Assembly (NCBI RefSeq): GCF_000226975.2
Contig: NZ_CP019285.1
Coordinates: 3,658,001 to 3,722,000 of the forward strand
DNA: 64,000 bases
Reading direction: 5' to 3'
Source: Halobiforma lacisalsi AJ5
Lineage (GTDB): Archaea; Halobacteriota; Halobacteria; Halobacteriales; Natrialbaceae
Shown: positions 1 through 64,000 of the stretch, piece by piece
How positions within the stretch are numbered: the first letter of the stretch is position 1
Layout of the letters: every line of letters starts with the position of its first letter
Program-made: the position numbers and the translations under genes
The notes under the pieces: model-generated
Seen by the model: only the letters and a program-made list of their open reading frames with translations
What the model was told of the DNA's origin: nothing
Database searches by the model: none

Positions 1-87
1 CGACTCGAGAACGCGTCGGGCGCGTCGTCGGAGGGCACCGGGACCGTCGCCGCGGTCGCCTTCGCCGGACTGGTGATCCCCGCTCAC
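1..87 (-). CDS. ABC-2 type transporter permease, N-terminal fragment (cut by window edge)
   Basis: A GTG start at position 87 overlaps the TGA stop of the upstream ATPase gene in a GTGA arrangement. It opens a frame that stays open to the window edge (29 codons). The visible N-terminus is hydrophilic, with acidic and glycine residues followed by an arginine-rich stretch, as expected for a cytoplasmic tail before the first membrane helix. No membrane segment is visible yet. The permease assignment rests on position only: in haloarchaea an ATPase of this type is normally followed by its membrane partner. It is inferred, not seen. Confidence 0.5.
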   Translation of the reverse strand, partial: MSGDHQSGEGDRGDGPGALRRRARRVLES

Positions 88-1049
88 GTATCGACCACCT
101 GCTCGCGCTGCCCGTCGGCGCGTTCCTGTTCCGCTTCGCGCCGCCGTTCGGCGTTCTCCGCGTCGCCGCTTGCCACCTCGAGGAAGACGTCCTCGAGACT
201 CGGCGTCTCCGTCTGGATGTCGGTCACGCGGCCGCCCCGTTTCTCGACGGCCGTCCTGATCGACTCCACCGCGTCCATGTCCGCGACGACGTGGCGAATC
301 CCCTCGTCGGCGGGTTCGGCCGAGACCCGCGAGACCGCATCGCTCGCGTCGACCGTCGCGTACACGTGGTACTCCGTCCCGCCGTGGTCGTCGCGGATTC
401 CCTCGAGGGTGCCCCGGGCGACGATCCGGCCGTCGTTCATGATGACGACCCGGTCGCAGACGCTTTCGACGTGATAGAGGTTGTGCGCGCTGAAGACGAC
501 CGTCTTGCCCTCCTCGCTCAACTCCTCGGTAAACTCGATCACGTGGTTGGTCGTCAGCGGATCGAGCCCGGAAGCGGGTTCGTCGAAGATGAGGACGTCC
601 GGATCGTTGATCAGCGCGCGGGCGATCGCGACCTTGCGTTTCATTCCCTTCGACATGTTGCCGATCCGGCGGTCGCGGTGTTCGAGGTCGAGCCGATCCA
701 GCGACGATTCGATGCGGTCGGCCGCAACGTGGCCGGGCACGTCGTAGAGATCCGCAAAGAACTCCAGATAGTCGGTCGCGGTCATCTCCTCGTACAGCGG
801 GGACTCCTCCGGGAGGAACCCGAGCCGCCGTTGCATCGCCCGCTCGCCGGGCGTGTGTCCGGCAACGACGGCGGTCCCTGCGGTCGGTTCGACGAGGCCG
901 GCGAGCATCTTCAGCGTCGTCGTCTTCCCGGCGCCGTTGGGTCCGACGACGCCGAACACCTCGCCGCGTTCGATCGAGAAGCTACTGCCTTCGACGGCGG
1001 TGAACCCGTCGTACTCCTTGCGGAGCCCCTCCACTTCGAGTATCGCCAT
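84..1049 (-). CDS. ABC transporter ATP-binding protein (ABC-2 export type)
   Basis: A 321-residue ATPase that would power an ABC-2 membrane exporter from the cytoplasmic face. The Walker A motif (GPNGAGKT, about residues 36-43) lies near the N-terminus. The signature motif is MSKGM instead of LSGGQ, followed by a canonical Walker B (LIFDEPASGLDP). The last ~100 residues form an extra C-terminal domain, as in drug- or copper-export (NatA/CcmA-like) ATPases. The start chosen is the ATG giving MAILEVEGL; a longer in-frame extension upstream is arginine-rich and lies over the neighbouring gene, so it is unlikely. The stop overlaps the next gene by 4 nt, so the pair is translationally coupled. The substrate cannot be told. 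Confidence 0.93.
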   Translation of the reverse strand: MAILEVEGLRKEYDGFTAVEGSSFSIERGEVFGVVGPNGAGKTTTLKMLAGLVEPTAGTAVVAGHTPGERAMQRRLGFLPEESPLYEEMTATDYLEFFADLYDVPGHVAADRIESSLDRLDLEHRDRRIGNMSKGMKRKVAIARALINDPDVLIFDEPASGLDPLTTNHVIEFTEELSEEGKTVVFSAHNLYHVESVCDRVVIMNDGRIVARGTLEGIRDDHGGTEYHVYATVDASDAVSRVSAEPADEGIRHVVADMDAVESIRTAVEKRGGRVTDIQTETPSLEDVFLEVASGDAENAERRREAEQERADGQREQVVDT

Positions 1050-1202
1050 TCGTTGGTCGATGGAGGGAGCGACTCCAGTAAAGTCTAGCGACCGGGGACA
1101 GTCGTGCGATCCGAACGGTCGATGCTTTGCGGCTCGGCCCTCGAGTCGTCGCTCGGAACCCCGCGGGTAACGCCCATTGTGGTTCGGACCGTAGTCTCGA
1201 CG

Positions 1203-1700
1203 ATGACCCGACTCCACCCCGTACGTACCTCGGACGGCCGCCAGCTCGAGGCCTCGCACGTGATCGCCGCCCCGGCCGACGAGGCCTGGGATCTCCTCGT
1301 CGACACGACCCGCTGGCCCGAGTGGTCCCCGACGATCCGTGAGGTGGAGGCTACCGACCGCAGGATCCGCGCCGGGACCAGGGGACGGGTCCGCGTTCCC
1401 GGCGTCTGGCTCCCGTTTCGCGTGACTCACGTCGACCAGGCCGAACGCCGCTGGGAGTGGCGCGTGGTCGGGCTCCCCGGACCCGGCCACCGCGTCGACG
1501 ACCTCGGGCCCGACCGCTGCCGTGTCGCGTTCGAACTCCCGCTCGGCGCGGCCGGATACGCGCCGGTCTGTCTCGAGGCCCTCGAATCGATCGCGGCAGT
1601 GCTCGAAGAACCCGGCCACGACAGCGACGACGTGCAGGACGAGCGGTCCGGGACCGACGTCGGCGGGAACGCCGGCACTGACGTCGACGCGAACGCGTAG
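1203..1700 (+). CDS. SRPBCC / START-like (polyketide cyclase-type) protein
   Basis: A 165-residue protein with the helix-grip pattern of the SRPBCC superfamily. It has an N-terminal strand with the characteristic IAAPADEAWDLLVD-type motif, then WPEWSP, alternating strands around VRVPGVWLPFRVTHVD and RWEWRVVG, and a long C-terminal helix. Such proteins bind hydrophobic ligands or act as cyclases or stress proteins. The tail after residue ~140 is acidic and probably disordered. The ATG at 1203 starts directly before the domain; the longer frame upstream is not acidic and looks non-coding. It is divergent from the ABC ATPase. The ligand is unknown. Confidence 0.8.
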   Translation: MTRLHPVRTSDGRQLEASHVIAAPADEAWDLLVDTTRWPEWSPTIREVEATDRRIRAGTRGRVRVPGVWLPFRVTHVDQAERRWEWRVVGLPGPGHRVDDLGPDRCRVAFELPLGAAGYAPVCLEALESIAAVLEEPGHDSDDVQDERSGTDVGGNAGTDVDANA

Positions 1701-1722
1701 CTTCGTAACCCGATACAACCTG

Positions 1723-1736
1723 GTTCGGTTCCGAAC
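1723..1736. promoter_or_regulatory. perfect inverted repeat before the HxlR gene, candidate operator
   Basis: GTTCGG-TT-CCGAAC is a perfect 6-bp dyad with a 2-bp centre. It is followed immediately by a TATA-like ctatacc (1739-1745), which lies about 28-34 nt before the ATG of the HxlR gene. Its position across the presumed BRE/TATA region fits an autoregulatory operator. Function is inferred from placement only. Confidence 0.4.
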
Positions 1737-1772
1737 TGCTATACCGTTCGAGTCCCAATCCGGATTCAGACG

Positions 1773-2123
1773 ATGTCACGACCCCAGACCCCGCCCCAGG
1801 AGGAACAATCCGACGCCTGCCCCGTGATCGCGTCCCTCGAGCAGATCGGTTCGAAGTGGCGACTGGCCGTACTACACGAACTGCTCGAAGGCGAACAGCG
1901 GTTCAACGAACTCAAGCGATCGACGGGCGCGAACGCACGCACTCTCTCGCGGGTGCTCGACGACCTCGGCGAGATGGGGTTCGTCGAACGACGAATGGAA
2001 GAAGACGCCCCCATCGCGACCTACTACAGTCTCACCGCGAAGGGGGAGTCGCTCGAGCCGGTGTTCGACGAGATCGACTGCTGGGCGGGTAGCTGGCTCG
2101 AGGGTGACGAGTTAAGCCGGTAG
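1773..2123 (+). CDS. HxlR-family winged-helix transcriptional regulator
   Basis: A 116-residue DNA-binding protein. It has the HxlR hallmarks: an N-terminal CPV motif (Cys16 in a DACPV context), then IGSKWRLAVLHELLEGEQRFNELKR, a recognition helix around ANARTLSRVLDDL, and the wing EDAPIATYYSLTAKG. HxlR proteins act as dimers and often sense redox or electrophiles through the N-terminal cysteine. A TATA-like box lies ~30 nt upstream, so the message is probably leaderless, and a perfect dyad overlaps the promoter. The target genes may include the divergent or flanking genes, but nothing in the sequence proves that. Confidence 0.92.
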   Translation: MSRPQTPPQEEQSDACPVIASLEQIGSKWRLAVLHELLEGEQRFNELKRSTGANARTLSRVLDDLGEMGFVERRMEEDAPIATYYSLTAKGESLEPVFDEIDCWAGSWLEGDELSR

Positions 2124-2187
2124 TAGTTGTCGCGAAAACGATTCTAAATCCGGGACTGCCCGCAACAGCTGATTCGAAACCCGTCTC

Positions 2188-2934
2188 TCACGGATCCAGC
2201 CGTAATCCGCCATCGACAGGAATCCGGATGCCCGTTAGGTATTCTGCCTTATCTGACACAAGGAATTCGACGACGTTGGCAATGTCCTCGGGAACGCCCA
2301 TCCGTCCCCACGGAACTCGCTCGTGCATTGCCTGAGTCCGCTCCGGATCCGACAGAATTTCCTCGTTCATGGGAGTTTCAAAGATTCCTGGCGCAATACA
2401 GTTGACTGCAATTCGGTGGTCAGCGAGCTCCAAGGCCATATCTTTGGTGAGCATATGTACGCCGGCCTTCGAGCTGTCGTAGTGGATTTTTTCGGTCCGT
2501 GGGACGGTATCGTGATAGCTGGAGATGTTAATGATGTTTCCCTCGATCCCTTCTTCGATCATGTGATTAGCGACCGCCTGACCGAGCAAGAACTGTCCTT
2601 TCAGGTTTACGTCAAGTACTCGATCCCACTCGGATTCGGGTAATTCAGTAAAGGGGTGTACTGTCTCCACTGCGGCATTGTTCACGAGGACCTCAATTGG
2701 GCCGAGTTGGTCGATAGTTTCCGCTACTATTCTTTCTACTTGCCCAGAATCGGAGACATCCCCTGGTACGGCGTTTGCTGTTCCCCCATCGTTCCGGATC
2801 TTTTCGGCAGTCTTCTCAGCGGCCTCTGGGCTGATGTCATTGACTGCAACGGCATACGATTCCGCTAATTGTATTGCTATCCCACGACCGATTCCTCCAC
2901 CTGCACCGGTGACGAAAGCGACTCGATCGGTCAT
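2188..2934 (-). CDS. SDR-family NAD(P)-dependent oxidoreductase (3-oxoacyl reductase / glucose dehydrogenase-like)
   Basis: A 248-residue classical short-chain dehydrogenase. It has the cofactor motif TGAGGGIG (residues 9-16), the NNAA motif near 85-88, and the catalytic Ser138, Tyr152 and Lys156 in HYDSSKAG. The C-terminal end IPVDGGLRLDP is usual for the family. The ATG giving MTDRVAFVTG was chosen because the longer frame adds only five non-conserved residues. The gene is visibly poorer in G+C than the chromosome average and begins the lower-GC patch, so transfer is possible. The substrate is not predictable. Confidence 0.9.
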   Translation of the reverse strand: MTDRVAFVTGAGGGIGRGIAIQLAESYAVAVNDISPEAAEKTAEKIRNDGGTANAVPGDVSDSGQVERIVAETIDQLGPIEVLVNNAAVETVHPFTELPESEWDRVLDVNLKGQFLLGQAVANHMIEEGIEGNIINISSYHDTVPRTEKIHYDSSKAGVHMLTKDMALELADHRIAVNCIAPGIFETPMNEEILSDPERTQAMHERVPWGRMGVPEDIANVVEFLVSDKAEYLTGIRIPVDGGLRLDP

Positions 2935-3055
2935 GTAGCTAGCTCTCATCCCTTTGCTGGAGAATCTTTTCCTTTCACAAGTAGTGAATCGCGAAAATCA
3001 TAGTAACGGTATTGCGATAGAGCTAAATCAATAACAAATACATCAGTGAACACAT

Positions 3056-5464
3056 ATGGAGGAGGCCAGCAACGGCGATATAGAGACGGAGGCCACTGAT
3101 CGCATCGTCATTGCTAACGGCCAATACCTGGACAAACAGTACTTCCACGAGGCGAGAAAGACGATGGCTCGTGACTGGGACCTCCGCAAAATCGCTTGGC
3201 TTGGCCCTCCATTGTGGGTAGTTCTGTCAGGTATCTCTCTGATTTATATTGGGATGCAACTCCGAAACGGTGTTACAGGCGCGTCACTCATCGGGACTTT
3301 TGATACGATCAGTGAACGAACGGCACAAACGGACCTATCCGTCTTGTACGGGCTCGTCCTGGACAACGCTCACTGGTTCGTACTCCTCCCTGTCGTCGTT
3401 TGGCTCCTCGTAACTGGACTGCCTATATTCCTAAAAAAGGCAATTGCAGCGGTCATAACCTCTATTTTCAAGATCGGACGTGGTTTCGTTCGGGCAAGCC
3501 GGAGTGTCAATCCCGAGACCTGGCAGAAATCGAACTACTGGAATCCATTCATGAGCCATCTTTCAGATCGAGATCCGCTCGTCGTTCTCAACCACGGATC
3601 GGATCAGTCGATTTCTGGCACATTCTCTGACAGTCCATATTACGGTAATGTCCTCGTTGATAGCGTGTACGTCGAAATAGAGGGGGATCTCGGATATCGA
3701 CAACGGCTTTTCACCTACCTATACGATCATCGAGTCCGGTGGGGGTGGAGGATTCTTTTGGGGTTGAGCGCTCTTATCGTCGGAATGTGGACGATTGATC
3801 CGTTCCTCGAGATCCCGACCACACCAATGGGAGAAACCGTCCCATGGAGTCGTCTCGTCTTCGGCGCCGTGTTCCTCTGGGTCATTCTTGGCAGTGCAAT
3901 GTGGATAACCCGCTACCCACAATTTCTCGTAGGCTTCCTAGGTGAGTCGGCGGGTCTGTCCCGATACAAGCGACTGCTTAACGAACCCGATGCGGAAGAT
4001 TCAGAGCGTAGTGATGGGAGAATAGGCCTCAGTAACTCCCTGTGTGGCTATGGTCTGTTCTTCGTCAGCGAATTCCTCTACCAGATATTCGGATATCAAC
4101 GCTATAACGTATCACTTGAGGCAGAATTACTCCCGGAACAGCCTAATAGAGAAGTACGGGCCGACGGTACCGGACAAAAAACCGAAAAATCACAGCGTAC
4201 CTCGACTGATACCTCCGACGAAAACGGGGATCCATCTTTCCGCCCCGAAGCCTACGAGCATCCGACCTCGGAACATGCCGTGGCGGCAGGCCGCGAACTG
4301 CTCTGGTCAGCGGTCCCACGGGAATCGGTCCGAGAGGGCGGTGAGAACGAGGACATTACCCTTTCTCTATCGGGCGTGGACTATTACACCGTTACCGAAA
4401 GGAAACGGAGCCTACTTGCCCGACTGCTTAACAGGTTGGAGGGCCGAAAACGCGACGATGAAAACGGGACTGTCGCTCCCTCGGACGAATCATCAGAGTC
4501 GGAGCCTGAATCCGAAGGCCGCTCCGAAACCGAGGAGATATTCGTAAAAGAACGAGCGGGTCGAGCCTCCGGAATCCGACTTCCTGTAAAGAAATTCATG
4601 AGTGTTCCGCACGAATTGTCCCCTGAAACGGTCCGTAATCCCCCGAAGCCCGTTCCGGAAGTGTATCAGTTCGACGATGCAGAGGGAACGGAGTTAGCCT
4701 GGAACGAGGATACGCGTCATTATGTCCTCCTTGGTGGGGGCGAACATCAGCAGGCGATCAACAAACTCATCCTGGGGATGAAGGCTGCTGGATACGAAAA
4801 CGTCGACGTCCTCGAAAACGCCTTTGCAAGCACCCAGCCGACCGAAGAACTGTCGATTAGTACCGCTCTCGACAATAAAGACCTATCACAATTTTGGAAG
4901 AGTCTTACCGAATGGTGGGAGCCGGGTCTACCACTCGAGAAAAACGCTATCGAGGAGCCCGCCTTCTTTCCCACGGAATACTTCGTGTCCGGTGTCTTCG
5001 GGGGAACGGAATTCTTCAGATCGGACGACGATACGTTCCTCCTATTCAGTCACGAAGCACCTTCCGATGACACCGATACGGAGATCTTTTTTCACGTGAT
5101 CATCGGATTTAGTGCAGTCGCTACGAAAATCGGCTTCCTATATTGGCTCGATCAGTACGACGATGGGTTTCCCGACGTATCTCTCGATACAGGCTATCTG
5201 ATTCGCCATCCAGGAGCCACAGCTATCGATGGGCTCGAGGATATCGGCCACCTCTACGCCAATCCACGACCCTGGCGAACCGGTGACGTCTCCCTCGAGT
5301 TCGACCGACAGCCACTCTCCTCGAATGAGCGGACCCAGAACGGCGTTGAAACGACCTCCCCAGATGGTTCGGGAGGCGACCAAACCGAACAGAATAATAA
5401 CCGACGGGGCCTATCCTTCAAAGACTGTAACCTCGAAATCAACTATGACCCGTCTGGTTCCTGA
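3056..5464 (+). CDS. large four-TM membrane protein of unknown family
   Basis: I do not recognise this 802-residue protein. Hydrophobic segments lie at about residues 47-68, 106-126, 229-249 and 265-284, arranged as two hairpins. Between them is a soluble, strand-rich stretch of ~100 residues. Residues ~370-410 and ~455-520 are acidic, polar and probably disordered. The last ~280 residues form a soluble domain with a glycine-rich LLGGGEHQQ start and several aromatic-rich stretches. An AT-rich promoter region precedes it, and its last 20 nt overlap the downstream Nudix gene, so the two are co-translated. The G+C is lower than in flanking genes. A 4-TM protein paired with a nucleotide-hydrolase fold is reminiscent of defence or signalling modules, but this is speculation. 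Confidence 0.75.
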   Translation: MEEASNGDIETEATDRIVIANGQYLDKQYFHEARKTMARDWDLRKIAWLGPPLWVVLSGISLIYIGMQLRNGVTGASLIGTFDTISERTAQTDLSVLYGLVLDNAHWFVLLPVVVWLLVTGLPIFLKKAIAAVITSIFKIGRGFVRASRSVNPETWQKSNYWNPFMSHLSDRDPLVVLNHGSDQSISGTFSDSPYYGNVLVDSVYVEIEGDLGYRQRLFTYLYDHRVRWGWRILLGLSALIVGMWTIDPFLEIPTTPMGETVPWSRLVFGAVFLWVILGSAMWITRYPQFLVGFLGESAGLSRYKRLLNEPDAEDSERSDGRIGLSNSLCGYGLFFVSEFLYQIFGYQRYNVSLEAELLPEQPNREVRADGTGQKTEKSQRTSTDTSDENGDPSFRPEAYEHPTSEHAVAAGRELLWSAVPRESVREGGENEDITLSLSGVDYYTVTERKRSLLARLLNRLEGRKRDDENGTVAPSDESSESEPESEGRSETEEIFVKERAGRASGIRLPVKKFMSVPHELSPETVRNPPKPVPEVYQFDDAEGTELAWNEDTRHYVLLGGGEHQQAINKLILGMKAAGYENVDVLENAFASTQPTEELSISTALDNKDLSQFWKSLTEWWEPGLPLEKNAIEEPAFFPTEYFVSGVFGGTEFFRSDDDTFLLFSHEAPSDDTDTEIFFHVIIGFSAVATKIGFLYWLDQYDDGFPDVSLDTGYLIRHPGATAIDGLEDIGHLYANPRPWRTGDVSLEFDRQPLSSNERTQNGVETTSPDGSGGDQTEQNNNRRGLSFKDCNLEINYDPSGS

Positions 5465-6254
5465 GACGTACGACGATGATACCGTTTTCCTCTACGCTTC
5501 AAAGGTCGTCCACAATACAGAGACGGATACCTGGATCGTCCATATCGATCCGGATAATCGTCTCGCCGGTGTCGACAACACTCCGCTGGAAGAGATCCGG
5601 AACGCCGACCCGACCGTAACTACGGAGGGTACTCGTGAGATTTACGAGGGCAAAATCCTATTCTCAGCAGGCGTAATATTTCTCGTGAATGACCGGATCG
5701 CCCTCCTCCAACGGGACGAGGAAGCCCCGGCCGATCCAGGGAAGTGGACGTCCCCTGCTGGCCGATGTGAACACGACCCCGGTACCACCGCGCTCAAGGA
5801 GTTCTACGAAGAGCTCGTTATCACAGCCAACGAGCGGCCCGTGTTCGTCCAGTGGTGTGGGTGTTCGGACGAACACTTCGAGACCTACCGGAACGCGCTC
5901 TCCGAGCTTGGCAAGAACGAGCCCATAAACGATTGGCAAACGGTCCGAGCGGAGACCCCGGAATCGTTTCGCTCCTACTTCTCGACTGTGCGGACGAAAT
6001 ACGACGGGCGTCACTTCCGGGACGATCTCTTGACTTACTATGATACGGACGCCAACACGCTCGAGTTCCGGTTTGTCCTCCGAATTACCCCTTCTCCCGA
6101 ATTTGCGTCATCACTTACCTTTGCCGACGGCGAATTCAACCGTGACATCGGGCTATTCGATCCCAAAACACTCCAGTCGATGTCGTCCGACGATCTCGTC
6201 TCGATGGATGCCTACTTCGCCCGAAAGGTGCTGTCGTCCGTCGATACAGTATAG
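5445..6254 (+). CDS. Nudix-like hydrolase domain protein (divergent Nudix box)
   Basis: A 269-residue protein. The central region carries a Nudix-like box at about residues 106-124: Gly106, Glu109, then KEFYEEL with Glu119, Glu122 and Glu123 as presumed metal ligands. Lys replaces the usual Arg of the REUxEE core, and the spacing from Gly to the core is two residues shorter than in the consensus. Strands before it (ILFSAGVIFLVNDRIALLQRDE) match the Nudix fold. About 70 residues precede and 140 follow the domain. The start ATG lies inside the end of the TM-protein gene (20-nt overlap). The substrate is unknown, possibly a nucleotide or dinucleotide; activity is uncertain because of the altered box. 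Confidence 0.8.
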   Translation: MTRLVPETYDDDTVFLYASKVVHNTETDTWIVHIDPDNRLAGVDNTPLEEIRNADPTVTTEGTREIYEGKILFSAGVIFLVNDRIALLQRDEEAPADPGKWTSPAGRCEHDPGTTALKEFYEELVITANERPVFVQWCGCSDEHFETYRNALSELGKNEPINDWQTVRAETPESFRSYFSTVRTKYDGRHFRDDLLTYYDTDANTLEFRFVLRITPSPEFASSLTFADGEFNRDIGLFDPKTLQSMSSDDLVSMDAYFARKVLSSVDTV

Positions 6255-6512
6255 ATCGCATCCAAAATCCGGTATCTCATCATATGTATACTTCCTCAGT
6301 CGCTTGAAAAACTCCGAGGAGCGTACCGACACTCCGATCGGCTCGACGCTTACAGGGTAGTCGCCGTCGTTTGTCTGGTACTTCTGTGGTTTTGGACGGT
6401 TGAGGAATGCCGTCGTATTCAGTGCTCCAGGAAGAGTAACGACGACGTGACGAGCCAAGTTTTGGAATTGCTGTCGTGATTTTAATTCCTGGTTTCGAGG
6501 CTCGAGACTCCG
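6255..6512 (-). pseudogene. possible gene remnant antisense to the end of the Nudix gene region
   Basis: On the minus strand a frame stays open for about 86 codons between a stop at 6513 and the Nudix stop, and continues under the Nudix gene. It reads with balanced composition (for example LARHVVVTLPGALNTTAF and EFFKRLRKYTYDEIPDF) and no good start codon. It may be the tail of a decayed gene from the same low-GC insertion. I cannot assign a family, and a chance open frame is possible. Confidence 0.2.
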
Positions 6513-6537
6513 CTACAGAGATATGAACGTACGGGAC

Positions 6538-6984
6538 TTACTCGTCGGCGTCCAGTTCGACCAACTGCAGCGACCGGTCGAGGTGACAGACCTCGTGGGG
6601 CGGATCGCCGAGGATGTCCCGGATGCGATACTCCTCGTCGAACTCGAGGCCGGCCGGCTCGCAATACTCGTGACTCGGACACTCGACGTACGGGCAGGAC
6701 CCGGGCAGGCTCGTCTTGCTGCCGGCGAACGCGCCTTTCGACGTGACGTTGGCCTCGATGGTAACTGGCTCGACCTCGACGGCGCGGACGCCGCCGTCGT
6801 GCATCGCACACTCGAGGGTCTGGGCCTTCTCGCGGACGCCGGTGACCCGGTACCTCGTGCCGGTCGAGAGATTCAGACACTGGCTGCGGTAGGGACAGCC
6901 GGCGCAGCCGTCGGCTTCCCCCTCGTAGACGAACTCGGTCCCCGGCTCCGCGAGCCGGGTGCCGACGAGCGTGACGGTCGACAT
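6538..6984 (-). CDS. UPF0179 family protein
   Basis: A 148-residue conserved archaeal protein of the UPF0179 family. It carries eight cysteines (27, 30, 36, 59, 97, 102, 108, 133), in particular CAGCPYRSQC and CPYVECPSHEYC, which suggest a bound metal or Fe-S cluster. The length is typical and the start MSTVTLVGTRLA is the usual family N-terminus. The biochemical function of the family is not established. It stands on the minus strand next to another conserved haloarchaeal gene, separated by ~55 nt. Confidence 0.92.
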   Translation of the reverse strand: MSTVTLVGTRLAEPGTEFVYEGEADGCAGCPYRSQCLNLSTGTRYRVTGVREKAQTLECAMHDGGVRAVEVEPVTIEANVTSKGAFAGSKTSLPGSCPYVECPSHEYCEPAGLEFDEEYRIRDILGDPPHEVCHLDRSLQLVELDADE

Positions 6985-7040
6985 AGAGGTCCGTACTCAC
7001 CACGCGGGGTTAAGCCTCACGTCGCGTCGTGCCGAGGGAC

Positions 7041-7475
7041 TCAGTCGTCGACTCGCCCGTCCAGTTCCCTCCCCGTGAGTTCGTCCAGCTTTTCGAAGTA
7101 CCGTTCCCGAGGAACCTGGTAGCAGTCGCGGTAATCGATCTCACCGTCGTCGAACGCCCGCGCGAGTTCGCGACAGCGCTCGAGCGCGTCCCCCCTGGTG
7201 GAGAACCGACGAGCGCCCTCGAGGGTGACGTCGGGCTCGAGATAGAAGGTGACGAACCAGTCACTCGCTCCGGTCGTCGTCGGGTTCGTACCCGGACGTC
7301 GCGTTCGCTTCCCGTGGGTCAGGTACAGCGTAGGGAGACAGGCCGCAGGGAACTCGTCGCCATCGAAGACGTCGGGTCGATAGGCGAGGACGAGGCGACC
7401 GTCGTCGCCCTGGGACCAGACGGTCCAGGCGTCGGGGAACTCCGTCCCCGCTGGGGGCTCCGTGGGATCGCTCAT
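7041..7475 (-). CDS. conserved haloarchaeal protein (DUF5820-like)
   Basis: A 144-residue soluble acidic protein with a mixed strand/helix pattern (TVWSQGDDGRLVLAYRPD, DWFVTFYLEPD, RDCYQVPRERYFEKLDEL). I believe it corresponds to a haloarchaea-specific family of unknown function (DUF5820 by memory, not checked). No catalytic motif or membrane segment is visible. It lies 56 nt upstream of UPF0179 on the same strand and may be co-transcribed with it. Confidence 0.75.
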   Translation of the reverse strand: MSDPTEPPAGTEFPDAWTVWSQGDDGRLVLAYRPDVFDGDEFPAACLPTLYLTHGKRTRRPGTNPTTTGASDWFVTFYLEPDVTLEGARRFSTRGDALERCRELARAFDDGEIDYRDCYQVPRERYFEKLDELTGRELDGRVDD

Positions 7476-8151
7476 GGCAGCGAGTTGGCGGGGCGCGCCT
7501 AAATGGGCGTCGTCCGGCCCGTCGCGTCTCTCAGTCAGTGCAGATCGAAGGGACGTATAACGCTCCGTACCTGTAACTGTCGATGACCGAGCGCGCGCGA
7601 GCCAGACACGGCATTGCAGGCCGTTCGTTTATGCCATCGGTCGCCGAAAATGAGGTGAGATACCAAGTGACAATCCGTCGTTCTGGCAGAAATCGCCTGG
7701 AATTAACTCCTGTCAAATACCTTTTGGGGCCAAGGTTAAGTACCTGGATTACTCACTCATTAAATACTATCGGTATCCGATCGCCGGACCGATCCACTCG
7801 GCGCCCGTCCCCGGCGCAGATAACGCGAGACCGAAGAACCGGTCGTCGCGCAACGAAGAGTGGTGGAAGGTCACACATGACATGGAAGACCGACGCCGAC
7901 CGACGAGAGCCACCCGTCGAGAGCGCTCGGCGCGTGGGCGGCGACGGGACCGTGGAGATCGGTGCGGTGCGACGACGAACCCGTCGGCCGACGATGGACT
8001 CTACACACGCCCCGCACGACCGCGACCGCAACTGCAGCAGCCGCGACAGCGACGACCGGCGGCCGCGATCCGGGCGACGTGACGGAGCCGCGAACGACCG
8101 AGGCGCGCAGGCGGACGACCGACAGGCGGGGGAGACAACTTCAACGATACC
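7476..8151. other. long intergenic/leader region before the PrkA operon
   Basis: 676 nt between a divergent gene and PrkA. A lower-GC part at ~7640-7790 contains TATA-like stretches (gttaagtacc near 7735, attaaatactatc near 7759). The remaining ~360 nt up to the PrkA ATG are GC-rich and arginine/threonine-rich in every frame, unlike haloarchaeal coding DNA. The best reading is a promoter followed by an unusually long 5' leader. No RNA gene or repeat was recognised. A frame from 7583 runs through the whole region but has non-acidic composition and is not supported. Confidence 0.5.
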
Positions 8152-10224
8152 ATGACCGGTGACATCGAGACGCTCGAAGAGCTGAGCACTGAATACAAGG
8201 AATCGATGCCCGCTGACCTGCGGGAAACCAAGTCCTTCGACTGGTACCTCGAGGAGGTGTACGAGGACCCGAAGATCGCCCGCAACGCGCACCAGCGCGT
8301 CGCGGACATGTTCGACTACTACGGGACCACCTACGACGAGACCGAAGGGGTGGTCGAGTACCAGTTGGCGAGCGAGGACCCGCTCAACGACGGCGAGAAT
8401 ACGTTCTACGGACGGGTGATCCACCAGTCGATCCACGAGTTCGTCAACAAGGTGAAGTCGGGTGCGAGGCGACTCGGTCCCGAACGGCGCATCAAGCTCC
8501 TGCTCGGGCCGGTCGGCTCGGGGAAGTCCCACTTCGACAAGCAGGTCCGCCAGTACTTCGAGGACTACACGCTGCGCGAGGAGGGGCGGATGTACACCTT
8601 CGAGTGGCGGAACCTCTGTGACGTCGTCCAGGACCAGGACCCGGCCGACGACACCGTCCGTTCCCCGATGAACCAGGACCCGCTCGTGCTTCTCCCACTG
8701 GAGCAGCGCCAGCGGGTCATCGACGACCTCAACGAGCGACTCGACGCGCCGTACACGATCCAGAACGAGCAGTCGCTGGACCCCGAAAGCGAGTTCTACA
8801 TGGACAAGCTGCTGGCGTACTACGAGGACGACCTCCAGCAGGTCCTCGAGAACCACGTCGAGATCGTCCGCCTGGTCGCCGACGAGAACAAGCGCCAGGC
8901 CCTGGAGACCTTCGAGCCCAAGGACAAGAAGAACCAGGACGAGACCGAGCTAACGGGCGACGTCAACTACTCGAAGATCGCCATCTACGGCGAGTCGGAC
9001 CCGCGGGCGTTCGACTACTCGGGGGCGTTCTGTAACGCCAACCGGGGGATATTCTCCGGGGAGGAGCTGCTGAAGCTCCAGCGGGAGTTCCTCTACGACT
9101 TCCTGCACGCCACCCAGGAGCAGACGATCAAGCCGAAGAACAACCCCCGGATCGACATCGACCAGGTGATCGTCGGCCGGACGAACATGCCCGAGTACAA
9201 GGACAAGAAGGGCGACGAGAAGATGGAGGCGTTCAACGACCGTACCAAGCGGATCGACTTCCCGTACGTCCTGTCCTACGAGGACGAGGCAAGCATCTAC
9301 GAGAAGATGCTCAACAACGCCGACGTCCCCGACATCAACGTCGAGCCCCACACGCTCGAGATGGCGGGGCTGTTCGGCGTCCTCACCCGGGTCGAGGAGC
9401 CCGACGCCGAGACCGTCGACCTGCTTTCGAAGGCCAAGGCCTACAACGGGGAGATCGACGAGGGCGACGACATCGACGTCAAGAAACTCCGCGAGGAGGC
9501 CGAGGGGAAGGCCGAGATCGGCGAGGGCATGATCGGCGTCTCGCCGCGGTTCATCGGCGACGAGATCGCCGAGGCAATTATGGACTCGAAACACCGCTCC
9601 CGGGGCTTCCTCTCGCCGCTTACGGTGTTCAACTTCTTCGAGGAGAACTTGGAGCACCACGGTTCGATCCCCGAAGACCAGTTCCAGACCTACTACCGCT
9701 ACCTCGAGACGGTCCGCGAGGAGTACAAGGAACGCGCCATCGAGGACGTCCGCCACGCGCTGGCCTACGACGTCGACGAGATCCAGCGCCAGGGCGAGAA
9801 GTACATGGACCACGTCATGGCCTACATCGACGACGACACGATCGAGGACGAGTTGACCGGCCGGGAACAGGAGCCCGACGAGACGTTCCTGCGCTCGGTC
9901 GAGGAGAAACTCGACATCCCGGAGGACCGCAAGGACGACTTCCGCCAGGAGGTCTCGAACTGGGTCTCCCGTCGGGCCCGCGAGGGCGAGGCGTTCAACC
10001 CGCAGGACAACGAGCGCCTGCGCCGCGCCCTGGAGCGCAAGCTCTGGGAGGACAAGAAGCACAACATCAACTTCTCCGCGCTCGTGTCGGCCAACGAGTT
10101 CGACGACGACGAACGGTCCTCGTGGATCGACGCCCTGATGGAACAGGGCTACTCCGAGGGCGGCGCGAAGGAAGTGCTCGAGTTCGCCGGCGCGGAGGTC
10201 GCCAAGGCAGAGATGGAAGACTAA
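8152..10224 (+). CDS. prkA: PrkA-family serine protein kinase, first paralogue
   Basis: A 690-residue PrkA/YeaG-type protein: an AAA-like ATPase core followed by the C-terminal PrkA kinase domain. The Walker A motif GPVGSGKS is at about residues 119-126, preceded by the family N-terminus (SFDWYLEEVYEDPKIARNAHQRV). Family members phosphorylate proteins on serine and act in stationary-phase or nitrogen stress. It is the first gene of a four-gene operon; the next gene begins 1 nt after the stop. The ATG follows a long GC-rich leader. The acidic composition is typical of halophilic cytosolic proteins. The name is by family resemblance; the substrate in archaea is unknown. Confidence 0.95.
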   Translation: MTGDIETLEELSTEYKESMPADLRETKSFDWYLEEVYEDPKIARNAHQRVADMFDYYGTTYDETEGVVEYQLASEDPLNDGENTFYGRVIHQSIHEFVNKVKSGARRLGPERRIKLLLGPVGSGKSHFDKQVRQYFEDYTLREEGRMYTFEWRNLCDVVQDQDPADDTVRSPMNQDPLVLLPLEQRQRVIDDLNERLDAPYTIQNEQSLDPESEFYMDKLLAYYEDDLQQVLENHVEIVRLVADENKRQALETFEPKDKKNQDETELTGDVNYSKIAIYGESDPRAFDYSGAFCNANRGIFSGEELLKLQREFLYDFLHATQEQTIKPKNNPRIDIDQVIVGRTNMPEYKDKKGDEKMEAFNDRTKRIDFPYVLSYEDEASIYEKMLNNADVPDINVEPHTLEMAGLFGVLTRVEEPDAETVDLLSKAKAYNGEIDEGDDIDVKKLREEAEGKAEIGEGMIGVSPRFIGDEIAEAIMDSKHRSRGFLSPLTVFNFFEENLEHHGSIPEDQFQTYYRYLETVREEYKERAIEDVRHALAYDVDEIQRQGEKYMDHVMAYIDDDTIEDELTGREQEPDETFLRSVEEKLDIPEDRKDDFRQEVSNWVSRRAREGEAFNPQDNERLRRALERKLWEDKKHNINFSALVSANEFDDDERSSWIDALMEQGYSEGGAKEVLEFAGAEVAKAEMED

Positions 10225-10225
10225 C

Positions 10226-12511
10226 ATGACCGGCAACGACTACGTCACCGAGGCCGACCGCGAACTCGAGGCGACCTACGAGGAGCCGATGAGCCTCGCG
10301 GCGTACGTCGACCGGATCTTCGAGAACCCGACGATCGCCTCCCACGCCTCGAAATATCTGCTCGAGGCGATCGAGGCCGCCGGTACCCGGACCGTCGTCG
10401 AAGAAGGCGAGGAGAAAGAGCGCTATCGCTTCTTCGACGACCCACACAACGACGGCGAGCACGCCATCCTCGGCAACACCGAGGTCCTGAACGGGTTCGT
10501 CGACGACCTCCGGTCGATCGCCGCCGGCCGGGCGAAAGACGAGAAGATCATCTGGTTCGAGGGCCCTACGGCAACCGGCAAGTCCGAACTCAAGCGCTGT
10601 CTGGTCAACGGCCTCCGGGAGTACTCGAAGACCCCCGAGGGTCGACGGTACACCCTCGAGTGGAACGTCGCGACGGCCGAGGCCGGCGAACGCGGACTGA
10701 GCTACGGCAGCGATCCGACCGCCACGGACGAGCAGAACTGGTACGAGAGTCCCGTCCAGGCCCACCCGCTCTCGGTGTTCCCCGAGGAGGTCCGCGAGCG
10801 ACTGCTCGACGACCTGAACGACGGCCTCGACGACCACGTCCCCGTCAGGGTCGACGCCGAACTCGACCCGTTCTCGCGGGAGGCCTACGACTACCTCGAG
10901 GAGCGGTACCGTCGGGAGGGCGAGGAGGAACTGTTCTCGGCCATCGCCGACGAGAACCACCTCCGGGTCAAGAACTACGTCGTCGACGTCGGGCAGGGGG
11001 TCGGCGTCCTCCACAGCGAGGACGAGGGTCGCCCCAAGGAGCGACTCGTCGGCTCCTGGATGCACGGCATGCTCCAGGAACTCGACTCGCGGGGGCGCAA
11101 GAACCCGCAGGCGTTCAGCTACGACGGCGTGCTCTCGCAGGGCAACGGCGTCCTCACCATCGTCGAGGACGCCGCACAGCACGCCGACCTGCTCCAGAAG
11201 CTGCTGAACGTCCCCGACGAACAGTCCGTGAAACTGGACAAGGGGATCGGGATGGACGTCGACACCCAGATGCTGATCATCTCGAACCCCGACCTCGAGG
11301 CCCAGTTGAACCAGCACTCGGATCGCAACGGGATGGACCCGCTGAAGGCGCTCAAACGGCGGCTCGACAAACACCGCTTCGGCTACCTGACGAACCTCAG
11401 CCTCGAGACGGAGCTGATCCGCCGGGAACTGACAAACGAGACGGAGGTCTGGGAGGCCGACAGCTACGACGAACTCGAGAATCGCATCCGCGAGCCGGTG
11501 AGGGTGACGATCAAGGACCAGGACGGCGACGTCCGGACCCAGGAGTTCGCGCCCCACGCCATCGAGGCGGCCGCGCTGTACGCGGTCGTCACCCGGCTGG
11601 ACGAGGAGAACCTGCCCAATGGGCTGGACCTGGTCGACAAAGCCAAGATCTACGATCAGGGCTACCTCCAGGAGGGCGACACCCGCCGCGAAAAAGAGGA
11701 GTTCGACTTCGACGACGACGGCGAGGACGGCGAACACGGGATCCCGGTCACCTACACCCGGGACACCCTCGCGGAACTCCTCCAGACCGACCGCGACCGA
11801 CACCACGCCGAACTCCCCGTCGAGAACGTCGTCATGCCTCGCGACGTGCTGAACACGATGGCGGAGGGACTGGGCGACGCGCCCGTCTTCTCGACGGGCG
11901 AGCGCTCGGAGTTCGAGAACCGCGTCGTGCCGGTGAAAAACTACATCTACGACCGACAGGAGGCCGACGTCATCGAGGCCATCATGCACGAGAAACGCGT
12001 CGACGAGGAGACCGTCGGGGAGTACGTCGAACACGTCTACGCGTGGGAGACGGACGAACCGCTGTACAACGACCGCGGCGAGGAGGTCGAACCGGACCCG
12101 CTGAAGATGAAGCTGTTCGAGGTCGAACACCTCGGACGGTTCTCCGAGGACGACTACGAGGGGAACCTCCCCCGCGAGAGCGTCCGGAACTTCCGCCGCG
12201 AGAAGGTCATCACCTCGCTGAACCGCCACGCCTGGGAGCACCGCGACGAGGATTTCTCAGTCCAGGACGTCGACCTCACGGCGATCCCGGTCATCAAGAG
12301 CGTCCTCGAGAGCCACGACTGGGACGACGTCAAGCGGACCTTCGAGGACTTCGATCCTCGCCAGTGGGACGACCCGCCGAGCGGGACCGAGACGGCGTCG
12401 GTCAAGGCGGATACGATCGAGACGCTGGTCGAGGAGTTCGACTACTCCGAGGCGTCGGCCGAACTGACCAGCAGACACGTCATGGGACAGGTGAGCTACC
12501 GATGGGACTGA
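10226..12511 (+). CDS. PrkA-family serine protein kinase, second paralogue
   Basis: A 761-residue paralogue of the preceding protein, sharing the N-terminal layout ([27 protein letters not shown]) and a Walker A GPTATGKS at about residues 113-120. It is longer, with an insertion around residue 480 rich in acidic residues. Two adjacent PrkA genes are common in haloarchaea, where both precede UPF0229 and SpoVR genes; whether they form a hetero-oligomer is not known. The start is 1 nt after the first paralogue's stop, so translational coupling is likely. The stop lies in a 10-bp sequence that is repeated exactly at the start of the next gene. Confidence 0.94.
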
Positions 12512-12537
12512 ACAACGAGAACCGACCATGGGACTGA
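12502..12537. repeat. 10-bp direct repeat at the PrkA2/UPF0229 junction
   Basis: ATGGGACTGA occurs at 12502-12511, where it contains the TGA stop of the second PrkA gene, and again at 12528-12537, where it contains the ATG start of the UPF0229 gene. The two copies are separated by 16 nt. The pattern looks as though stop and start once overlapped in a single copy and were later separated by a 26-nt duplication/insertion. The repeat is directly seen; the history is inferred. Confidence 0.75.
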
Positions 12538-13859
12538 GAGACGACCTCGAACGATTCCGCGAAGTGGGCGAAAAGCGCCGCGAAGACCTGGCCGACTTCA
12601 TCCAGTACGGCGACCTTGGGGGAAGCGGCGCGAGCCAGATCAACATCCCGGTAAAGATCGTCTCCCTGCCGGAGTTCGAGTACGATCAGCGTGACAAGGG
12701 CGGCGTCGGCCAGGGCGACGGCGACACGCCCGACACCGGCCAGCCGGTCGGCCAGCCCCAACCCCAGCCGGGCGACGGCGACGGTGACGAGGACGGCGAA
12801 CCCGGCGAGGAGGGCGGCGAGCACGAGTACTACGAGATGGACCCCGAGGAGTTCGCCGAGGAACTCGACGAGGAACTCGGGCTCGATCTCGATCCCAAGG
12901 GGAAGAAGGTCATCGAGGAGAAGGAAGGCCCGTTCACCGATATGACCCGGACGGGCCCCGACAGCACGCTCGACTTCGAGCGGATGTTCAAAGAGGGGCT
13001 CAAGCGCAAACTCGCGATGGACTTCGACGAGGACTTCCTGCGCGAGGTCTGCAAGGTCGAGGGCTTCGGCCCCCGTGACGTCTTCGAGTGGGCCCGCAGC
13101 GAGAGCATCCCCGTCTCGATGGCCTGGATCGAGGAGGCCTACGCCGACATTCCCGAGGAGCAGCGCGACGAGTGGTCGTCGGTCGACGAACTCGAGTCCG
13201 AAGTCGAACGCGAATCGATCCAGCAACAGATCCGCCGGGAGGGGATCAAACACGTCCCCTTCCGCCGCGAGGACGAGCGGTACCGCTACCCGGAGATCAT
13301 CGAGGAGAAAGAGAAGAACGTCGTCGTCGTCAACATCCGGGACGTCTCAGGCTCGATGCGCGAGAAGAAGCGCGAACTCGTCGAGCGGACGTTCACCCCG
13401 CTGGACTGGTACCTCCAGGGGAAGTACGACAATGCCGAGTTCGTCTACATCGCCCACGACGCCGACGCCTGGCAGGTCGAACGCGACGACTTCTTCGGCA
13501 TCCGCAGCGGCGGCGGGACGAAGATCTCGAGCGCGTACGAACTCGCCCAGGAACTGCTCGAGGAGTACCCCTGGACCGACTGGAACCGGTACGTCTTCGC
13601 CGCGGGCGACTCGGAGAACTCCTCGAACGACACCGAAGAGCGGGTGATCCCGCTGATGGAGGAGATCCCGGCGAACCTCCACGCATACGTGGAGACCCAG
13701 CCCAGCGGCAACGCGATCAACGCCACCCACGCCGAGGAACTCGAGCGCCACTTCGGCCCCGACGCTGACGACGTCGCGGTGGCCTACGTCAACAGCAAGG
13801 GGGACGTGACGGACGCGATCTACGAGATCCTCAGTACCGAGGGTGAGACCGATGAGTAA
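12528..13859 (+). CDS. yeaH: UPF0229 (YeaH-like) VWA-domain protein
   Basis: A 443-residue member of the UPF0229/YeaH family. An N-terminal region of ~70 residues is followed by a Gly/Asp/Pro-rich low-complexity linker (about residues 60-105). The C-terminal half is a von Willebrand A-like fold, with the MIDAS-type DVSGS beginning at Asp272 and a second patch [11 protein letters not shown]. Family members are encoded next to PrkA/YeaG and are thought to work with it under starvation; the mechanism is unknown. The start ATG is in a duplicated 10-bp sequence 16 nt after the previous stop. The TAA stop overlaps an ATGAGTAA sequence that probably was the original start of SpoVR. Confidence 0.93.
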
Positions 13860-13965
13860 CGAAGCGAACTTCGTTCGCTTCGGCCCTCGCGCAAGCGCGA
13901 GGACCCTTTCGATGGCACGCGAAGCGCGCATCGAACCCACGAAAACCGGTGGTTGTCATGAGTAA
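13852..13965 (+). other. 37-codon mini-ORF bridging UPF0229 and SpoVR
   Basis: An ATG overlapping the UPF0229 stop (ATGAGTAA) opens 37 codons rich in Arg and Ala. They end in a TAA lying inside a second ATGAGTAA that holds the SpoVR ATG. The peptide is basic, encoded entirely by the palindromic insert, and unlikely to be a functional protein. The arrangement would let ribosomes pass from UPF0229 to SpoVR by two successive termination-reinitiation steps. Translation is inferred. Confidence 0.35.
13860..13957. repeat. 98-bp palindrome-rich insert flanked by 8-bp direct repeats
   Basis: The segment between two copies of ATGAGTAA (13852-13859 and 13958-13965) holds three hairpins in series. The first is GAAGCGAAC-TTC-GTTCGCTTC, a perfect 9-bp stem. 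The second is CCTCGCGC-AA-GCGCGAGG, a perfect 8-bp stem. The third is a weaker stem closed by TCGATG...CATCGA. The flanking 8-bp repeats look like a target-site duplication. The structure resembles short REP/MITE-like palindromic elements; no transposase is present. It sits exactly at a start codon that would otherwise overlap the UPF0229 stop. Confidence 0.75.
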
Positions 13966-15985
13966 GCGCAATTCCAACGCGGATCGGTTCCGCAAACAGG
14001 CGATCGCGGGCGACCTCGAGGAGCCAGTCGCGGAGGCCCGCAACCTCGCGAGAAAACTGGGCCTCGAGCCCTACCCGGTCAAGTACTGGATCATCGACTA
14101 CGACGAGATGAACGAACTCATCGCCTACGGCGGCTTCCAGAGTCGCTACCCACACTGGCGGTGGGGGATGCAGTACGACAAGCAGCGCAAACAGGGCCAG
14201 TACGGCGGGGGCAAGGCCTTCGAGATCGTCAACAACGACAACCCGGCCCACGCCTTCCTCCAGGAGTCGAACACGCTGGCCGACCAGAAGGCCGTCATCA
14301 CCCACGTCGAGGCCCACTCCGACTTCTTCGCGAAGAACGAGTGGTTCGGCCTGTTCACCGACGGCCGGGCCGACGAGGAGCAGGTCAACGCCGCCGCCAT
14401 GCTCGAGCGCCACGCGCGAGCGATCGACGACTACATGTCCGATCCCGAGATCGACCGCGCGGAGGTCGAGAAGTGGATCGACCACTGCCTCTCGCTCGAG
14501 GACAACATCGATCAACACCGCGTCTTCGAGCGCCGCCTCGAGGTCGAGGGCCCGCCGGACGACCTCGACGAGGACCTCGCGGCGAAACTGGAGGAACTCG
14601 AACTCTCCGACGAGATCAAAGGCGAAGTGTTCGACGAGGAGTGGGTCGAGAAACTCGAGGAACGCGACGAGCAGGTCACGTTCCCCGACCAGCCCCAGAA
14701 GGACCTGCTGGCGTTCGTCCGCGAGCACGGCAAGCAGTACGACGAGGAGGCCGAACGGGCCGTCGAGATGGCCGAGTGGCAACGCGACGTGCTCGACATG
14801 ATGCGGGCCGAGGCGTACTACTTCGCCGCCCAGAAGATGACGAAGGTGATGAACGAGGGATGGGCCGCCTACTGGGAGTCGACGATGATGACCGACGAAC
14901 GGTTCGCCGGCGACGACGAGTTCCTCAACTACGCGGACCACATGGCGAAGGTGCTCGCCTCCGGCGGACTCAACCCCTACAGTCTCGGCATGGAGCTGTG
15001 GGAGTACGTCGAGAACACGACGAACCGCCGCGAGGTTCTGGAGCGCCTGCTGCGCGTCGAGGGGATCTCCTGGCGTAACCTCACCGACGTCGTCGACTTC
15101 GACGACGTCCTCGAGACGCTCGAGCCGCCGGCAGCGATCGCCGAGATCACGCCGGAAACCCTGGACGACCTCGAGGAACTCCCCGACGAGTGGATCGACC
15201 GCGAGGCCCTCGAGGCCGCCCAGGAGGGGGAGATCGACGTCGCGAAGTACCCCTGGAAGGTGCTGACCTACGAGGGGCTGGCCCGTCGACATTACTCGCT
15301 GGTCAAGCGCCAGCACCGCGGGTTCCTCTCGCGGGTCTCCCAGAACGAACTCGAGCGGATCGGCCGCTACCTGTTCGACGACGCCCGCTACGCGTCGGTG
15401 GAGGAAGCCCTCGAAGACGTCGAGTACACCGCGGGCTGGGATCGTATGTTCGACGTCCGGGAGAGCCACAACGACGTTACCTTCCTCGACGAGTTCCTCA
15501 CGGAGGAGTTCATCACCGAGAACCACTACTTCACCTACGAGCACTCGAAGGCGACCGGCCAGTTCCACGTCGCCAGTGACGCCGCCGAGGACGTCAAGAA
15601 GAAGCTCCTGTTGCAGTTCACCAACTTCGGGAAGCCGACGATCGCCGTCTACGACGGCAACTACAACAACGCCAACGAACTCCTGTTGGGACACCAGTAC
15701 AACGGCGTCATGCTGGACATCGGGCAGGCCCAGGAGACCCTCAAGCGGATCTTCGAGCTGTGGGGTCGGCCCGTGAACCTCCTGACGATCGTCAAGGAAG
15801 TCGACGAACACGACGTCGAGGTCGCGAAGCGACGCAACCGCGAACCCGAGGCCGAGGAACGCGGGAAACTGATCCGCTACGACGGCGACGAGGTGACGAC
15901 GGAGACCGTCCCCTGGGAGGAAGTCGAACATCTGGCGGCCGACGACGTCGACTACGACACGAAGCCCGAGGATTGGCTCGCCTGA
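13958..15985 (+). CDS. SpoVR family protein (YcgB-like)
   Basis: A 675-residue SpoVR/YcgB family protein, last gene of the PrkA operon. The conserved N-terminus (ARKLGLEPYPVKYWIIDYDEMNEL, then the RYPHWRWGMQY motif) and the ENNHYFTYEH-like and PTIAVYDGNYNN-type C-terminal motifs are present. The family is named for a Bacillus spore-cortex gene, but most members are in non-sporulating organisms and are linked with PrkA and UPF0229; the activity is unknown. The ATG giving MSKRNSNADRF was chosen over an upstream in-frame codon because it keeps the ATGAGTAA junction motif. It is separated from UPF0229 by a palindromic insert. Confidence 0.94.
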   Translation: MSKRNSNADRFRKQAIAGDLEEPVAEARNLARKLGLEPYPVKYWIIDYDEMNELIAYGGFQSRYPHWRWGMQYDKQRKQGQYGGGKAFEIVNNDNPAHAFLQESNTLADQKAVITHVEAHSDFFAKNEWFGLFTDGRADEEQVNAAAMLERHARAIDDYMSDPEIDRAEVEKWIDHCLSLEDNIDQHRVFERRLEVEGPPDDLDEDLAAKLEELELSDEIKGEVFDEEWVEKLEERDEQVTFPDQPQKDLLAFVREHGKQYDEEAERAVEMAEWQRDVLDMMRAEAYYFAAQKMTKVMNEGWAAYWESTMMTDERFAGDDEFLNYADHMAKVLASGGLNPYSLGMELWEYVENTTNRREVLERLLRVEGISWRNLTDVVDFDDVLETLEPPAAIAEITPETLDDLEELPDEWIDREALEAAQEGEIDVAKYPWKVLTYEGLARRHYSLVKRQHRGFLSRVSQNELERIGRYLFDDARYASVEEALEDVEYTAGWDRMFDVRESHNDVTFLDEFLTEEFITENHYFTYEHSKATGQFHVASDAAEDVKKKLLLQFTNFGKPTIAVYDGNYNNANELLLGHQYNGVMLDIGQAQETLKRIFELWGRPVNLLTIVKEVDEHDVEVAKRRNREPEAEERGKLIRYDGDEVTTETVPWEEVEHLAADDVDYDTKPEDWLA

Positions 15986-16030
15986 AATATCTTTCTTCGA
16001 TTGCAGTTCGGATTGAACTGACGGAAGGTT

Positions 16031-16040
16031 TTTCTTTACG
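16031..16040 (+). promoter_or_regulatory. TATA-like box for the HEAT-repeat gene
   Basis: tttctttacg lies 22-31 nt before the ATG at 16062, the spacing expected for a leaderless haloarchaeal transcript. The preceding T-rich stretch after the SpoVR stop may also end the PrkA operon transcript. Confidence 0.4.
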
Positions 16041-16061
16041 ATGGAACATTGAGCGGACACC

Positions 16062-16895
16062 ATGGACGGGGAAGGGGGAAACGCCGTGGGACAGCACCGC
16101 GATTCCGAAGGGGAGGAAGACGCCGGTTCGGGGGCCGGCGCCGACTCCAGCGTCGGTTCGAGCGCGGACGTCTCGCCAGGGGCGTCGGAGTTCGACCTGC
16201 CGTCGGTCCTCGCTCGACTCGACGATCCGACGCCGGCAACGCGCCGCGAGGCCGTCGACCGGATCCGGGACGCCATCGACCACGACGAGCGTCCCGAACG
16301 CTGTCTGCCGGCCGTCCCGAAGCTACGAACGCTACTCGAGGAATCGACAGCGGAGATCGACTATCACGACGAGGTCGCGTACTGTCTGGCGGAACTGGCC
16401 GCCGAGTCGCCGACGGACGTCGCGCCGTCGACCGACGCGATCGCCGGGTTCGTCGACGCTCACGACTCGCACGCGGCGACGCCCGACTTGCTTCGCTGTC
16501 TCGCCGCCGTCGCCGCCGAGCGGCCCGCCGCGGTCGGCGACCACCTCGAGACCCTCGCCGTCGGTCTCGACCACGAGTCGCCCGCCGCGCGGGCCGACGC
16601 CGCGGCGGCGCTGAGCCGCGTCGCGGAGGGAGCGAGCGACGACGACGTAGCCAGTATCGAGGCCGGGGACGTCGACGCGACCCTCCCGTGGGGGCGCGTG
16701 CTCGAGTCCCTCGAGGACGACCTGGCACGCGTCCGGGAGAACGCGTGTCGAGCGATCGGGTTCGCGGCCGAACTGGGGATCGAAGTCGAGGTCGGCACCG
16801 TCCGGGACCGACTCGCGGGGCTGGCGGACGGGGATTCCGTGCCCGCGGTTCGCGAACGGGCGGAGTGGGCGCTCGAGCGATTCCCGGAAGCGTAG
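16062..16895 (+). CDS. HEAT-repeat protein
   Basis: A 277-residue protein with an acidic, glycine/serine-rich disordered N-terminus (~45 residues) followed by about five HEAT-like helical repeats. Examples are PSVLARLDDPTPATRREAVDRIRDAI, AGFVDAHDSHAATPDLLRCLAAVA and LEDDLARVRENACRAIGFAAELG. Such repeats form a solenoid for protein-protein contacts. It sits just after the PrkA-SpoVR operon in the same direction with its own TATA-like box. No enzymatic motif is seen. Confidence 0.85.
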   Translation: MDGEGGNAVGQHRDSEGEEDAGSGAGADSSVGSSADVSPGASEFDLPSVLARLDDPTPATRREAVDRIRDAIDHDERPERCLPAVPKLRTLLEESTAEIDYHDEVAYCLAELAAESPTDVAPSTDAIAGFVDAHDSHAATPDLLRCLAAVAAERPAAVGDHLETLAVGLDHESPAARADAAAALSRVAEGASDDDVASIEAGDVDATLPWGRVLESLEDDLARVRENACRAIGFAAELGIEVEVGTVRDRLAGLADGDSVPAVRERAEWALERFPEA

Positions 16896-16958
16896 CGGGC
16901 GGATTTCTCGATCTCGGCGACCGCAAGAGACGCCTCACTCGCGTCCGTAGGGGACGGT

Positions 16959-17354
16959 ATGCGGACCACGTTCACCGTCGAGACCGACGCGAGGCTGACG
17001 ACCGTCGACGTCACCGATCGGGTCGCAAACGCCGTGCCCGACGACCGCTCGTCGGGAACCTGCACGGCGTTCCTCGAGCACACGACGGCCGGGCTCGTCG
17101 TCCAGGAGAACGAATCCCGGCTCCGGGAGGACATCGAGTCGTTTTTCGCCGATCTCGTGCCGGACGAGGGCCACGCTCACGACCGGATAGACGACAACGC
17201 GGACTCACACCTCCGCGCGACGCTGCTCGGTCCCGAGGCGACGCTTCCGGTGGCTGACGGCGACCTCGCGCTGGGCACCTGGCAGTCGCTCCTGCTAGTC
17301 GAGTGTGACGGGCCACGCACCCGGACGGTGTCGGTGACGACGGTCGGGGACTAA
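16959..17354 (+). CDS. YjbQ / UPF0047 family protein
   Basis: A 131-residue single-domain protein of the YjbQ (UPF0047, secondary thiamine-phosphate synthase-like) family. It shows the usual metal-site motifs: FLEHTTAGLVVQENE in the middle, the ADDN-like HDRIDDNADSHL histidine/aspartate cluster, and the terminal GTWQSLLLVECDGPRTRTV motif. Length and ends match the family. Some members have weak thiamine-phosphate synthase activity; the physiological role is not settled. Confidence 0.93.
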   Translation: MRTTFTVETDARLTTVDVTDRVANAVPDDRSSGTCTAFLEHTTAGLVVQENESRLREDIESFFADLVPDEGHAHDRIDDNADSHLRATLLGPEATLPVADGDLALGTWQSLLLVECDGPRTRTVSVTTVGD

Positions 17355-17384
17355 GTGGCCGGTTCGGACCACCGAGAGCCCGGA

Positions 17385-18050
17385 TCACACCCGGAGCGGT
17401 CGATCCGCCGAGACGCAGTCGACGCCCCACACGCCGAGCACCCTCGCCGTGAGTCGCCGCTCGAGCGACCAGGCGTGAATCTCGAGCCCCAGCCGCTTCG
17501 CGCGGGGAACGAGCCGCGTCGTCAGGCAGCGTCCGTAGTTCGCGCCGATCACGTCGCAGTCGAGTTCGATCGCGGTCGTCACGGGCGTCTCGAGCCGGCG
17601 GCTGGCCAGCAGGCCCGTCGGCTGGCTGCGGTCGTGTTCGCGGATCGCCCGCAACTCGGACTCGAGAAACGAGGTCGTCACGACGCGGTTGTCGAGACCG
17701 GCGTCGGTCAGGGCATCGAGCACGTCGGCGGCGATCCCGGACGATTTCATCTCGAGGTTGATCTCGACGGTGTCGGGGACGGCCGCGAGCATCTCCTCGA
17801 GCGTCGGGATCCGTTCCTCGGAGTCGAGGACGGTGTATCGCTTGAGTTCCTCGAGGGATTTCTCCGCGACGGGGCCGGTGCCCTCGGTCACCCGGTCGAT
17901 CGTCTCGTCGTGGACGACCACGAGTTCGCCCGACCCACAGCGGCGGACGTCGAATTCGACGGCGTCGGCGCGGGCGGCCGCCGAGCGAACCGCGGCGATC
18001 GTGTTCTCCGGTGCCGTCGCCGCGAACCCTCGATGGGCGATGAGTCGCAT
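17385..18050 (-). CDS. glycerophosphodiester phosphodiesterase family protein
   Basis: A 221-residue GDPD-type enzyme that would hydrolyse glycerophosphodiesters to glycerol-3-phosphate (or, in archaea, the related polar lipid head-group backbone) and an alcohol. Key residues are seen in LIAHRGFAATAPENT (catalytic His and Glu), VEFDVRRCGSGELVVVHD (metal-binding acid and second catalytic His) and EINLEMKSSG. The C-terminal part carries the HAWSLERR motif. No signal peptide, so cytosolic. The start was placed at the ATG directly before the LIAHRG strand; a four-codon longer start is possible. Confidence 0.9.
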   Translation of the reverse strand: MRLIAHRGFAATAPENTIAAVRSAAARADAVEFDVRRCGSGELVVVHDETIDRVTEGTGPVAEKSLEELKRYTVLDSEERIPTLEEMLAAVPDTVEINLEMKSSGIAADVLDALTDAGLDNRVVTTSFLESELRAIREHDRSQPTGLLASRRLETPVTTAIELDCDVIGANYGRCLTTRLVPRAKRLGLEIHAWSLERRLTARVLGVWGVDCVSADRPLRV

Positions 18051-18262
18051 TCGACCGCACAAACGGGGGCACCGGGGTTATATTGCTCGCTGGCGATCGA
18101 AACACGCAACCACGCCCCCGTCGCGGGTGTCGATTCCTGCTGGGCTCCAAAGATTTTAGTAACTATCTTTAACCGTGTACGGTCGCTACGTTGGAACGGA
18201 TTCGGTCGCAGTGACCACATCACGAGTATCAAAATGGGGAACCTTACAGTGAGAGGTCGACG

Positions 18263-18709
18263 ATGACGGGGAACGGGGAACGGGTCGAGATCCTTCTCGT
18301 CGAAGACAATCCGGGGGACGTTCGACTCATCGAAGAGGCGTTCAAGGAACTCTCGATTACCGTCACGCTGGAGGCCGTCTCCGACGGGGACGAAGGACTC
18401 GACTTCCTGTACGAGCGCGTCGAGGACGCGGCCGCGTCTGTACCCGACTTCGTCCTGTTGGACCTGAACCTGCCGCGAATGGACGGATTCGAGTTCCTCG
18501 AGGCCGTGCGGGACGATTCGGACCTCGCACGGGTTCCCGTCCTGGTCCTGACGAGTTCGGAGGCCAGCGACGACGTCCTCGAGAGCTACGAACTGTCGGC
18601 CAACGCCTACCTGACCAAGCCGACCGATCCGGGCGAGTACGCGTCGATGGTACAGTCGGTCGCTGAGTTCTGGTTCAAACGCGCCGCACTGCCGACGCTG
18701 TCCGCCTAA
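18263..18709 (+). CDS. response regulator receiver protein (Rcp1-like, single domain)
   Basis: A 148-residue stand-alone CheY-like receiver. The acidic pocket (Glu14, Asp15), phospho-acceptor Asp67 in LLDLNLPRMDG, Thr97 and Lys119 (AYLTKPTD) are all present, so it should be phosphorylatable. Sequences of this kind are usually the partners of PAS/GAF histidine kinases such as those elsewhere in this window, but the pairing is not shown. No output domain is present. A TATA-like stretch (gagtatcaaaatg) lies ~30 nt before the ATG. Confidence 0.93.
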   Translation: MTGNGERVEILLVEDNPGDVRLIEEAFKELSITVTLEAVSDGDEGLDFLYERVEDAAASVPDFVLLDLNLPRMDGFEFLEAVRDDSDLARVPVLVLTSSEASDDVLESYELSANAYLTKPTDPGEYASMVQSVAEFWFKRAALPTLSA

Positions 18710-18874
18710 CTGATCGTCTCGCGTGTCGGCGTCCCGGCCATACATCCGCTCTATAGTACCAACTGAAACTGTTTGCACACTGATCGCACAGCTGTCACGC
18801 GATCGGGTGCGCACCGACTCCAGTAGCGACTATAGCCCCCGCTATTGATGCGTCAGGGGCCCGTACGTTCCGGC

Positions 18875-19594
18875 ATGCCGTCTACCGACTTCGACGTCGA
18901 TTTCGACGGAACCGTCGCCGTCGTTACGGGTGCCAGCGGAGCCCTGGGAAGCGCAGCCGTCGACCGGTTCCGGGAGGCGGGCGCAACCGTCTGTGCCGTC
19001 GACGTGGTCGAACCCGACGACGATGACAGCCTGCTCGAGCCCGACAACCGGACCCACTTCTACGAGGCCGACCTCACCGACGAGAGCGAGGTCGCCGGCC
19101 TCGTCGAGACGATCGTCGACGATCACGGGCGAATCGATCACCTGCTCAACGTGGCCGGTACCTGGCGCGGCGGCGATCCGATCGCCGACACCGACCTCGA
19201 GGAGTTCGAATTCCTGCTGGACGTCAACCTGAAAACCGCGTTCCTGGCCTCGAAACACGCACTTGCGCACCTCGAGGAGACGGAGGGATCGATCGTCAAC
19301 GTCAGCGCCCGGTCGTCGCTCGAGGGCGGAGAGGGGGACGGCCCGTACCGGATCTCGAAGGCGGGCATTCGGCTACTCACCGAGACGCTCGCCGAGGAGA
19401 ACCTCGGGACCGTCCGTGCAAACTGCGTCATGCCGAGCGTCATCGATACGCCGATGAACCGGGAGATGATGCCCGACGCGGACCACGACTCGTGGGTCGA
19501 ACCGGGCGAGATCGCCGAGACGATGACGTTTCTCTGCAGCGACGGCGCGGCGGTAACGAGCGGCGCGGCGGTGCCGGTCTACGGCGAGGCCTAG
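18875..19594 (+). CDS. SDR-family NAD(P)-dependent oxidoreductase
   Basis: A 239-residue short-chain dehydrogenase. The cofactor motif TGASGALG follows the first strand, the NVAG motif is near 92-95, and the catalytic set is Ser144, Tyr158 and Lys162 (YRISKAG). It ends AVPVYGEA, shorter than many SDRs. An upstream ATG at 18848 would add nine residues; the chosen one begins just before the typical N-terminus. Its TAG stop shares the palindrome ctag with the stop of the convergent gene. Substrate unknown. Confidence 0.9.
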   Translation: MPSTDFDVDFDGTVAVVTGASGALGSAAVDRFREAGATVCAVDVVEPDDDDSLLEPDNRTHFYEADLTDESEVAGLVETIVDDHGRIDHLLNVAGTWRGGDPIADTDLEEFEFLLDVNLKTAFLASKHALAHLEETEGSIVNVSARSSLEGGEGDGPYRISKAGIRLLTETLAEENLGTVRANCVMPSVIDTPMNREMMPDADHDSWVEPGEIAETMTFLCSDGAAVTSGAAVPVYGEA

Positions 19595-19920
19595 CGCTCG
19601 ACCGTTTTCGACCTGATCTCGTCGCCCTCGCGCCACTGGTAGTACCAGTACTCGGTACCGGCGATCTCGGTCTCGGTGACGGTCGCTCGCTCGGGGACGC
19701 CCGGCGGGTAGTCGTCACCGTCACCGTCACCGTCATCGTCACCATCACCGTCTCCCGAACCGCCGCCCGCCTCGAGCCAGTCCGCGAGGTCGGCGGCGTA
19801 CAGCGCGACGTCCCGGATCGTTTCCGGATCGTACTCCCGTAACTCCTCGAGTGCGCTCCGCAGATCCTCGTCCGTGATCGTCGCGGGCACCGTCGGTTCC
19901 TCGTCGCCGGGATCGGTCAT
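19591..19920 (-). CDS. small conserved haloarchaeal protein with Gly-Asp repeat linker
   Basis: A 109-residue acidic protein. Residues ~15-50 are helical (TDEDLRSALEELREYDPETIRDVALYAADLADWLE), then a ~20-residue Gly/Asp repeat encoded by a hexanucleotide microsatellite, then a short domain ending in WYYQWREGDEIRSKTVER, which may fold as a small beta unit. The family has no function known to me. It converges on the SDR gene, the two stop codons overlapping in ctag. Confidence 0.75.
   Translation of the reverse strand: MTDPGDEEPTVPATITDEDLRSALEELREYDPETIRDVALYAADLADWLEAGGGSGDGDGDDDGDGDGDDYPPGVPERATVTETEIAGTEYWYYQWREGDEIRSKTVER
19714..19755. repeat. hexanucleotide microsatellite (caccgt-type) in a coding region
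   Basis: Seven degenerate copies of a 6-bp unit (gtcacc/gtcatc/ccatca) encode the alternating Gly-Asp linker of the small protein on the minus strand. Slippage would change the length by two residues without shifting the frame. Confidence 0.7.
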
Positions 19921-20055
19921 GCGTCTCGTCGTTCGATGGGTGCGGCCGTAAAACGGTCGCGTCCTCCGGGCCACGAGCGACGGCGTGTCACGAGAGACGG
20001 TGACAACGGTCCTACTAGGACGTAGCGTTACATTTAAACACAATGGCCGGTGCGC

Positions 20056-20063
20056 CTATATAC
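20056..20063 (+). promoter_or_regulatory. TATA box for the small winged-helix gene
   Basis: cctatata lies about 27-34 nt before the ATG at 20090, the standard position for a leaderless haloarchaeal promoter. It supports that ATG over longer frames. Confidence 0.5.
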
Positions 20064-20089
20064 CGGAACGTGGTCCGGTCGTAGTGACA

Positions 20090-20320
20090 ATGCTATCACA
20101 GGAGCACCGTTCCGAGAAACGGATCGAACCGGTCCCGGAAGGAGTCGAGTCGGCACAGGCGAAACTCGTCTACATCTACCTCGAGGCGGTCGGCGGCGCG
20201 ACGGTCGACGAACTGGCTGACGGACTAACGTTGAAGAAAATCGACGTGTTGAGCGTGCTGAACTCGCTGTCGACCGCGGGCGTGATCGAACGGGACGGCG
20301 ACGAGTACGTCGCGTCCTGA
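20090..20320 (+). CDS. small winged-helix (MarR/TrmB-like) DNA-binding protein
   Basis: A 76-residue protein that is almost entirely one winged helix-turn-helix: helices SAQAKLVYIYLEAVG and ATVDELADGLTLKKIDVLSVLNSLSTAG, then a short wing GVIERDGDEYVAS. It would bind DNA as a dimer. A clear TATA-like box 30 nt upstream supports the start. It lies next to glnA (convergent), but there is no direct sign of regulation between them. Confidence 0.85.
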   Translation: MLSQEHRSEKRIEPVPEGVESAQAKLVYIYLEAVGGATVDELADGLTLKKIDVLSVLNSLSTAGVIERDGDEYVAS

Positions 20321-20412
20321 GGCGCAGTCGGTTTTCGGCGCGACCGCTGACGGACGCGGCACACAGTAGCGAGCGGTCGGAAGGCCGAACGGGAGTAGGC
20401 CGTTGTGTCGGC

Positions 20413-21768
20413 TTAGAACGTCTCGAGGTAGCGGTCGAGTTCCCACTCGGAAACGTCGACCAGGTACTCCTCGAACTCCTGGCTCTTCGCTTCGACGAAC
20501 TTCGGCGCGACGTGGTCGCCAAGCGCGTCGTAGACGACTTCGTCCTCCTCGAGGGCGTCGACCGCCTGGCCGAGGTTCGACGGCAGCGTGTCGATACCGT
20601 ACTCCTCGCGGGTCTCCTCGTCGAACTCGTAGATGTTCTCCCGGATCGGTTCGGGGCACTCGAGGTCGTTCTCGATGCCGTCGAGGCCGGCGTGGATCAT
20701 GACGGCGAACGCGAGGTAGGGGTTACACGACGGGTCGGGCGAGCGCAGTTCGATGCGCGAGGCGGCCGGGACGCGGGCCGCAGGCTTGCGGACCAGGGCC
20801 GACCGGTTGCGGTCGGACCAGGCGACGTACACCGGTGCCTCGTAGCCGGGCACCAGGCGCTTGTAGCTGTTCACAGTGGGGTTCGCGACCGCCGTAATCG
20901 CCGGCGCGTGCTCGAGGATGCCGGCGAGGTACGACCGTGCGGTGTCGCTCAGGTCGAACTCGTCGTCCTCGTCGTGGAAGGCGTTCTCGCCGCCGGCCTC
21001 CATCAGCGACATGTGGGTGTGCATCCCCGAGCCGTTGATCTTCGGGATCGGCTTGGGCATGAACGTCGCGTGAAGGTCGTGCTGGGCCGCGATAGCGCGG
21101 ACGACGGTGCGGAAGGTGGCGACGTTGTCCGCCGTCGCCAGCGCGTCGTCGTACTCGAAGTTGATCTCGTACTGGCCGCGGGCGACCTCGTGGTGGCTGG
21201 CTTCGATCTCGAAGCCCATGTCCTCGAGGCCGTAGATGATGTCCCGGCGGACGTCGCTCGCGAGGTCTTTCGGCGCGAGATCGAAGTAGCCGCCGTGGTC
21301 GGCGGTCTCGGTCGTCGCCCGTCCCTCCTCGTCCTCCTCGAACATGAAGAACTCCGGTTCGGGCGCGAAGTTGACTTCGTACCCCATCTCCTTGGCCCGC
21401 TCGAGGGCCTGGCGGAGTACGTACCGTGGGTCGCCCTCGAACGGCTCGCCGGTCGAGGTGTCGTAGACGTCACAGATCATCCGGGCCGCGGCGCTCTCCT
21501 CGTCCTGGCGCCACGGGAGGACGGCGAACGTCTCCGGGTCGGGAACCAGACGCATGTCCGATTCCTGGATGCGGACGAACCCTTCGATCGACGAGCCGTC
21601 GAAGTAGATCCCCTCGGTGAACGCCTTCTCCGCCTGGCGGGCGGGGACGGCGACGTTTTTCACCGTTCCCAGGATGTCGGTGAACTGTAACCGAAGGAAG
21701 TCGACGTCTTGCTCTTCGATTTCGTCCAGTACGTCCTGTTCCGCCGAAGTCAGTTTTCCGTTTGCCAT
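20413..21768 (-). CDS. glnA: glutamine synthetase, type I
   Basis: A 451-residue GlnA that forms glutamine from glutamate, ammonia and ATP in the cytosol. The N-terminal beta-grasp ([18 protein letters not shown]), the metal-binding EPEFFMF and the [10 protein letters not shown] and [17 protein letters not shown] motifs are intact, as is the [10 protein letters not shown] region. There is no Tyr adenylylation motif of the enteric type. The start at MANGKLTS avoids an upstream extension covering the promoter. The upstream region has a TATA-like box and an imperfect dyad. Length is normal. Confidence 0.97.
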
Positions 21769-21798
21769 CTTTTGCTCGAGTAGTGCATCGACTTCTAC

Positions 21799-21836
21799 TA
21801 TTAAAGCTCTATTGTTGTGGGCGAATATCCGACAAT
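21799..21836 (-). promoter_or_regulatory. glnA promoter with adjacent imperfect inverted repeat
   Basis: On the minus strand a TATA-like agctttaatag (about 21799-21808) lies ~30-40 nt before the glnA ATG. Immediately upstream is an imperfect dyad, ATTGTTG...CGACAAT (21811-21836), overlapping the expected BRE. The placement suits a repressor or activator of glnA. The regulator is not identified. Confidence 0.4.
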
Positions 21837-21956
21837 CTGCTAGAGAGTGGACGACTGTAAACCCGTGTGGCAATATCTGCGAGCGCGGTCGGAGTGCGTC
21901 GGAAAACGAGGCGCGAAATTCGAGAAACGTCTCGCCGAGTCGCTGATCGGCCGGAT

Positions 21957-22187
21957 CTATCCGGACGCGATTGGGTGCCGGGAGCCGCCGTCCGTGCGTT
22001 CGTGGCCCGGTCGTTCGTCGATCGTCGTATCACAGACCGGACAGACGTACTCCACGACGCCGTCGCTCGAGCGGCGAACCCAGTCGCCGTCGATGGTGCT
22101 CGCGTGAGCGCACGCCCAGCAGAACAGGACCGATTTGCGACGATCCGACGTGGCGGCGTCGTCGGTCGAAGGGGCGGATCGTGTCAT
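21957..22187 (-). CDS. small zinc-ribbon protein
   Basis: A 76-residue protein with two cysteine pairs, CWAC (23, 26) and CPVC (49, 52), spaced 22 residues apart as in a treble-clef or rubredoxin-like zinc ribbon. A conserved WVRRS stretch lies between them and basic/acidic tails at both ends. Very small zinc-ribbon proteins of this kind are abundant in haloarchaea; their roles are unknown. Two TATA-like boxes (about 22209-22216 and 22222-22233) lie 22-45 nt upstream. Confidence 0.8.
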
Positions 22188-22291
22188 AACCGATAGTACG
22201 GGCTCGAGCGGTATAGGCCCTTTTTATAACGGTTAATCCGGTTCGTCGCGCTACCCGTCAGCCGTTTCAGCGGTCGTCCCCTACACTGGGT

Positions 22292-22654
22292 ATGACCGAC
22301 CCCAGGACCAGACCACAGCGACTCGAGGACGCCGACGAACTCGACGCGTTCGTCGCGAACCACGACGTCGCGCTCGTCGAACTGTTCACGAGCGGCTGTC
22401 CGAAGTGCCAGGCGATGGAGCCGGTACTCGGCAACGTCGCCCGTTCGACGGGCGTCCCCGTCGGCCTCGTCAACCTCGGCGACGACCCGCGGCTCGTCGA
22501 GCGATTCGAGGTCCAGTCCGTGCCTGCCCTCGTCGTATTCCGCGACGGGGAACGTGTCGCCCACCTGGCCGACGGCTTCGTCGGCGGCGACGAACTCACC
22601 TCGTTTCTCGCGGACCACGCCCCGGACGCGGTCGACGGGGCGAGTACAGTCTAA
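22292..22654 (+). CDS. thioredoxin family protein
   Basis: A 120-residue thioredoxin-fold protein with active site CPKC (Cys36, Cys39) after strand VALVELFTS. The cis-proline loop SVPALVVF and the end DGFVGGDELTSFL match thioredoxin. The active-site pair is CPKC rather than CGPC, and the first 20 residues are non-conserved. No signal peptide, so cytosolic. It is divergent from the zinc-ribbon gene and 51 nt before the exonuclease-like gene, so co-transcription with that pair is possible. Confidence 0.93.
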   Translation: MTDPRTRPQRLEDADELDAFVANHDVALVELFTSGCPKCQAMEPVLGNVARSTGVPVGLVNLGDDPRLVERFEVQSVPALVVFRDGERVAHLADGFVGGDELTSFLADHAPDAVDGASTV

Positions 22655-22705
22655 CCGCGCCCGCGTCCACGAAATCTTAAGCGTCCCCGCCCGAACCCAC
22701 CACGT

Positions 22706-24190
22706 GTGACGACTCGAGGCGGCGCGACCCTGCTCGCCGTTCGCTGCGAGACCCTCGCCGAGCGGGGCGACCCGGCGCTGTCGGACGCCCTCGAGTATTT
22801 CGACCCCGACCTCGTCTACGTGCTCCGAGAAGAGTTCGACCCACGGATCGCGAGCCGGTTCCGGCGCACGTTCGACGGCCCCGTCGTCCGCGCCGACGAC
22901 CCTCGGCGGGACGGCTGGAGAGTGGAGGCCGTCGCCGGGATCCGCTTTCTCTTCGCGGACGCTCCCGAGCAGTTGACGGACTCTGCGGACGACCCGCCAG
23001 CGGACGTCGACTACGTCGTCTGTGACGCCATCGAGACTCGCACGGACGCCGTCTCGCTCGAGGTCGACCTCGCTGGGCGGGCGGCGATCGCGGCGTACCG
23101 AGCACGGGTAGCGGACGAGCGGGCGGGCGACGGCGGTCCGACCGTCCTCACCGGCGCGCTCGAGGCAACCTACGACCACGTGTGGACGGCGACGGTCGAC
23201 GGGAGCCGTGTGCGCCTCCCGGTCCGCGGCGTCGGCCCGATCCGTCGTGCCGCGGCCGCCGAACTCGCCTGCCTCGCCTGCCGTCCGGACGGGTCGGTCG
23301 CGGTCTCGTCCGTTCCGGCCGACCGGTTCGGCCTGACGGCCCTCGAGGGCGTCGGTCCCGAAACGGCCGATCGACTCAGAGCAGCGGGGTACGACGACCG
23401 AGAGGCGGTCTCCGACGCCGCGCTCGCGGACCTCCGATCGGTCCACGGGATCGGGACTGCGACGGCCGAGACGATCCGCGGGAGCGCACGGGCCGTCGCC
23501 GAGGGCCGAGTCGTACGCCGCACCGGGGAGTCGGTCCCGCCCGCCGAGGGCACGCCGCTGTTCGTCGACATCGAAACCGATGGGCTCCACCCGACGGTGA
23601 TCCCCCTGATCGGCGTCTACGACCCCGACCGCGACGCCTACGTCGACTTCGTCGACCGCGATCCCTCGCGGGACGACCCCGGCCGCGCGACCCGCGAGTT
23701 CGTCGACTGGCTGGCCGCCGAGTACGACCGGCCCGCGCTGGTCGCCTGGAACGGTCACGAGTTCGACTTCCCCAACCTCGAGCGGTTCGTCGCGAAATTC
23801 GCGCCCACGTTCCGGGAGTACTGGCGCGAGCACGTCTCGACGTACGACCCCTACGACTGGGCGGTCCGGCGCGACAACGCCGTCCTGCCGGGGCGAACGA
23901 ACCGCCTCGGCGACGTGGCCGCGGCGCTGGACTGCGACTGCGGCCCCGAGGTCGCAGCGATCGACGGCCGAACGCTGGGGACACGGATCCGTCGGCTGCT
24001 CGAGGCCGACGGTGACGGAACTGCGGACGGTTCCGATGCCGTCGGCGTCGACTGGACCCGCGCCCGCCGCTACTGCGAGGCCGACGTTCGGGAACTGGCG
24101 GCTGTGTACGACGCCATCGCAGCAGCGGAACCGACGGACGAATCGCACGACGAGCGGGAGACGACCCAGACCGGACTCACCGACTTCTGA
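22706..24190 (+). CDS. HhH plus DnaQ-like/RNase H-fold exonuclease (MrfB/YprB-like)
   Basis: A 494-residue protein in three parts. Residues ~1-200 are of unknown fold. Two helix-hairpin-helix motifs follow at ~210-260 (LTALEGVGPETADRLRAAG and LRSVHGIGTATAETIRG). A C-terminal 3'-5' exonuclease fold starts at ~283, with Asp288 and Glu290 (FVDIETDG), Asp354 (NGHEFDFPNL) and Tyr456-x3-Asp460 (YCEAD), the expected two-metal residues. This matches the YprB/MrfB exonuclease family. In Bacillus MrfB is needed with helicase MrfA for mitomycin-lesion repair. Here the start is GTG and the helicase gene begins 8 nt after the stop. The HhH pair likely binds DNA non-specifically. Confidence 0.9.
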   Translation: MTTRGGATLLAVRCETLAERGDPALSDALEYFDPDLVYVLREEFDPRIASRFRRTFDGPVVRADDPRRDGWRVEAVAGIRFLFADAPEQLTDSADDPPADVDYVVCDAIETRTDAVSLEVDLAGRAAIAAYRARVADERAGDGGPTVLTGALEATYDHVWTATVDGSRVRLPVRGVGPIRRAAAAELACLACRPDGSVAVSSVPADRFGLTALEGVGPETADRLRAAGYDDREAVSDAALADLRSVHGIGTATAETIRGSARAVAEGRVVRRTGESVPPAEGTPLFVDIETDGLHPTVIPLIGVYDPDRDAYVDFVDRDPSRDDPGRATREFVDWLAAEYDRPALVAWNGHEFDFPNLERFVAKFAPTFREYWREHVSTYDPYDWAVRRDNAVLPGRTNRLGDVAAALDCDCGPEVAAIDGRTLGTRIRRLLEADGDGTADGSDAVGVDWTRARRYCEADVRELAAVYDAIAAAEPTDESHDERETTQTGLTDF

Positions 24191-24198
24191 CACCAGCC

Positions 24199-26694
24199 AT
24201 GGACGACCGCACTGACGCCACCGATCTCGCGCTCACTCCAGCGAACCTCCGGGACAGCTACCCGACCGACCGCTATCGCGGCCAGATCCGCGAGCGGATC
24301 ACGATCCCCACACGGTCGGCCGATCACGTCCCGCCCGACGACGTCCTCCCCGCGACGCTCGCCGCGCGGCTCCCCGTCGACCTCTGGAGCCACCAGGCCG
24401 AGGCCCTCGAGGCGCTCGCCGATGGCGAGAACGTCTGCGTCTCGACGTCCACCTCGTCGGGGAAGACCTACGTTTACGGGCTCGAGATCGCCCGTCGCGC
24501 CCTCGAGAACCCGGACGTCCGCGCGTTGCTCGTCTACCCGACCAAGGCGCTCAGCCGCGACCAGCGGCGAGAACTCGCGGAGTTGTTCGACGACCTCGGA
24601 CTGGACCTGACCGTCGGCGTCTACGACGGCGACACCGACCCCGGCGACAAGGCCCGCATCCGCGAGGAGGCGAACGTCGTCATCACGAACGTCGCAGGGC
24701 TGAACCAGTACCTCGAGGGTCACCACCGCTGGGCCGGGTTCCACGCGAACTGCGAACTGGTGGTCGTCGACGAAGCCCACTCCTGGACGGGGGTGAGCGG
24801 TATGCACGCGGCCTGGATTCTCCGACGGGCCCGGCGCGTGATCGACTGGTACGGCGGCGATCCCCAGTACGTCCTGACCAGCGCGACGATCGGCAACCCC
24901 GGCGAGCACGCCGCGGCGCTGACCGGCGAACCGGCGACGGTGATCGACGGGGACGGCTCCCCGAGGGGTCGCCGGCACCTCGTGTTCTGGGAGCCGCCCG
25001 AGCGAAGCGGGGACGACGGGGAGATCCCCAGCAAGCGGCCCGCGACCGTCGAAGCGCCGGAGCTGTGGGCCCACTGCTGTTACCACGGCGTCCCCTCGCT
25101 GCTGTTTTGCGACTCGCGGAAGGCGACCGAACTGGCCGTCGACCGGGCGACTGACTTCGTCGAGAACCCGACGTTTCCCTACGCCGGGAGCGTCGCCCTC
25201 GAGCCGTACAACGCGGGCCACGGCAAACGCGCGCGGCGCGAGACCGAACGCCGGCTGAAGTCCGGCGACCTCGACGGGGTCGCGACCACCAGCGCCCTCG
25301 AGGTCGGGATCGACGTCGGCGGGATCGACGGGACCCTGCTCATGGGCTATCCCGGCTCGCGGAGTTCCTTCTGGCAGCGGATCGGCCGCGCCGGACGCGG
25401 AACCCGGGACGCCCTGTCGGTCTTCGTCCCCGATCAGGCTACCCTCGACGGCTACGTCAGCCGCCATCCCGAGTACCTCCTCGAGAACGACCCCGAGGAC
25501 GCCGTCGTCGACCTCGAGAACCACCCGGTCTTCCTGCAACACCTCCGCTGTGCGGCCCAGGAGTTGCCGGTCACCCGCGACGACGCGGACACCTTCGGCG
25601 GACGCGACCGCCTCGAGCGGGCCGTCGCGTACGGACGCAAGACGGGCGACCTCGAGGGATCGCTCGCCGGCGGGGTAACCTACGCCCGGCGGGACCGCCC
25701 CCAGGACGATATCAGCCTCTACGCCACCGGCGGTACGACGTTCGACGTCCGCGTGGCCGGCGAGGGATCGATCGACCACGAACCGATCGGCGAAGCCCGC
25801 GCGTACCGTGACTACCACGAGGGTGCGACGGTGCTCCACCGGGGCGACCGGTACGAGGTGCGCGAACTCCGAGCCGATCGACCGCAGCCGTCCGTCGAAC
25901 TCGAGCCGGTCGACGTCGATTACTACACCCAGTCCCAGCGGCGGGTGGCGATCCACGACACCGAGGTCCGCGAGTCGCGGGCGGTCGAGGCCGCCGCCGA
26001 AAACGGGTTCCAACTCAACAGGGGCTACGGCACTGTCACCGTCCGCTACCCCACATACACCAAACGCGACGTCGAAACCGGCGAGGTACTCGAGACCGGC
26101 CTCGAGACTGGCACCCTGCCGGTCGAGATGCGAACCCAACTGTGCTGGGCGGAGGTGCCGACCGGGGTCGAACGGGCGGTGACCGAGACCCACTCCGACT
26201 ATCGCAACGAGGAGTGCGTCGACCTCCCGCCGCGGCTGCACGGCTATCTCGGCGGCATCCACGCGATCGAACACGCCATGATCGGCGTCGCGCCCCTCGA
26301 GTTGACCGTCGACTCGAACGACCTCGGCGGGCTCGCGACGAACCGACTGCCCGACGCGCCGGACACCAGCGGCTGGTTCATCTACGACGGCGTCGAGGGC
26401 GGACTGGGGTTCTCCCGGCGGATCTACGAGGAGTTCGAGGACGTCGCCCGCCGCGCTCGAGAGCTGATCGTCGACTGCGACTGCGGCCGCGACGAGGGAT
26501 GTCCGGCCTGTCTCATGAGTGACCGCTGTGGGAACGACAACCGGCCGCTGTACGGCCCCGCAGCGACCGACGTGATCGACGCCCTGCTCGGCGAACGCGG
26601 GGCGGAGCTGGCCGATCTCGAGCCGACGGCCGCCTCGGAGGAGACGAGCGAGAGCGAAGAGGAGCGGCGTCGGCCGCCGGCGTCGGTCTCCTGA
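24199..26694 (+). CDS. SF2 DEAH-type helicase with DUF1998 zinc domain (MrfA/YprA-like)
   Basis: An 831-residue helicase. Walker A TSSGKT is at about residues 85-90, DEAH at 191-194, motif III SAT follows, and the second RecA lobe has ALEVGIDVGGIDG and QRIGRAGRG. The C-terminal DUF1998-type region holds Cys760, Cys762, Cys768, Cys771 and Cys777 (DCDCGRDEGCPAC...C), a likely metal site. This layout is that of MrfA/YprA, a 3'-5' DNA helicase for lesion excision in Bacillus. It is 8 nt downstream of the MrfB-like exonuclease, so the gene pair is conserved in this archaeon. Acidic C-terminal tail. Confidence 0.93.
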   Translation: MDDRTDATDLALTPANLRDSYPTDRYRGQIRERITIPTRSADHVPPDDVLPATLAARLPVDLWSHQAEALEALADGENVCVSTSTSSGKTYVYGLEIARRALENPDVRALLVYPTKALSRDQRRELAELFDDLGLDLTVGVYDGDTDPGDKARIREEANVVITNVAGLNQYLEGHHRWAGFHANCELVVVDEAHSWTGVSGMHAAWILRRARRVIDWYGGDPQYVLTSATIGNPGEHAAALTGEPATVIDGDGSPRGRRHLVFWEPPERSGDDGEIPSKRPATVEAPELWAHCCYHGVPSLLFCDSRKATELAVDRATDFVENPTFPYAGSVALEPYNAGHGKRARRETERRLKSGDLDGVATTSALEVGIDVGGIDGTLLMGYPGSRSSFWQRIGRAGRGTRDALSVFVPDQATLDGYVSRHPEYLLENDPEDAVVDLENHPVFLQHLRCAAQELPVTRDDADTFGGRDRLERAVAYGRKTGDLEGSLAGGVTYARRDRPQDDISLYATGGTTFDVRVAGEGSIDHEPIGEARAYRDYHEGATVLHRGDRYEVRELRADRPQPSVELEPVDVDYYTQSQRRVAIHDTEVRESRAVEAAAENGFQLNRGYGTVTVRYPTYTKRDVETGEVLETGLETGTLPVEMRTQLCWAEVPTGVERAVTETHSDYRNEECVDLPPRLHGYLGGIHAIEHAMIGVAPLELTVDSNDLGGLATNRLPDAPDTSGWFIYDGVEGGLGFSRRIYEEFEDVARRARELIVDCDCGRDEGCPACLMSDRCGNDNRPLYGPAATDVIDALLGERGAELADLEPTAASEETSESEEERRRPPASVS

Positions 26695-26748
26695 CCGGAG
26701 TGCTCGAACGAGGTTCGAGGAAACGTCGATCGGTCGGCCCGAGTCACG

Positions 26749-27171
26749 CTACTCGTCGGCGTCGACGTCGACGTCGACATCGTCGGCTTCGGCGGCCAAC
26801 TTCTCGAGCGAAACCTCCCCGTCGAGGAACCGTTCCCCCAGTTCCGTCACGTCGTACATCCCCGTCGCCACCTTCTTCAGGAGCCCCCGTTTCGCCAGTT
26901 CGCGACAGCGGTGGCTGGCCACTGGGCCGCGACAGACGTCCGCCTCGGCCGCGTGGCTCGGCGCGAAGTTGTGGTCCTCCCGCAGCACCGCGAGGATCTC
27001 CTCGTCCTCCGGCTCGAGCCAGTCGGGGCCGGGCGACTCCGCCTCGAAGCTCCGAAAGCCGGTGGGTGTGGGGGACCGGCCAGTCGTTTGGTCGGGGTCG
27101 GGGTCGAGGTCGGAATCGCCATCGGCCCCGGAACCAGCGTCGCTATCGTTCTCGTTCGCATCCGGAGTCAT
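26749..27171 (-). CDS. winged-helix DNA-binding protein (phiH1-repressor-like)
   Basis: A 140-residue protein. A disordered Asp-rich N-terminus (~45 residues) precedes a winged helix: EDEEILAVLREDHNFAPSHAAEADVCRGPVASHRCRELAKRGLLKKVATGMYDVTELGERFLDGE. This is typical of a large haloarchaeal family of one-domain regulators that includes the halophage phiH1 repressor. It ends in an Asp-Val repeat. The start was placed at the ATG before the acidic tract because the longer frame upstream is arginine-rich. Target unknown. Confidence 0.85.
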   Translation of the reverse strand: MTPDANENDSDAGSGADGDSDLDPDPDQTTGRSPTPTGFRSFEAESPGPDWLEPEDEEILAVLREDHNFAPSHAAEADVCRGPVASHRCRELAKRGLLKKVATGMYDVTELGERFLDGEVSLEKLAAEADDVDVDVDADE

Positions 27172-27229
27172 ACGCGTCCCTAGTCGGCGACCGCTCAAGA
27201 AGCATCGGGATCGCCGCACCGGCGCCCCG

Positions 27230-27394
27230 TCAGGACGGGTGCTGGTGGCTGATCTTCTCCGCGACCGTCCCCGGAACGGGCGTCCCGCAGTCCTTGCACT
27301 TCCAGGTCGGGGAAGCCGCACCCGGTTCCTTCTCCATGTCCTGCCTGAACCTGAGTCGGGCGCCGCAGACGCACCTGTGCGTGGAACGGGTCAT
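27230..27394 (-). CDS. 54-residue zinc-ribbon protein
   Basis: A short gene of 54 codons. Two metal-binding pairs, CVC (8, 10) and CKDC (33, 36), frame a stretch with GARLRFRQDMEKE and TWKCKDCGTPVPGT, a compact zinc-ribbon. The ATG follows the usual haloarchaeal intergenic spacing, and the frame is acidic to neutral with good codon use. Similar microproteins occur widely in haloarchaea with unknown roles. Confidence 0.7.
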   Translation of the reverse strand: MTRSTHRCVCGARLRFRQDMEKEPGAASPTWKCKDCGTPVPGTVAEKISHQHPS

Positions 27395-27514
27395 ACCCGT
27401 TCCGTACGGACTCGAGGCGATAAAACGTCTGCCCGCAGTTCCCGTTGCTGAAAACGGAGGGCACCGGTGTGGCGGGCAGCAGGCGTCGGCGCGGGCCAGC
27501 GTCGGCGTCGCCGA

Positions 27515-28056
27515 TCACTCGGGAAGATCGTAACCGAGCAAGCGCCCGAGGCCAGCCAGGCCCTTGAACGCCCAGTGTGGTGGGTTGACCGCACGGATAT
27601 CCCCCTCGTGTTCCGTCGTCAGCATCGCCAACAGTACGACGTCGTCGAAGCCATCCGGAGGGAACGACACGCCTCGCTCCGTAACGAGGCGATGGAACCG
27701 CCGGAGAACTCCTCGTGCCGTAACGCGGGCTCGTGGACGTTGATGAGTTCCACGGGCGTCTTGTTCCTGAAGGTGTGCGGCGTTCCTGGCGCAACCGTGT
27801 GTTCTTCACCGGCCGACACGTCCGTCCAATCCCCGTCTACGTACACTTCCAGCACGCCGGAGCGCACTTCATAGCGCTCTTCGGCGTGTGGATGCGTATG
27901 GACGAACGGCCCCTCCTCGGGGACGGACTCGATCTCGAATCGCATCTCCAGTAGCTCGCCGTTCGTGTCCTCCGTCGAACGCGTGATCTCCCAGCGGCCG
28001 GGAAACTCCCCGAAATCGAGCACGCGGTTCGGTTCCCTGTGTTCTTTGGCCGTCAT
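27515..28056 (-). pseudogene. cupin-domain protein with a single-base frameshift
   Basis: The first ~130 codons encode a cupin: EGPFVHTHPHAEERYEVRSG gives the first His/Glu motif and VAPGTPHTF the second. After HEEF (near 27703) the frame changes. The original frame reads 16 more codons of unrelated sequence to a stop at 27619. The +1 frame continues cleanly as RRFHRLVTERGVSFPPDG... and ends GRLLGYDLPE at 27515, a natural cupin tail. A missing T in ttcttc would explain it. As read, the product is 145 residues; repaired it would be 180. Whether this is a real mutation or a sequencing error cannot be told. Confidence 0.8.
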
Positions 28057-28430
28057 GCTGTCCTCTCCGGCCCGGTGCGCTCGGGCTTGCTGTTCGTGTG
28101 GCTCGTTGTGAGCATTGGTGCCACCCATGAGACCCAGTTCGCCGGTTCGCCGGTTCCCCGTCTCCGCTTCTTTCGTCGCTCACCGACCACTACGTCGCGT
28201 GGTCGCGCCCTGAGACGGGCGAATGATAGTAGCGGCGGGATCGGGTTATGTGTTAGGAGAAGGATATTTCTCTAGCCTGACCGAGCGGAATCCAGCTTTT
28301 GGAGGTTCGTGCTCGAGCGACCGGATCATCGAGCCGACGGCCGATGGGTACTCCGCCCCGATGCGGAACGGCCCGGACGGGAGGCACCGGAACTTTTACA
28401 ATCTAACTTTCTGTAGTGCAAGCTGAGTTT
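28057..28430. other. intergenic region before cbtB
   Basis: 374 nt between the divergent cupin and cbtB. No gene is supported; the open frames in it are arginine/serine-rich. A T-rich segment (gaacttttacaatc, about 28390-28403) lies 28-41 nt before the cbtB ATG and is the likely TATA box. No structured RNA was recognised. Confidence 0.5.
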
Positions 28431-28619
28431 ATGACAGCGACGAACGATACCGTTCACGATCGAATCGAAACGGCCCGGACGGATCTCACACCGATGCAAC
28501 TAGCGACGATTCTCGTCTTCGCGGCCGCGATCGGATTCACGCTCCTGTTCCTGCAGGAACCGATCGCTCACGACGCGATGCACAACTTCCGCCACGGTGC
28601 CGGGATCACCTGCCACTGA
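28431..28619 (+). CDS. cbtB: CbtB-type cobalt transporter subunit
   Basis: A 62-residue protein with one membrane helix at about 22-41 and a C-terminal His motif (His47, 51, 55 and 62 in HDAMHNFRHGAGITCH) that would bind cobalt. Both length and motif are diagnostic of CbtB, the small partner of CbtA in predicted cobalt uptake. Its TGA stop overlaps the ATG of cbtA by one base (TGATG), so the pair is co-translated. The start is ATG at 28431; the five extra codons upstream are not typical. Confidence 0.92.
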   Translation: MTATNDTVHDRIETARTDLTPMQLATILVFAAAIGFTLLFLQEPIAHDAMHNFRHGAGITCH

Positions 28620-29374
28620 TGTTGGTCAACTACCTCCAGCGAGGTGTCGTCGCGGGGGCTATCGCAGGCCTCCTCTACGGAGTTTACATGGCCGTCGTGG
28701 CGAACCCCTTGATCGAGTATATGGAAACCGTGTCCCACCACGCCGGAGAACACGATCACGGGCACGCGGCCGATCCCGCACACGCCCACGCAGTCAGCGA
28801 GGCCACGACGGAGGTCGTCAGCGTCGGCAGCGGGGTGCTCTGGGGAATCTTCCTGGGGGGCCTGTTCGCGCTTGGGTTCTACTTCCTCGAGCCGGCACTA
28901 CCTGGGGCGGAGCGTGTCTCCGCGTACGTACTCGCGGGTGCTGGATTCCTGACCGTCTCCGTGACCCCGTGGCTGGTCCTCCCGCCGGCGACACCGGGAG
29001 CCGAACAGTCGCTCGGGCCGAACCCACGGCTCGTGATCTATGCCGGGCTGATGGCCCTCGGTGCCGTCGTCGCGGCCACGGCGATCCTCGGTTACGACCG
29101 AACGACGGCGCGAACCGGGAACCGGTACTACGGCGTCGCCGCCGCAGCAGTGCCGGTGGTCGCAACCGTCGCGATCCTCCCTACGGTAACGCCGACGATT
29201 ACGACCGCCGGCACGATGCCGGCCGAGCTCGTCACCGCCTTCAGAGGGCTCACCGTCCTGAGTCAGGCCGCCGTCTGGGCGATCGTGGCGGGGAGTTTCT
29301 CGTGGCTCACCGACCACGTGGAATCGACCGACGGAACGGCCGCCCTCGAGGACGACCACTCAGTGGCGGCATGA
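28619..29374 (+). CDS. cbtA: CbtA-type cobalt transporter
   Basis: A 251-residue membrane protein with about five helices (roughly residues 8-28, 65-88, 98-118, 135-155 and 168-190, plus one near 215-235). A His-rich loop after the first helix (about residues 40-57, HHAGEHDHGHAADPAHAH) is typical of CbtA. CbtA/CbtB are predicted cobalt uptake systems of cobalamin-producing organisms. The stop overlaps the next gene's ATG (ATGA). Confidence 0.92.
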   Translation: MLVNYLQRGVVAGAIAGLLYGVYMAVVANPLIEYMETVSHHAGEHDHGHAADPAHAHAVSEATTEVVSVGSGVLWGIFLGGLFALGFYFLEPALPGAERVSAYVLAGAGFLTVSVTPWLVLPPATPGAEQSLGPNPRLVIYAGLMALGAVVAATAILGYDRTTARTGNRYYGVAAAAVPVVATVAILPTVTPTITTAGTMPAELVTAFRGLTVLSQAAVWAIVAGSFSWLTDHVESTDGTAALEDDHSVAA

Positions 29375-29721
29375 ACAGACGCACCGAGCAACAGCGCGAT
29401 CGAATCGGGGCACAGGTGCTTGTCTGTACGAACGATCGCGACTCGGAGTACGCCTGCTGTGCGGACGTCGGTGCCGACGAGGTCGTCGCGGCGGTCAAGT
29501 CGTGGCTCCGCGACCGGAACGCTTTCTGGTCGCCGATCGCCGTCATCGAGACAGCGTGTCTCGGCCTCTGTAGTGAGGACGGAACGGCGATCGCGATCCA
29601 GCCCCGCGACGAGTGGTACTCCGACGTGACGCCTGCGGACGTCCCCGACCTGCTCGAGCGGGAGTTCGGTCCCGAGGCCGAGTCGATCGACGAGCGTGCC
29701 GTCGGCGGAGGCGTCCCGTAG
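29371..29721 (+). CDS. thioredoxin-like [2Fe-2S] ferredoxin domain protein
   Basis: A 116-residue protein of the thioredoxin-fold [2Fe-2S] ferredoxin type. The cluster cysteines are probably Cys19, Cys30 (or 29), Cys63 and Cys67 (VLVCTN...ACC...TACLGLC). In haloarchaea such proteins are often encoded with cobalamin-synthesis genes, which fits the upstream cbtBA. It overlaps cbtA by 4 nt (ATGA). The acidic C-terminus is variable. It is the last intact gene of this small operon; what follows is decayed sequence. Confidence 0.8.
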   Translation: MNRRTEQQRDRIGAQVLVCTNDRDSEYACCADVGADEVVAAVKSWLRDRNAFWSPIAVIETACLGLCSEDGTAIAIQPRDEWYSDVTPADVPDLLEREFGPEAESIDERAVGGGVP

Positions 29722-30261
29722 CACTGGCCATTGTCGAAGATCGTTCTCCACCACCGGTCATGCCTTCCCCCAGTTTGCCGTCGTCGCGTGGGTCCGTGAG
29801 GACTTCCCTCGATGCCGGCTTTCGCCCCTTGACCCAGTGTGCCGGGATCCGATTACGGCCGGGGGTACGGTCAACGACGGCCTGCTCCCTGTTCTTCGCG
29901 TCTTCGAGTTCGCCAACGTGGTCGCCTTCGAGAATCAATGACTGAAAAGTACAGTCCCCTGTTCACGCCGGATGAGGCGGTGATTTTCACGAACGTGATG
30001 GTGTGCGTTCCGGTCGTCGGTGCTGACTGATTTTCAGTGGCTACGTCACCGGCGGACGGTGCGAGAGTTTCGCGAGATGGTTTTTACCCCTCCCCAGTCG
30101 TGGTATCGCTGCGAGGGGACGTTCCAAACTGGCATCGGAACAAACGATCCAGGAGATGGAAAGAATGCTCGGACAGGTGCCAGGCATTATGCAGCTCGTC
30201 CGCGAGACGAGAATCCCCTCACCGTAACGTCCATTAATGGGATTGTCCTACTGGCCACCCA
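29722..30261 (+). pseudogene. gene remnants between the cobalt operon and the histidine kinase
   Basis: 540 nt with no intact gene but several protein-like pieces in sequence. The first (about 29760-29941) reads FPQFAVVAWVREDFP ... VFEFANVVAFENQ and stops. The second (29938-30030), coupled to it by ATGA, reads MTEKYSPLFTPDEAVIF and stops after 30 residues. The third (about 30138-30227) reads IQEMERMLGQVPGIMQLV, resembling the N-terminus of carboxymuconolactone-decarboxylase/AhpD-type proteins. I interpret this as a deleted operon end. The family guesses are weak. A palindromic ccattaatgg (30231-30240) lies ~25 nt before the kinase start and may be its TATA region. Confidence 0.3.
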
Positions 30262-32376
30262 GTGAGTTTTCAGAAACATCTTCTCGAGGCCCTCGGCCCG
30301 AGACGGATCATCGCAGTTCTCGGCGGGCTGTATGTCGTACTCGCTGTCGGACGGGGGTTTGTCCGGTTTACTCGAGATGTACCGCCTGGCAACATCCTTG
30401 TCGTAACCCTATTGATTGCTTTTCCCGGGTTCGGTCTCATATACGGTAGCTACTGGCTCTCTCACACTGATATCGGATCGAAGTTCTACTCTGATATCGC
30501 TCGCTGGTGTCTGATTGGATTCGGTGCAATGGCAATCATCCTCCTTCTCTACCATCTCCAGCCGGAAGGCGGAATCTCCACGCCAGCAACATCTCCACCG
30601 ATCCTGACGGCGCTTAGCACTGTTGCAGGGTTCGGAGTAGGGATTCACGATGCCCAAGCGAAGACGCGAACAGATCAGCTCGAGCAACGTAATCGGGAAC
30701 TGGAAGAAACACAGGTAGAACTCGAGGAGACGGTGGACGAACTCGAAGACGCGAACGAACGCCTCGAGCGCTACAGAGAGTACACGGATCACGTGCTGGA
30801 TGCGATCGATGATATCTTCTATGTGCTTGACGACGCGGGCTCGCTTCGACGGTGGAACGAAAGTCTCTGTGAGGTAACAGGCTATTCGGAGGCCGAAATT
30901 TCGTCGATGACGGCGGTCGATTTTTTCGATGACGATGAGCACCCGTTGATAGCGGAGACGATCGCGGACGGATTCGAAACGGGCAGTATTCAGCTTGAAG
31001 CAGAGCTACTCACCAAGGAAGGAGAGCCTATTCCGTACGAATTTGTCGCGTCAACGGTCGAAAATCCCGATAACGAGAGCGTGCTGGCGGGCATTGGACG
31101 AGATATCACCGAACGGAAAGAATGGGAACGTGAACTCGAGAATCGAGTCAAACAGCAGGAAGTGGTGGCAGAGATCGGGCAACTCGCGCTTGAACGGGAT
31201 GATCTCGACGAAGTGATGGCTGAAGCGGCCCAGCAGGTAGCAGCGGCTCTTCACAACGAGTACTGCATGGTACTCGATTTTGATTCTTCCCGTGAAGAAC
31301 TCCAGCTTCGACAAGGTGTTGGTTGGGACGACGAAGGAACTGTGGACGTATCGATCTCGACTGATGAGACGGATTCTCAGGCTGCATATACATTGGCGAA
31401 CGATCATCCAGTCGTCGTCGAAAATTTCGAGACAGAAACACGATTTAGCGGCTCTGAACTGCTGACGAGCCACGATATTCGCAGTGGTATTAGTACGCTT
31501 ATCGGGACGACCGACGATCCATGGGGTCTCATCGCCGCGTACGATACGAATCCGCAGACGTTCACCGAGGAGGACGTCACGTTCGTCCAGAGCGTGGCGA
31601 CGATTCTCGCAGATGCGATCGAACGGAATCAATATCAAAACGATCTCGAACAGCTGGTAGCTGACCTGGAGGAGTCCAACGAACGTCTCGAACAGTTCGC
31701 GTACGCAGCGTCACACGACTTGCAAGAGCCGCTGCGGATGGTTTCCAGCTATCTCCAGTTGATCGAGCGTCGCTACGGTGATGAACTCGATGAGGACGGC
31801 GAGGAGTTCCTCGAATTCGCCGTGGATGGCGCTGATCGGATGCGATCGATGATCGACGGCCTGCTCCAGTACTCACGGGTCGAAACACAGGGAAGCGAAT
31901 TCGAGCCAGTGGATCTCGAGAACGTTCTCGACGACGTCCGTGAGGATCTACGGATGAAAATCGAGGAGAGCGATGCCAAGATCACCGCGGAGTCGCTTCC
32001 CCGGGTCACCGGAGATGAGGAGCAGTTACGGCAGGTATTCCAGAATCTCCTCTCCAACGCGATCAAATACAGTGGTGAGGGGCCACCCAAGGTGCATATC
32101 TCCGCTGGACGGAACGGGACGGACTGGACAGTCTCAGTCTCTGACAACGGAATCGGTATCGATCCGAAGGATCAGGACCGGATTTTCGAGGTCTTCGAGG
32201 GGTTACACGCCGCCGATGACTATACGGGTACGGGGATCGGTCTTGCAGTCTGTGAACGGATCATCGAACGACACGGTGGAGAAATCTGGGTCGAATCCGA
32301 ACCCGGTGAAGGATCGACGTTCTCGGTCACGCTGCCGGCAGTCACCGATCGGTTCGAAGAGTACGCGGTAGAATAA
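30262..32376 (+). CDS. membrane sensor histidine kinase (4TM-PAS-GAF-HisKA-HATPase)
   Basis: A 704-residue kinase starting at GTG. Four membrane helices lie at about residues 14-34, 42-66, 79-98 and 108-126. A coiled coil (~135-175), a PAS domain (~180-290) and a GAF-like domain (~300-445) follow, then the HisKA dimerisation domain with phospho-acceptor His485 (SHDLQEPLRM). The catalytic part has the N-box NLLSNAIKYS, DNGIGID and GTGIGLAV. It would sense a signal in the membrane or PAS/GAF modules and phosphorylate a response regulator. The gene is lower in G+C than its neighbours. The adjacent receiver gene is only a broken fragment, so it may be orphaned. Confidence 0.93.
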   Translation: MSFQKHLLEALGPRRIIAVLGGLYVVLAVGRGFVRFTRDVPPGNILVVTLLIAFPGFGLIYGSYWLSHTDIGSKFYSDIARWCLIGFGAMAIILLLYHLQPEGGISTPATSPPILTALSTVAGFGVGIHDAQAKTRTDQLEQRNRELEETQVELEETVDELEDANERLERYREYTDHVLDAIDDIFYVLDDAGSLRRWNESLCEVTGYSEAEISSMTAVDFFDDDEHPLIAETIADGFETGSIQLEAELLTKEGEPIPYEFVASTVENPDNESVLAGIGRDITERKEWERELENRVKQQEVVAEIGQLALERDDLDEVMAEAAQQVAAALHNEYCMVLDFDSSREELQLRQGVGWDDEGTVDVSISTDETDSQAAYTLANDHPVVVENFETETRFSGSELLTSHDIRSGISTLIGTTDDPWGLIAAYDTNPQTFTEEDVTFVQSVATILADAIERNQYQNDLEQLVADLEESNERLEQFAYAASHDLQEPLRMVSSYLQLIERRYGDELDEDGEEFLEFAVDGADRMRSMIDGLLQYSRVETQGSEFEPVDLENVLDDVREDLRMKIEESDAKITAESLPRVTGDEEQLRQVFQNLLSNAIKYSGEGPPKVHISAGRNGTDWTVSVSDNGIGIDPKDQDRIFEVFEGLHAADDYTGTGIGLAVCERIIERHGGEIWVESEPGEGSTFSVTLPAVTDRFEEYAVE

Positions 32377-32454
32377 TACCAGTAGATAGCCGGCCAGCAG
32401 ACGCTAACTCTTCTTTCGCAGTATAGTTCCTCAATTTCGTGTATCTACAACCCG

Positions 32455-32565
32455 ATGACGATACCTATGCACAATTCGTCTTCACAGCCGAGTCAATGTC
32501 TTGATCTATTGTTAGTAGAGGATAATCCAGGGCTGCTCGACTCGTTCCTTGACGTCCTGGCCTGA
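32455..32565 (+). pseudogene. truncated response-regulator start
   Basis: A 36-codon frame begins MTIPMHNSSSQPSQ and then reads CLDLLLVEDNPG, the exact first strand and acidic pocket of a CheY-like receiver, before diverging (LLDSFLDVLA) to a stop. It lies 79 nt after the kinase, where a cognate regulator would be expected. The rest of the receiver is missing. It ends where a PadR fragment on the other strand also ends. Confidence 0.6.
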
Positions 32566-32628
32566 CGGGCGATCGGCTCCTGTAATCACGTACAGGAGGT
32601 CGCGTTGGAACCCAGTGAGGTTGGTCAT
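32512..32628 (-). pseudogene. truncated PadR-family regulator start
   Basis: On the minus strand an ATG at 32628 opens MTNLTGFQRDLLYVITGADRP, then SGQDVKERV, the N-terminal signature of haloarchaeal PadR-like winged-helix regulators, and stops after 38 residues. Twenty codons upstream stay in frame (ending YSTVEDSPK) and may belong to the original N-terminus. The recognition helix and wing are missing. The fragment overlaps the response-regulator fragment antiparallel, so both genes were cut at the same breakpoint. Confidence 0.55.
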
Positions 32629-32946
32629 CTTAGGAGAGTCTTCAACGGTGCTGTATTTGGATTCTTTTCTGGCCTGTTCAATCTGTACTTATGGTGTTAA
32701 AGTCCGGGCCAGATTAGTGACTGAGGGTCGTAGAATGTATCAGATTTATAATATATCGAAGGATGTATAGCTGGAACCCGGTAATGACATTTGAATGACT
32801 AGAATCAGTCGTGTCATCAGTCAATTCGTGAGATGACCTTACCCAAGTCTACAGCGCCGGATCCGTGCCAGGAGTGAATCACGAACTCGAGACCGCGGCG
32901 AAGGAGCGTCCGGAACTCGCCGCGTGATTCGGCCAACCGATCGGTC
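32629..32946. other. AT-rich region without a gene
   Basis: About 320 nt, clearly AT-richer than average, following the PadR fragment. I see no intact gene, RNA or repeat family. It probably belongs to the same rearranged segment as the two gene fragments beside it. Confidence 0.4.
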
Positions 32947-33189
32947 TCAGTCCGAGTCCTCGAGCAGTCCGAGGTCGGTCGCGATCAGGTCGGCGATGCT
33001 CTCGGCGACGTCGGGGTCGACCTCGGCGACGTCCTCGCCGTCGTGCAGCTGCTGATTGTGGCGCTCGATCGAGTCGGCCAGATCGGACAGGGGGACCCGG
33101 GAAGTCGTTTCGCACTCGGGGCAGACGACCGGGACGCGCGGATCGTCCTCGGACCCGTCCCCGTCGGGATCGGTATCGGTGGGAGCCAT
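32947..33189 (-). CDS. small conserved haloarchaeal protein (CPEC motif)
   Basis: An 80-residue acidic protein. After a disordered Asp-rich N-terminus it has VVCPECETTSRVPLSDLADSIERHNQQLHDGEDVAEVDPDVAESIADLIATDLGLL: one cysteine pair (23, 26) and a helical remainder. A single CxxC could bind metal with a partner or as a dimer. It is a recurring small haloarchaeal protein with unknown role. Confidence 0.75.
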   Translation of the reverse strand: MAPTDTDPDGDGSEDDPRVPVVCPECETTSRVPLSDLADSIERHNQQLHDGEDVAEVDPDVAESIADLIATDLGLLEDSD

Positions 33190-33286
33190 TTGACGGATGT
33201 CTCGCGGCTACCGTCAAAATCTAATTGGTTCCGCCCGGCCCATCCGGTCGTCGTGTGCGCGGTCCCGGTCGCAGATGGGTATGGAT

Positions 33287-34312
33287 TCACCCCGTCACGC
33301 GGCGGGCGAGGAGGGCCGACGCCAGGGCGACGACCGCAACGAGCGGGCCGAATCCGGGCACGTCGTCGGCTTCGGCGTTCGCGGGGGTCGACTCGTCGTC
33401 GGTGTCACTCTCGTCGCCGTCACCGTCGTCGGTGCCGGTGCTGGTGTCGGTATCTTCGTCGTTATCACCGCCGTTCGATCCGTCGTTCCCGTCGCCCGCA
33501 CCGTTGCTCCCGTCCTCGTCGATGTCACCGTCTAGCTGGAGTACGACGACCGCCTGTCCGTGCGAACCACCCTCGTGGTAGGTCCATCCGCCCGCTTGCT
33601 CGTACGGTTCGGCGGCCTCGAGCGGGTCGATGTCGGTCTCCCAGGTGTCGTGTGCTCTCTGGATGTACCCGACGAGTTCGATGTCTTCCGCGTCCTCGCC
33701 CTCGATCTGCGCTTCGCCGTACTCGATCGTCCCGTCTTCCGGCAGGCCGTGGAACTCGATGCAGTGCGAATCGAGGTAGCCGCTGCCCTGGGGGAGGCTC
33801 TCGTTCGTGCCGAACTGGTCGGCGTCGAGCGGCCGCTCGTAGTTCTCGGTCAGCGGGTACTCGACCGTGAACGGGTCGGCTCCGTCGTGCCACTCGAGGG
33901 AGTCGCCCGTCGGGACCGTCACCGTCGCGTCCGGGACGCTCTCGCCGACGACGGGGTCGCCGTTCTCGTTCAGCAGCGTGGCACACATCTTCCCGGAGCC
34001 GTCGCCGAGATACGGGCTGCGGTACTCGTCGCGCGGGTTGATGTAGCTGATCCAGCTGCCGTCGTTGGCGGCGGCCTCGAAGTACGGGTCGCCCTCCTCG
34101 GGGACTTCTTCGACGTACTCCTCCTCGCTGACGCCGTCTTGCACCTGGGCCGCGGCCGGGAGCGACGCCCCGTCGTCCGCGCTCGAGTCGGGTGCCGGTG
34201 CGCCGGCGACGGCACCGATCGCGACGATGCCTGCGAAAACGACAGCGACGAGACCCACGAAAAGCGCCGTCGCGAGGGTCGACTGCGCGCGATCGGAGAA
34301 GGCCGATCTCAT
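33287..34312 (-). CDS. PGF-CTERM-anchored surface protein
   Basis: A 341-residue exported protein. The N-terminus has a signal peptide (RAQSTLATALFVGLVAVVFAGIVAI). The middle ~230 residues are an extracellular domain with two cysteines and no family I recognise. A Gly/Asp/Thr-rich linker (about residues 265-315) follows, then PGFGPLVAVVALASALLARR at the end: the PGF-CTERM signal cleaved by archaeosortase A, after which the protein is attached to a lipid. The linker of acidic and Thr residues is a probable O-glycosylation region. It is divergent from the acidic TM protein gene. Confidence 0.9.
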   Translation of the reverse strand: MRSAFSDRAQSTLATALFVGLVAVVFAGIVAIGAVAGAPAPDSSADDGASLPAAAQVQDGVSEEEYVEEVPEEGDPYFEAAANDGSWISYINPRDEYRSPYLGDGSGKMCATLLNENGDPVVGESVPDATVTVPTGDSLEWHDGADPFTVEYPLTENYERPLDADQFGTNESLPQGSGYLDSHCIEFHGLPEDGTIEYGEAQIEGEDAEDIELVGYIQRAHDTWETDIDPLEAAEPYEQAGGWTYHEGGSHGQAVVVLQLDGDIDEDGSNGAGDGNDGSNGGDNDEDTDTSTGTDDGDGDESDTDDESTPANAEADDVPGFGPLVAVVALASALLARRVTG

Positions 34313-34588
34313 TTCGTGATCACCTCGGCTCGCGTGACCGACGGGGGAGCGTTGCCGGTCGCGGACGGAACGCGTCGATCCGGGAGCGTCGGGGGATCGT
34401 TCGGGATCCGTGACAGTCGTCGTTGGGGAACTATCATGTGAACGAAATACCGAGTTATTCGTCCTATATATGAGCCGCGTAACGGCGCGTAGTCACCGCA
34501 TACCGACCGATTTCTCGAGAATTGAGAATTTCGGGATCCTTGCGTCCCCACCCCAATCGACTTTCCGCTCGAGGGTGTACGGACGTCG

Positions 34589-35155
34589 ATGCGTATTCGA
34601 CTCCCAGCACGGGAACAGGAATCGACCGGCGGGCAATCGATAGACGATCGCGAGCGGTCGGGATCGGGGTCAGCGTCAGGGTCAGGTCTCCGACGCCTGC
34701 TACTCCTCGCGGCCGGCACCGTTGCCGTCGCTTACCTCGTCTCGCGATACGTGAGCGACCGTGCCGTGCCGTCAGTCGACGAGGTGCGGGACCGCGCGCC
34801 GTCGGCCGAGGAACTCCGCGAACAGACTGCCGACGCCGTCTCCGACGAGTTCCGTCCGATCCCCATCGGTGATCGGGGCGAGAACGAGGAGCGAGCACGG
34901 GAGAAAACGGAAGACACCGACGGAACGGATCCGATCGACGACGTGGAGACCTCGATCGACGTCACCGAGGGCGAGCGATCCGCCGAGGAGATCGCCGAGC
35001 GAGCCGACGAGGAGGTACCGGAACCGGGCGAGATGGCCGTCGACGAGGAGGTCGCCGAGGAACTGATCGACGAGGACGACCTCGAGGGAGCGGACGGGGA
35101 GCAGGAAAGCGACGGCGACGAGGAAGAAGGCGGCGAGCAAGGGAAAAACGAGTAA
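34589..35155 (+). CDS. acidic single-TM protein
   Basis: A 188-residue protein. A short N-terminal region with basic residues and a Ser/Gly run precedes one membrane helix (about residues 34-52, LRRLLLLAAGTVAVAYLVS). The remaining ~135 residues are highly acidic, low-complexity and probably helical/disordered. No family assigned. The gene ends 48 nt before the Lhr-type helicase gene, in the same direction, so they may share a transcript. Confidence 0.7.
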   Translation: MRIRLPAREQESTGGQSIDDRERSGSGSASGSGLRRLLLLAAGTVAVAYLVSRYVSDRAVPSVDEVRDRAPSAEELREQTADAVSDEFRPIPIGDRGENEERAREKTEDTDGTDPIDDVETSIDVTEGERSAEEIAERADEEVPEPGEMAVDEEVAEELIDEDDLEGADGEQESDGDEEEGGEQGKNE

Positions 35156-35203
35156 TCCCCCGAGAGCGTGGCCCTTATCCGCCGCTCGCCCGTAGGCCGG
35201 TTG

Positions 35204-38113
35204 ATGACAGACGGGGACGTCGCGGCCTTTACACGCCTCGGATCGACGGTCCGCGGTGCGCTCTCCGAACGCGGATTCTCCACGCCGACGGCACCACAAC
35301 AGGTGGCGATTCCGCCGCTTGCCGCCGGGCAGAACACCCTCGTGATCGCGCCCACCGGGAGCGGCAAGACCGAGACGGCGATGTTGCCCGTCTTCGATGA
35401 TCTCGTCGCCGGCGAGGGCGAGGGCGAGGGCGAGAGTGAGCCGAGGACGGCGAGGCGACCCTCGTCGGCGGAAACCCCCGACGGTGGGCCACCCGAGGGG
35501 TTCGGCGCGCTCTACATCACCCCGCTGCGGGCGTTGAACCGCGACATGCTCGAGCGCCTCGAGTGGTGGGGCGACTACCTCGACCTCGAGGTCGACGTCC
35601 GCCACGGGGACACCACCGACTACCAGCGGAGCAAGCAGGCCGAGGACCCGCCGGACGTCCTGATCACGACCCCCGAGACGCTGCAGGCGATGTTGACGGG
35701 CGAACGCCTGCGGGAGGCCCTGCAGGACGTCTCCCACGTCGTGATCGACGAGGTTCACGAACTCGCGGCCTCGAAACGCGGCGCCCAGCTTGCGATCGGC
35801 CTCGAGCGTCTGCGGGACCTCGCGGGCGAGATGCAGCGTATCGGACTCTCGGCGACGGTCGGCGACCCCGATGAGGTGGCCGGGTTCCTCACCGGCGGTC
35901 GGCCCTGCGAGATCCGCGAGATCGACGTCGGGAGCAACGTCGACGTCGACGTCCGCAAGCCCGAAATCACCGAAGAGGACGAGGAACTCGCCGGGAAACT
36001 GATGACCGAACCCGACACGGCGAGTCACGTCCGGCTGATCCGCGATCTCGTCGCGGAACACGAGTCGACGCTGATCTTCGTCAACACCCGCCAGACGGCG
36101 GAGGCGGTGGGCTCGCGGTTCAAAGAACTCGACCTGCCGATCGGCGTCCACCACGGCTCGCTCTCGAAGGAGGCCCGGATCGACGTCGAGGACCGGTTCA
36201 AGTCGGGCGAACTGGACGGCCTGCTCTGTACCTCGTCGATGGAACTGGGGATCGACGTCGGCAGCGTCGATCACGTCATCCAGTACAAGAGCCCCCGTCA
36301 GGTTACCCGGCTGCTCCAGCGGATCGGGCGCGCCGGCCACCGCCAGGACGAGGTCTCGCGCGGGACCATCGTCACGACCCGGCCGGACGACACCTTCGAG
36401 GCGCTCTCGATCGCGCGCCGCGCCCGCGAGGGCGAGGTCGAACCGGCGGCGATCCACGAGGGCAGCCTCGACGTCGTCGCGAACCAGGTGCCGGGGATCG
36501 TCCAGAGTCGCGGGGACACGCACCTCCGGGAGGCCTACGATACCGTCTCCCGGGCGTACCCGTTCCGGAACCTCCGCGAGGAGACATTCCGGGAAGTGGT
36601 CTCCGAACTCGACCGCAACCGGATCGTCTGGTTCGACGAGGGCGAAGATCGGATCGAGACGACCGGCGGCACCTGGCAGTACGTCTACGCCAACCTCTCG
36701 ATGATCCCCGACGAGGAGACCTACGAGGTCCACGACATCGCCTCCGGGGGACAGATCGGGACCCTCGACGAGCGGTTCGTCGTCAACTTCGCCGAACCCG
36801 GCGAGGTCTTCGTCCAGCGCGGGGAGATGTGGCGCATCAGCGAGATCGACGACGAGGAGGGCCGGGTGAAGGTCAGCCCGATCGAGGACCCCGCCGGCGA
36901 GGTCCCCTCCTGGATCGGCCAGGAGATCCCCGTCCCCGCCGCCGTCGCGGGCGAGGTCGGTGAGATCCGCGAGGTCGCGCGCCCCCAGTTCGAGGCGGGC
37001 GCGGACGCGACGGCCGTCGGCCGCGAACTGTCGAACCGATACCCGGCCGACGAGTACACCCTCGGCGAGGCCTGCGAACAACTCGAGCGTCAGGTCGAAA
37101 GCGAGTCGCCGATGCCCACGGCGAAGCGACTCGTTCTCGAGCGACAGGGTCGGACGATCGTCCTCAACGCGCCGTTCGGCCATACCGCCAACGAGACGCT
37201 GGGGCGGGTCCTCTCGTCGCTGCTCGGGCAACGGGCCGGTTCCTCCGTGGGCCTCGAGACCGATCCCTACCGGATCGAACTCGAGGTCCCGACCTCGATC
37301 GCGACAAGCGACGTCCTGGAGGTACTGGAGGGGACCGACCCCGACCACGTCGAGACGATCGTCGAACTCGGGCTGAAGAACTCGGATGCCCTGGCGTTCC
37401 GGCTGGCACAGGTCTCCGCCAAGTTCGGCGCGCTCAAGCGCTGGCAGGGCCAGGGGTCGGGCCGGATCTCCAACGAACGGCTGCTGGCCGCCCTCGAGGA
37501 CACCCCGATGTACGAGGAGGCGATCCGCGAGGTCTTCCACGAGGATTTAGACGCCGAGCGCGCGAGTGCGGTGCTCGAGGGGATCCAGTCGGGCGAGATC
37601 GATCTCGTGACCCACCGCGGCCGGACCCCGGTCGGACAGGGCGGGCGTTCCTCCGGCGGCAAGGAACTGCTCGCGCCGGAGAACGCCGACGCGAGCGTCA
37701 TCGAGACCGTCCGCGAGCGACTGCAGAACGACCGAGTCATCCTCCTGTGTACCCACTGCAAGGACTGGAAGGTCAAGACGAAGGTCAAACGCGTCCGCGA
37801 CCAGCCCGAGTGCCCCGAGTGTGGGTCGACCCGAATCGCGTCGTTGAACCCGTGGGCCGACGAGGTCGTGCAGGCGGTCCGCGCCGAGGAGAAAGACGAG
37901 GAACAGGAGAAGATGACCGAGCGGGCCTATCGTGCGGCGAGCCTGGTCCAGAGCCACGGCAAGCAGGCGGTCATCGCGATGGCCGCCCGCGGCGTCGGGC
38001 CGCACAACGCCGCCCAGATCATCAACAAGCTCCGGGAGGACGAATCGGCGTTTTACCGCGATATCCTCTCGAAAGAACGGGAGTACGCGCGGACACAGTC
38101 GTTCTGGGACTGA
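35204..38113 (+). CDS. Lhr-type SF2 helicase
   Basis: A 969-residue DEAD/H helicase of the Lhr family. Walker A GSGKT ends at about 56 (Lys55), DEVH is at 182-185, and SAT follows. The second lobe has SSMELGIDVGSVDHVIQYKSPRQVTRLLQRIGRAGH, and a winged-helix/Lhr-core domain follows. Near the C-terminus a zinc ribbon has Cys849, Cys852, Cys870 and Cys873 (CTHC...CPEC). Archaeal Lhr proteins translocate on single-stranded DNA and act in repair and possibly transcription-associated processes. A low-complexity Gly/Glu insertion sits after motif I (about residues 65-85). The ATG at 35204 was chosen over an in-frame codon 12 residues upstream. Confidence 0.94.
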   Translation: MTDGDVAAFTRLGSTVRGALSERGFSTPTAPQQVAIPPLAAGQNTLVIAPTGSGKTETAMLPVFDDLVAGEGEGEGESEPRTARRPSSAETPDGGPPEGFGALYITPLRALNRDMLERLEWWGDYLDLEVDVRHGDTTDYQRSKQAEDPPDVLITTPETLQAMLTGERLREALQDVSHVVIDEVHELAASKRGAQLAIGLERLRDLAGEMQRIGLSATVGDPDEVAGFLTGGRPCEIREIDVGSNVDVDVRKPEITEEDEELAGKLMTEPDTASHVRLIRDLVAEHESTLIFVNTRQTAEAVGSRFKELDLPIGVHHGSLSKEARIDVEDRFKSGELDGLLCTSSMELGIDVGSVDHVIQYKSPRQVTRLLQRIGRAGHRQDEVSRGTIVTTRPDDTFEALSIARRAREGEVEPAAIHEGSLDVVANQVPGIVQSRGDTHLREAYDTVSRAYPFRNLREETFREVVSELDRNRIVWFDEGEDRIETTGGTWQYVYANLSMIPDEETYEVHDIASGGQIGTLDERFVVNFAEPGEVFVQRGEMWRISEIDDEEGRVKVSPIEDPAGEVPSWIGQEIPVPAAVAGEVGEIREVARPQFEAGADATAVGRELSNRYPADEYTLGEACEQLERQVESESPMPTAKRLVLERQGRTIVLNAPFGHTANETLGRVLSSLLGQRAGSSVGLETDPYRIELEVPTSIATSDVLEVLEGTDPDHVETIVELGLKNSDALAFRLAQVSAKFGALKRWQGQGSGRISNERLLAALEDTPMYEEAIREVFHEDLDAERASAVLEGIQSGEIDLVTHRGRTPVGQGGRSSGGKELLAPENADASVIETVRERLQNDRVILLCTHCKDWKVKTKVKRVRDQPECPECGSTRIASLNPWADEVVQAVRAEEKDEEQEKMTERAYRAASLVQSHGKQAVIAMAARGVGPHNAAQIINKLREDESAFYRDILSKEREYARTQSFWD

Positions 38114-38193
38114 ACTCCCGACGGCAGGAGACGACCCGGTTGCTTGAAACCGCACCCGTGTTCTTTTCCTGCGACCGTTCCCAAACCGGGGCG

Positions 38194-40356
38194 ATGGGAT
38201 TCGGGCCACCCTCGAGACCGTCGGACGAGCGGGACGACCGTTCCGAGTCGGATCGCTCCGCTCCCGCGGTCGCGCCCGCTCGAGTAGACAGATTACTGTC
38301 GGCTGCCGACGTCGCAGGGTTCCGCGCGACGCCCGACGGAACGATCGTCGAGGCGACAGCGGCGTTCGCGTCGTTGATCGGCTACGACCGCGCCGAACTC
38401 CGCGGCAGGCCGCTCGAGTCGATCCTCGACGAGGACGAACTCCCGCTCGGATCCCTGATCGACGACCCGGCCGAGCCCGCGTCGCGACGTCTTTCGATAC
38501 GGACCGCGACGGACACCGTCGTTCCGGCCGAGGTCCACCTCGAGCCGTTCCGCCCGGACGGCGACGAGCCCTGGATCGCCGGGACCGTCGACCCCGATCC
38601 GAGTTCCCCGAACGCGGCGACCGCGCCGAGCCAGACGTCGGACGCCGACCTCTCGTACGGGAAGACGTTCCGTGCGCTGGCCGACGCGCTCCCGGACGGG
38701 ATCATCGTGCTCGATACGGACAGCGACATCCGGTACGCGAACCCCGCCGTGGAGCGCATTCTCGGCCACGCGCCCGAGGAACTTGTCGGCTCGAGCAAGG
38801 TCACCATCATTCCGCCGCGGCTGCGCCGGACTCACCTCGAAGCCCTGCAGCGGTACCTCGAGACCGGCGAGCGGAACCTGAACTGGCCGTACGTCGAACT
38901 TCCGGGCCAGCACGCGGACGGCCACGAGGTCCCCCTGGGCGTGTCGATCAACGACTTCGTCTACGAGGGCGAGCGGTACTTCGTCGGGCTCTTCCGCGAC
39001 ATCACGCCGCGGAGGGAGGCCGAACGCTCCCTGAAGGAGAAGGTCGCCCAACTCGAGTCGGTCGCCTACCTCGGAGAGCGGGCGCTGGATCCGTCGGACG
39101 TCGATTCCCTCCTCGAGGAGGCGGCCGAACTCGTCGACGCGGGGCTGGACACGGACTGCTGTGCGGTGTTCGAACTCGGCGGGGACGCGGACCGGATCGA
39201 CCCCGAGCGGTTCTCCCTGCGTGCGAGCGCCGGCCGTACGGATCTTCTCGAGCGCTCGAACGCAAACGCGAACACGAACGAGGGCACGACAGCAAGAGCG
39301 GGCGTAAGCGCGGGTGCGAGTGGGACGGAGCCGGAGCCGGAGCCGGAGCCGGCCCCGGGCCCGGCAATGGCCCTCGCCCGCGAAGCGCTCGAGGCCACCG
39401 AGCCCGTCGTCCTCGACGCGAGCGGTCCCGAGCCGCCCGGAACCGCGGCCGAGGTGACGAGCACCGTCGCCGTCCCGATCGGTTCCGCGGCCGATCCCTG
39501 GGGCGTCCTCGAGATCTACGACGCCGAGACCGATCCCGACGAGTTCGCGGACCACGACCTGGACTTCCTCGAGAGCGTCGCCTCGCTGCTGGCGACCGGG
39601 ATCGAGCGCCGCGAGTACGAACGCCGGCTCAACGAAACCGTCGACGAACTCGAGGCGTCGAACGAGCGGTTAGAGCAGTTCGCATACGCCGTCTCCCACG
39701 ACCTCGAGGAACCGTTGCGGATGATCTCGAGTTACCTCCAGCTCGTCGAGCGCCGGTACGGCGACGAACTCGACGCCGACGGCCGCGAGTTCATCGAGTT
39801 CGCCGTCGACGGAGCCGATCGCATGAAGGAGATGATCGACGGCCTGCTCGCCTACTCGCGGATCGACACCAGGGGCGAGCCGTTCGAACCCGTCGATCTC
39901 GAGGCCGTTCTCGAGGACGTAACGACGGACATCGGGGTGTTGATCGCCGACAGCGATGCCGAGCTTGCGGTCGAGCCGCTGCCGGTCGTCGAGGGCGACG
40001 CCAGTCAGCTCCGGCAGCTCTTCCAGAACCTCGTGAGCAACGCGATCAAGTACAGCGGCGACGAGCCGCCGCGGATCGACGTGACTGCAACCCGCGACGG
40101 GAACCGCTGGGCGATCACCGTCCGCGACGAGGGGATCGGCATCGAACCGGACGCGAGAGACCGCATCTTCCGGGTGTTCCAGCGTGGCGACCGTGGCCAC
40201 GACGTCGAGGACGGCACCGGAATCGGGCTCGCGATCTCGCGACGGATCGTCGACCGACATGGCGGCGAAATCAGCGTCGAGTCCGAACCCGGGGAGTGGA
40301 CGGCGGTGACCGTTACGCTGCCCGGGGTCGAGTCCGGCCCCGATTCGATCCCGTAA
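38194..40356 (+). CDS. PAS-PAS-GAF sensor histidine kinase (cytosolic)
   Basis: A 720-residue soluble kinase with no membrane helix. Two PAS domains (about residues 30-130 and 155-275) are followed by a GAF-like domain (~290-470), which is interrupted by a low-complexity insertion (Asn/Thr run and Glu-Pro repeat, about residues 350-390). HisKA follows with His502 (SHDLEEPLRM), then NLVSNAIKYS, DEGIGIE and GTGIGLAI of the ATPase domain. The C-terminal half is closely similar to the other histidine kinase in this window. The ATG follows a T-rich stretch (ttcttttcctg) at the expected promoter distance. Confidence 0.93.
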   Translation: MGFGPPSRPSDERDDRSESDRSAPAVAPARVDRLLSAADVAGFRATPDGTIVEATAAFASLIGYDRAELRGRPLESILDEDELPLGSLIDDPAEPASRRLSIRTATDTVVPAEVHLEPFRPDGDEPWIAGTVDPDPSSPNAATAPSQTSDADLSYGKTFRALADALPDGIIVLDTDSDIRYANPAVERILGHAPEELVGSSKVTIIPPRLRRTHLEALQRYLETGERNLNWPYVELPGQHADGHEVPLGVSINDFVYEGERYFVGLFRDITPRREAERSLKEKVAQLESVAYLGERALDPSDVDSLLEEAAELVDAGLDTDCCAVFELGGDADRIDPERFSLRASAGRTDLLERSNANANTNEGTTARAGVSAGASGTEPEPEPEPAPGPAMALAREALEATEPVVLDASGPEPPGTAAEVTSTVAVPIGSAADPWGVLEIYDAETDPDEFADHDLDFLESVASLLATGIERREYERRLNETVDELEASNERLEQFAYAVSHDLEEPLRMISSYLQLVERRYGDELDADGREFIEFAVDGADRMKEMIDGLLAYSRIDTRGEPFEPVDLEAVLEDVTTDIGVLIADSDAELAVEPLPVVEGDASQLRQLFQNLVSNAIKYSGDEPPRIDVTATRDGNRWAITVRDEGIGIEPDARDRIFRVFQRGDRGHDVEDGTGIGLAISRRIVDRHGGEISVESEPGEWTAVTVTLPGVESGPDSIP

Positions 40357-40433
40357 TCATCGGTGAAATTTTCCACCGCATTCACGTATCTCGGGCCGTA
40401 GAAGGCACACGAAGAGGGAATTCGAGTTGCCAA

Positions 40434-40444
40434 ACGATTTATGA
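40434..40444 (+). promoter_or_regulatory. TATA-like box for the receiver gene
   Basis: cgatttatgag lies ~25-35 nt before the ATG at 40469. It supports that start and separate transcription from the kinase. Confidence 0.4.
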
Positions 40445-40468
40445 GAAGTCGGCAGAGTTATCCTTTCA

Positions 40469-40861
40469 ATGTCATCGTACTCCGTTCTCCTCGTGGAAGA
40501 CAGCGAGTTCATGATCGAACACGTGAGCCAGGCGCTCGAGGGGAAACACGGGTTCGAGGTCGAAGCCGTGGCGACCGCGGACGAAGCGCGCGCGGTCTTC
40601 GATACGTCGACGTTCGACTGCGTCATCTCGAGTTACGAACTCCTCAACGAGAGCGGGATCCACCTCGCGGCGTCGCTCGAGGAGGCGGTCGACGGGGCGT
40701 CTGTCCCGTTCATCCTCTTTACCGGGAACCCGCTCGAACCGCTGGTCGAGGAAGCGCTCGAGGCAGGGGTCTCGGCGTTCGTCAGCAAGAGCAACCACGC
40801 GACGGGGGAAATGAACGTCTTCGCGAACCGGATCCGGCTGGCGATCGAGGCCGCCGAGTGA
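40469..40861 (+). CDS. receiver-like protein without the phospho-acceptor aspartate
   Basis: A 130-residue CheY-fold protein. The acidic pocket (Glu10, Asp11), Thr85 and Lys107 are conserved, but the site where the phosphorylated Asp is expected (SDY in most homologues) reads SSY (Ser55). It therefore cannot be phosphorylated in the normal way and is a pseudo-receiver. It may be a regulator by protein contact, for example with the adjacent kinase 112 nt upstream, or a degenerate copy. Length and fold pattern are otherwise normal. Confidence 0.85.
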   Translation: MSSYSVLLVEDSEFMIEHVSQALEGKHGFEVEAVATADEARAVFDTSTFDCVISSYELLNESGIHLAASLEEAVDGASVPFILFTGNPLEPLVEEALEAGVSAFVSKSNHATGEMNVFANRIRLAIEAAE

Positions 40862-40945
40862 TCGGGCGAGCGGGTGTGAATCTCGGCCGCCACCGAACCG
40901 GGGCCGTCCGTAACGACCATACGAATCGCTCCCCTCGTTTGGGAC

Positions 40946-41653
40946 ATGAACGTCGCGCCGGGCGGCTGGAAGTACGCGATCCTCCCGCTGCTCGCCGCCC
41001 CCTTCGCGCTCCTGTACAGCGTCGCCGCGAGCCTGCTCGCGCTGGCCGTCGGCGTCGGCACGCTCGCGTTCTTCCGCGACCCGGAGCGGACGCCGCCCCC
41101 GACCGGGGTCGTCTCACCGGCGGACGGCACGGTGTCGGTCCTCCGCGAGGAAGGCGACCGCGTCCGCCTCGGCGTGTTCATGAACGTCTGGCACGTCCAC
41201 GTCGTCCGTTCGCCGTTCGCAGCCACCGTCACCGATCTCGAGCACGTCTCCGGGGCGAACCGCCCCGCGTTCTCGAAGGAGTCGGACCGCAACGAACGGG
41301 TCCACGTGCGCCTCGAGACGGACTCACCGGAGTTGCCGTCGGTCGCGATCGAACCGAGGCCCGAGACGGACGAAAACGAGGGGATGGACGACGTCGAGGC
41401 GGATGGAAACGGCGACACAGCCGGGGACGCCACGCTCACCCTCATCGCCGGCGCGTTCGCCCGCCGTATCTTCCCCTACGTCGACCCCGGAGACGACTTA
41501 GAGCGCGGCGACCGACTCGGCCACATCGCCTTCGGCAGCCGGGTCGACCTCGTGTTCCCACCGTCCGTCGACCCCGACGATCTCGCGGTCGAACCCGGCG
41601 ATTCGATGACGGCCGGCGAGACGGTGGTACTCGACTCGAGCGAAGCGTACTGA
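40946..41653 (+). CDS. archaetidylserine decarboxylase-like protein (PSD family)
   Basis: A 235-residue PSD-type enzyme. Two membrane-embedded N-terminal segments (about residues 10-40) are followed by the catalytic domain with FMNVWHVHVVRSP and, near the end, FGSRVDL, where Ser198 after Gly197 is the probable autocleavage site giving the pyruvoyl group. In haloarchaea such an enzyme makes the aminophospholipid involved in anchoring PGF-CTERM proteins. A disordered acidic insertion lies at ~130-155. It is 84 nt after the receiver gene, same direction. Confidence 0.92.
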   Translation: MNVAPGGWKYAILPLLAAPFALLYSVAASLLALAVGVGTLAFFRDPERTPPPTGVVSPADGTVSVLREEGDRVRLGVFMNVWHVHVVRSPFAATVTDLEHVSGANRPAFSKESDRNERVHVRLETDSPELPSVAIEPRPETDENEGMDDVEADGNGDTAGDATLTLIAGAFARRIFPYVDPGDDLERGDRLGHIAFGSRVDLVFPPSVDPDDLAVEPGDSMTAGETVVLDSSEAY

Positions 41654-41768
41654 AAGCCTCGCCGGGTGTTCGACGGAATCGCCCGGAGCCGGACGAAGCC
41701 TGTCGAGAACAGCCAACCTGTACCGAACCAATGAGACACCGAGAACAGCTCCTGTGGTGTCCGGCGGC

Positions 41769-42023
41769 TCACCGACTCGAGCGCTTCGGTCGCTCGACCC
41801 CGGATTCGGCCAGGTCCCCGTACAGGTTGACAAACGTCAGCAAGAGGATCACCCAGCCCACGAACGTGATCAACGCGCCGCTTCCCTGAACGGCAGCGTA
41901 CCGATACCAGGACTGCCCCGTCGCGAACAGCACCTCCCGAATCCCGTACGCGACGAGGAGGCTCCCGAGCGTCGCTCCCGCGGAGTACGCGCCGATCCGA
42001 GCGGCGATCTGCCAGCCGGCCAT
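41769..42023 (-). CDS. small two- to three-helix membrane protein
   Basis: An 84-residue protein with two or three hydrophobic stretches (about residues 6-28 and 42-68), an aromatic segment SWYRYAAVQG between them, and a short basic C-terminus. No family recognised with confidence; similar small membrane proteins are common in haloarchaea. It faces the ABC-like permease gene divergently. Confidence 0.7.
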   Translation of the reverse strand: MAGWQIAARIGAYSAGATLGSLLVAYGIREVLFATGQSWYRYAAVQGSGALITFVGWVILLLTFVNLYGDLAESGVERPKRSSR

Positions 42024-42136
42024 CGACCGGGGATTGGCGGCCGACCCGTATAGTTTCAGCGTTCTAACTCGAGCGGACCGCTCGAGGAGTGACAGCGATC
42101 CAAAACGTTTACTGGGAGCATCACGCGCTAGCGATC

Positions 42137-42190
42137 ATGCAACCGGTCCCCGAACGTGACGGACGGAGCCCCAGCGGTGGTCGACAGTGA
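42137..42190 (+). other. 17-codon leader ORF overlapping the permease start
   Basis: An ATG ~30 nt downstream of a TATA-like acgtttact opens 17 codons (MQPVPERDGR...) whose TGA overlaps the GTG of the downstream gene (GTGA). This would make the permease start dependent on termination of the leader. It may be a simple coincidence; the peptide has no other support. Confidence 0.2.
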
Positions 42191-43857
42191 GCGGCCCGGC
42201 GACGGCGGTCACCCGCACGGAGTGTCGCCGGACGATCCGGACCGTCGCTGGCGACCGAACGAAGCTCCTCGTACTGGCCGGTATCGCGGTGGTGGCGTTC
42301 GGCCCGATTATGGCGATCAGTCTCCTTCTGTTGCCCGCGCTGGGCGAGACCATCGCTGCCGGTGAGTTCGACGCCGAGGCGGTCGCGACCGCGACCGACG
42401 TCGCCACCAGCGGGGCCGCCATCGGCTGGCTCTTCCTGACCCTGATGGCCGCCATCCGGACCGTGACAACCGTCGCAGACGTCGACGAGCCGGCCTGTCT
42501 GCTGGTCTCGACCCGGCTCCGTTCCGTCGTCGTGGGCGTGATCGGGGCCGAACTGGTGTTGTTTTCGCTGTGGTTCCTGCCCGCGGCGATCGTCTTCGCC
42601 GCCGCGTTCGCGTCCGGGGCCGGCACGGTGCTTCCGGTCGTCGTCGTGCCGGTGTTCGTGGTCGTCCTGCTCGCCGGTTCCCTCCCGGTCGGCTTCCTCG
42701 TCGGAATCTGGTTTCGGCACCTGATCACCGTCTACGAGCCGATCGCTCGCTTCCGGACGCCCCTGCTCGTCGTCCTCGCGGTCGCCTACTTCGGCTCGAT
42801 CGCGACGGGCTGGTTCGACGTCGTCACCGCGGAGCTGTTCTCGCTGCTCGGCGACGGCCCCCTCGGCTGGCCCGGGCACCTCGTCCTGCTCGCCGTCCCG
42901 AACGTCGGTGGCTCGAGCGTGGCTGCAGCAGCTGCCGTCGTCGGGGCAGTGGGGATCGCTGGAGTCGCCGTCGCGGCCGCCGTCCCCTCCGCCCGCGTCC
43001 ACTGGTTCGCCGATCCGGCGCGAACCGACGATGGGACGGTCTCCGGCTCGAGCACGGCTGGCTCGAGTCGCCTCGAGCGTACCCTTTCGCGTGTGATCTC
43101 GCGGCCGGCGCGGACCGTGGCGGTGACCGCGATCCGCCGAACGCGGCGAGCACCGATCCGGCTCGCCTACGCGGCCTACCCGCTGTTCGGCGCGCTGTTT
43201 TTCGTCCAGGACGTGATCCGGATGGGTCGACTGCCGGCGTACGTCGCCGTTTTGCTGTGTCTGTACGCGGTCTGGGGCACCGGCGTCCTTTTCGCTCTCA
43301 ACCCGCTGGGCGACCTCGGACGGGCGTTACCCGCGGTCCTGACCTCGACCCTCTCCGGGCGGGACGCCGTTCGCGGCCGGATGCTGGCCGGCTCGCTCGT
43401 CGGCGTCCCGCTCGCAGTCCTCGTCGCGCTCGGTGCCGGAGTCGCGAGCCCCCTCTCGCTCGAGGTGACCGCCGCGTTGCTCGTCGGAACGTCGATCGGC
43501 GCGGTCGCCTCACCGGCGCTGGCGGCCGGCATCGGGGCCGCGTTCCCCCGGTTCGGCAGCGTCACGGTGACCAACAACCGCGAGGCGGTGATGCCGAGCA
43601 AGTCCGCGTTCGTGGTCTACACCGCGGGGATCGTCCTCCCCGCCGGCGCGGCCGGCCTGCTCTACACCGAGGCAGCGCCGCTCATCGCCGAGGTCTCGGC
43701 CGCCCTGCTCGCGGTGACGCCGCTGGGGGAAGCAGCGACCGTCTCGCCGACCGGGGTCGAGACCGCCGCGTGGGTCGTCCTCGTCGCGGGGCTGGTCGCG
43801 CCGCCGGTCGCCTACCTCTACGCTGTCGAACGGTTCGACCGGTACGTCCTGGAGTGA
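42187..43857 (+). CDS. multi-TM membrane protein, ABC-2 permease-like
   Basis: A 556-residue very hydrophobic protein with about twelve membrane helices in two blocks (roughly residues 28-50, 75-100, 115-165, 195-215, 230-275; then 320-345, 350-375, 395-470, 485-550), separated by a soluble loop around 275-320. The pattern and length fit the permease of an ABC-2 exporter of haloarchaeal type, but no ATPase gene adjoins it, so it may be a stand-alone transporter. GTG start; a 17-codon frame overlaps it. Convergent with carB. Confidence 0.75.
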   Translation: MSGPATAVTRTECRRTIRTVAGDRTKLLVLAGIAVVAFGPIMAISLLLLPALGETIAAGEFDAEAVATATDVATSGAAIGWLFLTLMAAIRTVTTVADVDEPACLLVSTRLRSVVVGVIGAELVLFSLWFLPAAIVFAAAFASGAGTVLPVVVVPVFVVVLLAGSLPVGFLVGIWFRHLITVYEPIARFRTPLLVVLAVAYFGSIATGWFDVVTAELFSLLGDGPLGWPGHLVLLAVPNVGGSSVAAAAAVVGAVGIAGVAVAAAVPSARVHWFADPARTDDGTVSGSSTAGSSRLERTLSRVISRPARTVAVTAIRRTRRAPIRLAYAAYPLFGALFFVQDVIRMGRLPAYVAVLLCLYAVWGTGVLFALNPLGDLGRALPAVLTSTLSGRDAVRGRMLAGSLVGVPLAVLVALGAGVASPLSLEVTAALLVGTSIGAVASPALAAGIGAAFPRFGSVTVTNNREAVMPSKSAFVVYTAGIVLPAGAAGLLYTEAAPLIAEVSAALLAVTPLGEAATVSPTGVETAAWVVLVAGLVAPPVAYLYAVERFDRYVLE

Positions 43858-43865
43858 CAGGGAAC

Positions 43866-43921
<56 letters not shown>

Positions 43922-43946
43922 AAACCGCGGGTCGATCAGTCCGTCG

Positions 43947-46900
43947 CTACTCGTCGCCCCACTGCGCGGCGCGTTTCGGACGGTCACTCACGCAGTCGAC
44001 CTCGAGTTCGCCGTCGAACGACGCCAGGGCCTCGGCGTAGGCCTCCGCGGCCGCTTCGGTCGAGAGGTAAGGGATCTCCTCCTCGACCGCCATCTCGAGG
44101 GTGTCGCGGTCGCGGCTGACGACGAAGTCGACCTTGCCCTCGCGGATCGCTCCCGGCACGTCGTCGAACGTTTCGACCTCGAAGTGCTCCTCGAAGCCGT
44201 CGACGTCCAGGTCCAGGTCGACGACGGCGGTCCCCTCGCTGACCGCGTTGTGGGCGGCCTGCTGGGCCTTCCAGTAGGCCGTGCCGAACTCCTCGGCGGT
44301 GCCCATCACTTCGCCGGTCGATTTCATCTCCGGGCCGAGACGCGGATCCGACCCCGGCAGGCGATCGAACGGCAGGACGACCTCCTTGATCGAGGTGTGT
44401 TCGGGGATCTGCTCGCCGGCCTCGAGCGTCGAGAGCGTCTCGCCGGCCATGACCTTCGCCGCGAGTTTGGCGATCGGGACACCCGTCGCCTTCGAGACGA
44501 AGGGGACGGTACGCGAGGAGCGCGGGTTCGCTTCCAGCACGTATACTTCGCCGTCGCGTACAGCCAACTGGACGTTCAACAGTCCCTCGGTCTGCAGCGC
44601 CTCGGCGATGTCCTCCGTGACCTCGCGGATGCGGGCGAGGGTGGCTTCGTCGAGCGAGCGCGGCGGGATCATACACGCGGAGTCGCCCGAGTGGACACCC
44701 GCGCTCTCGACGTGTTCCATGATGCCGCCGATCAGCGTCGAGTCGCCGTCCGAGACGGCGTCGACGTCGAGTTCGACGGCGTCCTCGAGGAAGTCGTCCA
44801 CGAGGATCGGCTTCTCGGGGGAGACGCGGACGGCCTCCTCGATGTAGGTCTCGAGTTCGTCGTCGTCGTAGACGACGTCCATCGCGCGGCCGCCGAGCAC
44901 GTAAGAGGGACGCACGAGCACGGGGTAGCCGATCTCGTGGGCCAGTTGCAGGGCTTCCTCCTTCGAGAAGGCTGTGCCACCCTCCGGCTGGGCGATTCCG
45001 AGTTCGTCCATCAGGGCGTTGAAGCGGTTGCGGTCCTCGGCGAGGTCCATCGCCTCGACCGAGGTCCCCATGATCTCGCAGTCGAGGCCGCGGCGCTCGA
45101 GTTCCGCCTCGAGCGGTTCGCCGATGTTGACGGAGGTCTGTCCGCCGAACTGGACCATCACGCCGTCCGCGCCGGTCGCTTCGGCGACGTCGGCGACCTC
45201 CTCCGCGGTGATCGGCTCGAAGAACAGTCCGTCGGAGGTGTCGTAGTCGGTCGAGACCGTTTCGGGGTTGTTGTTGACGACGTGGGCGTCGATGCCGAGT
45301 TCGCGCAGCGCGCGGACCGCGTGGACCGAACAGTAGTCGAACTCCACGCCCTGGCCGATGCGGATCGGGCCGCCGCCGACGACGATCACGCTCTCGACGT
45401 CGGGATCGACCTCGAGTTCGCCCGCGGCGGCCTGGCCCTCGAGCGGGCCGGACTCGAACTCGTTCTTGCGGGCGGAGTAGTAGTACGGCGTCTCGGCCTC
45501 GAACTCGCCGGCGCAGGTGTCGACCTGCTTGTACGAGCGGCCGGGCACCTGCTGTTCGACGGTGTCGACGTCCGCCCCGGCCGCGGAGGCGATGGCGGCG
45601 TTCGTGCGGCCGGCGACCGCGGCCTCGGTGAAGTCGCCCTCCTGGGCCGCGCGGGTCGACTCGGCGATGCGTGCGTAGCGTTCAGTGTACCACTCGAAGA
45701 TGCCCGTGAGTTCGACGACCTCCTCGACCGTGTAGCCGCGCTCGAAGGCCTCGAACATCGCGTACGGACGGTCCGGCGACGGGCGGGCGAGGTACTGTTC
45801 CTCGAGTTCCTCGTCCGAGACGTCGGCCCAGTCGACGTCGGGTTCGTACTCGGAAGAGCGCAGCGCCTTCAACAGCGATTCCTCGAAGCTGCGGCCGATG
45901 GCCATCGCTTCGCCGGTCGACTTCATCGCGGTGGTGAGTTCGAAGTCGACGTCGTCGAACTTGTCCTTGGGCCAGCGCGGAACTTTCGTGACCACGTAGT
46001 CGATCGCCGGCTCGAAGGCCGCCGTGGTCTCGCCGGTGATCTCGTTCTCGATCTCGTGGAGGCGCTTGCCCAGGGCGACCTTCGCGGTCACGCGGGCGAT
46101 CGGGTATCCCGTCGCCTTCGAGGCGAGCGCGGAGGAGCGGGAGACGCGCGGGTTGACCTCGACCACGCGGTACTCGCCGCCGGGAGTACCGTCGTCGCGC
46201 CAGGCGAACTGGATGTTACAGCCCCCCTGGATACCGAGTTCGCGGATGACGTCGAGTGCCGCGGTGCGCATCTCCTGGTGGCCCTCGTCGGGGACGATCT
46301 GGGAGGGCGTGACGACCGTCGACTCCCCGGTGTGGATCCCCATCGGGTCGATGTTCTCCATGTTGCAGATGATGATACAGGAGTCGTCGGCGTCGCGCAT
46401 GACCTCGTACTCGTACTCGACCCAGCCCGCGATCGACTCGGTGATCAGCACCTCGCTGTTGCGGGAGAGGCGCAGTCCCTTGCGGACGCGCTCGACGAGT
46501 TCGTCGAAGTCGTCGACGACGCCCGAACCGCTCCCGCCCAGCGTGTAGGTCGTGCGGGCGATCACGGGGAGGCCGCCGACCTCGTCTACGGCCGCCTGGA
46601 CACGTTCCGTGAGGTCTTCCTCGGTTAGCTCGCTGACCGACTCGCCCTCCTCGAGCGAGATGGTCGTCGAGCCGGGAACCGGCTGACCGATCTTCTCCAT
46701 GCGCTGACGGAAGAGGTCGCGGTCCTCCGTCGCGTAGATCGTATCGAGCGGCGTCCCCATGATCTCGACGTCGTGCTCCTCGAGGACGCCCTCCTCGGCG
46801 AGTTCGGCGGTGACGTTCAGCCCCGTCTGGCCGCCGAGGCCGGCGATGACCCCGTCGGGGTTCTCCTCCCGGATGATCTCGGCGATGGCGTCGGTCGTGA

Positions 46901-47120
46901 TCGGTTCGATGTAGACCTGGTCCGCCATTTCCGGGTCCGTCATGATCGTCGCCGGGTTGGAGTTGACGAGGACCACTTCCGCGCCTTCCTCCCGGAGCGC
47001 GCGACAGGCCTGTGCGCCGGAGTAGTCGAACTCGGCAGCCTGCCCGATCTGGATCGGTCCACTGCCGATGAGCAGGATCTTGCGGCCGTCCCCTGTCGCT
47101 TCGTCGGTGTCCGTACTCAT
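43947..47120 (-). CDS. carB: carbamoyl-phosphate synthase large subunit
   Basis: A 1057-residue CarB, the synthetase subunit that makes carbamoyl phosphate from bicarbonate, ammonia (from the glutaminase subunit) and two ATP for arginine and pyrimidine synthesis. Both homologous halves are present, each with an ATP-grasp fold: GSGPIQIGQAAEFDYSG and GGGPIRIGQGVEFDYCS begin them, and GGQTGLNV/GGQTSVNI, GGSGSGV and EVNPRVSRSS/EANPRSSRT are the substrate and metal motifs. The allosteric C-terminal domain ends RPKRAAQWGDE. The carA gene is not next to it. The start MSTDTDEA avoids an upstream extension over the promoter. Confidence 0.98.
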   Translation of the reverse strand: MSTDTDEATGDGRKILLIGSGPIQIGQAAEFDYSGAQACRALREEGAEVVLVNSNPATIMTDPEMADQVYIEPITTDAIAEIIREENPDGVIAGLGGQTGLNVTAELAEEGVLEEHDVEIMGTPLDTIYATEDRDLFRQRMEKIGQPVPGSTTISLEEGESVSELTEEDLTERVQAAVDEVGGLPVIARTTYTLGGSGSGVVDDFDELVERVRKGLRLSRNSEVLITESIAGWVEYEYEVMRDADDSCIIICNMENIDPMGIHTGESTVVTPSQIVPDEGHQEMRTAALDVIRELGIQGGCNIQFAWRDDGTPGGEYRVVEVNPRVSRSSALASKATGYPIARVTAKVALGKRLHEIENEITGETTAAFEPAIDYVVTKVPRWPKDKFDDVDFELTTAMKSTGEAMAIGRSFEESLLKALRSSEYEPDVDWADVSDEELEEQYLARPSPDRPYAMFEAFERGYTVEEVVELTGIFEWYTERYARIAESTRAAQEGDFTEAAVAGRTNAAIASAAGADVDTVEQQVPGRSYKQVDTCAGEFEAETPYYYSARKNEFESGPLEGQAAAGELEVDPDVESVIVVGGGPIRIGQGVEFDYCSVHAVRALRELGIDAHVVNNNPETVSTDYDTSDGLFFEPITAEEVADVAEATGADGVMVQFGGQTSVNIGEPLEAELERRGLDCEIMGTSVEAMDLAEDRNRFNALMDELGIAQPEGGTAFSKEEALQLAHEIGYPVLVRPSYVLGGRAMDVVYDDDELETYIEEAVRVSPEKPILVDDFLEDAVELDVDAVSDGDSTLIGGIMEHVESAGVHSGDSACMIPPRSLDEATLARIREVTEDIAEALQTEGLLNVQLAVRDGEVYVLEANPRSSRTVPFVSKATGVPIAKLAAKVMAGETLSTLEAGEQIPEHTSIKEVVLPFDRLPGSDPRLGPEMKSTGEVMGTAEEFGTAYWKAQQAAHNAVSEGTAVVDLDLDVDGFEEHFEVETFDDVPGAIREGKVDFVVSRDRDTLEMAVEEEIPYLSTEAAAEAYAEALASFDGELEVDCVSDRPKRAAQWGDE

Positions 47121-47424
47121 TTGTCTTGTTCGTCCGGAGTTCGTACATCGTAATAAGCCCCACGATACAGTACGAATCTCGCAATCGAATTTCGAATTTC
47201 GAATAGATTGCGCGATCGTCCGCGTTTCGGCCCGCACGAACGGTCGGAGGCAGGAATCCGATCGCGCGGTGACGACGGACGACGGGGCCCGGACACCGAC
47301 AGTCGCTCGGCTACCGAACTGTCCGGACCGTGAAACCGCGAGAAAACGCAGTGAAGTCGCCGTCTCGAGTCGCAGGCAAACTCGTGCGTCGCGACCCGGT
47401 ACGAATATCGAAGCAGTGGGTGCG
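47121..47424 (-). promoter_or_regulatory. carB upstream region with AT-rich dyad
   Basis: 304 nt with no gene. On the minus strand a TATA-like cttatta (about 47151-47157) lies ~32 nt before the carB ATG. Further upstream an imperfect dyad, GCAATC...GATTGC with TTCGAA repeats inside (47181-47211), stands out as AT-rich. It may be an operator for arginine/pyrimidine control. The rest of the region is ordinary GC-rich sequence. Confidence 0.4.
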
Positions 47425-49344
47425 CTACTCGTAGGTCTCCCGTTCGGCGACCAGGACCTCGGTATCGCTCGCGTCCGGCGTCGCGAACAGGCGGATCCCG
47501 TCCTCGCCCTCTTCCGCTGTGAACTCGAGGTCGCCGATCGTCGCCGTCTCGTTGACCGACGGCACCGCGACCGCGTCGACGGAGTCCCCGTCGTCGACGC
47601 GCAGTTCGAACGGGTCGCCCGCGCCGTCGCCCGGAGCGAGCGCGACCGAGCGCCCGTCGATCCGGACCGCCGCTTCGATCGGCTCGGAGGCGAACGAGCG
47701 TGTCGCGTCGCCCGATTCCGAGACGGTGTCGGTCCCGACCTCGAGGTCGACCGCGTACGCGGTGTCGTTCCCGATTACGTCCCAGCCGGTTCGCGAGACG
47801 GCGACGGTTTCGCGCCAGTCGAGGCCGCCGACCTCGACCGTCGCGTTCCCGCCGTGCTCGAGAGTGTAGTCCCGTGCGCCGAGAGTCCAGATCTCGCGGT
47901 CGTCGTTGACGACGATCACGCCGCTCAGTTCGCTCTCGAACTGGTCTTCCGTCTCGTCTTCGGCGGGGAGGGGACCCGGATCGATGACCGGCGTTTGGCC
48001 GACCGTCGCGTTTCGCTCGTAGGTGACGGCGTAGCCGCCGACCTCGACTTCGCCGTCACCGGGCGGGCCGCCGTCGACCACGAGCATGTTCAGCGGGACG
48101 CTCGGCACCGCGACGAGCACCGTAAACGCCAGAATGACGCCGACCGCGGCCTGTCGCCGGGAGAGCGGACTCGAGATCCAGCGGTCGGGGAGGACGGCTG
48201 GCAAGGCCGGGAGCGCGAGCAGGCCGACGAGCAGTGCGAGCGGCGCGATCGTTACGATGGGGGAGTACTCGTCGAGGAACGCGCCGACGACGCCGGCGAG
48301 GAAGCCGACGGCGAGCACGAGGAGCCAGCCCACGGCGAGGCGTCGGCGACTGGGCACCCGGGACGTCGGCAGCGCCGCGAGGACTTGCGGTACAGGTCGC
48401 TCGCTCCCGGCGACGGCGACCATCGTCACCGCCGCGAGCCCGAAGACCATGACGACGCCGGCCCCCCGGTAGAGAAAGAACACGTCGTCGTCGGTCAACA
48501 CCAGCAGCCACAGCGCCTGGGCCATCCCGAACAGCAGGACGCCGAAGAAGATCCGATCCCCCGCAGGTCGACGGCCGCGCCGTCGGAGCAGCGCGAGTCC
48601 CGCGAGGACGCCGAGCAGGAACCCGAGGAGGTGCGCCTGAAAGCCGACGCCGGCCCACGCGGGCGGACTCGGCGGCCCGACCTCGAGGACCTCCCGAACG
48701 ACCGGCTGGGTCAGGGCCTCGTACAGGACCTGGAGCGCGCTCGTGGCGACGACGGCGACGACCGTCGCGACGGGGTAGTTCACCACTGCGAAGCCGGCGA
48801 TGGCGAAGACGGCCCCGGAGAACCCCAGTCCCGGACCCAGCGCGAAGACGGCCGTCAGCAACGCGGCGAGGAGCAACGCCGCCGGGAAGACGACGACCGC
48901 GCGGAACCAGGGTCGGGCCAGCGGGCCGCCCGCCGCAGTCCCGGCGTCGCGGCCTCCGCGATCGGTTCTCCCCGGCGGGTAGTGGCCCCAGGCGTACTCC
49001 GCGATCGGAGCCAATGCGACCGTCCCGGCGGTGTTCGACGCCAGGTGGGCCGGCGAGCCGTGGGCGACGCCCGCCGTGAGCAGCCCCGTCGGGTAGAAGT
49101 ACGACCACGTGATGAACGGCAGCGTCAGCGGTTCGCTCCACGTCCGCAGGCCGGCCTGGACGACGGCGTAGAACGCGACGAGAAGCGCGACGGTAACCAG
49201 CGTCCCCCACGGAACGCCGTAGAGAAATCGGTCCGCGACCAGCGCCCGCCACCGTCCCCGCCCCTCGGCGTACCAGACGAAGCCGAGAGCGAGCAGGGCC
49301 GCGAGCACCAGTACGATCCGGGTCGGATCGAGATCGAATGGCAT
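47425..49344 (-). CDS. rhomboid-family intramembrane serine protease with C-terminal extracellular domain
   Basis: A 639-residue membrane protein. The first ~260 residues form the rhomboid core: an N-terminal region with HGSPAHLASNT, the catalytic GFSG with Ser176, and the His238 in GFQAHLLGFLLG, giving the Ser-His dyad. Four more helices follow up to ~430 and then a ~210-residue soluble domain rich in Asn and Asp, likely outside the cell. Rhomboids cleave membrane proteins within the bilayer. The substrate is unknown. The gene starts close to a divergent open region and ends ~305 nt before carB. Confidence 0.93.
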   Translation of the reverse strand: MPFDLDPTRIVLVLAALLALGFVWYAEGRGRWRALVADRFLYGVPWGTLVTVALLVAFYAVVQAGLRTWSEPLTLPFITWSYFYPTGLLTAGVAHGSPAHLASNTAGTVALAPIAEYAWGHYPPGRTDRGGRDAGTAAGGPLARPWFRAVVVFPAALLLAALLTAVFALGPGLGFSGAVFAIAGFAVVNYPVATVVAVVATSALQVLYEALTQPVVREVLEVGPPSPPAWAGVGFQAHLLGFLLGVLAGLALLRRRGRRPAGDRIFFGVLLFGMAQALWLLVLTDDDVFFLYRGAGVVMVFGLAAVTMVAVAGSERPVPQVLAALPTSRVPSRRRLAVGWLLVLAVGFLAGVVGAFLDEYSPIVTIAPLALLVGLLALPALPAVLPDRWISSPLSRRQAAVGVILAFTVLVAVPSVPLNMLVVDGGPPGDGEVEVGGYAVTYERNATVGQTPVIDPGPLPAEDETEDQFESELSGVIVVNDDREIWTLGARDYTLEHGGNATVEVGGLDWRETVAVSRTGWDVIGNDTAYAVDLEVGTDTVSESGDATRSFASEPIEAAVRIDGRSVALAPGDGAGDPFELRVDDGDSVDAVAVPSVNETATIGDLEFTAEEGEDGIRLFATPDASDTEVLVAERETYE

Positions 49345-49433
49345 CGTGATACGAGTACGATTTCGACCCGACGAACAAAGGTCTGGTTACGAGCCTCTCC
49401 GTTCGGGGTCGCGGTCCCGTCTCGCCTGGACCG

Positions 49434-49970
49434 TCAAACCGGGCCGTCGTGTGCGCTCTCGAAGTCCCGCTGGGCCCGGTACTGCTCGACGAACTCGGCG
49501 ACGTCGAACTCGAGCATCTGGGACTCGAACTCGGTGATCGCGTCGTCGTCCTCGGCGTGGCTGATCGCGTGCTCCATCAGTTCGACGACGAGTTCGACGA
49601 CGATCTCGTGGAGCCGCCGGGAGTCGAAGTCGAAGACCCACAGCATCGCGTAGCCGACCGCGCCGTCGTCGCTGCCGTCGTAGGTGACGGTCTTCTCGGG
49701 CAACTCCTCCATGGCGACGCCCATGAGGTGGGGCGTGCCGAACTGCTCGAACTCGTCGTCGGTCTCGATCGTCTCCTGGAGGACCGCGACGAGCGATTCG
49801 GGGAAGAACCGCGACGGCGGGTGGGCGTCGGTGACGACGGCGTGGGACGCGCCGCAGGAACAGTCGTAGTCGCGCATCCCGAGGCCGACGTCGTGAGGAT
49901 CGAGCGTCTTCCCGCAGGGAAGCTCGAGGGAGCGATCGGGATCCGAACCCGGTACGCGGGGCTCTGCCAT
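49434..49970 (-). CDS. conserved haloarchaeal protein (DUF5815-like)
   Basis: A 178-residue acidic soluble protein. It has a cysteine-containing N-terminus (Cys19, Cys37, Cys39 in LPCGKTL...DCSCGASH), a PPSRFFPESLVAVLQETI helix, a DGAVGYAMLWVFDF strand, and a long acidic C-terminal helix. I believe it is the haloarchaeal DUF5815 family (from memory, unverified). Possibly zinc binding. The start was taken at the ATG before AEPRVPGSD; a longer frame adds nine residues. Confidence 0.75.
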   Translation of the reverse strand: MAEPRVPGSDPDRSLELPCGKTLDPHDVGLGMRDYDCSCGASHAVVTDAHPPSRFFPESLVAVLQETIETDDEFEQFGTPHLMGVAMEELPEKTVTYDGSDDGAVGYAMLWVFDFDSRRLHEIVVELVVELMEHAISHAEDDDAITEFESQMLEFDVAEFVEQYRAQRDFESAHDGPV

Positions 49971-50089
49971 TGGTCGCGGTAGGGCAGGCCGAGTCATAAG
50001 GGCGACGACTCGGGAAAGGAGCGAGCGAGGCGAACGTGTTCCGGCCCGACTATTTGCCCCTCCGGTGGCAACCGGAACCGACCACAGCG

Positions 50090-51367
50090 ATGAGCCAGCA
50101 ACTCGCCGCCAGCACGGTCAGACCCCCGTCGTTCGGCGATCGGAGCCTCGAGGAGATCGCCGAATCGCGGGAGCGGCCGGTCGACGACGCGAACGGTGCG
50201 CTTCCGGCGACGCCGCGACACGGACACGACCTCGCGGATCTCCGGGATCTGCTCGCGGTCGCCGAACGCCGACCCGGTGCGGTCTCACTGGTCGATACGG
50301 TCCGCCACGAGCGGATCGCCCGCGTCGAGGGCGTCGGCCGTGCGCCCCACTCGATCGCCTTTCACCGATCGCTCCCCGAGAATACCCGCGAGGGGGCCTA
50401 CGCCTACGTCCAGTCCAGACAGGGGTGGGTGTCGAAGATCGACCTCTACGGCGGCCGCCTCGTCGCCCGCGCCCGCGGGGGAACATCCGGGCGGTCGATC
50501 GCCGTCTCGGCCGACTCGCGGTACGTCTGTGCGGGGTACTACAACCCGAACCACGTCGTCGTCTTCGACGCCGACACCCTCGAGCCGCTAACGCGAATCC
50601 GGACCCACGGGATCGACCCGGAGGGCGAAAGCGTTCCCTCTCGAGTCTGTACGGTACTCGACGTGCCGGGCCAGCGGTGTTTCCTGGTGGCGCTGAAAGA
50701 CGCCGGTCGGGTCTGGTTCGTCGACTACGGCACGGACGACGGTTCCGACTCGTTCCCGGTCGTCGACGACGTTCCGGTCGGTCCCGTGCTCCACGACGCG
50801 CTGTTCGCACCCGACGGGCGGCACTGCGTCCTGGCATCGCAGGGCGAGGAGTGCCTGTTCGTGCTCGATACGGAACGACGCGAAGTCGTCGACCGGATCC
50901 CGACCGCCGGGCCACCCCATCCCAGTCCCGGCGCGATCGACCGCGACCGTGGCCTGGGGTTCGCCGCGACCGTGATGACCGACGCCGTGACGGCCTGGGA
51001 CCTGGAACGGTTCGAACCCGTCGCCGACATAGAGGTCCCCGGGGACGGCATGTTCCTCAACTCTCACCCCGACTGCGACGCCGTCTGGGGCGATGTCATC
51101 TTCGACTCCGGCGATCGGAACGACCTGCTCTACCGGATCGACCCCGACACCCTCGAGGTCGCGGACGTGATCGACACGAGCAAGTGGGGCGAGGGTCGGT
51201 CGCTTCATCCCGAGTTCACGCGCGACGGCGACTCGGTCTACGTCAGCCTCTGGGACGCCGGGAAACTCCTCGTTTTCGACGCCCAGAGCGGCGATCTGCG
51301 GGCGGAGATCGACGGCCTCGAGACGCCGACGGGATCGTTCCTCGGGACGAGGGCGACGGATCCCTGA
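50090..51367 (+). CDS. cytochrome d1-type beta-propeller protein without heme c
   Basis: A 425-residue beta-propeller protein of the cytochrome D1 type (NirF/NirN-like): repeated strands such as SLVDTVRHERIARVEGVG, VVVFDADTLEPLTRIRTHG, CLFVLDTERREVVDRIPTAG and LLYRIDPDTLEVADVIDTS. There is no CxxCH heme-c motif and no signal peptide, so it is cytosolic and more like a d1-heme biogenesis or unrelated propeller protein than nitrite reductase. Its neighbours do not show other denitrification genes. Function in haloarchaea unknown. Confidence 0.8.
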   Translation: MSQQLAASTVRPPSFGDRSLEEIAESRERPVDDANGALPATPRHGHDLADLRDLLAVAERRPGAVSLVDTVRHERIARVEGVGRAPHSIAFHRSLPENTREGAYAYVQSRQGWVSKIDLYGGRLVARARGGTSGRSIAVSADSRYVCAGYYNPNHVVVFDADTLEPLTRIRTHGIDPEGESVPSRVCTVLDVPGQRCFLVALKDAGRVWFVDYGTDDGSDSFPVVDDVPVGPVLHDALFAPDGRHCVLASQGEECLFVLDTERREVVDRIPTAGPPHPSPGAIDRDRGLGFAATVMTDAVTAWDLERFEPVADIEVPGDGMFLNSHPDCDAVWGDVIFDSGDRNDLLYRIDPDTLEVADVIDTSKWGEGRSLHPEFTRDGDSVYVSLWDAGKLLVFDAQSGDLRAEIDGLETPTGSFLGTRATDP

Positions 51368-51392
51368 CGGGCGCGGTGAGAAACAGGTCGTC

Positions 51393-51713
51393 TCACTCGC
51401 GGTAGCCGTACCCGCGAGCGAACAACCTCGTCACGTAGCTCAACACGAGCAACGCGACGAGTAACGCGCCGAGTGCGTACGGCTGGAAGCCATAGATTGC
51501 CTCACGGATCCCGTAGCCGACGACCAGCAGCCCCATCGCCAGGGCCGTGCCGCCGGCCCAGCGGGAGACGTACGCCGGATCGACGCCGCTGTCCTCGTCG
51601 TAATCCGTGTGGAGGTCCGCCCGTCCCCGGATCCCGATGAGATAGCCGAGGTAACAGATCACGAGCCCACAGACGAGCCAGACGCCGCCGCTGACGTAGT
51701 TGGGATCGACCAT
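51393..51713 (-). CDS. three-TM small membrane protein
   Basis: A 106-residue protein with helices at about 8-28, 50-68 and 75-97 and a soluble acidic loop (HTDYDEDSGVDPAYVSRW) after the first helix. No family assigned. It is divergent from the Lrp-family gene with 150 nt between them and convergent with the propeller gene. Confidence 0.7.
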   Translation of the reverse strand: MVDPNYVSGGVWLVCGLVICYLGYLIGIRGRADLHTDYDEDSGVDPAYVSRWAGGTALAMGLLVVGYGIREAIYGFQPYALGALLVALLVLSYVTRLFARGYGYRE

Positions 51714-51821
51714 TCGTTCCGAACTGGTGCGACGGTTCGAATAAGTCCGACGATGACGCCGCCGTCGACGGCCCGAAACCGGCAGCTCTCGGGGGCTTCC
51801 GTTAGGAGATCCAACGTTTTC

Positions 51822-51832
51822 GTATACAAAAG
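51822..51832 (+). promoter_or_regulatory. TATA region of the Lrp/AsnC gene
   Basis: gtatacaaaag, followed by an AT-rich atatttt, lies ~32-42 nt before the ATG at 51864. It is the clearest AT-rich promoter in this stretch and supports the start. Confidence 0.5.
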
Positions 51833-51863
51833 ATATTTTCCTGTCGGAGCAAAACTGTCTCAC

Positions 51864-52292
51864 ATGAGTACCCAGGCGACGGAAGATCGCATCCTCGAGG
51901 TTCTCGAAGAGGATGCCCAGGCCTCGTACGCCGAGATCGCCGAGCGGGCCGGCGTCTCGAAGCCGACGGTTCGCAAGTACATCAACCAACTCGAGGACGA
52001 GGGCGTCATCGTCGGCTACTCGGCCGAGATCGACCCGAAGAAGCTCTCGAGTCAGACGATCGCGATGGTCGGACTCGACGTCGCGAGCGAACGCTACGTC
52101 GAGGCGACGAAGGCGCTGAAGCAACTCGACGAGATCGAGGCACTGTATAGCTCGAGCGGCGACCACATGCTGATGGCCGAAGTACGGGCCGAGGACGGCG
52201 ACTCCCTCGGCGAGTTCATCTCGGAGGAACTGCTCGAGATCGAGGGGGTCACGGCGGCACACCCCTCTTTCCTGCAGGAGCGACTGAAGTAA
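51864..52292 (+). CDS. Lrp/AsnC-family transcriptional regulator
   Basis: A 142-residue Lrp-type regulator. The N-terminal helix-turn-helix is at about 8-55 (EDRILEVLEEDAQASYAEIAERAGVSKPTVRKYINQLEDEG), followed by an AsnC ligand/oligomerisation domain (AMVGLDVASERYVEATKAL, IEALYSSSGDHMLMAEV). Such proteins respond to amino acids and often regulate nitrogen metabolism; glnA is in the same window but not adjacent. The message probably starts near the ATG, as a TATA-like region lies just upstream. Target genes unknown. Confidence 0.94.
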   Translation: MSTQATEDRILEVLEEDAQASYAEIAERAGVSKPTVRKYINQLEDEGVIVGYSAEIDPKKLSSQTIAMVGLDVASERYVEATKALKQLDEIEALYSSSGDHMLMAEVRAEDGDSLGEFISEELLEIEGVTAAHPSFLQERLK

Positions 52293-52366
52293 CCCACCCG
52301 GATGCGACCCGCGAGCGTCGTCCGCTCGCGGGAGCGAGCCGTCGCCGATCGTCGCCTACGGCCCCG

Positions 52367-52627
52367 TTATCGTACGGCCCCCAGTTCCACGAACGCGTCA
52401 GCGTTTGCTGACAGCCACGTCGTGAGCCGTTCGGCGTCGTCGCACTCCCGGGGGGTGATCGTCCGACGGTCCGGACCGTCCTCGTACCGAACGACGACGG
52501 CCTCGAGATCCGACTCGACCGGTCGAGAGGGGGTGTCGGTCGAGCGAGATCGCCGGTCTCGCTGGCGCCGGCGGTGGCAGTCCCCGTCGATATCGCGTCC
52601 GTCGTGTCCGCTCGAGGGTCCCGTCAT
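52367..52627 (-). CDS. small conserved haloarchaeal protein
   Basis: An 86-residue protein. The N-terminal half is arginine-rich and likely disordered; the second half has the pattern ESDLEAVVVRYEDGPDRRTITPRECDDAERLTTWLSANADAFVELG, which occurs in many small haloarchaeal proteins. Function unknown. It is convergent with the Lrp gene and lies 107 nt after the MTH865-like gene. Confidence 0.65.
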   Translation of the reverse strand: MTGPSSGHDGRDIDGDCHRRRQRDRRSRSTDTPSRPVESDLEAVVVRYEDGPDRRTITPRECDDAERLTTWLSANADAFVELGAVR

Positions 52628-52734
52628 GACTGTTTCGACGGATACGACTCCCGATCGGACGGTAAAAGCAGCTGCTAGTTGTGATATTGAGATGTATTGA
52701 TCGGTGACGATCGGTCAGTACGGGGGTCGTCCCT

Positions 52735-53007
52735 TCACTCCGGCAGTTCTCCGGCGTCCTGCAGTCCGTCGATGATGTCGTCCGCCAGCGCCTCCGGGCT
52801 CTCGTAGGGGAACCGTTCTTTCGGATCCACGTCGGCCGTACTGTGGATCTGCATCATCGACATCGAGAACTCGCCCGATTCGAAGGTCGTCGCGGGCCCG
52901 TTCGGGAGGGCGGGCAACAGGTCCATCGGCGTCGTTACCGGATAGTCGGCCCCGTCGAACGCGTCGACGAGTTGTTCGCGGATGTCGGAGACGTCGGGTT
53001 CGGTCAT
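52735..53007 (-). CDS. MTH865-like small protein
   Basis: A 90-residue acidic protein with the MTH865 family pattern: EQLVDAFDGADYPVTTPMDLLPALPNGPATTFESGEFSMSMMQIHS, then ERFPYESPEALADDIIDGL. It is an all-helical domain of unknown function found in several archaea. It is divergent from the thiolase gene, with 138 nt between. Confidence 0.8.
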   Translation of the reverse strand: MTEPDVSDIREQLVDAFDGADYPVTTPMDLLPALPNGPATTFESGEFSMSMMQIHSTADVDPKERFPYESPEALADDIIDGLQDAGELPE

Positions 53008-53114
53008 CGCCGGACGTTCGGTCGGCGGTCGGATAATTGTTCGGTGACGGACGGGGCGGCTCCGCTCGAGCGGTTTCACGTGTTCTCGGTCCCGAGCGTC
53101 GAACGCTGCGGAAC

Positions 53115-53123
53115 TCCTATATC
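53115..53123 (+). promoter_or_regulatory. TATA box for the thiolase gene
   Basis: tcctatatc lies 23-31 nt before the ATG at 53146, the usual distance for a leaderless haloarchaeal message, and confirms that start. Confidence 0.5.
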
Positions 53124-53145
53124 GGCACGGCGACAGCTATCGAGT

Positions 53146-54357
53146 ATGCACGACGCGGTCATCGTGGACGCGGTCCGCACCCCGTTCGGCGACCGGAACG
53201 GATCCTTTCGCGACACCCACCCGCAGGATCTGGCGGCGAAACCGCTCGAGGCCCTCGAGGAGCGTAACGGCTTCGACCCGGAGACGATCGAGGACGTGAT
53301 CTACGGCTGCGTGACGCCGGTCGACGAGCAGGGGCTGAACGTCGGTCGTATCGCGCCGATGGTCGCCGGCTGGGGCGACGGCGTCCCGGGCGTCCAGCTC
53401 AACCGGATGTGCGGCTCGGGCCAGCAGGCGGTCAACTTCGCCGCGACGAACGTGATGGCCGGCCAGCACGACGTCCTCGTCGCCGGCGGCGTCGAACACA
53501 TGACCCGGGTACCGCTGGGGTCGGACGGCGTCGACGGCCTCGCCGGGGACGACACCGTCACGGACACCTACTTCGAGCACTTCGACGAACTGACGACGCA
53601 GGGCGAAGGGGCCGAACGGATCGCCGAGGAGTACGACCTCTCCCGGCGCGACGTCGACGAACTCGCCGTCGACTCCCAGCGGCGGTGGGCCGAAGCCTGG
53701 GAGGACGGACGGTACGACGACCAGATCGTCCCCGTCGAGACCGAACTCGAGCGGGAGAACGGCGAGGACGGTCGAACGGGGAGTGAACCGGCCCGTGAGA
53801 CGGTCGTCGTCGAGAAGGACGAACACCCGCGGCCCGACACCGACCTCGAGACGCTCGGCGACCTCCCGTTGTCCTTCCGTGAGGAGGGCAAGGGCGTCCA
53901 TCACCCCGGCAACGCCTCGGGAATCGTCGACGGCTCGGCTGCGCTGCTGATCGCGAGCGAGGACGCAGCCGCCGAACACGGCTGGGAACCGATGGCCAGG
54001 ATCGTCGACACCGCGGTCGTCGGTGTCGATCCCACCACCATGCTCACCGGGCCGATTCCGGCCACCGAGAAGGTCCTCGAGAAGAGCGGACTCACGATCG
54101 AGGACGTCGATCTCTTCGAGGTCAACGAGGCCTTCGCCTCGGTCGTCGCGGCCTGGCTCGAGGAGACCGGCGCCCCCTGGGAGCGGACCAACGTCAACGG
54201 CGGTGCGATCGCCCACGGCCACCCGCTGGGCGCGACCGGCGCGGCGTTGCTGGGGAAACTGGCACACGAACTCGAGCGGACGGGGGGCGAGATCGGCCTC
54301 TCGACGATGTGCATCGGGTTCGGGCAGGGGATCGCGACGGTGATCGAGCGGGTGTGA
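53146..54357 (+). CDS. thiolase family protein (acetyl-CoA C-acyltransferase)
   Basis: A 403-residue thiolase. The nucleophilic Cys89 (RMCGSG), the HGHPLGATGA motif with the catalytic His, and the second Cys (STMCIGFGQG) are all present, so it should be active in acyl-CoA cleavage or acetoacetyl-CoA synthesis. The N-terminus (MHDAVIVDAVRTPFG) is typical. Residues ~200-225 are a Glu/Arg-rich insertion. Without neighbours from fatty-acid or isoprenoid pathways the direction is not clear; either degradation or the first step of mevalonate-type synthesis is possible. Confidence 0.95.
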   Translation: MHDAVIVDAVRTPFGDRNGSFRDTHPQDLAAKPLEALEERNGFDPETIEDVIYGCVTPVDEQGLNVGRIAPMVAGWGDGVPGVQLNRMCGSGQQAVNFAATNVMAGQHDVLVAGGVEHMTRVPLGSDGVDGLAGDDTVTDTYFEHFDELTTQGEGAERIAEEYDLSRRDVDELAVDSQRRWAEAWEDGRYDDQIVPVETELERENGEDGRTGSEPARETVVVEKDEHPRPDTDLETLGDLPLSFREEGKGVHHPGNASGIVDGSAALLIASEDAAAEHGWEPMARIVDTAVVGVDPTTMLTGPIPATEKVLEKSGLTIEDVDLFEVNEAFASVVAAWLEETGAPWERTNVNGGAIAHGHPLGATGAALLGKLAHELERTGGEIGLSTMCIGFGQGIATVIERV

Positions 54358-54557
54358 AGAGTCGGACAACGCGCGGAATCGGTCCGCTGGTGACCGCCCA
54401 GTCGTCTTCGTCTCTAGGTTCCCGGTCCGTACTCCCTGCCTTCGGACACCGACTCGACCCGGCCGCCGCTCGAGTTCGACGGCGGTCCCGCCGCCGAATC
54501 GCCGATCCCGTCGGCGGACCGGAAGATAGTTGTCACTGAAGTGACTTCCGTGTCGTA

Positions 54558-55055
54558 GTGGACGACGCGCTCCTCCTTTCGGGAACGGCGGTCGAGAACG
54601 CGGTCGGGTGGCTACTTCTCGCCGCGTCCCTGCTGGTTCCCGGCGCGATAGCGGCTCTGCTGTGGACGCCGTTTCTGCTCTCGAGTCGGATCCGGACCCT
54701 GTTCGTCCGGCTGCCGCCGTCCGGCTCGCTGCTACCGAGTTACGCGCTCGTCGGCGTCGCCGCGTCGCTGCCGTTCGTTCTCGGGCCGTTGGTCGCCGTG
54801 ACGAGGGCCGGGCCCGACGCCCTCTGGGGGCCGGCGATACTCGGCGTGACCGCCGTGCTGTTCGTCGGCTACGCAGCGGGGACGCCCCTCGTCGGCGCGC
54901 TGGCGCTGCCACGGCTGGGGATCGACTGGGACCCACACGGCTACGACGCGTCCACGTGGGCGCTCCTCGGTGCGGGCGGGGCCTGGTACGCGGCGCTGTT
55001 TGCCGTCCCGCTCGCAGTCCTGGGGCTCGTGCTCTCGCTTCCCGGCGGATACTGA
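54558..55055 (+). CDS. four-TM membrane protein of unknown family
   Basis: A 165-residue protein with hydrophobic segments at about 12-40, 58-82, 93-118 and 130-160. It starts at GTG. No motif beyond hydrophobicity. It precedes the copper-ATPase gene, convergent with it. A small membrane protein in the oxidase cluster neighbourhood is plausible but not shown. Confidence 0.6.
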   Translation: MDDALLLSGTAVENAVGWLLLAASLLVPGAIAALLWTPFLLSSRIRTLFVRLPPSGSLLPSYALVGVAASLPFVLGPLVAVTRAGPDALWGPAILGVTAVLFVGYAAGTPLVGALALPRLGIDWDPHGYDASTWALLGAGGAWYAALFAVPLAVLGLVLSLPGGY

Positions 55056-55180
55056 CCGGCCGGCGGCGTCGATCCGATCATCGGTGGCCCCGACGCCCCG
55101 ACCTCCCGGGCGTGCAGTTCGTCCCGCGATACCGCCGGCTTCCACCCAACGAACACCGACGACGTCCGAATCGGCAGCCG

Positions 55181-57640
55181 TTACCGGGCCGAGATCCCAG
55201 GCTCGGGTCCTGACTCGGTCGCGGATTCCGGCTCGGATCTTCGGAGCCAACCCGGCCCGAAACCGCCCGCGCTCCGGAACGAGTTGGCGACCACGACGAG
55301 GCTGCTTGCCCCCATCAGCAGCGCGGCGACGAGCGGGTTGATCGCGCCGGCCATCGCCAGCGGGATCGCGAGGAGGTTGTAACAGACGGCCCAGCCGAGG
55401 TTCGTTCGGATCCGGCGACGGGTCGATCGCGACACCGCGAACACCGTCGGGATCGCCTCGAGGTCGTCGCCCCGCACGACGACGTCGGCCGCGTCCATCG
55501 CGACGTCCGTGCCCTCCTCGAGCGCGATGCCCATGTCGGCCCGCGCGAGCGCCGGCGCGTCGTTCGTGCCGTCCCCGATCATCGTCGTCGTGCCGTCCTC
55601 CCGGAGTCCCCTGACGACGGCCTCCTTCGAGGCGGGGCGTACGCCGGCGAACACGTCGTCGACGTCCGGGTGGTTCCGGAGCCACCCCGTCGCGCGCTCG
55701 TCGTCGCCGGTGAGGACGACGATCCGGCGGCCGTCGGCCGCCAGCGCGGCCACGACGTCCGCCCAGTTCTCCCGCGGCCGGTCGCGGACCGCGACGACGC
55801 CGCGGACGACGCCGTCCCAGCCGACGACGGTCGGGCGGCAGCCGTCCTCGCGTGCGGACTCGATCGCCTCGCGGAAGCGGTCGGGGAGGGTCCACGCCCC
55901 GTCCGAGCGGAACGCCGCCGGATGTCCCACCGTCACGCGTCGCCCGTCGACGGTCGCCGAGACGGACCGCGGATCCCGTTCGAATCCGTCGACCGCCCGG
56001 TCCGTCGCCGGGGCCACCTCGACGATCGCCTCCGCGATCGGGTGGCTCGACCGCGACTCGACGGCGGCCGCTCGCTCGAGGACCGCCTCCGGGTCGTCGG
56101 CGGCGACGCGTTCGACCGTCATCTCGCCGGTCGTGAGCGTTCCCGTCTTGTCGAAGACGACGATCTCGGAGTCCGTGATCCGCTCGAGCGCGTTCGCCGA
56201 GAGTACGGCGGCTCCCGCCTCGGCCGCACGGCCGCTTCCGGCGGCAAGCGCGAGCGGCGTGGCGATCCCGAGCGAACACGGACAGGAAACCACGAGGACG
56301 GAGAGGCCGATCAACAGCGCGGTTTCCGCCGACGCTCCGGCGGCGAGCCAGAGGGCGGCGGCGACGCCCGCCAGCACGATCACCAGCGGGACGAACGCCA
56401 GGGCGAACCCGTTGACGAGCCGCTGGGGGCCGACCTCGGTGCTCTGGACCTCCCAGAGCAGTTCGACGAGCCGATCCAGCGTGCTCGAGTCGTCGACGGC
56501 GACGGTGAGCGTTCCGTCCGTGAGGACGGCTCCGCCGACGACTGCGTCGCCGCTCGCGACCGACCGGGGGATCGACTCGCCGGTCACGAACGATTCGTCG
56601 ACCGTCGCCGTCCCGTCGACGACCGTCCCGTCGAAGGGGAGCCGGTCCCCGGAGTTGACGACCACCCGATCGCCGGGGTCGCAGGCCTCCCGCGGAACCT
56701 CCTCGAGCGAGCCGTCCCCCGCGACCCGCCGGGCCGTCGTCTCGCGGGCTGCGGCGAGGTCGGAGTGGGCGTCGGCCGCCCGGCGTTTGACCGCCGTCTC
56801 GAGGCGGTTGCCGACGGTGACGACGACCAGCACCATCACCGCGACGTCGAAATACACGTGCCGGGAACCGACCGCGAAGGCCGCGAGCGAGTAGGCGTAC
56901 GCCGCGAGTACGGCGATCGAGACGAGGACGTCGACGTTCGGCCGCCGAACGGCCAGGCTGACGTAGCCGCTCCTGAAAATCGGATACCCCAACCCCAGGA
57001 GGACGAGCGTGCTCCAGAGGGCGAGCGGCACGAACACCATCGTCCGGATCGTGGAGCCATGGAGGAACGACGGCGGGTACAGCCCCAGGTACGTCGGGTA
57101 GATGAAAAGCAGGTACGGCGCCATGACTGGCATCGCGAGGAGGACGGCGAAGGCCGTCCGGTACTCCCCGAAGTCGAAGCCGCTTCCCTCCCGTTCCCGG
57201 TCGTCCCCGGGGTCGTGAGCCCGGTAGCCGACCCCTTCGAGCGCCGCCGGCAGTTCCTCGCGGTCGATCGTCTCCGGATCGTACCGGAGCCGGATCATCT
57301 CGGTAGCGTAGCTCGCCCGCGCCTCACGGATCCCCGCCGTTCCCACGGCGACCGTCTCGAGGAACCGCTCGCAGGTGGTACAGTGCATCCCCTCGAGGGC
57401 GAGGAAGGCGGTCTCCAGCGTCTCGTCCCCGTCGCCGGTCCCGGGCCCATCGGCATCGCTCGTGTCCGCCGGGAGGAGGGATCCCTCGCGGTCGACCTCG
57501 TCCGGCGACGGGCCGTCGTCGGCGCCGTCTCGAATCCGGTGGACCTCGAGGCAGCCGCGACAGCAGAACGCTCCCTCGAGATCGTCCTCGCGAACGGGGC
57601 GGTCGCCGACGGGGAGTCCGCAGAGGGTACACGCCGTCAT
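55181..57640 (-). CDS. copper-type P1B ATPase (CcoI/FixI-like)
   Basis: An 819-residue heavy-metal P-type ATPase. The N-terminus has a four-plus-cysteine zinc-like motif (Cys4, 7, 26, 27, 30; CTLC...CCRGC), then an HMA domain with Cys87 and Cys90 (MHCTTC). Membrane helices follow, with the metal site CPC at 453-455, then the phosphorylation motif DKTGT (Asp497) and GDGTNDAPAL. This is the layout of CcoI/FixI copper transporters that supply copper to terminal oxidases; the oxidase genes are next to it. It is 112 nt upstream of the subunit III gene's end, on the same strand as the subunit III gene. Confidence 0.94.
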   Translation of the reverse strand: MTACTLCGLPVGDRPVREDDLEGAFCCRGCLEVHRIRDGADDGPSPDEVDREGSLLPADTSDADGPGTGDGDETLETAFLALEGMHCTTCERFLETVAVGTAGIREARASYATEMIRLRYDPETIDREELPAALEGVGYRAHDPGDDREREGSGFDFGEYRTAFAVLLAMPVMAPYLLFIYPTYLGLYPPSFLHGSTIRTMVFVPLALWSTLVLLGLGYPIFRSGYVSLAVRRPNVDVLVSIAVLAAYAYSLAAFAVGSRHVYFDVAVMVLVVVTVGNRLETAVKRRAADAHSDLAAARETTARRVAGDGSLEEVPREACDPGDRVVVNSGDRLPFDGTVVDGTATVDESFVTGESIPRSVASGDAVVGGAVLTDGTLTVAVDDSSTLDRLVELLWEVQSTEVGPQRLVNGFALAFVPLVIVLAGVAAALWLAAGASAETALLIGLSVLVVSCPCSLGIATPLALAAGSGRAAEAGAAVLSANALERITDSEIVVFDKTGTLTTGEMTVERVAADDPEAVLERAAAVESRSSHPIAEAIVEVAPATDRAVDGFERDPRSVSATVDGRRVTVGHPAAFRSDGAWTLPDRFREAIESAREDGCRPTVVGWDGVVRGVVAVRDRPRENWADVVAALAADGRRIVVLTGDDERATGWLRNHPDVDDVFAGVRPASKEAVVRGLREDGTTTMIGDGTNDAPALARADMGIALEEGTDVAMDAADVVVRGDDLEAIPTVFAVSRSTRRRIRTNLGWAVCYNLLAIPLAMAGAINPLVAALLMGASSLVVVANSFRSAGGFGPGWLRRSEPESATESGPEPGISAR

Positions 57641-57752
57641 GGCGGGTGACGTGCCGGCCTACCACGCGGGGGGTATAGAAACTCAGGCCGGCGACGGTCG
57701 CCTGCGGTCACACGGGTCGCCCGAACGGGGAGGGGGTGACCAGGGGGACACG

Positions 57753-58658
57753 CTACGCGACTGACCCGACGTACAGCGTCGCGACCAGGATCACCCACAC
57801 GAGGTCGACGAAGTGCCAGTACATCGACACCGTCGAGACGGCCGTGTGCCGCTCCGTGGAGAACTGGCCCGCGAGGGCCCGGACGAAGACGATCGAGAGC
57901 AACGCCACGCCCAGGCCGACGTGGAGCCCGTGCAACCCCGTCAGGGCGAAGAAGGCGCTCCCGAAGACGTCGGTAACGCCCGTCCCCTCGACGACCAGGA
58001 GTTCGTAGTACTCGAGCAACTGCCCCCCGACGAAGACGAGTCCGAGCAGCACTGTTAGCCCGAGCAGGGCGAGAAACCGCCGCCTGTGACCGTCGCGGAT
58101 CCCCTCGTGTGCGATGTGTAACGTCACGCTGCTGGCGATCAGAACGGCGGTGTTGACGAGCACGAGCGACGAGAGCAGCGGCGGGAGTTCGCCGGGCGGC
58201 CACGACCCCGTTCGAACGAAGAAGTAGTAGACGAAGCCGGCGCTGAAGGTCATGACGTCGGTGGCCAGAAAGAGGACCATCCCCCAGCGCAGGTCGATGG
58301 CCTCGCCGACCGCCGGCTCGGCCCGCTCCCAGTAGGAGCGAACGAACCCGTGGTAGGTCCATCCGTACAGGCCGGCGAGAAAGAGCGCGGTACCGCCGAC
58401 GAGTACGACGGGCGGCAGCCGCCGTCCGACGAGCGGGTCGTCGCCGCGGGCGAGGAGGACGAGCGCGACGCCGAAATAGAGCCCGGCGATCCCGACGGCG
58501 GTGACGAGGGGCCACCAGCTCGCCTCGCCGAACCCCCGCGGCCAGTCCTCGGGCGCCGGCGGGTCGTGGCCGCCGTCACCGTCGTGTCCGTCGCCGTGTC
58601 CGTGTTCGCGATCCCCCTGCGCGTTCGGTTCGCCCTCGGCGTCGACGGCGGACCCCAT
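57753..58658 (-). CDS. cytochrome c oxidase subunit III
   Basis: A 301-residue membrane protein of the CoxC family with seven predicted helices. The hallmarks are the long N-terminal His/Asp-rich cytosolic extension (about residues 1-40), helix WWPLVTAVGIAGLYFGVALVL, the conserved Glu/His-containing helix WGMVLFLATDVMTFSAGFVYYFFV, and the C-terminal HGLHVGLGV and SMYWHFVDLVWVILVATLYV. Subunit III stabilises subunit I and the proton path. The start ATG at 58658 was preferred over a longer frame with an unusual N-terminus. Confidence 0.93.
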   Translation of the reverse strand: MGSAVDAEGEPNAQGDREHGHGDGHDGDGGHDPPAPEDWPRGFGEASWWPLVTAVGIAGLYFGVALVLLARGDDPLVGRRLPPVVLVGGTALFLAGLYGWTYHGFVRSYWERAEPAVGEAIDLRWGMVLFLATDVMTFSAGFVYYFFVRTGSWPPGELPPLLSSLVLVNTAVLIASSVTLHIAHEGIRDGHRRRFLALLGLTVLLGLVFVGGQLLEYYELLVVEGTGVTDVFGSAFFALTGLHGLHVGLGVALLSIVFVRALAGQFSTERHTAVSTVSMYWHFVDLVWVILVATLYVGSVA

Positions 58659-58771
58659 ACCGCCGAATACGGGAACCGTTCGCAAAAACGTCCGGCCGGC
58701 GAATCGAGCGGAGAGGCCGCGCGAGGTCGGCCGGGAGTAGCTTCATACCCCTTCGCGTGGTCGGCCGGAGC

Positions 58772-59194
58772 ATGGAACACGACCGGGACCGCGAGACAGA
58801 GCAGCGCTCGAGCGCGTGGCCGCTGGTCGCGGCGATCGGGATCGTGGCGACCGAGGCCGGCGTCCTGTTCGGGCTGATGGTGATCGCGGTGATCGGCGTC
58901 CTCTCCGTCGGGGCGAGCGTCGCCGGCCTGCTCCACGAAACCGGGTATGCGGCGGATCCGTGGCGGCCGCTGCGGCTCGTCGGCGTGGCCGTCGCCGGCC
59001 TCAGTGGGGCGGTCTGGATCGCCGTCGCACCCGCGGTAACGCCGGCGGCACTCGTCGACGCCGCCGCAACCGACGGGATCGCCGTCCGGGCGGCCGTCGT
59101 CCTCGCCGCGGCAGCGCTGTTGATCGTCGCCGGCGTCGCCGGACCCGCGGTCTCGAGTCGCCGCGGGGGATCGTACGGGGATCTCGAGCAGTGA
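58772..59194 (+). CDS. cox-cluster small membrane protein
   Basis: A 140-residue protein with helices at about 15-45, 68-90 and 100-125. It is a typical companion of haloarchaeal terminal oxidase genes, sometimes annotated as a cox cluster protein; its role is unknown. The ATG at 58772 is preceded by a TATA-like cttcatacc ~25-30 nt upstream; a GTG five codons earlier is possible. It is divergent from the subunit III gene. Confidence 0.8.
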   Translation: MEHDRDRETEQRSSAWPLVAAIGIVATEAGVLFGLMVIAVIGVLSVGASVAGLLHETGYAADPWRPLRLVGVAVAGLSGAVWIAVAPAVTPAALVDAAATDGIAVRAAVVLAAAALLIVAGVAGPAVSSRRGGSYGDLEQ

Positions 59195-59215
59195 GTTCGA
59201 CCCGCCATGCCGCCG

Positions 59216-59302
59216 TCAGAGCAACGCGACGACGAACGCGGTCGCGAAGACGCCGAGCGCGACGCCGGCCAGCAGTAGTCCGAGCGTTTCCTTCCGAGGC
59301 AT
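59216..59302 (-). CDS. 28-residue single-TM microprotein in the oxidase cluster
   Basis: A short frame of 28 codons reading MPRKETLGLLLAGVALGVFA, then TAFVVALL. It has a basic start and one full membrane helix, a usual pattern for small oxidase-associated peptides (compare the small subunits of many haem-copper oxidases). The ATG is in context and the stop lies 22 nt past the end of the previous gene on the other strand. Too short for confident family assignment. Confidence 0.6.
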   Translation of the reverse strand: MPRKETLGLLLAGVALGVFATAFVVALL

Positions 59303-59463
59303 ACCGATACCGGCGCTCCAACGCGGCGACGTAAAACGATGCCGTCGTCACCGTTCCCGCGGTTGCCGTCGTTCGTGCCGGAATACCGAACTCGAAGCGT
59401 CCGCCCGGCAGGCCACGGACTGCCCGACAGTTATTACCCGCAACGTGGTACATCCGGAAACCG

Positions 59464-60006
59464 ATGAGCGGAGCCGACGAGCCGGGTCCGGACGCGTCCG
59501 CGGAGCAGGCCGAGGCGGTCTCGGGTGCGCCGGTCGACCGGGACGAGTTGGGCGCGGAACTCGACATCACCCTCCGCGTCGTGCTCTCGGCGTTCGTCGG
59601 CGGCGCCGTCGGCCTGGTCGCGATGGTGCCGATCCTCTTCGTCCCGCCCTTCTTCTTCGACCTCTTCCGGGCGGAGGCGCTCGTCGACGTCGCCGAACTC
59701 GGCCGGGTGCTCGGCCTCGAGCCGAACCTCCTGCTCGGGGTTCTCGTGTTCGTCGCCGGCGGGACCATCGCCCTGCCGCTGCTGTTCGTCGTCGCCGGCG
59801 CGTTCCTACCGCCGCGACAGCCCCGCGCCGCCCGCGGGATCACCTTCGCGACGATCATGTGGACCGGCTTCGTCCTCGCCTTCTGGCCCGGCGAGTACGC
59901 CGGCGTGCTGTTCCTCGGACTGTCGCTTGCGGCCCACTGGGTCTACGGCTACGTGCTCGGATCGGTGATGCAGCGGCTCGCGTACGTCCCCCAACACTCC
60001 GTGTAG
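59464..60006 (+). CDS. membrane protein of the DUF6789 type, cox-cluster
   Basis: A 180-residue membrane protein with helices at about 35-62, 85-112, 125-142 and 148-168 and a disordered acidic N-terminus. It ends with GLSLAAHWVYGYVLGSVMQRLAYVPQHSV, resembling the end of the other small membrane protein beside subunit II (HWAYGFTLGAVYGRLF), so the two are distant paralogues. They may be assembly or accessory proteins for the oxidase. DUF6789 is by memory, unverified. Its stop is 20 nt from the end of the subunit I gene (convergent). Confidence 0.75.
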   Translation: MSGADEPGPDASAEQAEAVSGAPVDRDELGAELDITLRVVLSAFVGGAVGLVAMVPILFVPPFFFDLFRAEALVDVAELGRVLGLEPNLLLGVLVFVAGGTIALPLLFVVAGAFLPPRQPRAARGITFATIMWTGFVLAFWPGEYAGVLFLGLSLAAHWVYGYVLGSVMQRLAYVPQHSV

Positions 60007-60025
60007 CGCGGGTCGGCGGGCGCTT

Positions 60026-61834
60026 TCAGTCGGTCCCGGAGTCGGAATCGGTGCCCTCCCCCGCTCGAGTCCGTTCCGGGCTCGACTCGGGCCGCGTCGA
60101 ATCCGCGCGACGGTCCTCGAGGCGCTCCTCGAACCACTGCCACTCGCGGGTGAACTGGCCGGTTTCTTTCAGGTTCCAGACGTCGGCGTCGCGGACGACC
60201 GGACCGACGCGGGCCGACTGGACCATGTTCACCAGCCAGAGCACCACGCTCACGCCGAGGACGAGGGCGCCGAGCGAGGCGATCTGGTTGAGGGTGATGA
60301 ACTCCGCGGGATAGACGCCGTACCGGCGGGGCATCCCCTCGTAGCCGAGCACCAGCAGCGGCAGGAACGTGACGAAGCTCCCGACGACGAGCAGCAGGGA
60401 CTGTACCCTCGCGAGCCGCTGGTTGTACATTCGGCCGGTGATCAGGGGGAACCAGTAGTAGCTCGCCGCGATCATCGCCAGCGGGATGACGCCGACGACG
60501 ATGAGGTGAAAGTGGCCCACGACGTAGTGGGTGTCGTGCAGCACCAGGTCGACCGGCACGGCCGCGAGGAAGACGCCCGTGATCCCCCCGACGACGAACG
60601 TACTCAGGCCGCCGATGATACAGATCAGCGGGGCGTCGAGCCGGAGCCGGCCGTTCCACATCGTAGCGATCCAGTTGAACTCCTTGATGGCGCTCGGGAT
60701 CGCGATCGCCAGCGAGACGGCCATGAAGCTGGCGCGCAGCCGCGGGTCCATCCCCGTCGCGAACATGTGGTGGGCCCAGACGCCGAACGACATGACCCCG
60801 ATCGCGATCGTCGAGTAGACGATAAACCGGAAGCCGAAGAGCCGTCGGCCGCAGAACTTCGGGAGGATGAGGCTGATCAGCCCGAACGCCGGCAACACCA
60901 GGATGTACACTTCGGGGTGACCGAAGAACCAGAACAGGTGCTGCCAGAGCATCGGCCCGCCGCCCTCGATCGCGAAGAACGTCGTCCCGAAATTCCGATC
61001 GAGCAGGAGCATGATCAACGTGCTGCCGAGCAGCGGGAACGCAAGCAGGATCAGCCCGCTCGTGACGAGGATGTTCCACGAGAAGATGTCCAACCTGTCC
61101 CAGCCCAGGTCGTCCGGCCGCTCCGTGAGGACGGTGACGATGAAGTTGATCGCCGCCATGGTGGTGGCGACGCCGCTCAGGTGTAACCCGAGCAACGCGA
61201 CGCTGATCTGGGGGTTCGCCATCTCGACCGATAGCGGCGTGTACATCGTCCACCCCATCCCGACCGGCTCGAGGGCCTCGAGCGCGGAGACGTCGAGCGG
61301 AAGCACGCCGAGGACCATCCCCATAACGTCCGTGATCAGCCCGCCCCGAACCAGTAGAAGCGACGGGGGAAGCAGCCAGAACGCGATCGCGTTGATCCGC
61401 GGGAACGCGAGGTCGTCGGCGCCGAGCAACAGGGGTAACACGTAGTTCGCGATGCCGGTGAACACCGGCGTCACGAAGAAAAACAGCATCGTGAACCCGT
61501 GGGTCGTGAACACCGCGTTGTACGTCTCGACGTTCCAGATCGCGGTCTCGGGGACCAGCAGTTCGGTCCGGATCATCATCGCGTCCGTCGCGCCCCACAG
61601 CGCGGCGGCCGTCCCGAACAGGATGTACAACAGCCCGATGTCCTTGTGGTCGACGGTGGTGAACCATCGCAGGAGGCCGGCCGGTTTCTCCGTCCCGGTC
61701 AATCCGACCGTCACCGACGCAGTCCCGCCGTCGGCGAACGATCGCGCCGGTCGACCGCTTCGGAGGCGATAGTACGTAAGGAGCGCGGCCGCTATGACCG
61801 CGGCGACGACGACTCCGGGGATCGTCTCGAGCAT
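60026..61834 (-). CDS. haem-copper oxidase subunit I (cytochrome c oxidase type)
   Basis: A 602-residue oxidase catalytic subunit with ~12 helices plus a long acidic C-terminal tail. The low-spin haem ligands are His112 and His443, the high-spin ligand is His441 in HFH, and the CuB ligands are His306 (GHPEVYIL, cross-linked to Tyr310), His355 and His356. The GHPEVYIL motif with its Glu indicates an A1-type enzyme. It reduces oxygen to water and pumps protons. The ATG at 61834 was chosen because the 43 residues before it do not resemble subunit I; a longer start is possible. Confidence 0.96.
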   Translation of the reverse strand: MLETIPGVVVAAVIAAALLTYYRLRSGRPARSFADGGTASVTVGLTGTEKPAGLLRWFTTVDHKDIGLLYILFGTAAALWGATDAMMIRTELLVPETAIWNVETYNAVFTTHGFTMLFFFVTPVFTGIANYVLPLLLGADDLAFPRINAIAFWLLPPSLLLVRGGLITDVMGMVLGVLPLDVSALEALEPVGMGWTMYTPLSVEMANPQISVALLGLHLSGVATTMAAINFIVTVLTERPDDLGWDRLDIFSWNILVTSGLILLAFPLLGSTLIMLLLDRNFGTTFFAIEGGGPMLWQHLFWFFGHPEVYILVLPAFGLISLILPKFCGRRLFGFRFIVYSTIAIGVMSFGVWAHHMFATGMDPRLRASFMAVSLAIAIPSAIKEFNWIATMWNGRLRLDAPLICIIGGLSTFVVGGITGVFLAAVPVDLVLHDTHYVVGHFHLIVVGVIPLAMIAASYYWFPLITGRMYNQRLARVQSLLLVVGSFVTFLPLLVLGYEGMPRRYGVYPAEFITLNQIASLGALVLGVSVVLWLVNMVQSARVGPVVRDADVWNLKETGQFTREWQWFEERLEDRRADSTRPESSPERTRAGEGTDSDSGTD

Positions 61835-61972
61835 CGTGAATCGTAGGACGGCGGTGCCGACCGGCTGATCGGAACCGGGAACCGGGATCGGGACCGTCGG
61901 CACCGCACGGTTGGAAGCGACTTCAACGAACGGCTGGTAAAGGTTTGTGTCGACACACGGCAAGGTCGTCGA

Positions 61973-62389
61973 TCACGCACGCCGGAACAGTCGGCCGTAC
62001 ACCGCACCGAGGGTGAAACCGTACGCCCAGTGTGCGAACAGCGTGTACGCCCCGAAAAAGACCAGCAGCGGTCCGCCGATGTCGCCCCGCCCCGTGATCA
62101 CGAACGGGAGCCAGAGGATCGAAGCGAACACGACCCCTCGGGCGGCGGGATCGGGTCCGCGCGGGAGGTACGGTTCGAGCGCGAGAAACAGGAGCGGCCA
62201 GGCGACCGTGCCGGCGACGGAGAACAGCGCGAACCCGACGGCCGGGTCGTCGGGGGTCCCGATGAACCGGGCGATCACGTAGAAAATCTCCAGGGCCGAC
62301 CGGGTTTCGACCTCGAGCAACAACAGCAGCAGCGACATCACCGCGGTCCCGGCGACGCCGCCGGCGATCGCGCTCGAGAACCGCTTCAT
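61973..62389 (-). CDS. small membrane protein of the DUF6789 type
   Basis: A 138-residue protein with four helices (about residues 5-25, 30-60, 85-105 and 108-128) ending HWAYGFTLGAVYGRLFRRA. Its ATG overlaps the subunit II stop (ATGA), so it is co-translated with subunit II. It resembles the 180-residue protein encoded on the other strand of this cluster. Probably an oxidase accessory protein; function unknown. Confidence 0.8.
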   Translation of the reverse strand: MKRFSSAIAGGVAGTAVMSLLLLLLEVETRSALEIFYVIARFIGTPDDPAVGFALFSVAGTVAWPLLFLALEPYLPRGPDPAARGVVFASILWLPFVITGRGDIGGPLLVFFGAYTLFAHWAYGFTLGAVYGRLFRRA

Positions 62390-63225
62390 GGACCACCTCC
62401 GACACGGTCGGTCGACTCGTTGTCGGACCCGTCGGTCGACTCGGTGCCCGACTCGTCGTCCGAGTCGGAGGCCGCGTCTCCGTCCGCTCGTTCCGTCAGC
62501 CACGATTCGTACCCGTCCTCGTCGACCACCCGGACCGTCGACAGCATCTCGGGATGGCCCTCGCCGCACAGTTCGGCACAGTACAGGCGGTACTCCCCGG
62601 TTTCCGTCGGTTCCGTACGGATGAGGTGCGTCTCGCCCGGCACGGCGTCCTGTTTCAGTCCCAGCCCGGGCACGTGGACGGAGTGGATCACGTCCTCCGA
62701 GGTGACGTACAGGTACACAGGCCGGTTCGCGGGGAGCACCAGTTCGTCGTCGGTCGTCACGTCCTCGTCGAGGTACTCGAAGGTGTACTCCCACTGCTCG
62801 GTCGTGACGTTCACTTCGACGGCGCCCTCGGGCGCTCCGCCCGGTTCCTGGCCGCCGTGGGGGCCGTCGGGCAGCGTCGATACCGCCGGGTGGGCCAGCG
62901 CGTGGAACGACGCCGTGCCGACGAACAGCAACACGATCGCGGTCGCGATCGTCCAGGTAATCTCGAGTTGTCGGTTCTCACGGGTCGGTCGCGGCTCCTC
63001 GCCGCCGTTCCGGTCGCTACGGAACCGCCAGACCGTGTAGAGGAGGATGACCTCGACGAGGACCGCGATCGGCACCGCGAGATAGAGCAGTTGCCGGTTG
63101 AGCCGCCGGATGAGCTGATTCGTCACCGACCCCGATCCCGAACCGGCGACGGCGACGATCGGGACCGCCGCGAGCGTGAAGCCGAACAGCACGGCCGCGA
63201 CGGCGGCCCGGTGTGTCCGTCTCAT
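62386..63225 (-). CDS. cytochrome c oxidase subunit II (CuA site)
   Basis: A 279-residue subunit II. An N-terminal signal-anchor and a second helix (about residues 45-65 and 92-110) hold it in the membrane. The external cupredoxin domain has the CuA ligands His181, Cys216, Cys220, His224 and Met227 (CAELCGEGHPEM). The C-terminal tail is acidic and low-complexity, typical for haloarchaea. It receives electrons (probably from halocyanin or a cytochrome) and passes them to subunit I. First gene of the minus-strand oxidase operon here. Confidence 0.95.
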   Translation of the reverse strand: MRRTHRAAVAAVLFGFTLAAVPIVAVAGSGSGSVTNQLIRRLNRQLLYLAVPIAVLVEVILLYTVWRFRSDRNGGEEPRPTRENRQLEITWTIATAIVLLFVGTASFHALAHPAVSTLPDGPHGGQEPGGAPEGAVEVNVTTEQWEYTFEYLDEDVTTDDELVLPANRPVYLYVTSEDVIHSVHVPGLGLKQDAVPGETHLIRTEPTETGEYRLYCAELCGEGHPEMLSTVRVVDEDGYESWLTERADGDAASDSDDESGTESTDGSDNESTDRVGGGP

Positions 63226-63362
63226 CCACGGGGTGGCCTACATCAACTCCCGGCATAAGCGTTTGTCCGGGAACAGCCAGTCCCGTTCGGCGGCGCCCGT
63301 ACCGCCTGCGCTACCGGCGATCCGGGGTACGGTTTATTCCGCTCGCAGACGAACGCTGGCGT

Positions 63363-63596
63363 ATGCTCGAGTGGCTCTCTCGAGAAACGGTCGTCGACAT
63401 CTCGATCAACGCGGTCCCGGTGCTCATCCTCGCCTACTTCGCGGTACTCTTCGAGGTGGCGTCGCCCTGGGAGTTCGATCCGCTGGCGGTAGTCCTCACC
63501 CACACGTTGACGCTGTTCCCGCTGCTCGTCCTCGTGTGTGCCACGTACCTCGTCGCCAGAGTGATCGAACGGGACGCGACCCGGTCGTCGGGGTGA
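63363..63596 (+). CDS. 77-residue two-helix membrane protein
   Basis: A 77-residue protein with helices at about 15-32 and 45-65, ending in a short charged tail. Small proteins of this kind accompany the oxidase genes of haloarchaea. A TATA-like ggtttattcc lies ~25-30 nt before the ATG. Role unknown. Confidence 0.7.
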   Translation: MLEWLSRETVVDISINAVPVLILAYFAVLFEVASPWEFDPLAVVLTHTLTLFPLLVLVCATYLVARVIERDATRSSG

Positions 63597-63702
63597 CCGA
63601 GCGCGGGTCGACGTCGGATCGACGGGTTGCACACGGCGCGCCCGTTGCCGACGACGATTTCCGGTCGGGAGTTTAAGCGGTCGGCGCTCGTATACGTAAC
63701 CG

Positions 63703-63834
63703 ATGGCGCACCCGTTCCCGTCCGTATACACGCCCCAGGGAGCGTTCGCGTACATGATGGCCGTCCTCCTGCTCGCGCTGGTGGCTGGACTCGTCTACCT
63801 CGCAGCGTTTACCGGCGCGAGCGTCCCGTTTTAG
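63703..63834 (+). CDS. 43-residue single-TM protein
   Basis: A short gene encoding MAHPFPSVYTPQGAFAYMMA followed by one long hydrophobic helix and the end TGASVPF. A TATA-like gtttaag lies ~28 nt before the ATG. It is probably another small component of the oxidase cluster. Confidence 0.65.
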   Translation: MAHPFPSVYTPQGAFAYMMAVLLLALVAGLVYLAAFTGASVPF

Positions 63835-64000
63835 GCTGCGTCGGAACCGCTGCTCGAGGCGATCGGTTGCCGTTCGAACCCCAAACTGCATGAGGCCGGT
63901 ATTTACACCGAAGACACCGTGCTGGAGGGCTTCGACGTCCGGGAGATTGCTACGACTGCGGTTCGTCCGACCTGCGGGGCGAGTACGTCGGCGGCCGGTT
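63835..64000. other. window end, unresolved
   Basis: After the 43-residue protein there is a TATA-like gtatttacacc (about 63899-63909). Beyond it one plus-strand frame reads CYDCGSSDLRGEYVGG, a zinc-ribbon-like stretch that would be the start of a gene running out of the window. Another frame beginning at a GTG (63919) also stays open. I cannot decide between them. Confidence 0.3.

Follow-up and report, generated by a model that had tools for sequence, protein, structure and literature searches.

A rare pairing of a membrane protein with a Nudix protein in haloarchaea and a possible role in nucleotide signaling

Membrane proteins that work together with a small enzyme acting on a nucleotide signal have been described. 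In the CorA-NrN system of type III CRISPR, a membrane effector has an obligate partner enzyme that breaks down its activator, SAM-AMP (PMC10600005), and TIR-SLATT pairs have been linked to ADP-ribose signals (PMC9503650). The gene pair analyzed in the present study, which encodes a membrane protein (ORF1) and a Nudix protein, shares with CorA-NrN the adjacency of a membrane protein gene and a small enzyme gene and the obligate pairing of the two, the enzyme of CorA-NrN being one that degrades a nucleotide signal (PMC10600005). The pair is, however, not a member of the CorA-NrN family: ORF1 has no CorA domain (no Pfam CorA match at E-values up to 10), its partner is a Nudix protein instead of a DHH/DEDD enzyme, and its surroundings revealed no CRISPR gene that would make a signal. 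SLATT and S-4TM effectors resemble ORF1 in that they belong to small mobile modules and are anchored in the membrane by hairpins, but ORF1 matched no such family in Pfam or PADLOC, and it differs from them in its large soluble C-terminal domain, its conserved inter-hairpin loop, and a number of transmembrane (TM) segments that ranges from 2 to 6. The third relative is the MutT-type Nudix hydrolase family (PF00293), for which the partner protein scores above the gathering cut-off (26.4 bits versus 21.1) and whose E. coli member MutT is the nearest solved structure found with a profile built on the partner protein's own family (E 4e-4). Literature searches returned no description of the ORF1-Nudix pair.

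The pair lies on the 4.38-Mb chromosome of a haloarchaeon (G000), in a stretch of 64,000 nucleotides hereafter called the window, and its features are collected in Table 1. A patch of low G+C content at about 2200-6500, suggestive of acquisition, had been proposed in the first-pass annotation, and both points hold: the G+C content over 2001-6500 is 50-58%, compared with 65.7% on average for the window and ~66% for the chromosome, the GC3 of ORF1 is 58%, and in a genome of the same genus (G052) the entire segment is replaced by 19 bp between the HxlR regulator gene and the UPF0179 gene. The spacing between these two genes is 66-79 bp in genomes G166 and G362. The low-GC patch is, in short, a real insertion of acquired DNA. 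Its content is three genes, encoding a short-chain dehydrogenase/reductase (SDR), ORF1, and the Nudix protein, and no direct repeats marking an integration site stood out at its borders. The slot between the HxlR and UPF0179 genes (loci L130, L131, and L135) is a variable spot in the family of the host because other, unrelated genes are held there in two genomes: in the closest one (G320), whose flanks are 95-96% identical to those of the window, it is filled by an unrelated membrane-protein gene that is nucleoside-recognition-like by inspection, and in G004 by an unrelated membrane-protein gene that resembles, by inspection only, a short-chain-fatty-acid transporter.

Table 1. Positions of the inserted segment and of its genes, motifs, and predicted domains in the window
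Feature	Position	Strand	Basis or remark
Acquired low-GC segment, ~4.4 kb	2103..6538	.	Between HxlR-type regulator gene and UPF0179 gene
SDR-family oxidoreductase, complete gene, divergent from ORF1	2188..2934	-	Pfam adh_short_C2, 4e-59
ORF1, membrane protein, 802 aa, ATG start	3056..5464	+	Two TM hairpins, large soluble C-terminal part
TM1, residues 49-67	3200..3256	+	Hydropathy
TM2, residues 108-126	3377..3433	+	Hydropathy
Motif NYWxPFxxHxSDRDPL in inter-hairpin loop, residues 160-175	3533..3580	+	Alignment; invariant in haloarchaeal homologs
TM3, residues 233-251	3752..3808	+	Hydropathy; region missing in distant homolog of G611
TM4, residues 267-285	3854..3910	+	Hydropathy
Conserved stretch LxNSLxGYGxFxVSEF after TM4, residues 325-340	4028..4075	+	Alignment
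Conserved soluble C-terminal domain, residues 499-740, candidate ligand-binding	4550..5275	+	Alignments; motifs RLPVK, LGGxEH, NVDxxEN, EYFVS, GxxAxxxK
Nudix-domain protein, 269 aa, ATG at 5445	5445..6254	+	PF00293, E 7.6e-6; starts 20 nt before ORF1 stop
Shortened Nudix box GRCEHDPGTTALKEFYEELVI	5760..5822	+	Two residues shorter than canonical; metal-binding E-x2-E-E core kept; alignments, including HMMER alignments to viral and MutT boxes

For the 802-residue protein, the first-pass annotation recognized no family and described two TM hairpins with a large soluble C-terminal domain. Hydropathy analysis places the hairpins at TM1-TM4, and the protein also contains an acidic variable stretch. 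ORF1 gave no match in Pfam, NCBIfam, PADLOC, or PDB and nothing credible in PHROGs, and homology to a housekeeping family, the outcome that the annotation had set against its own idea, did not turn up for it in the domain libraries. As judged from these searches, ORF1 represents a protein family absent from general domain libraries. Weak class-wide profile matches to ORF1 were due to chance on inspection, those in G520 and G529 being aldehyde-dehydrogenase-like proteins by inspection. AlphaFold models were unusable, with a pLDDT of 36 for a whole ORF1 homolog and 40 for the C-terminal domain, because few homologs exist in the collections searched. Conservation in the family sits in the soluble motifs, while the number of TM segments predicted by hydropathy varies: there are 2 in the distant homolog from genome G611, 4 in the proteins of the window, Natronomonas, and Haloarculaceae archaeon H-GB1-1, where a fifth weak hydrophobic stretch was taken as part of the first hairpin, and 6 in that of Haloparvum. 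The number is always even, which would put the N terminus, the inter-hairpin loop, and the C terminus on the same side of the membrane and, together with the conserved soluble motifs, fits an anchor with the functional parts on one side. The positive charges flanking the hairpins suggest that these conserved parts face the cytoplasm.

The Nudix-like fold ascribed to the second protein is borne out by its PF00293 score, and PF00293 is listed for three of the four haloarchaeal Nudix members (E <= 1). The haloarchaeal box nevertheless departs from that of MutT-type enzymes, although it retains the E-x2-E-E core. It does not satisfy the full signature GX5EX7REUXEEXGU, lacking the first Glu, the GE pair, and the last Gly, which follows EE, in addition to the two residues by which it is shortened. 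The protein of the window also has an extra N-terminal part of ~65 residues and a long C-terminal part in which an [FS]xDxE motif is conserved, neither of which is a feature of the MutT type. In Natronomonas, the box reads EEFHEE, so that the usual Arg is missing.

ORF1 is present in only 4 of 391 genomes of the class, and strong Nudix homologs (E < 1e-39) occur in the same four genomes, adjoining ORF1, with no orphans; if the two genes occurred independently, the chance of such a coincidence would be ~1e-9, a value uncorrected for kinship. Family-wide profile searches found ORF1 in 4/146, 1/170, and 1/125 genomes of three families and added two carriers, both Natronomonas, bringing the haloarchaeal carriers to six genomes of four genera, in all of which the Nudix gene adjoins ORF1. 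The pair has been kept at 34-44% identity across the three families. The 20-nt overlap reported for the window was confirmed with the start codon given in Table 1, and the genes overlap by 4 nt (GTGA) in Haloparvum sedimenti and, in Natronomonas, by 14 nt with the ATG giving MAMND or 8 nt with an inner ATG, while in H-GB1-1 they do not overlap and lie 18 or 51 nt apart. These overlaps suggest that translation of ORF1 and the Nudix gene may be coupled. Three Natronomonas genomes hold the pair in the same neighborhood, with dN/dS values of 0.08-0.11 (ORF1) and 0.23-0.32 (Nudix gene). ORF1 is under strong purifying selection, and, because of these values and the kept neighborhood, both ORF1 and the Nudix gene are functional. 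The retention of so rare a pair in a few archaea suggests that the two genes form a genuine two-part system.

When 365 genomes from the phylum were searched with a profile, a single find lay outside the class, a 613-aa ORF1 homolog with one TM hairpin in G611, the other weak matches being due to chance. The homolog aligns with the N-terminal third of ORF1 and with its C-terminal domain (20-24% identity; total E 2.5e-20 against a small local set), and the motifs LPVK, LGGxEH, and GxxAxxxK of the latter extend to it, whereas NYWxPFxxHxSDRDPL is complete in haloarchaea only and partly kept in the G611 protein. Directly upstream, and thus in reversed order compared with haloarchaea, lies a Nudix-like ORF (L146:1035-2021), whose match to the profile of the haloarchaeal Nudix proteins (22.8 bits; hhalign E 6e-5) covers the Nudix box and a distal [FY]xDGE motif. 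The constant linkage to the Nudix gene that the annotation had wished to see surveyed is consequently found in all haloarchaeal carriers and in another archaeal class, which indicates that the pairing is old and maintained; the ORF1 family has a fixed enzymatic partner across two archaeal classes. The catalytic core of the G611 partner is, however, degraded, with AESVEI instead of RExxEE. The partner in this lineage may therefore serve for binding rather than hydrolysis, and the Nudix partners may not in general act as hydrolases.

What the pair does can be approached by analogy. Our tentative proposal, which we regard as quite possible though short of probable, is that it constitutes an old, rare, and horizontally moved archaeal module in which ORF1, anchored in the membrane, would sense a nucleotide-like ligand in the cytosol and the Nudix partner would degrade this ligand. 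The hairpins would anchor ORF1, while its inter-hairpin loop and C-terminal LGGxEH domain would face the cytoplasm and bind a small nucleotide-like ligand; the ligand-bound ORF1 might then alter the membrane state or recruit a partner, and cleavage of the ligand, presumably a nucleoside-diphosphate-linked compound, by the Nudix protein would reset it. In support of this proposal are the obligate pairing, the gene overlaps, the linkage in a second class, and the purifying selection, and CorA-NrN with SAM-AMP gives a published precedent (PMC10600005). On the other hand, no enzyme making a nucleotide signal occurs in the loci, which counts against a sensor, as do the AESVEI core in G611 and the Arg-less box of Natronomonas. 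With somewhat greater reserve, the pair might be considered an undescribed archaeal nucleotide-signaling module, made up of a receptor, anchored in the membrane and carrying a cytosolic domain of a new kind, and a dedicated shortened-box Nudix enzyme that is its obligate partner and cleaves the ligand. If the substrate of the Nudix protein is the signal, it would be a new archaeal small-molecule signal; to our knowledge, nucleotide second messengers in archaea are poorly known.

Another possibility, which we see as somewhat unlikely, is a metabolic or envelope function, where ORF1 would be a membrane enzyme or transporter component handling an activated, nucleotide-linked metabolite and the Nudix protein would hydrolyze that compound or a by-product, possibly in the same pathway as the SDR. 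The SDR gene has the same divergent position beside ORF1 in the carriers of the window and G371 (63% identical). As these two are not closely related, this would agree with a shared pathway, but the G251 homolog, although 74% identical, is encoded elsewhere in the genome and no close SDR homolog is present in the ORF1 carrier G195. The SDR was accordingly rejected as a constant third partner; it sometimes travels with the ORF1-Nudix pair and is not an obligate part of it. Metabolic or transport genes in the slot and the neighborhoods, the strong purifying selection, and invariant His, Asp, and Glu residues of ORF1 that could be catalytic would all suit a metabolic role, while the lack of any enzyme-family match for ORF1 speaks against it. 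At the other end of the insertion, a minus-strand ORF (6153-6458) that had been read as a gene remnant has no Pfam match and overlaps the Nudix gene, and that reading is unsupported.

A role in virus defense, which had been suggested for the pair, has no positive evidence here, although it would be consistent with the rarity and horizontal transfer of the pair. Such a role would take the form of an abortive-infection system, with ORF1 as a membrane-damaging effector triggered by a nucleotide made on infection and the Nudix protein as its off-switch or activator. We consider this unlikely, despite the patchy occurrence of the pair and a layout like that of membrane effectors that are gated by nucleotides and have a degradative partner (PMC10600005). 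PADLOC-DB 2.0.0 contained no family matching ORF1 or the Nudix protein from the window or their homologs, and the closest neighbors at five loci looked ordinary as judged mostly by inspection or one Pfam scan. The pair was not found in phage, plasmid, or viral-contig collections, the viral Nudix matches being ordinary Nudix enzymes whose similarity is confined to the Nudix box. Moreover, the other occupants of the slot look like transporters, the second TM hairpin is absent in G611, which argues against a conserved pore, and ORF1 evolves slowly. Among the few neighbors run against PADLOC, one SMC-like coiled-coil protein gave broad, weak matches to many SMC-type models; its gene adjoins a Natronomonas copy of the pair (L021:4296-6934), as does an RdfA gene (Pfam PF21811).

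Improbable, in our view, is an arrangement resembling a toxin-antitoxin system, in which ORF1 would harm its own cell and the Nudix protein would protect it by binding or enzymatic action. The two-gene operon, the patchy distribution, and the failure to find an orphan ORF1 are as expected of such a system, but the length of ORF1 is unusual for a toxin, the Nudix gene comes second in haloarchaea and first in G611, and the synteny, stable across three Natronomonas species, is more suggestive of vertical inheritance than of addiction. That the pairing merely reflects shared ancestry of a few horizontal transfers and is functionally meaningless, as the small sample of six haloarchaeal carriers might allow, is very improbable, since the pair is kept at such low identity in three families and the G611 locus, with a Nudix-like neighbor in reversed order in another class, largely refutes it.

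Two regions elsewhere in the window were also recognized by inspection. Positions 8152-15985 hold four consecutive genes resembling a PrkA-PrkA-YeaH-SpoVR kinase cluster, and a second low-GC patch (30001-33000, 52-57%) encodes a 704-aa protein (30262-32376) that resembles a sensor histidine kinase and has PAS/GAF-like and kinase regions.
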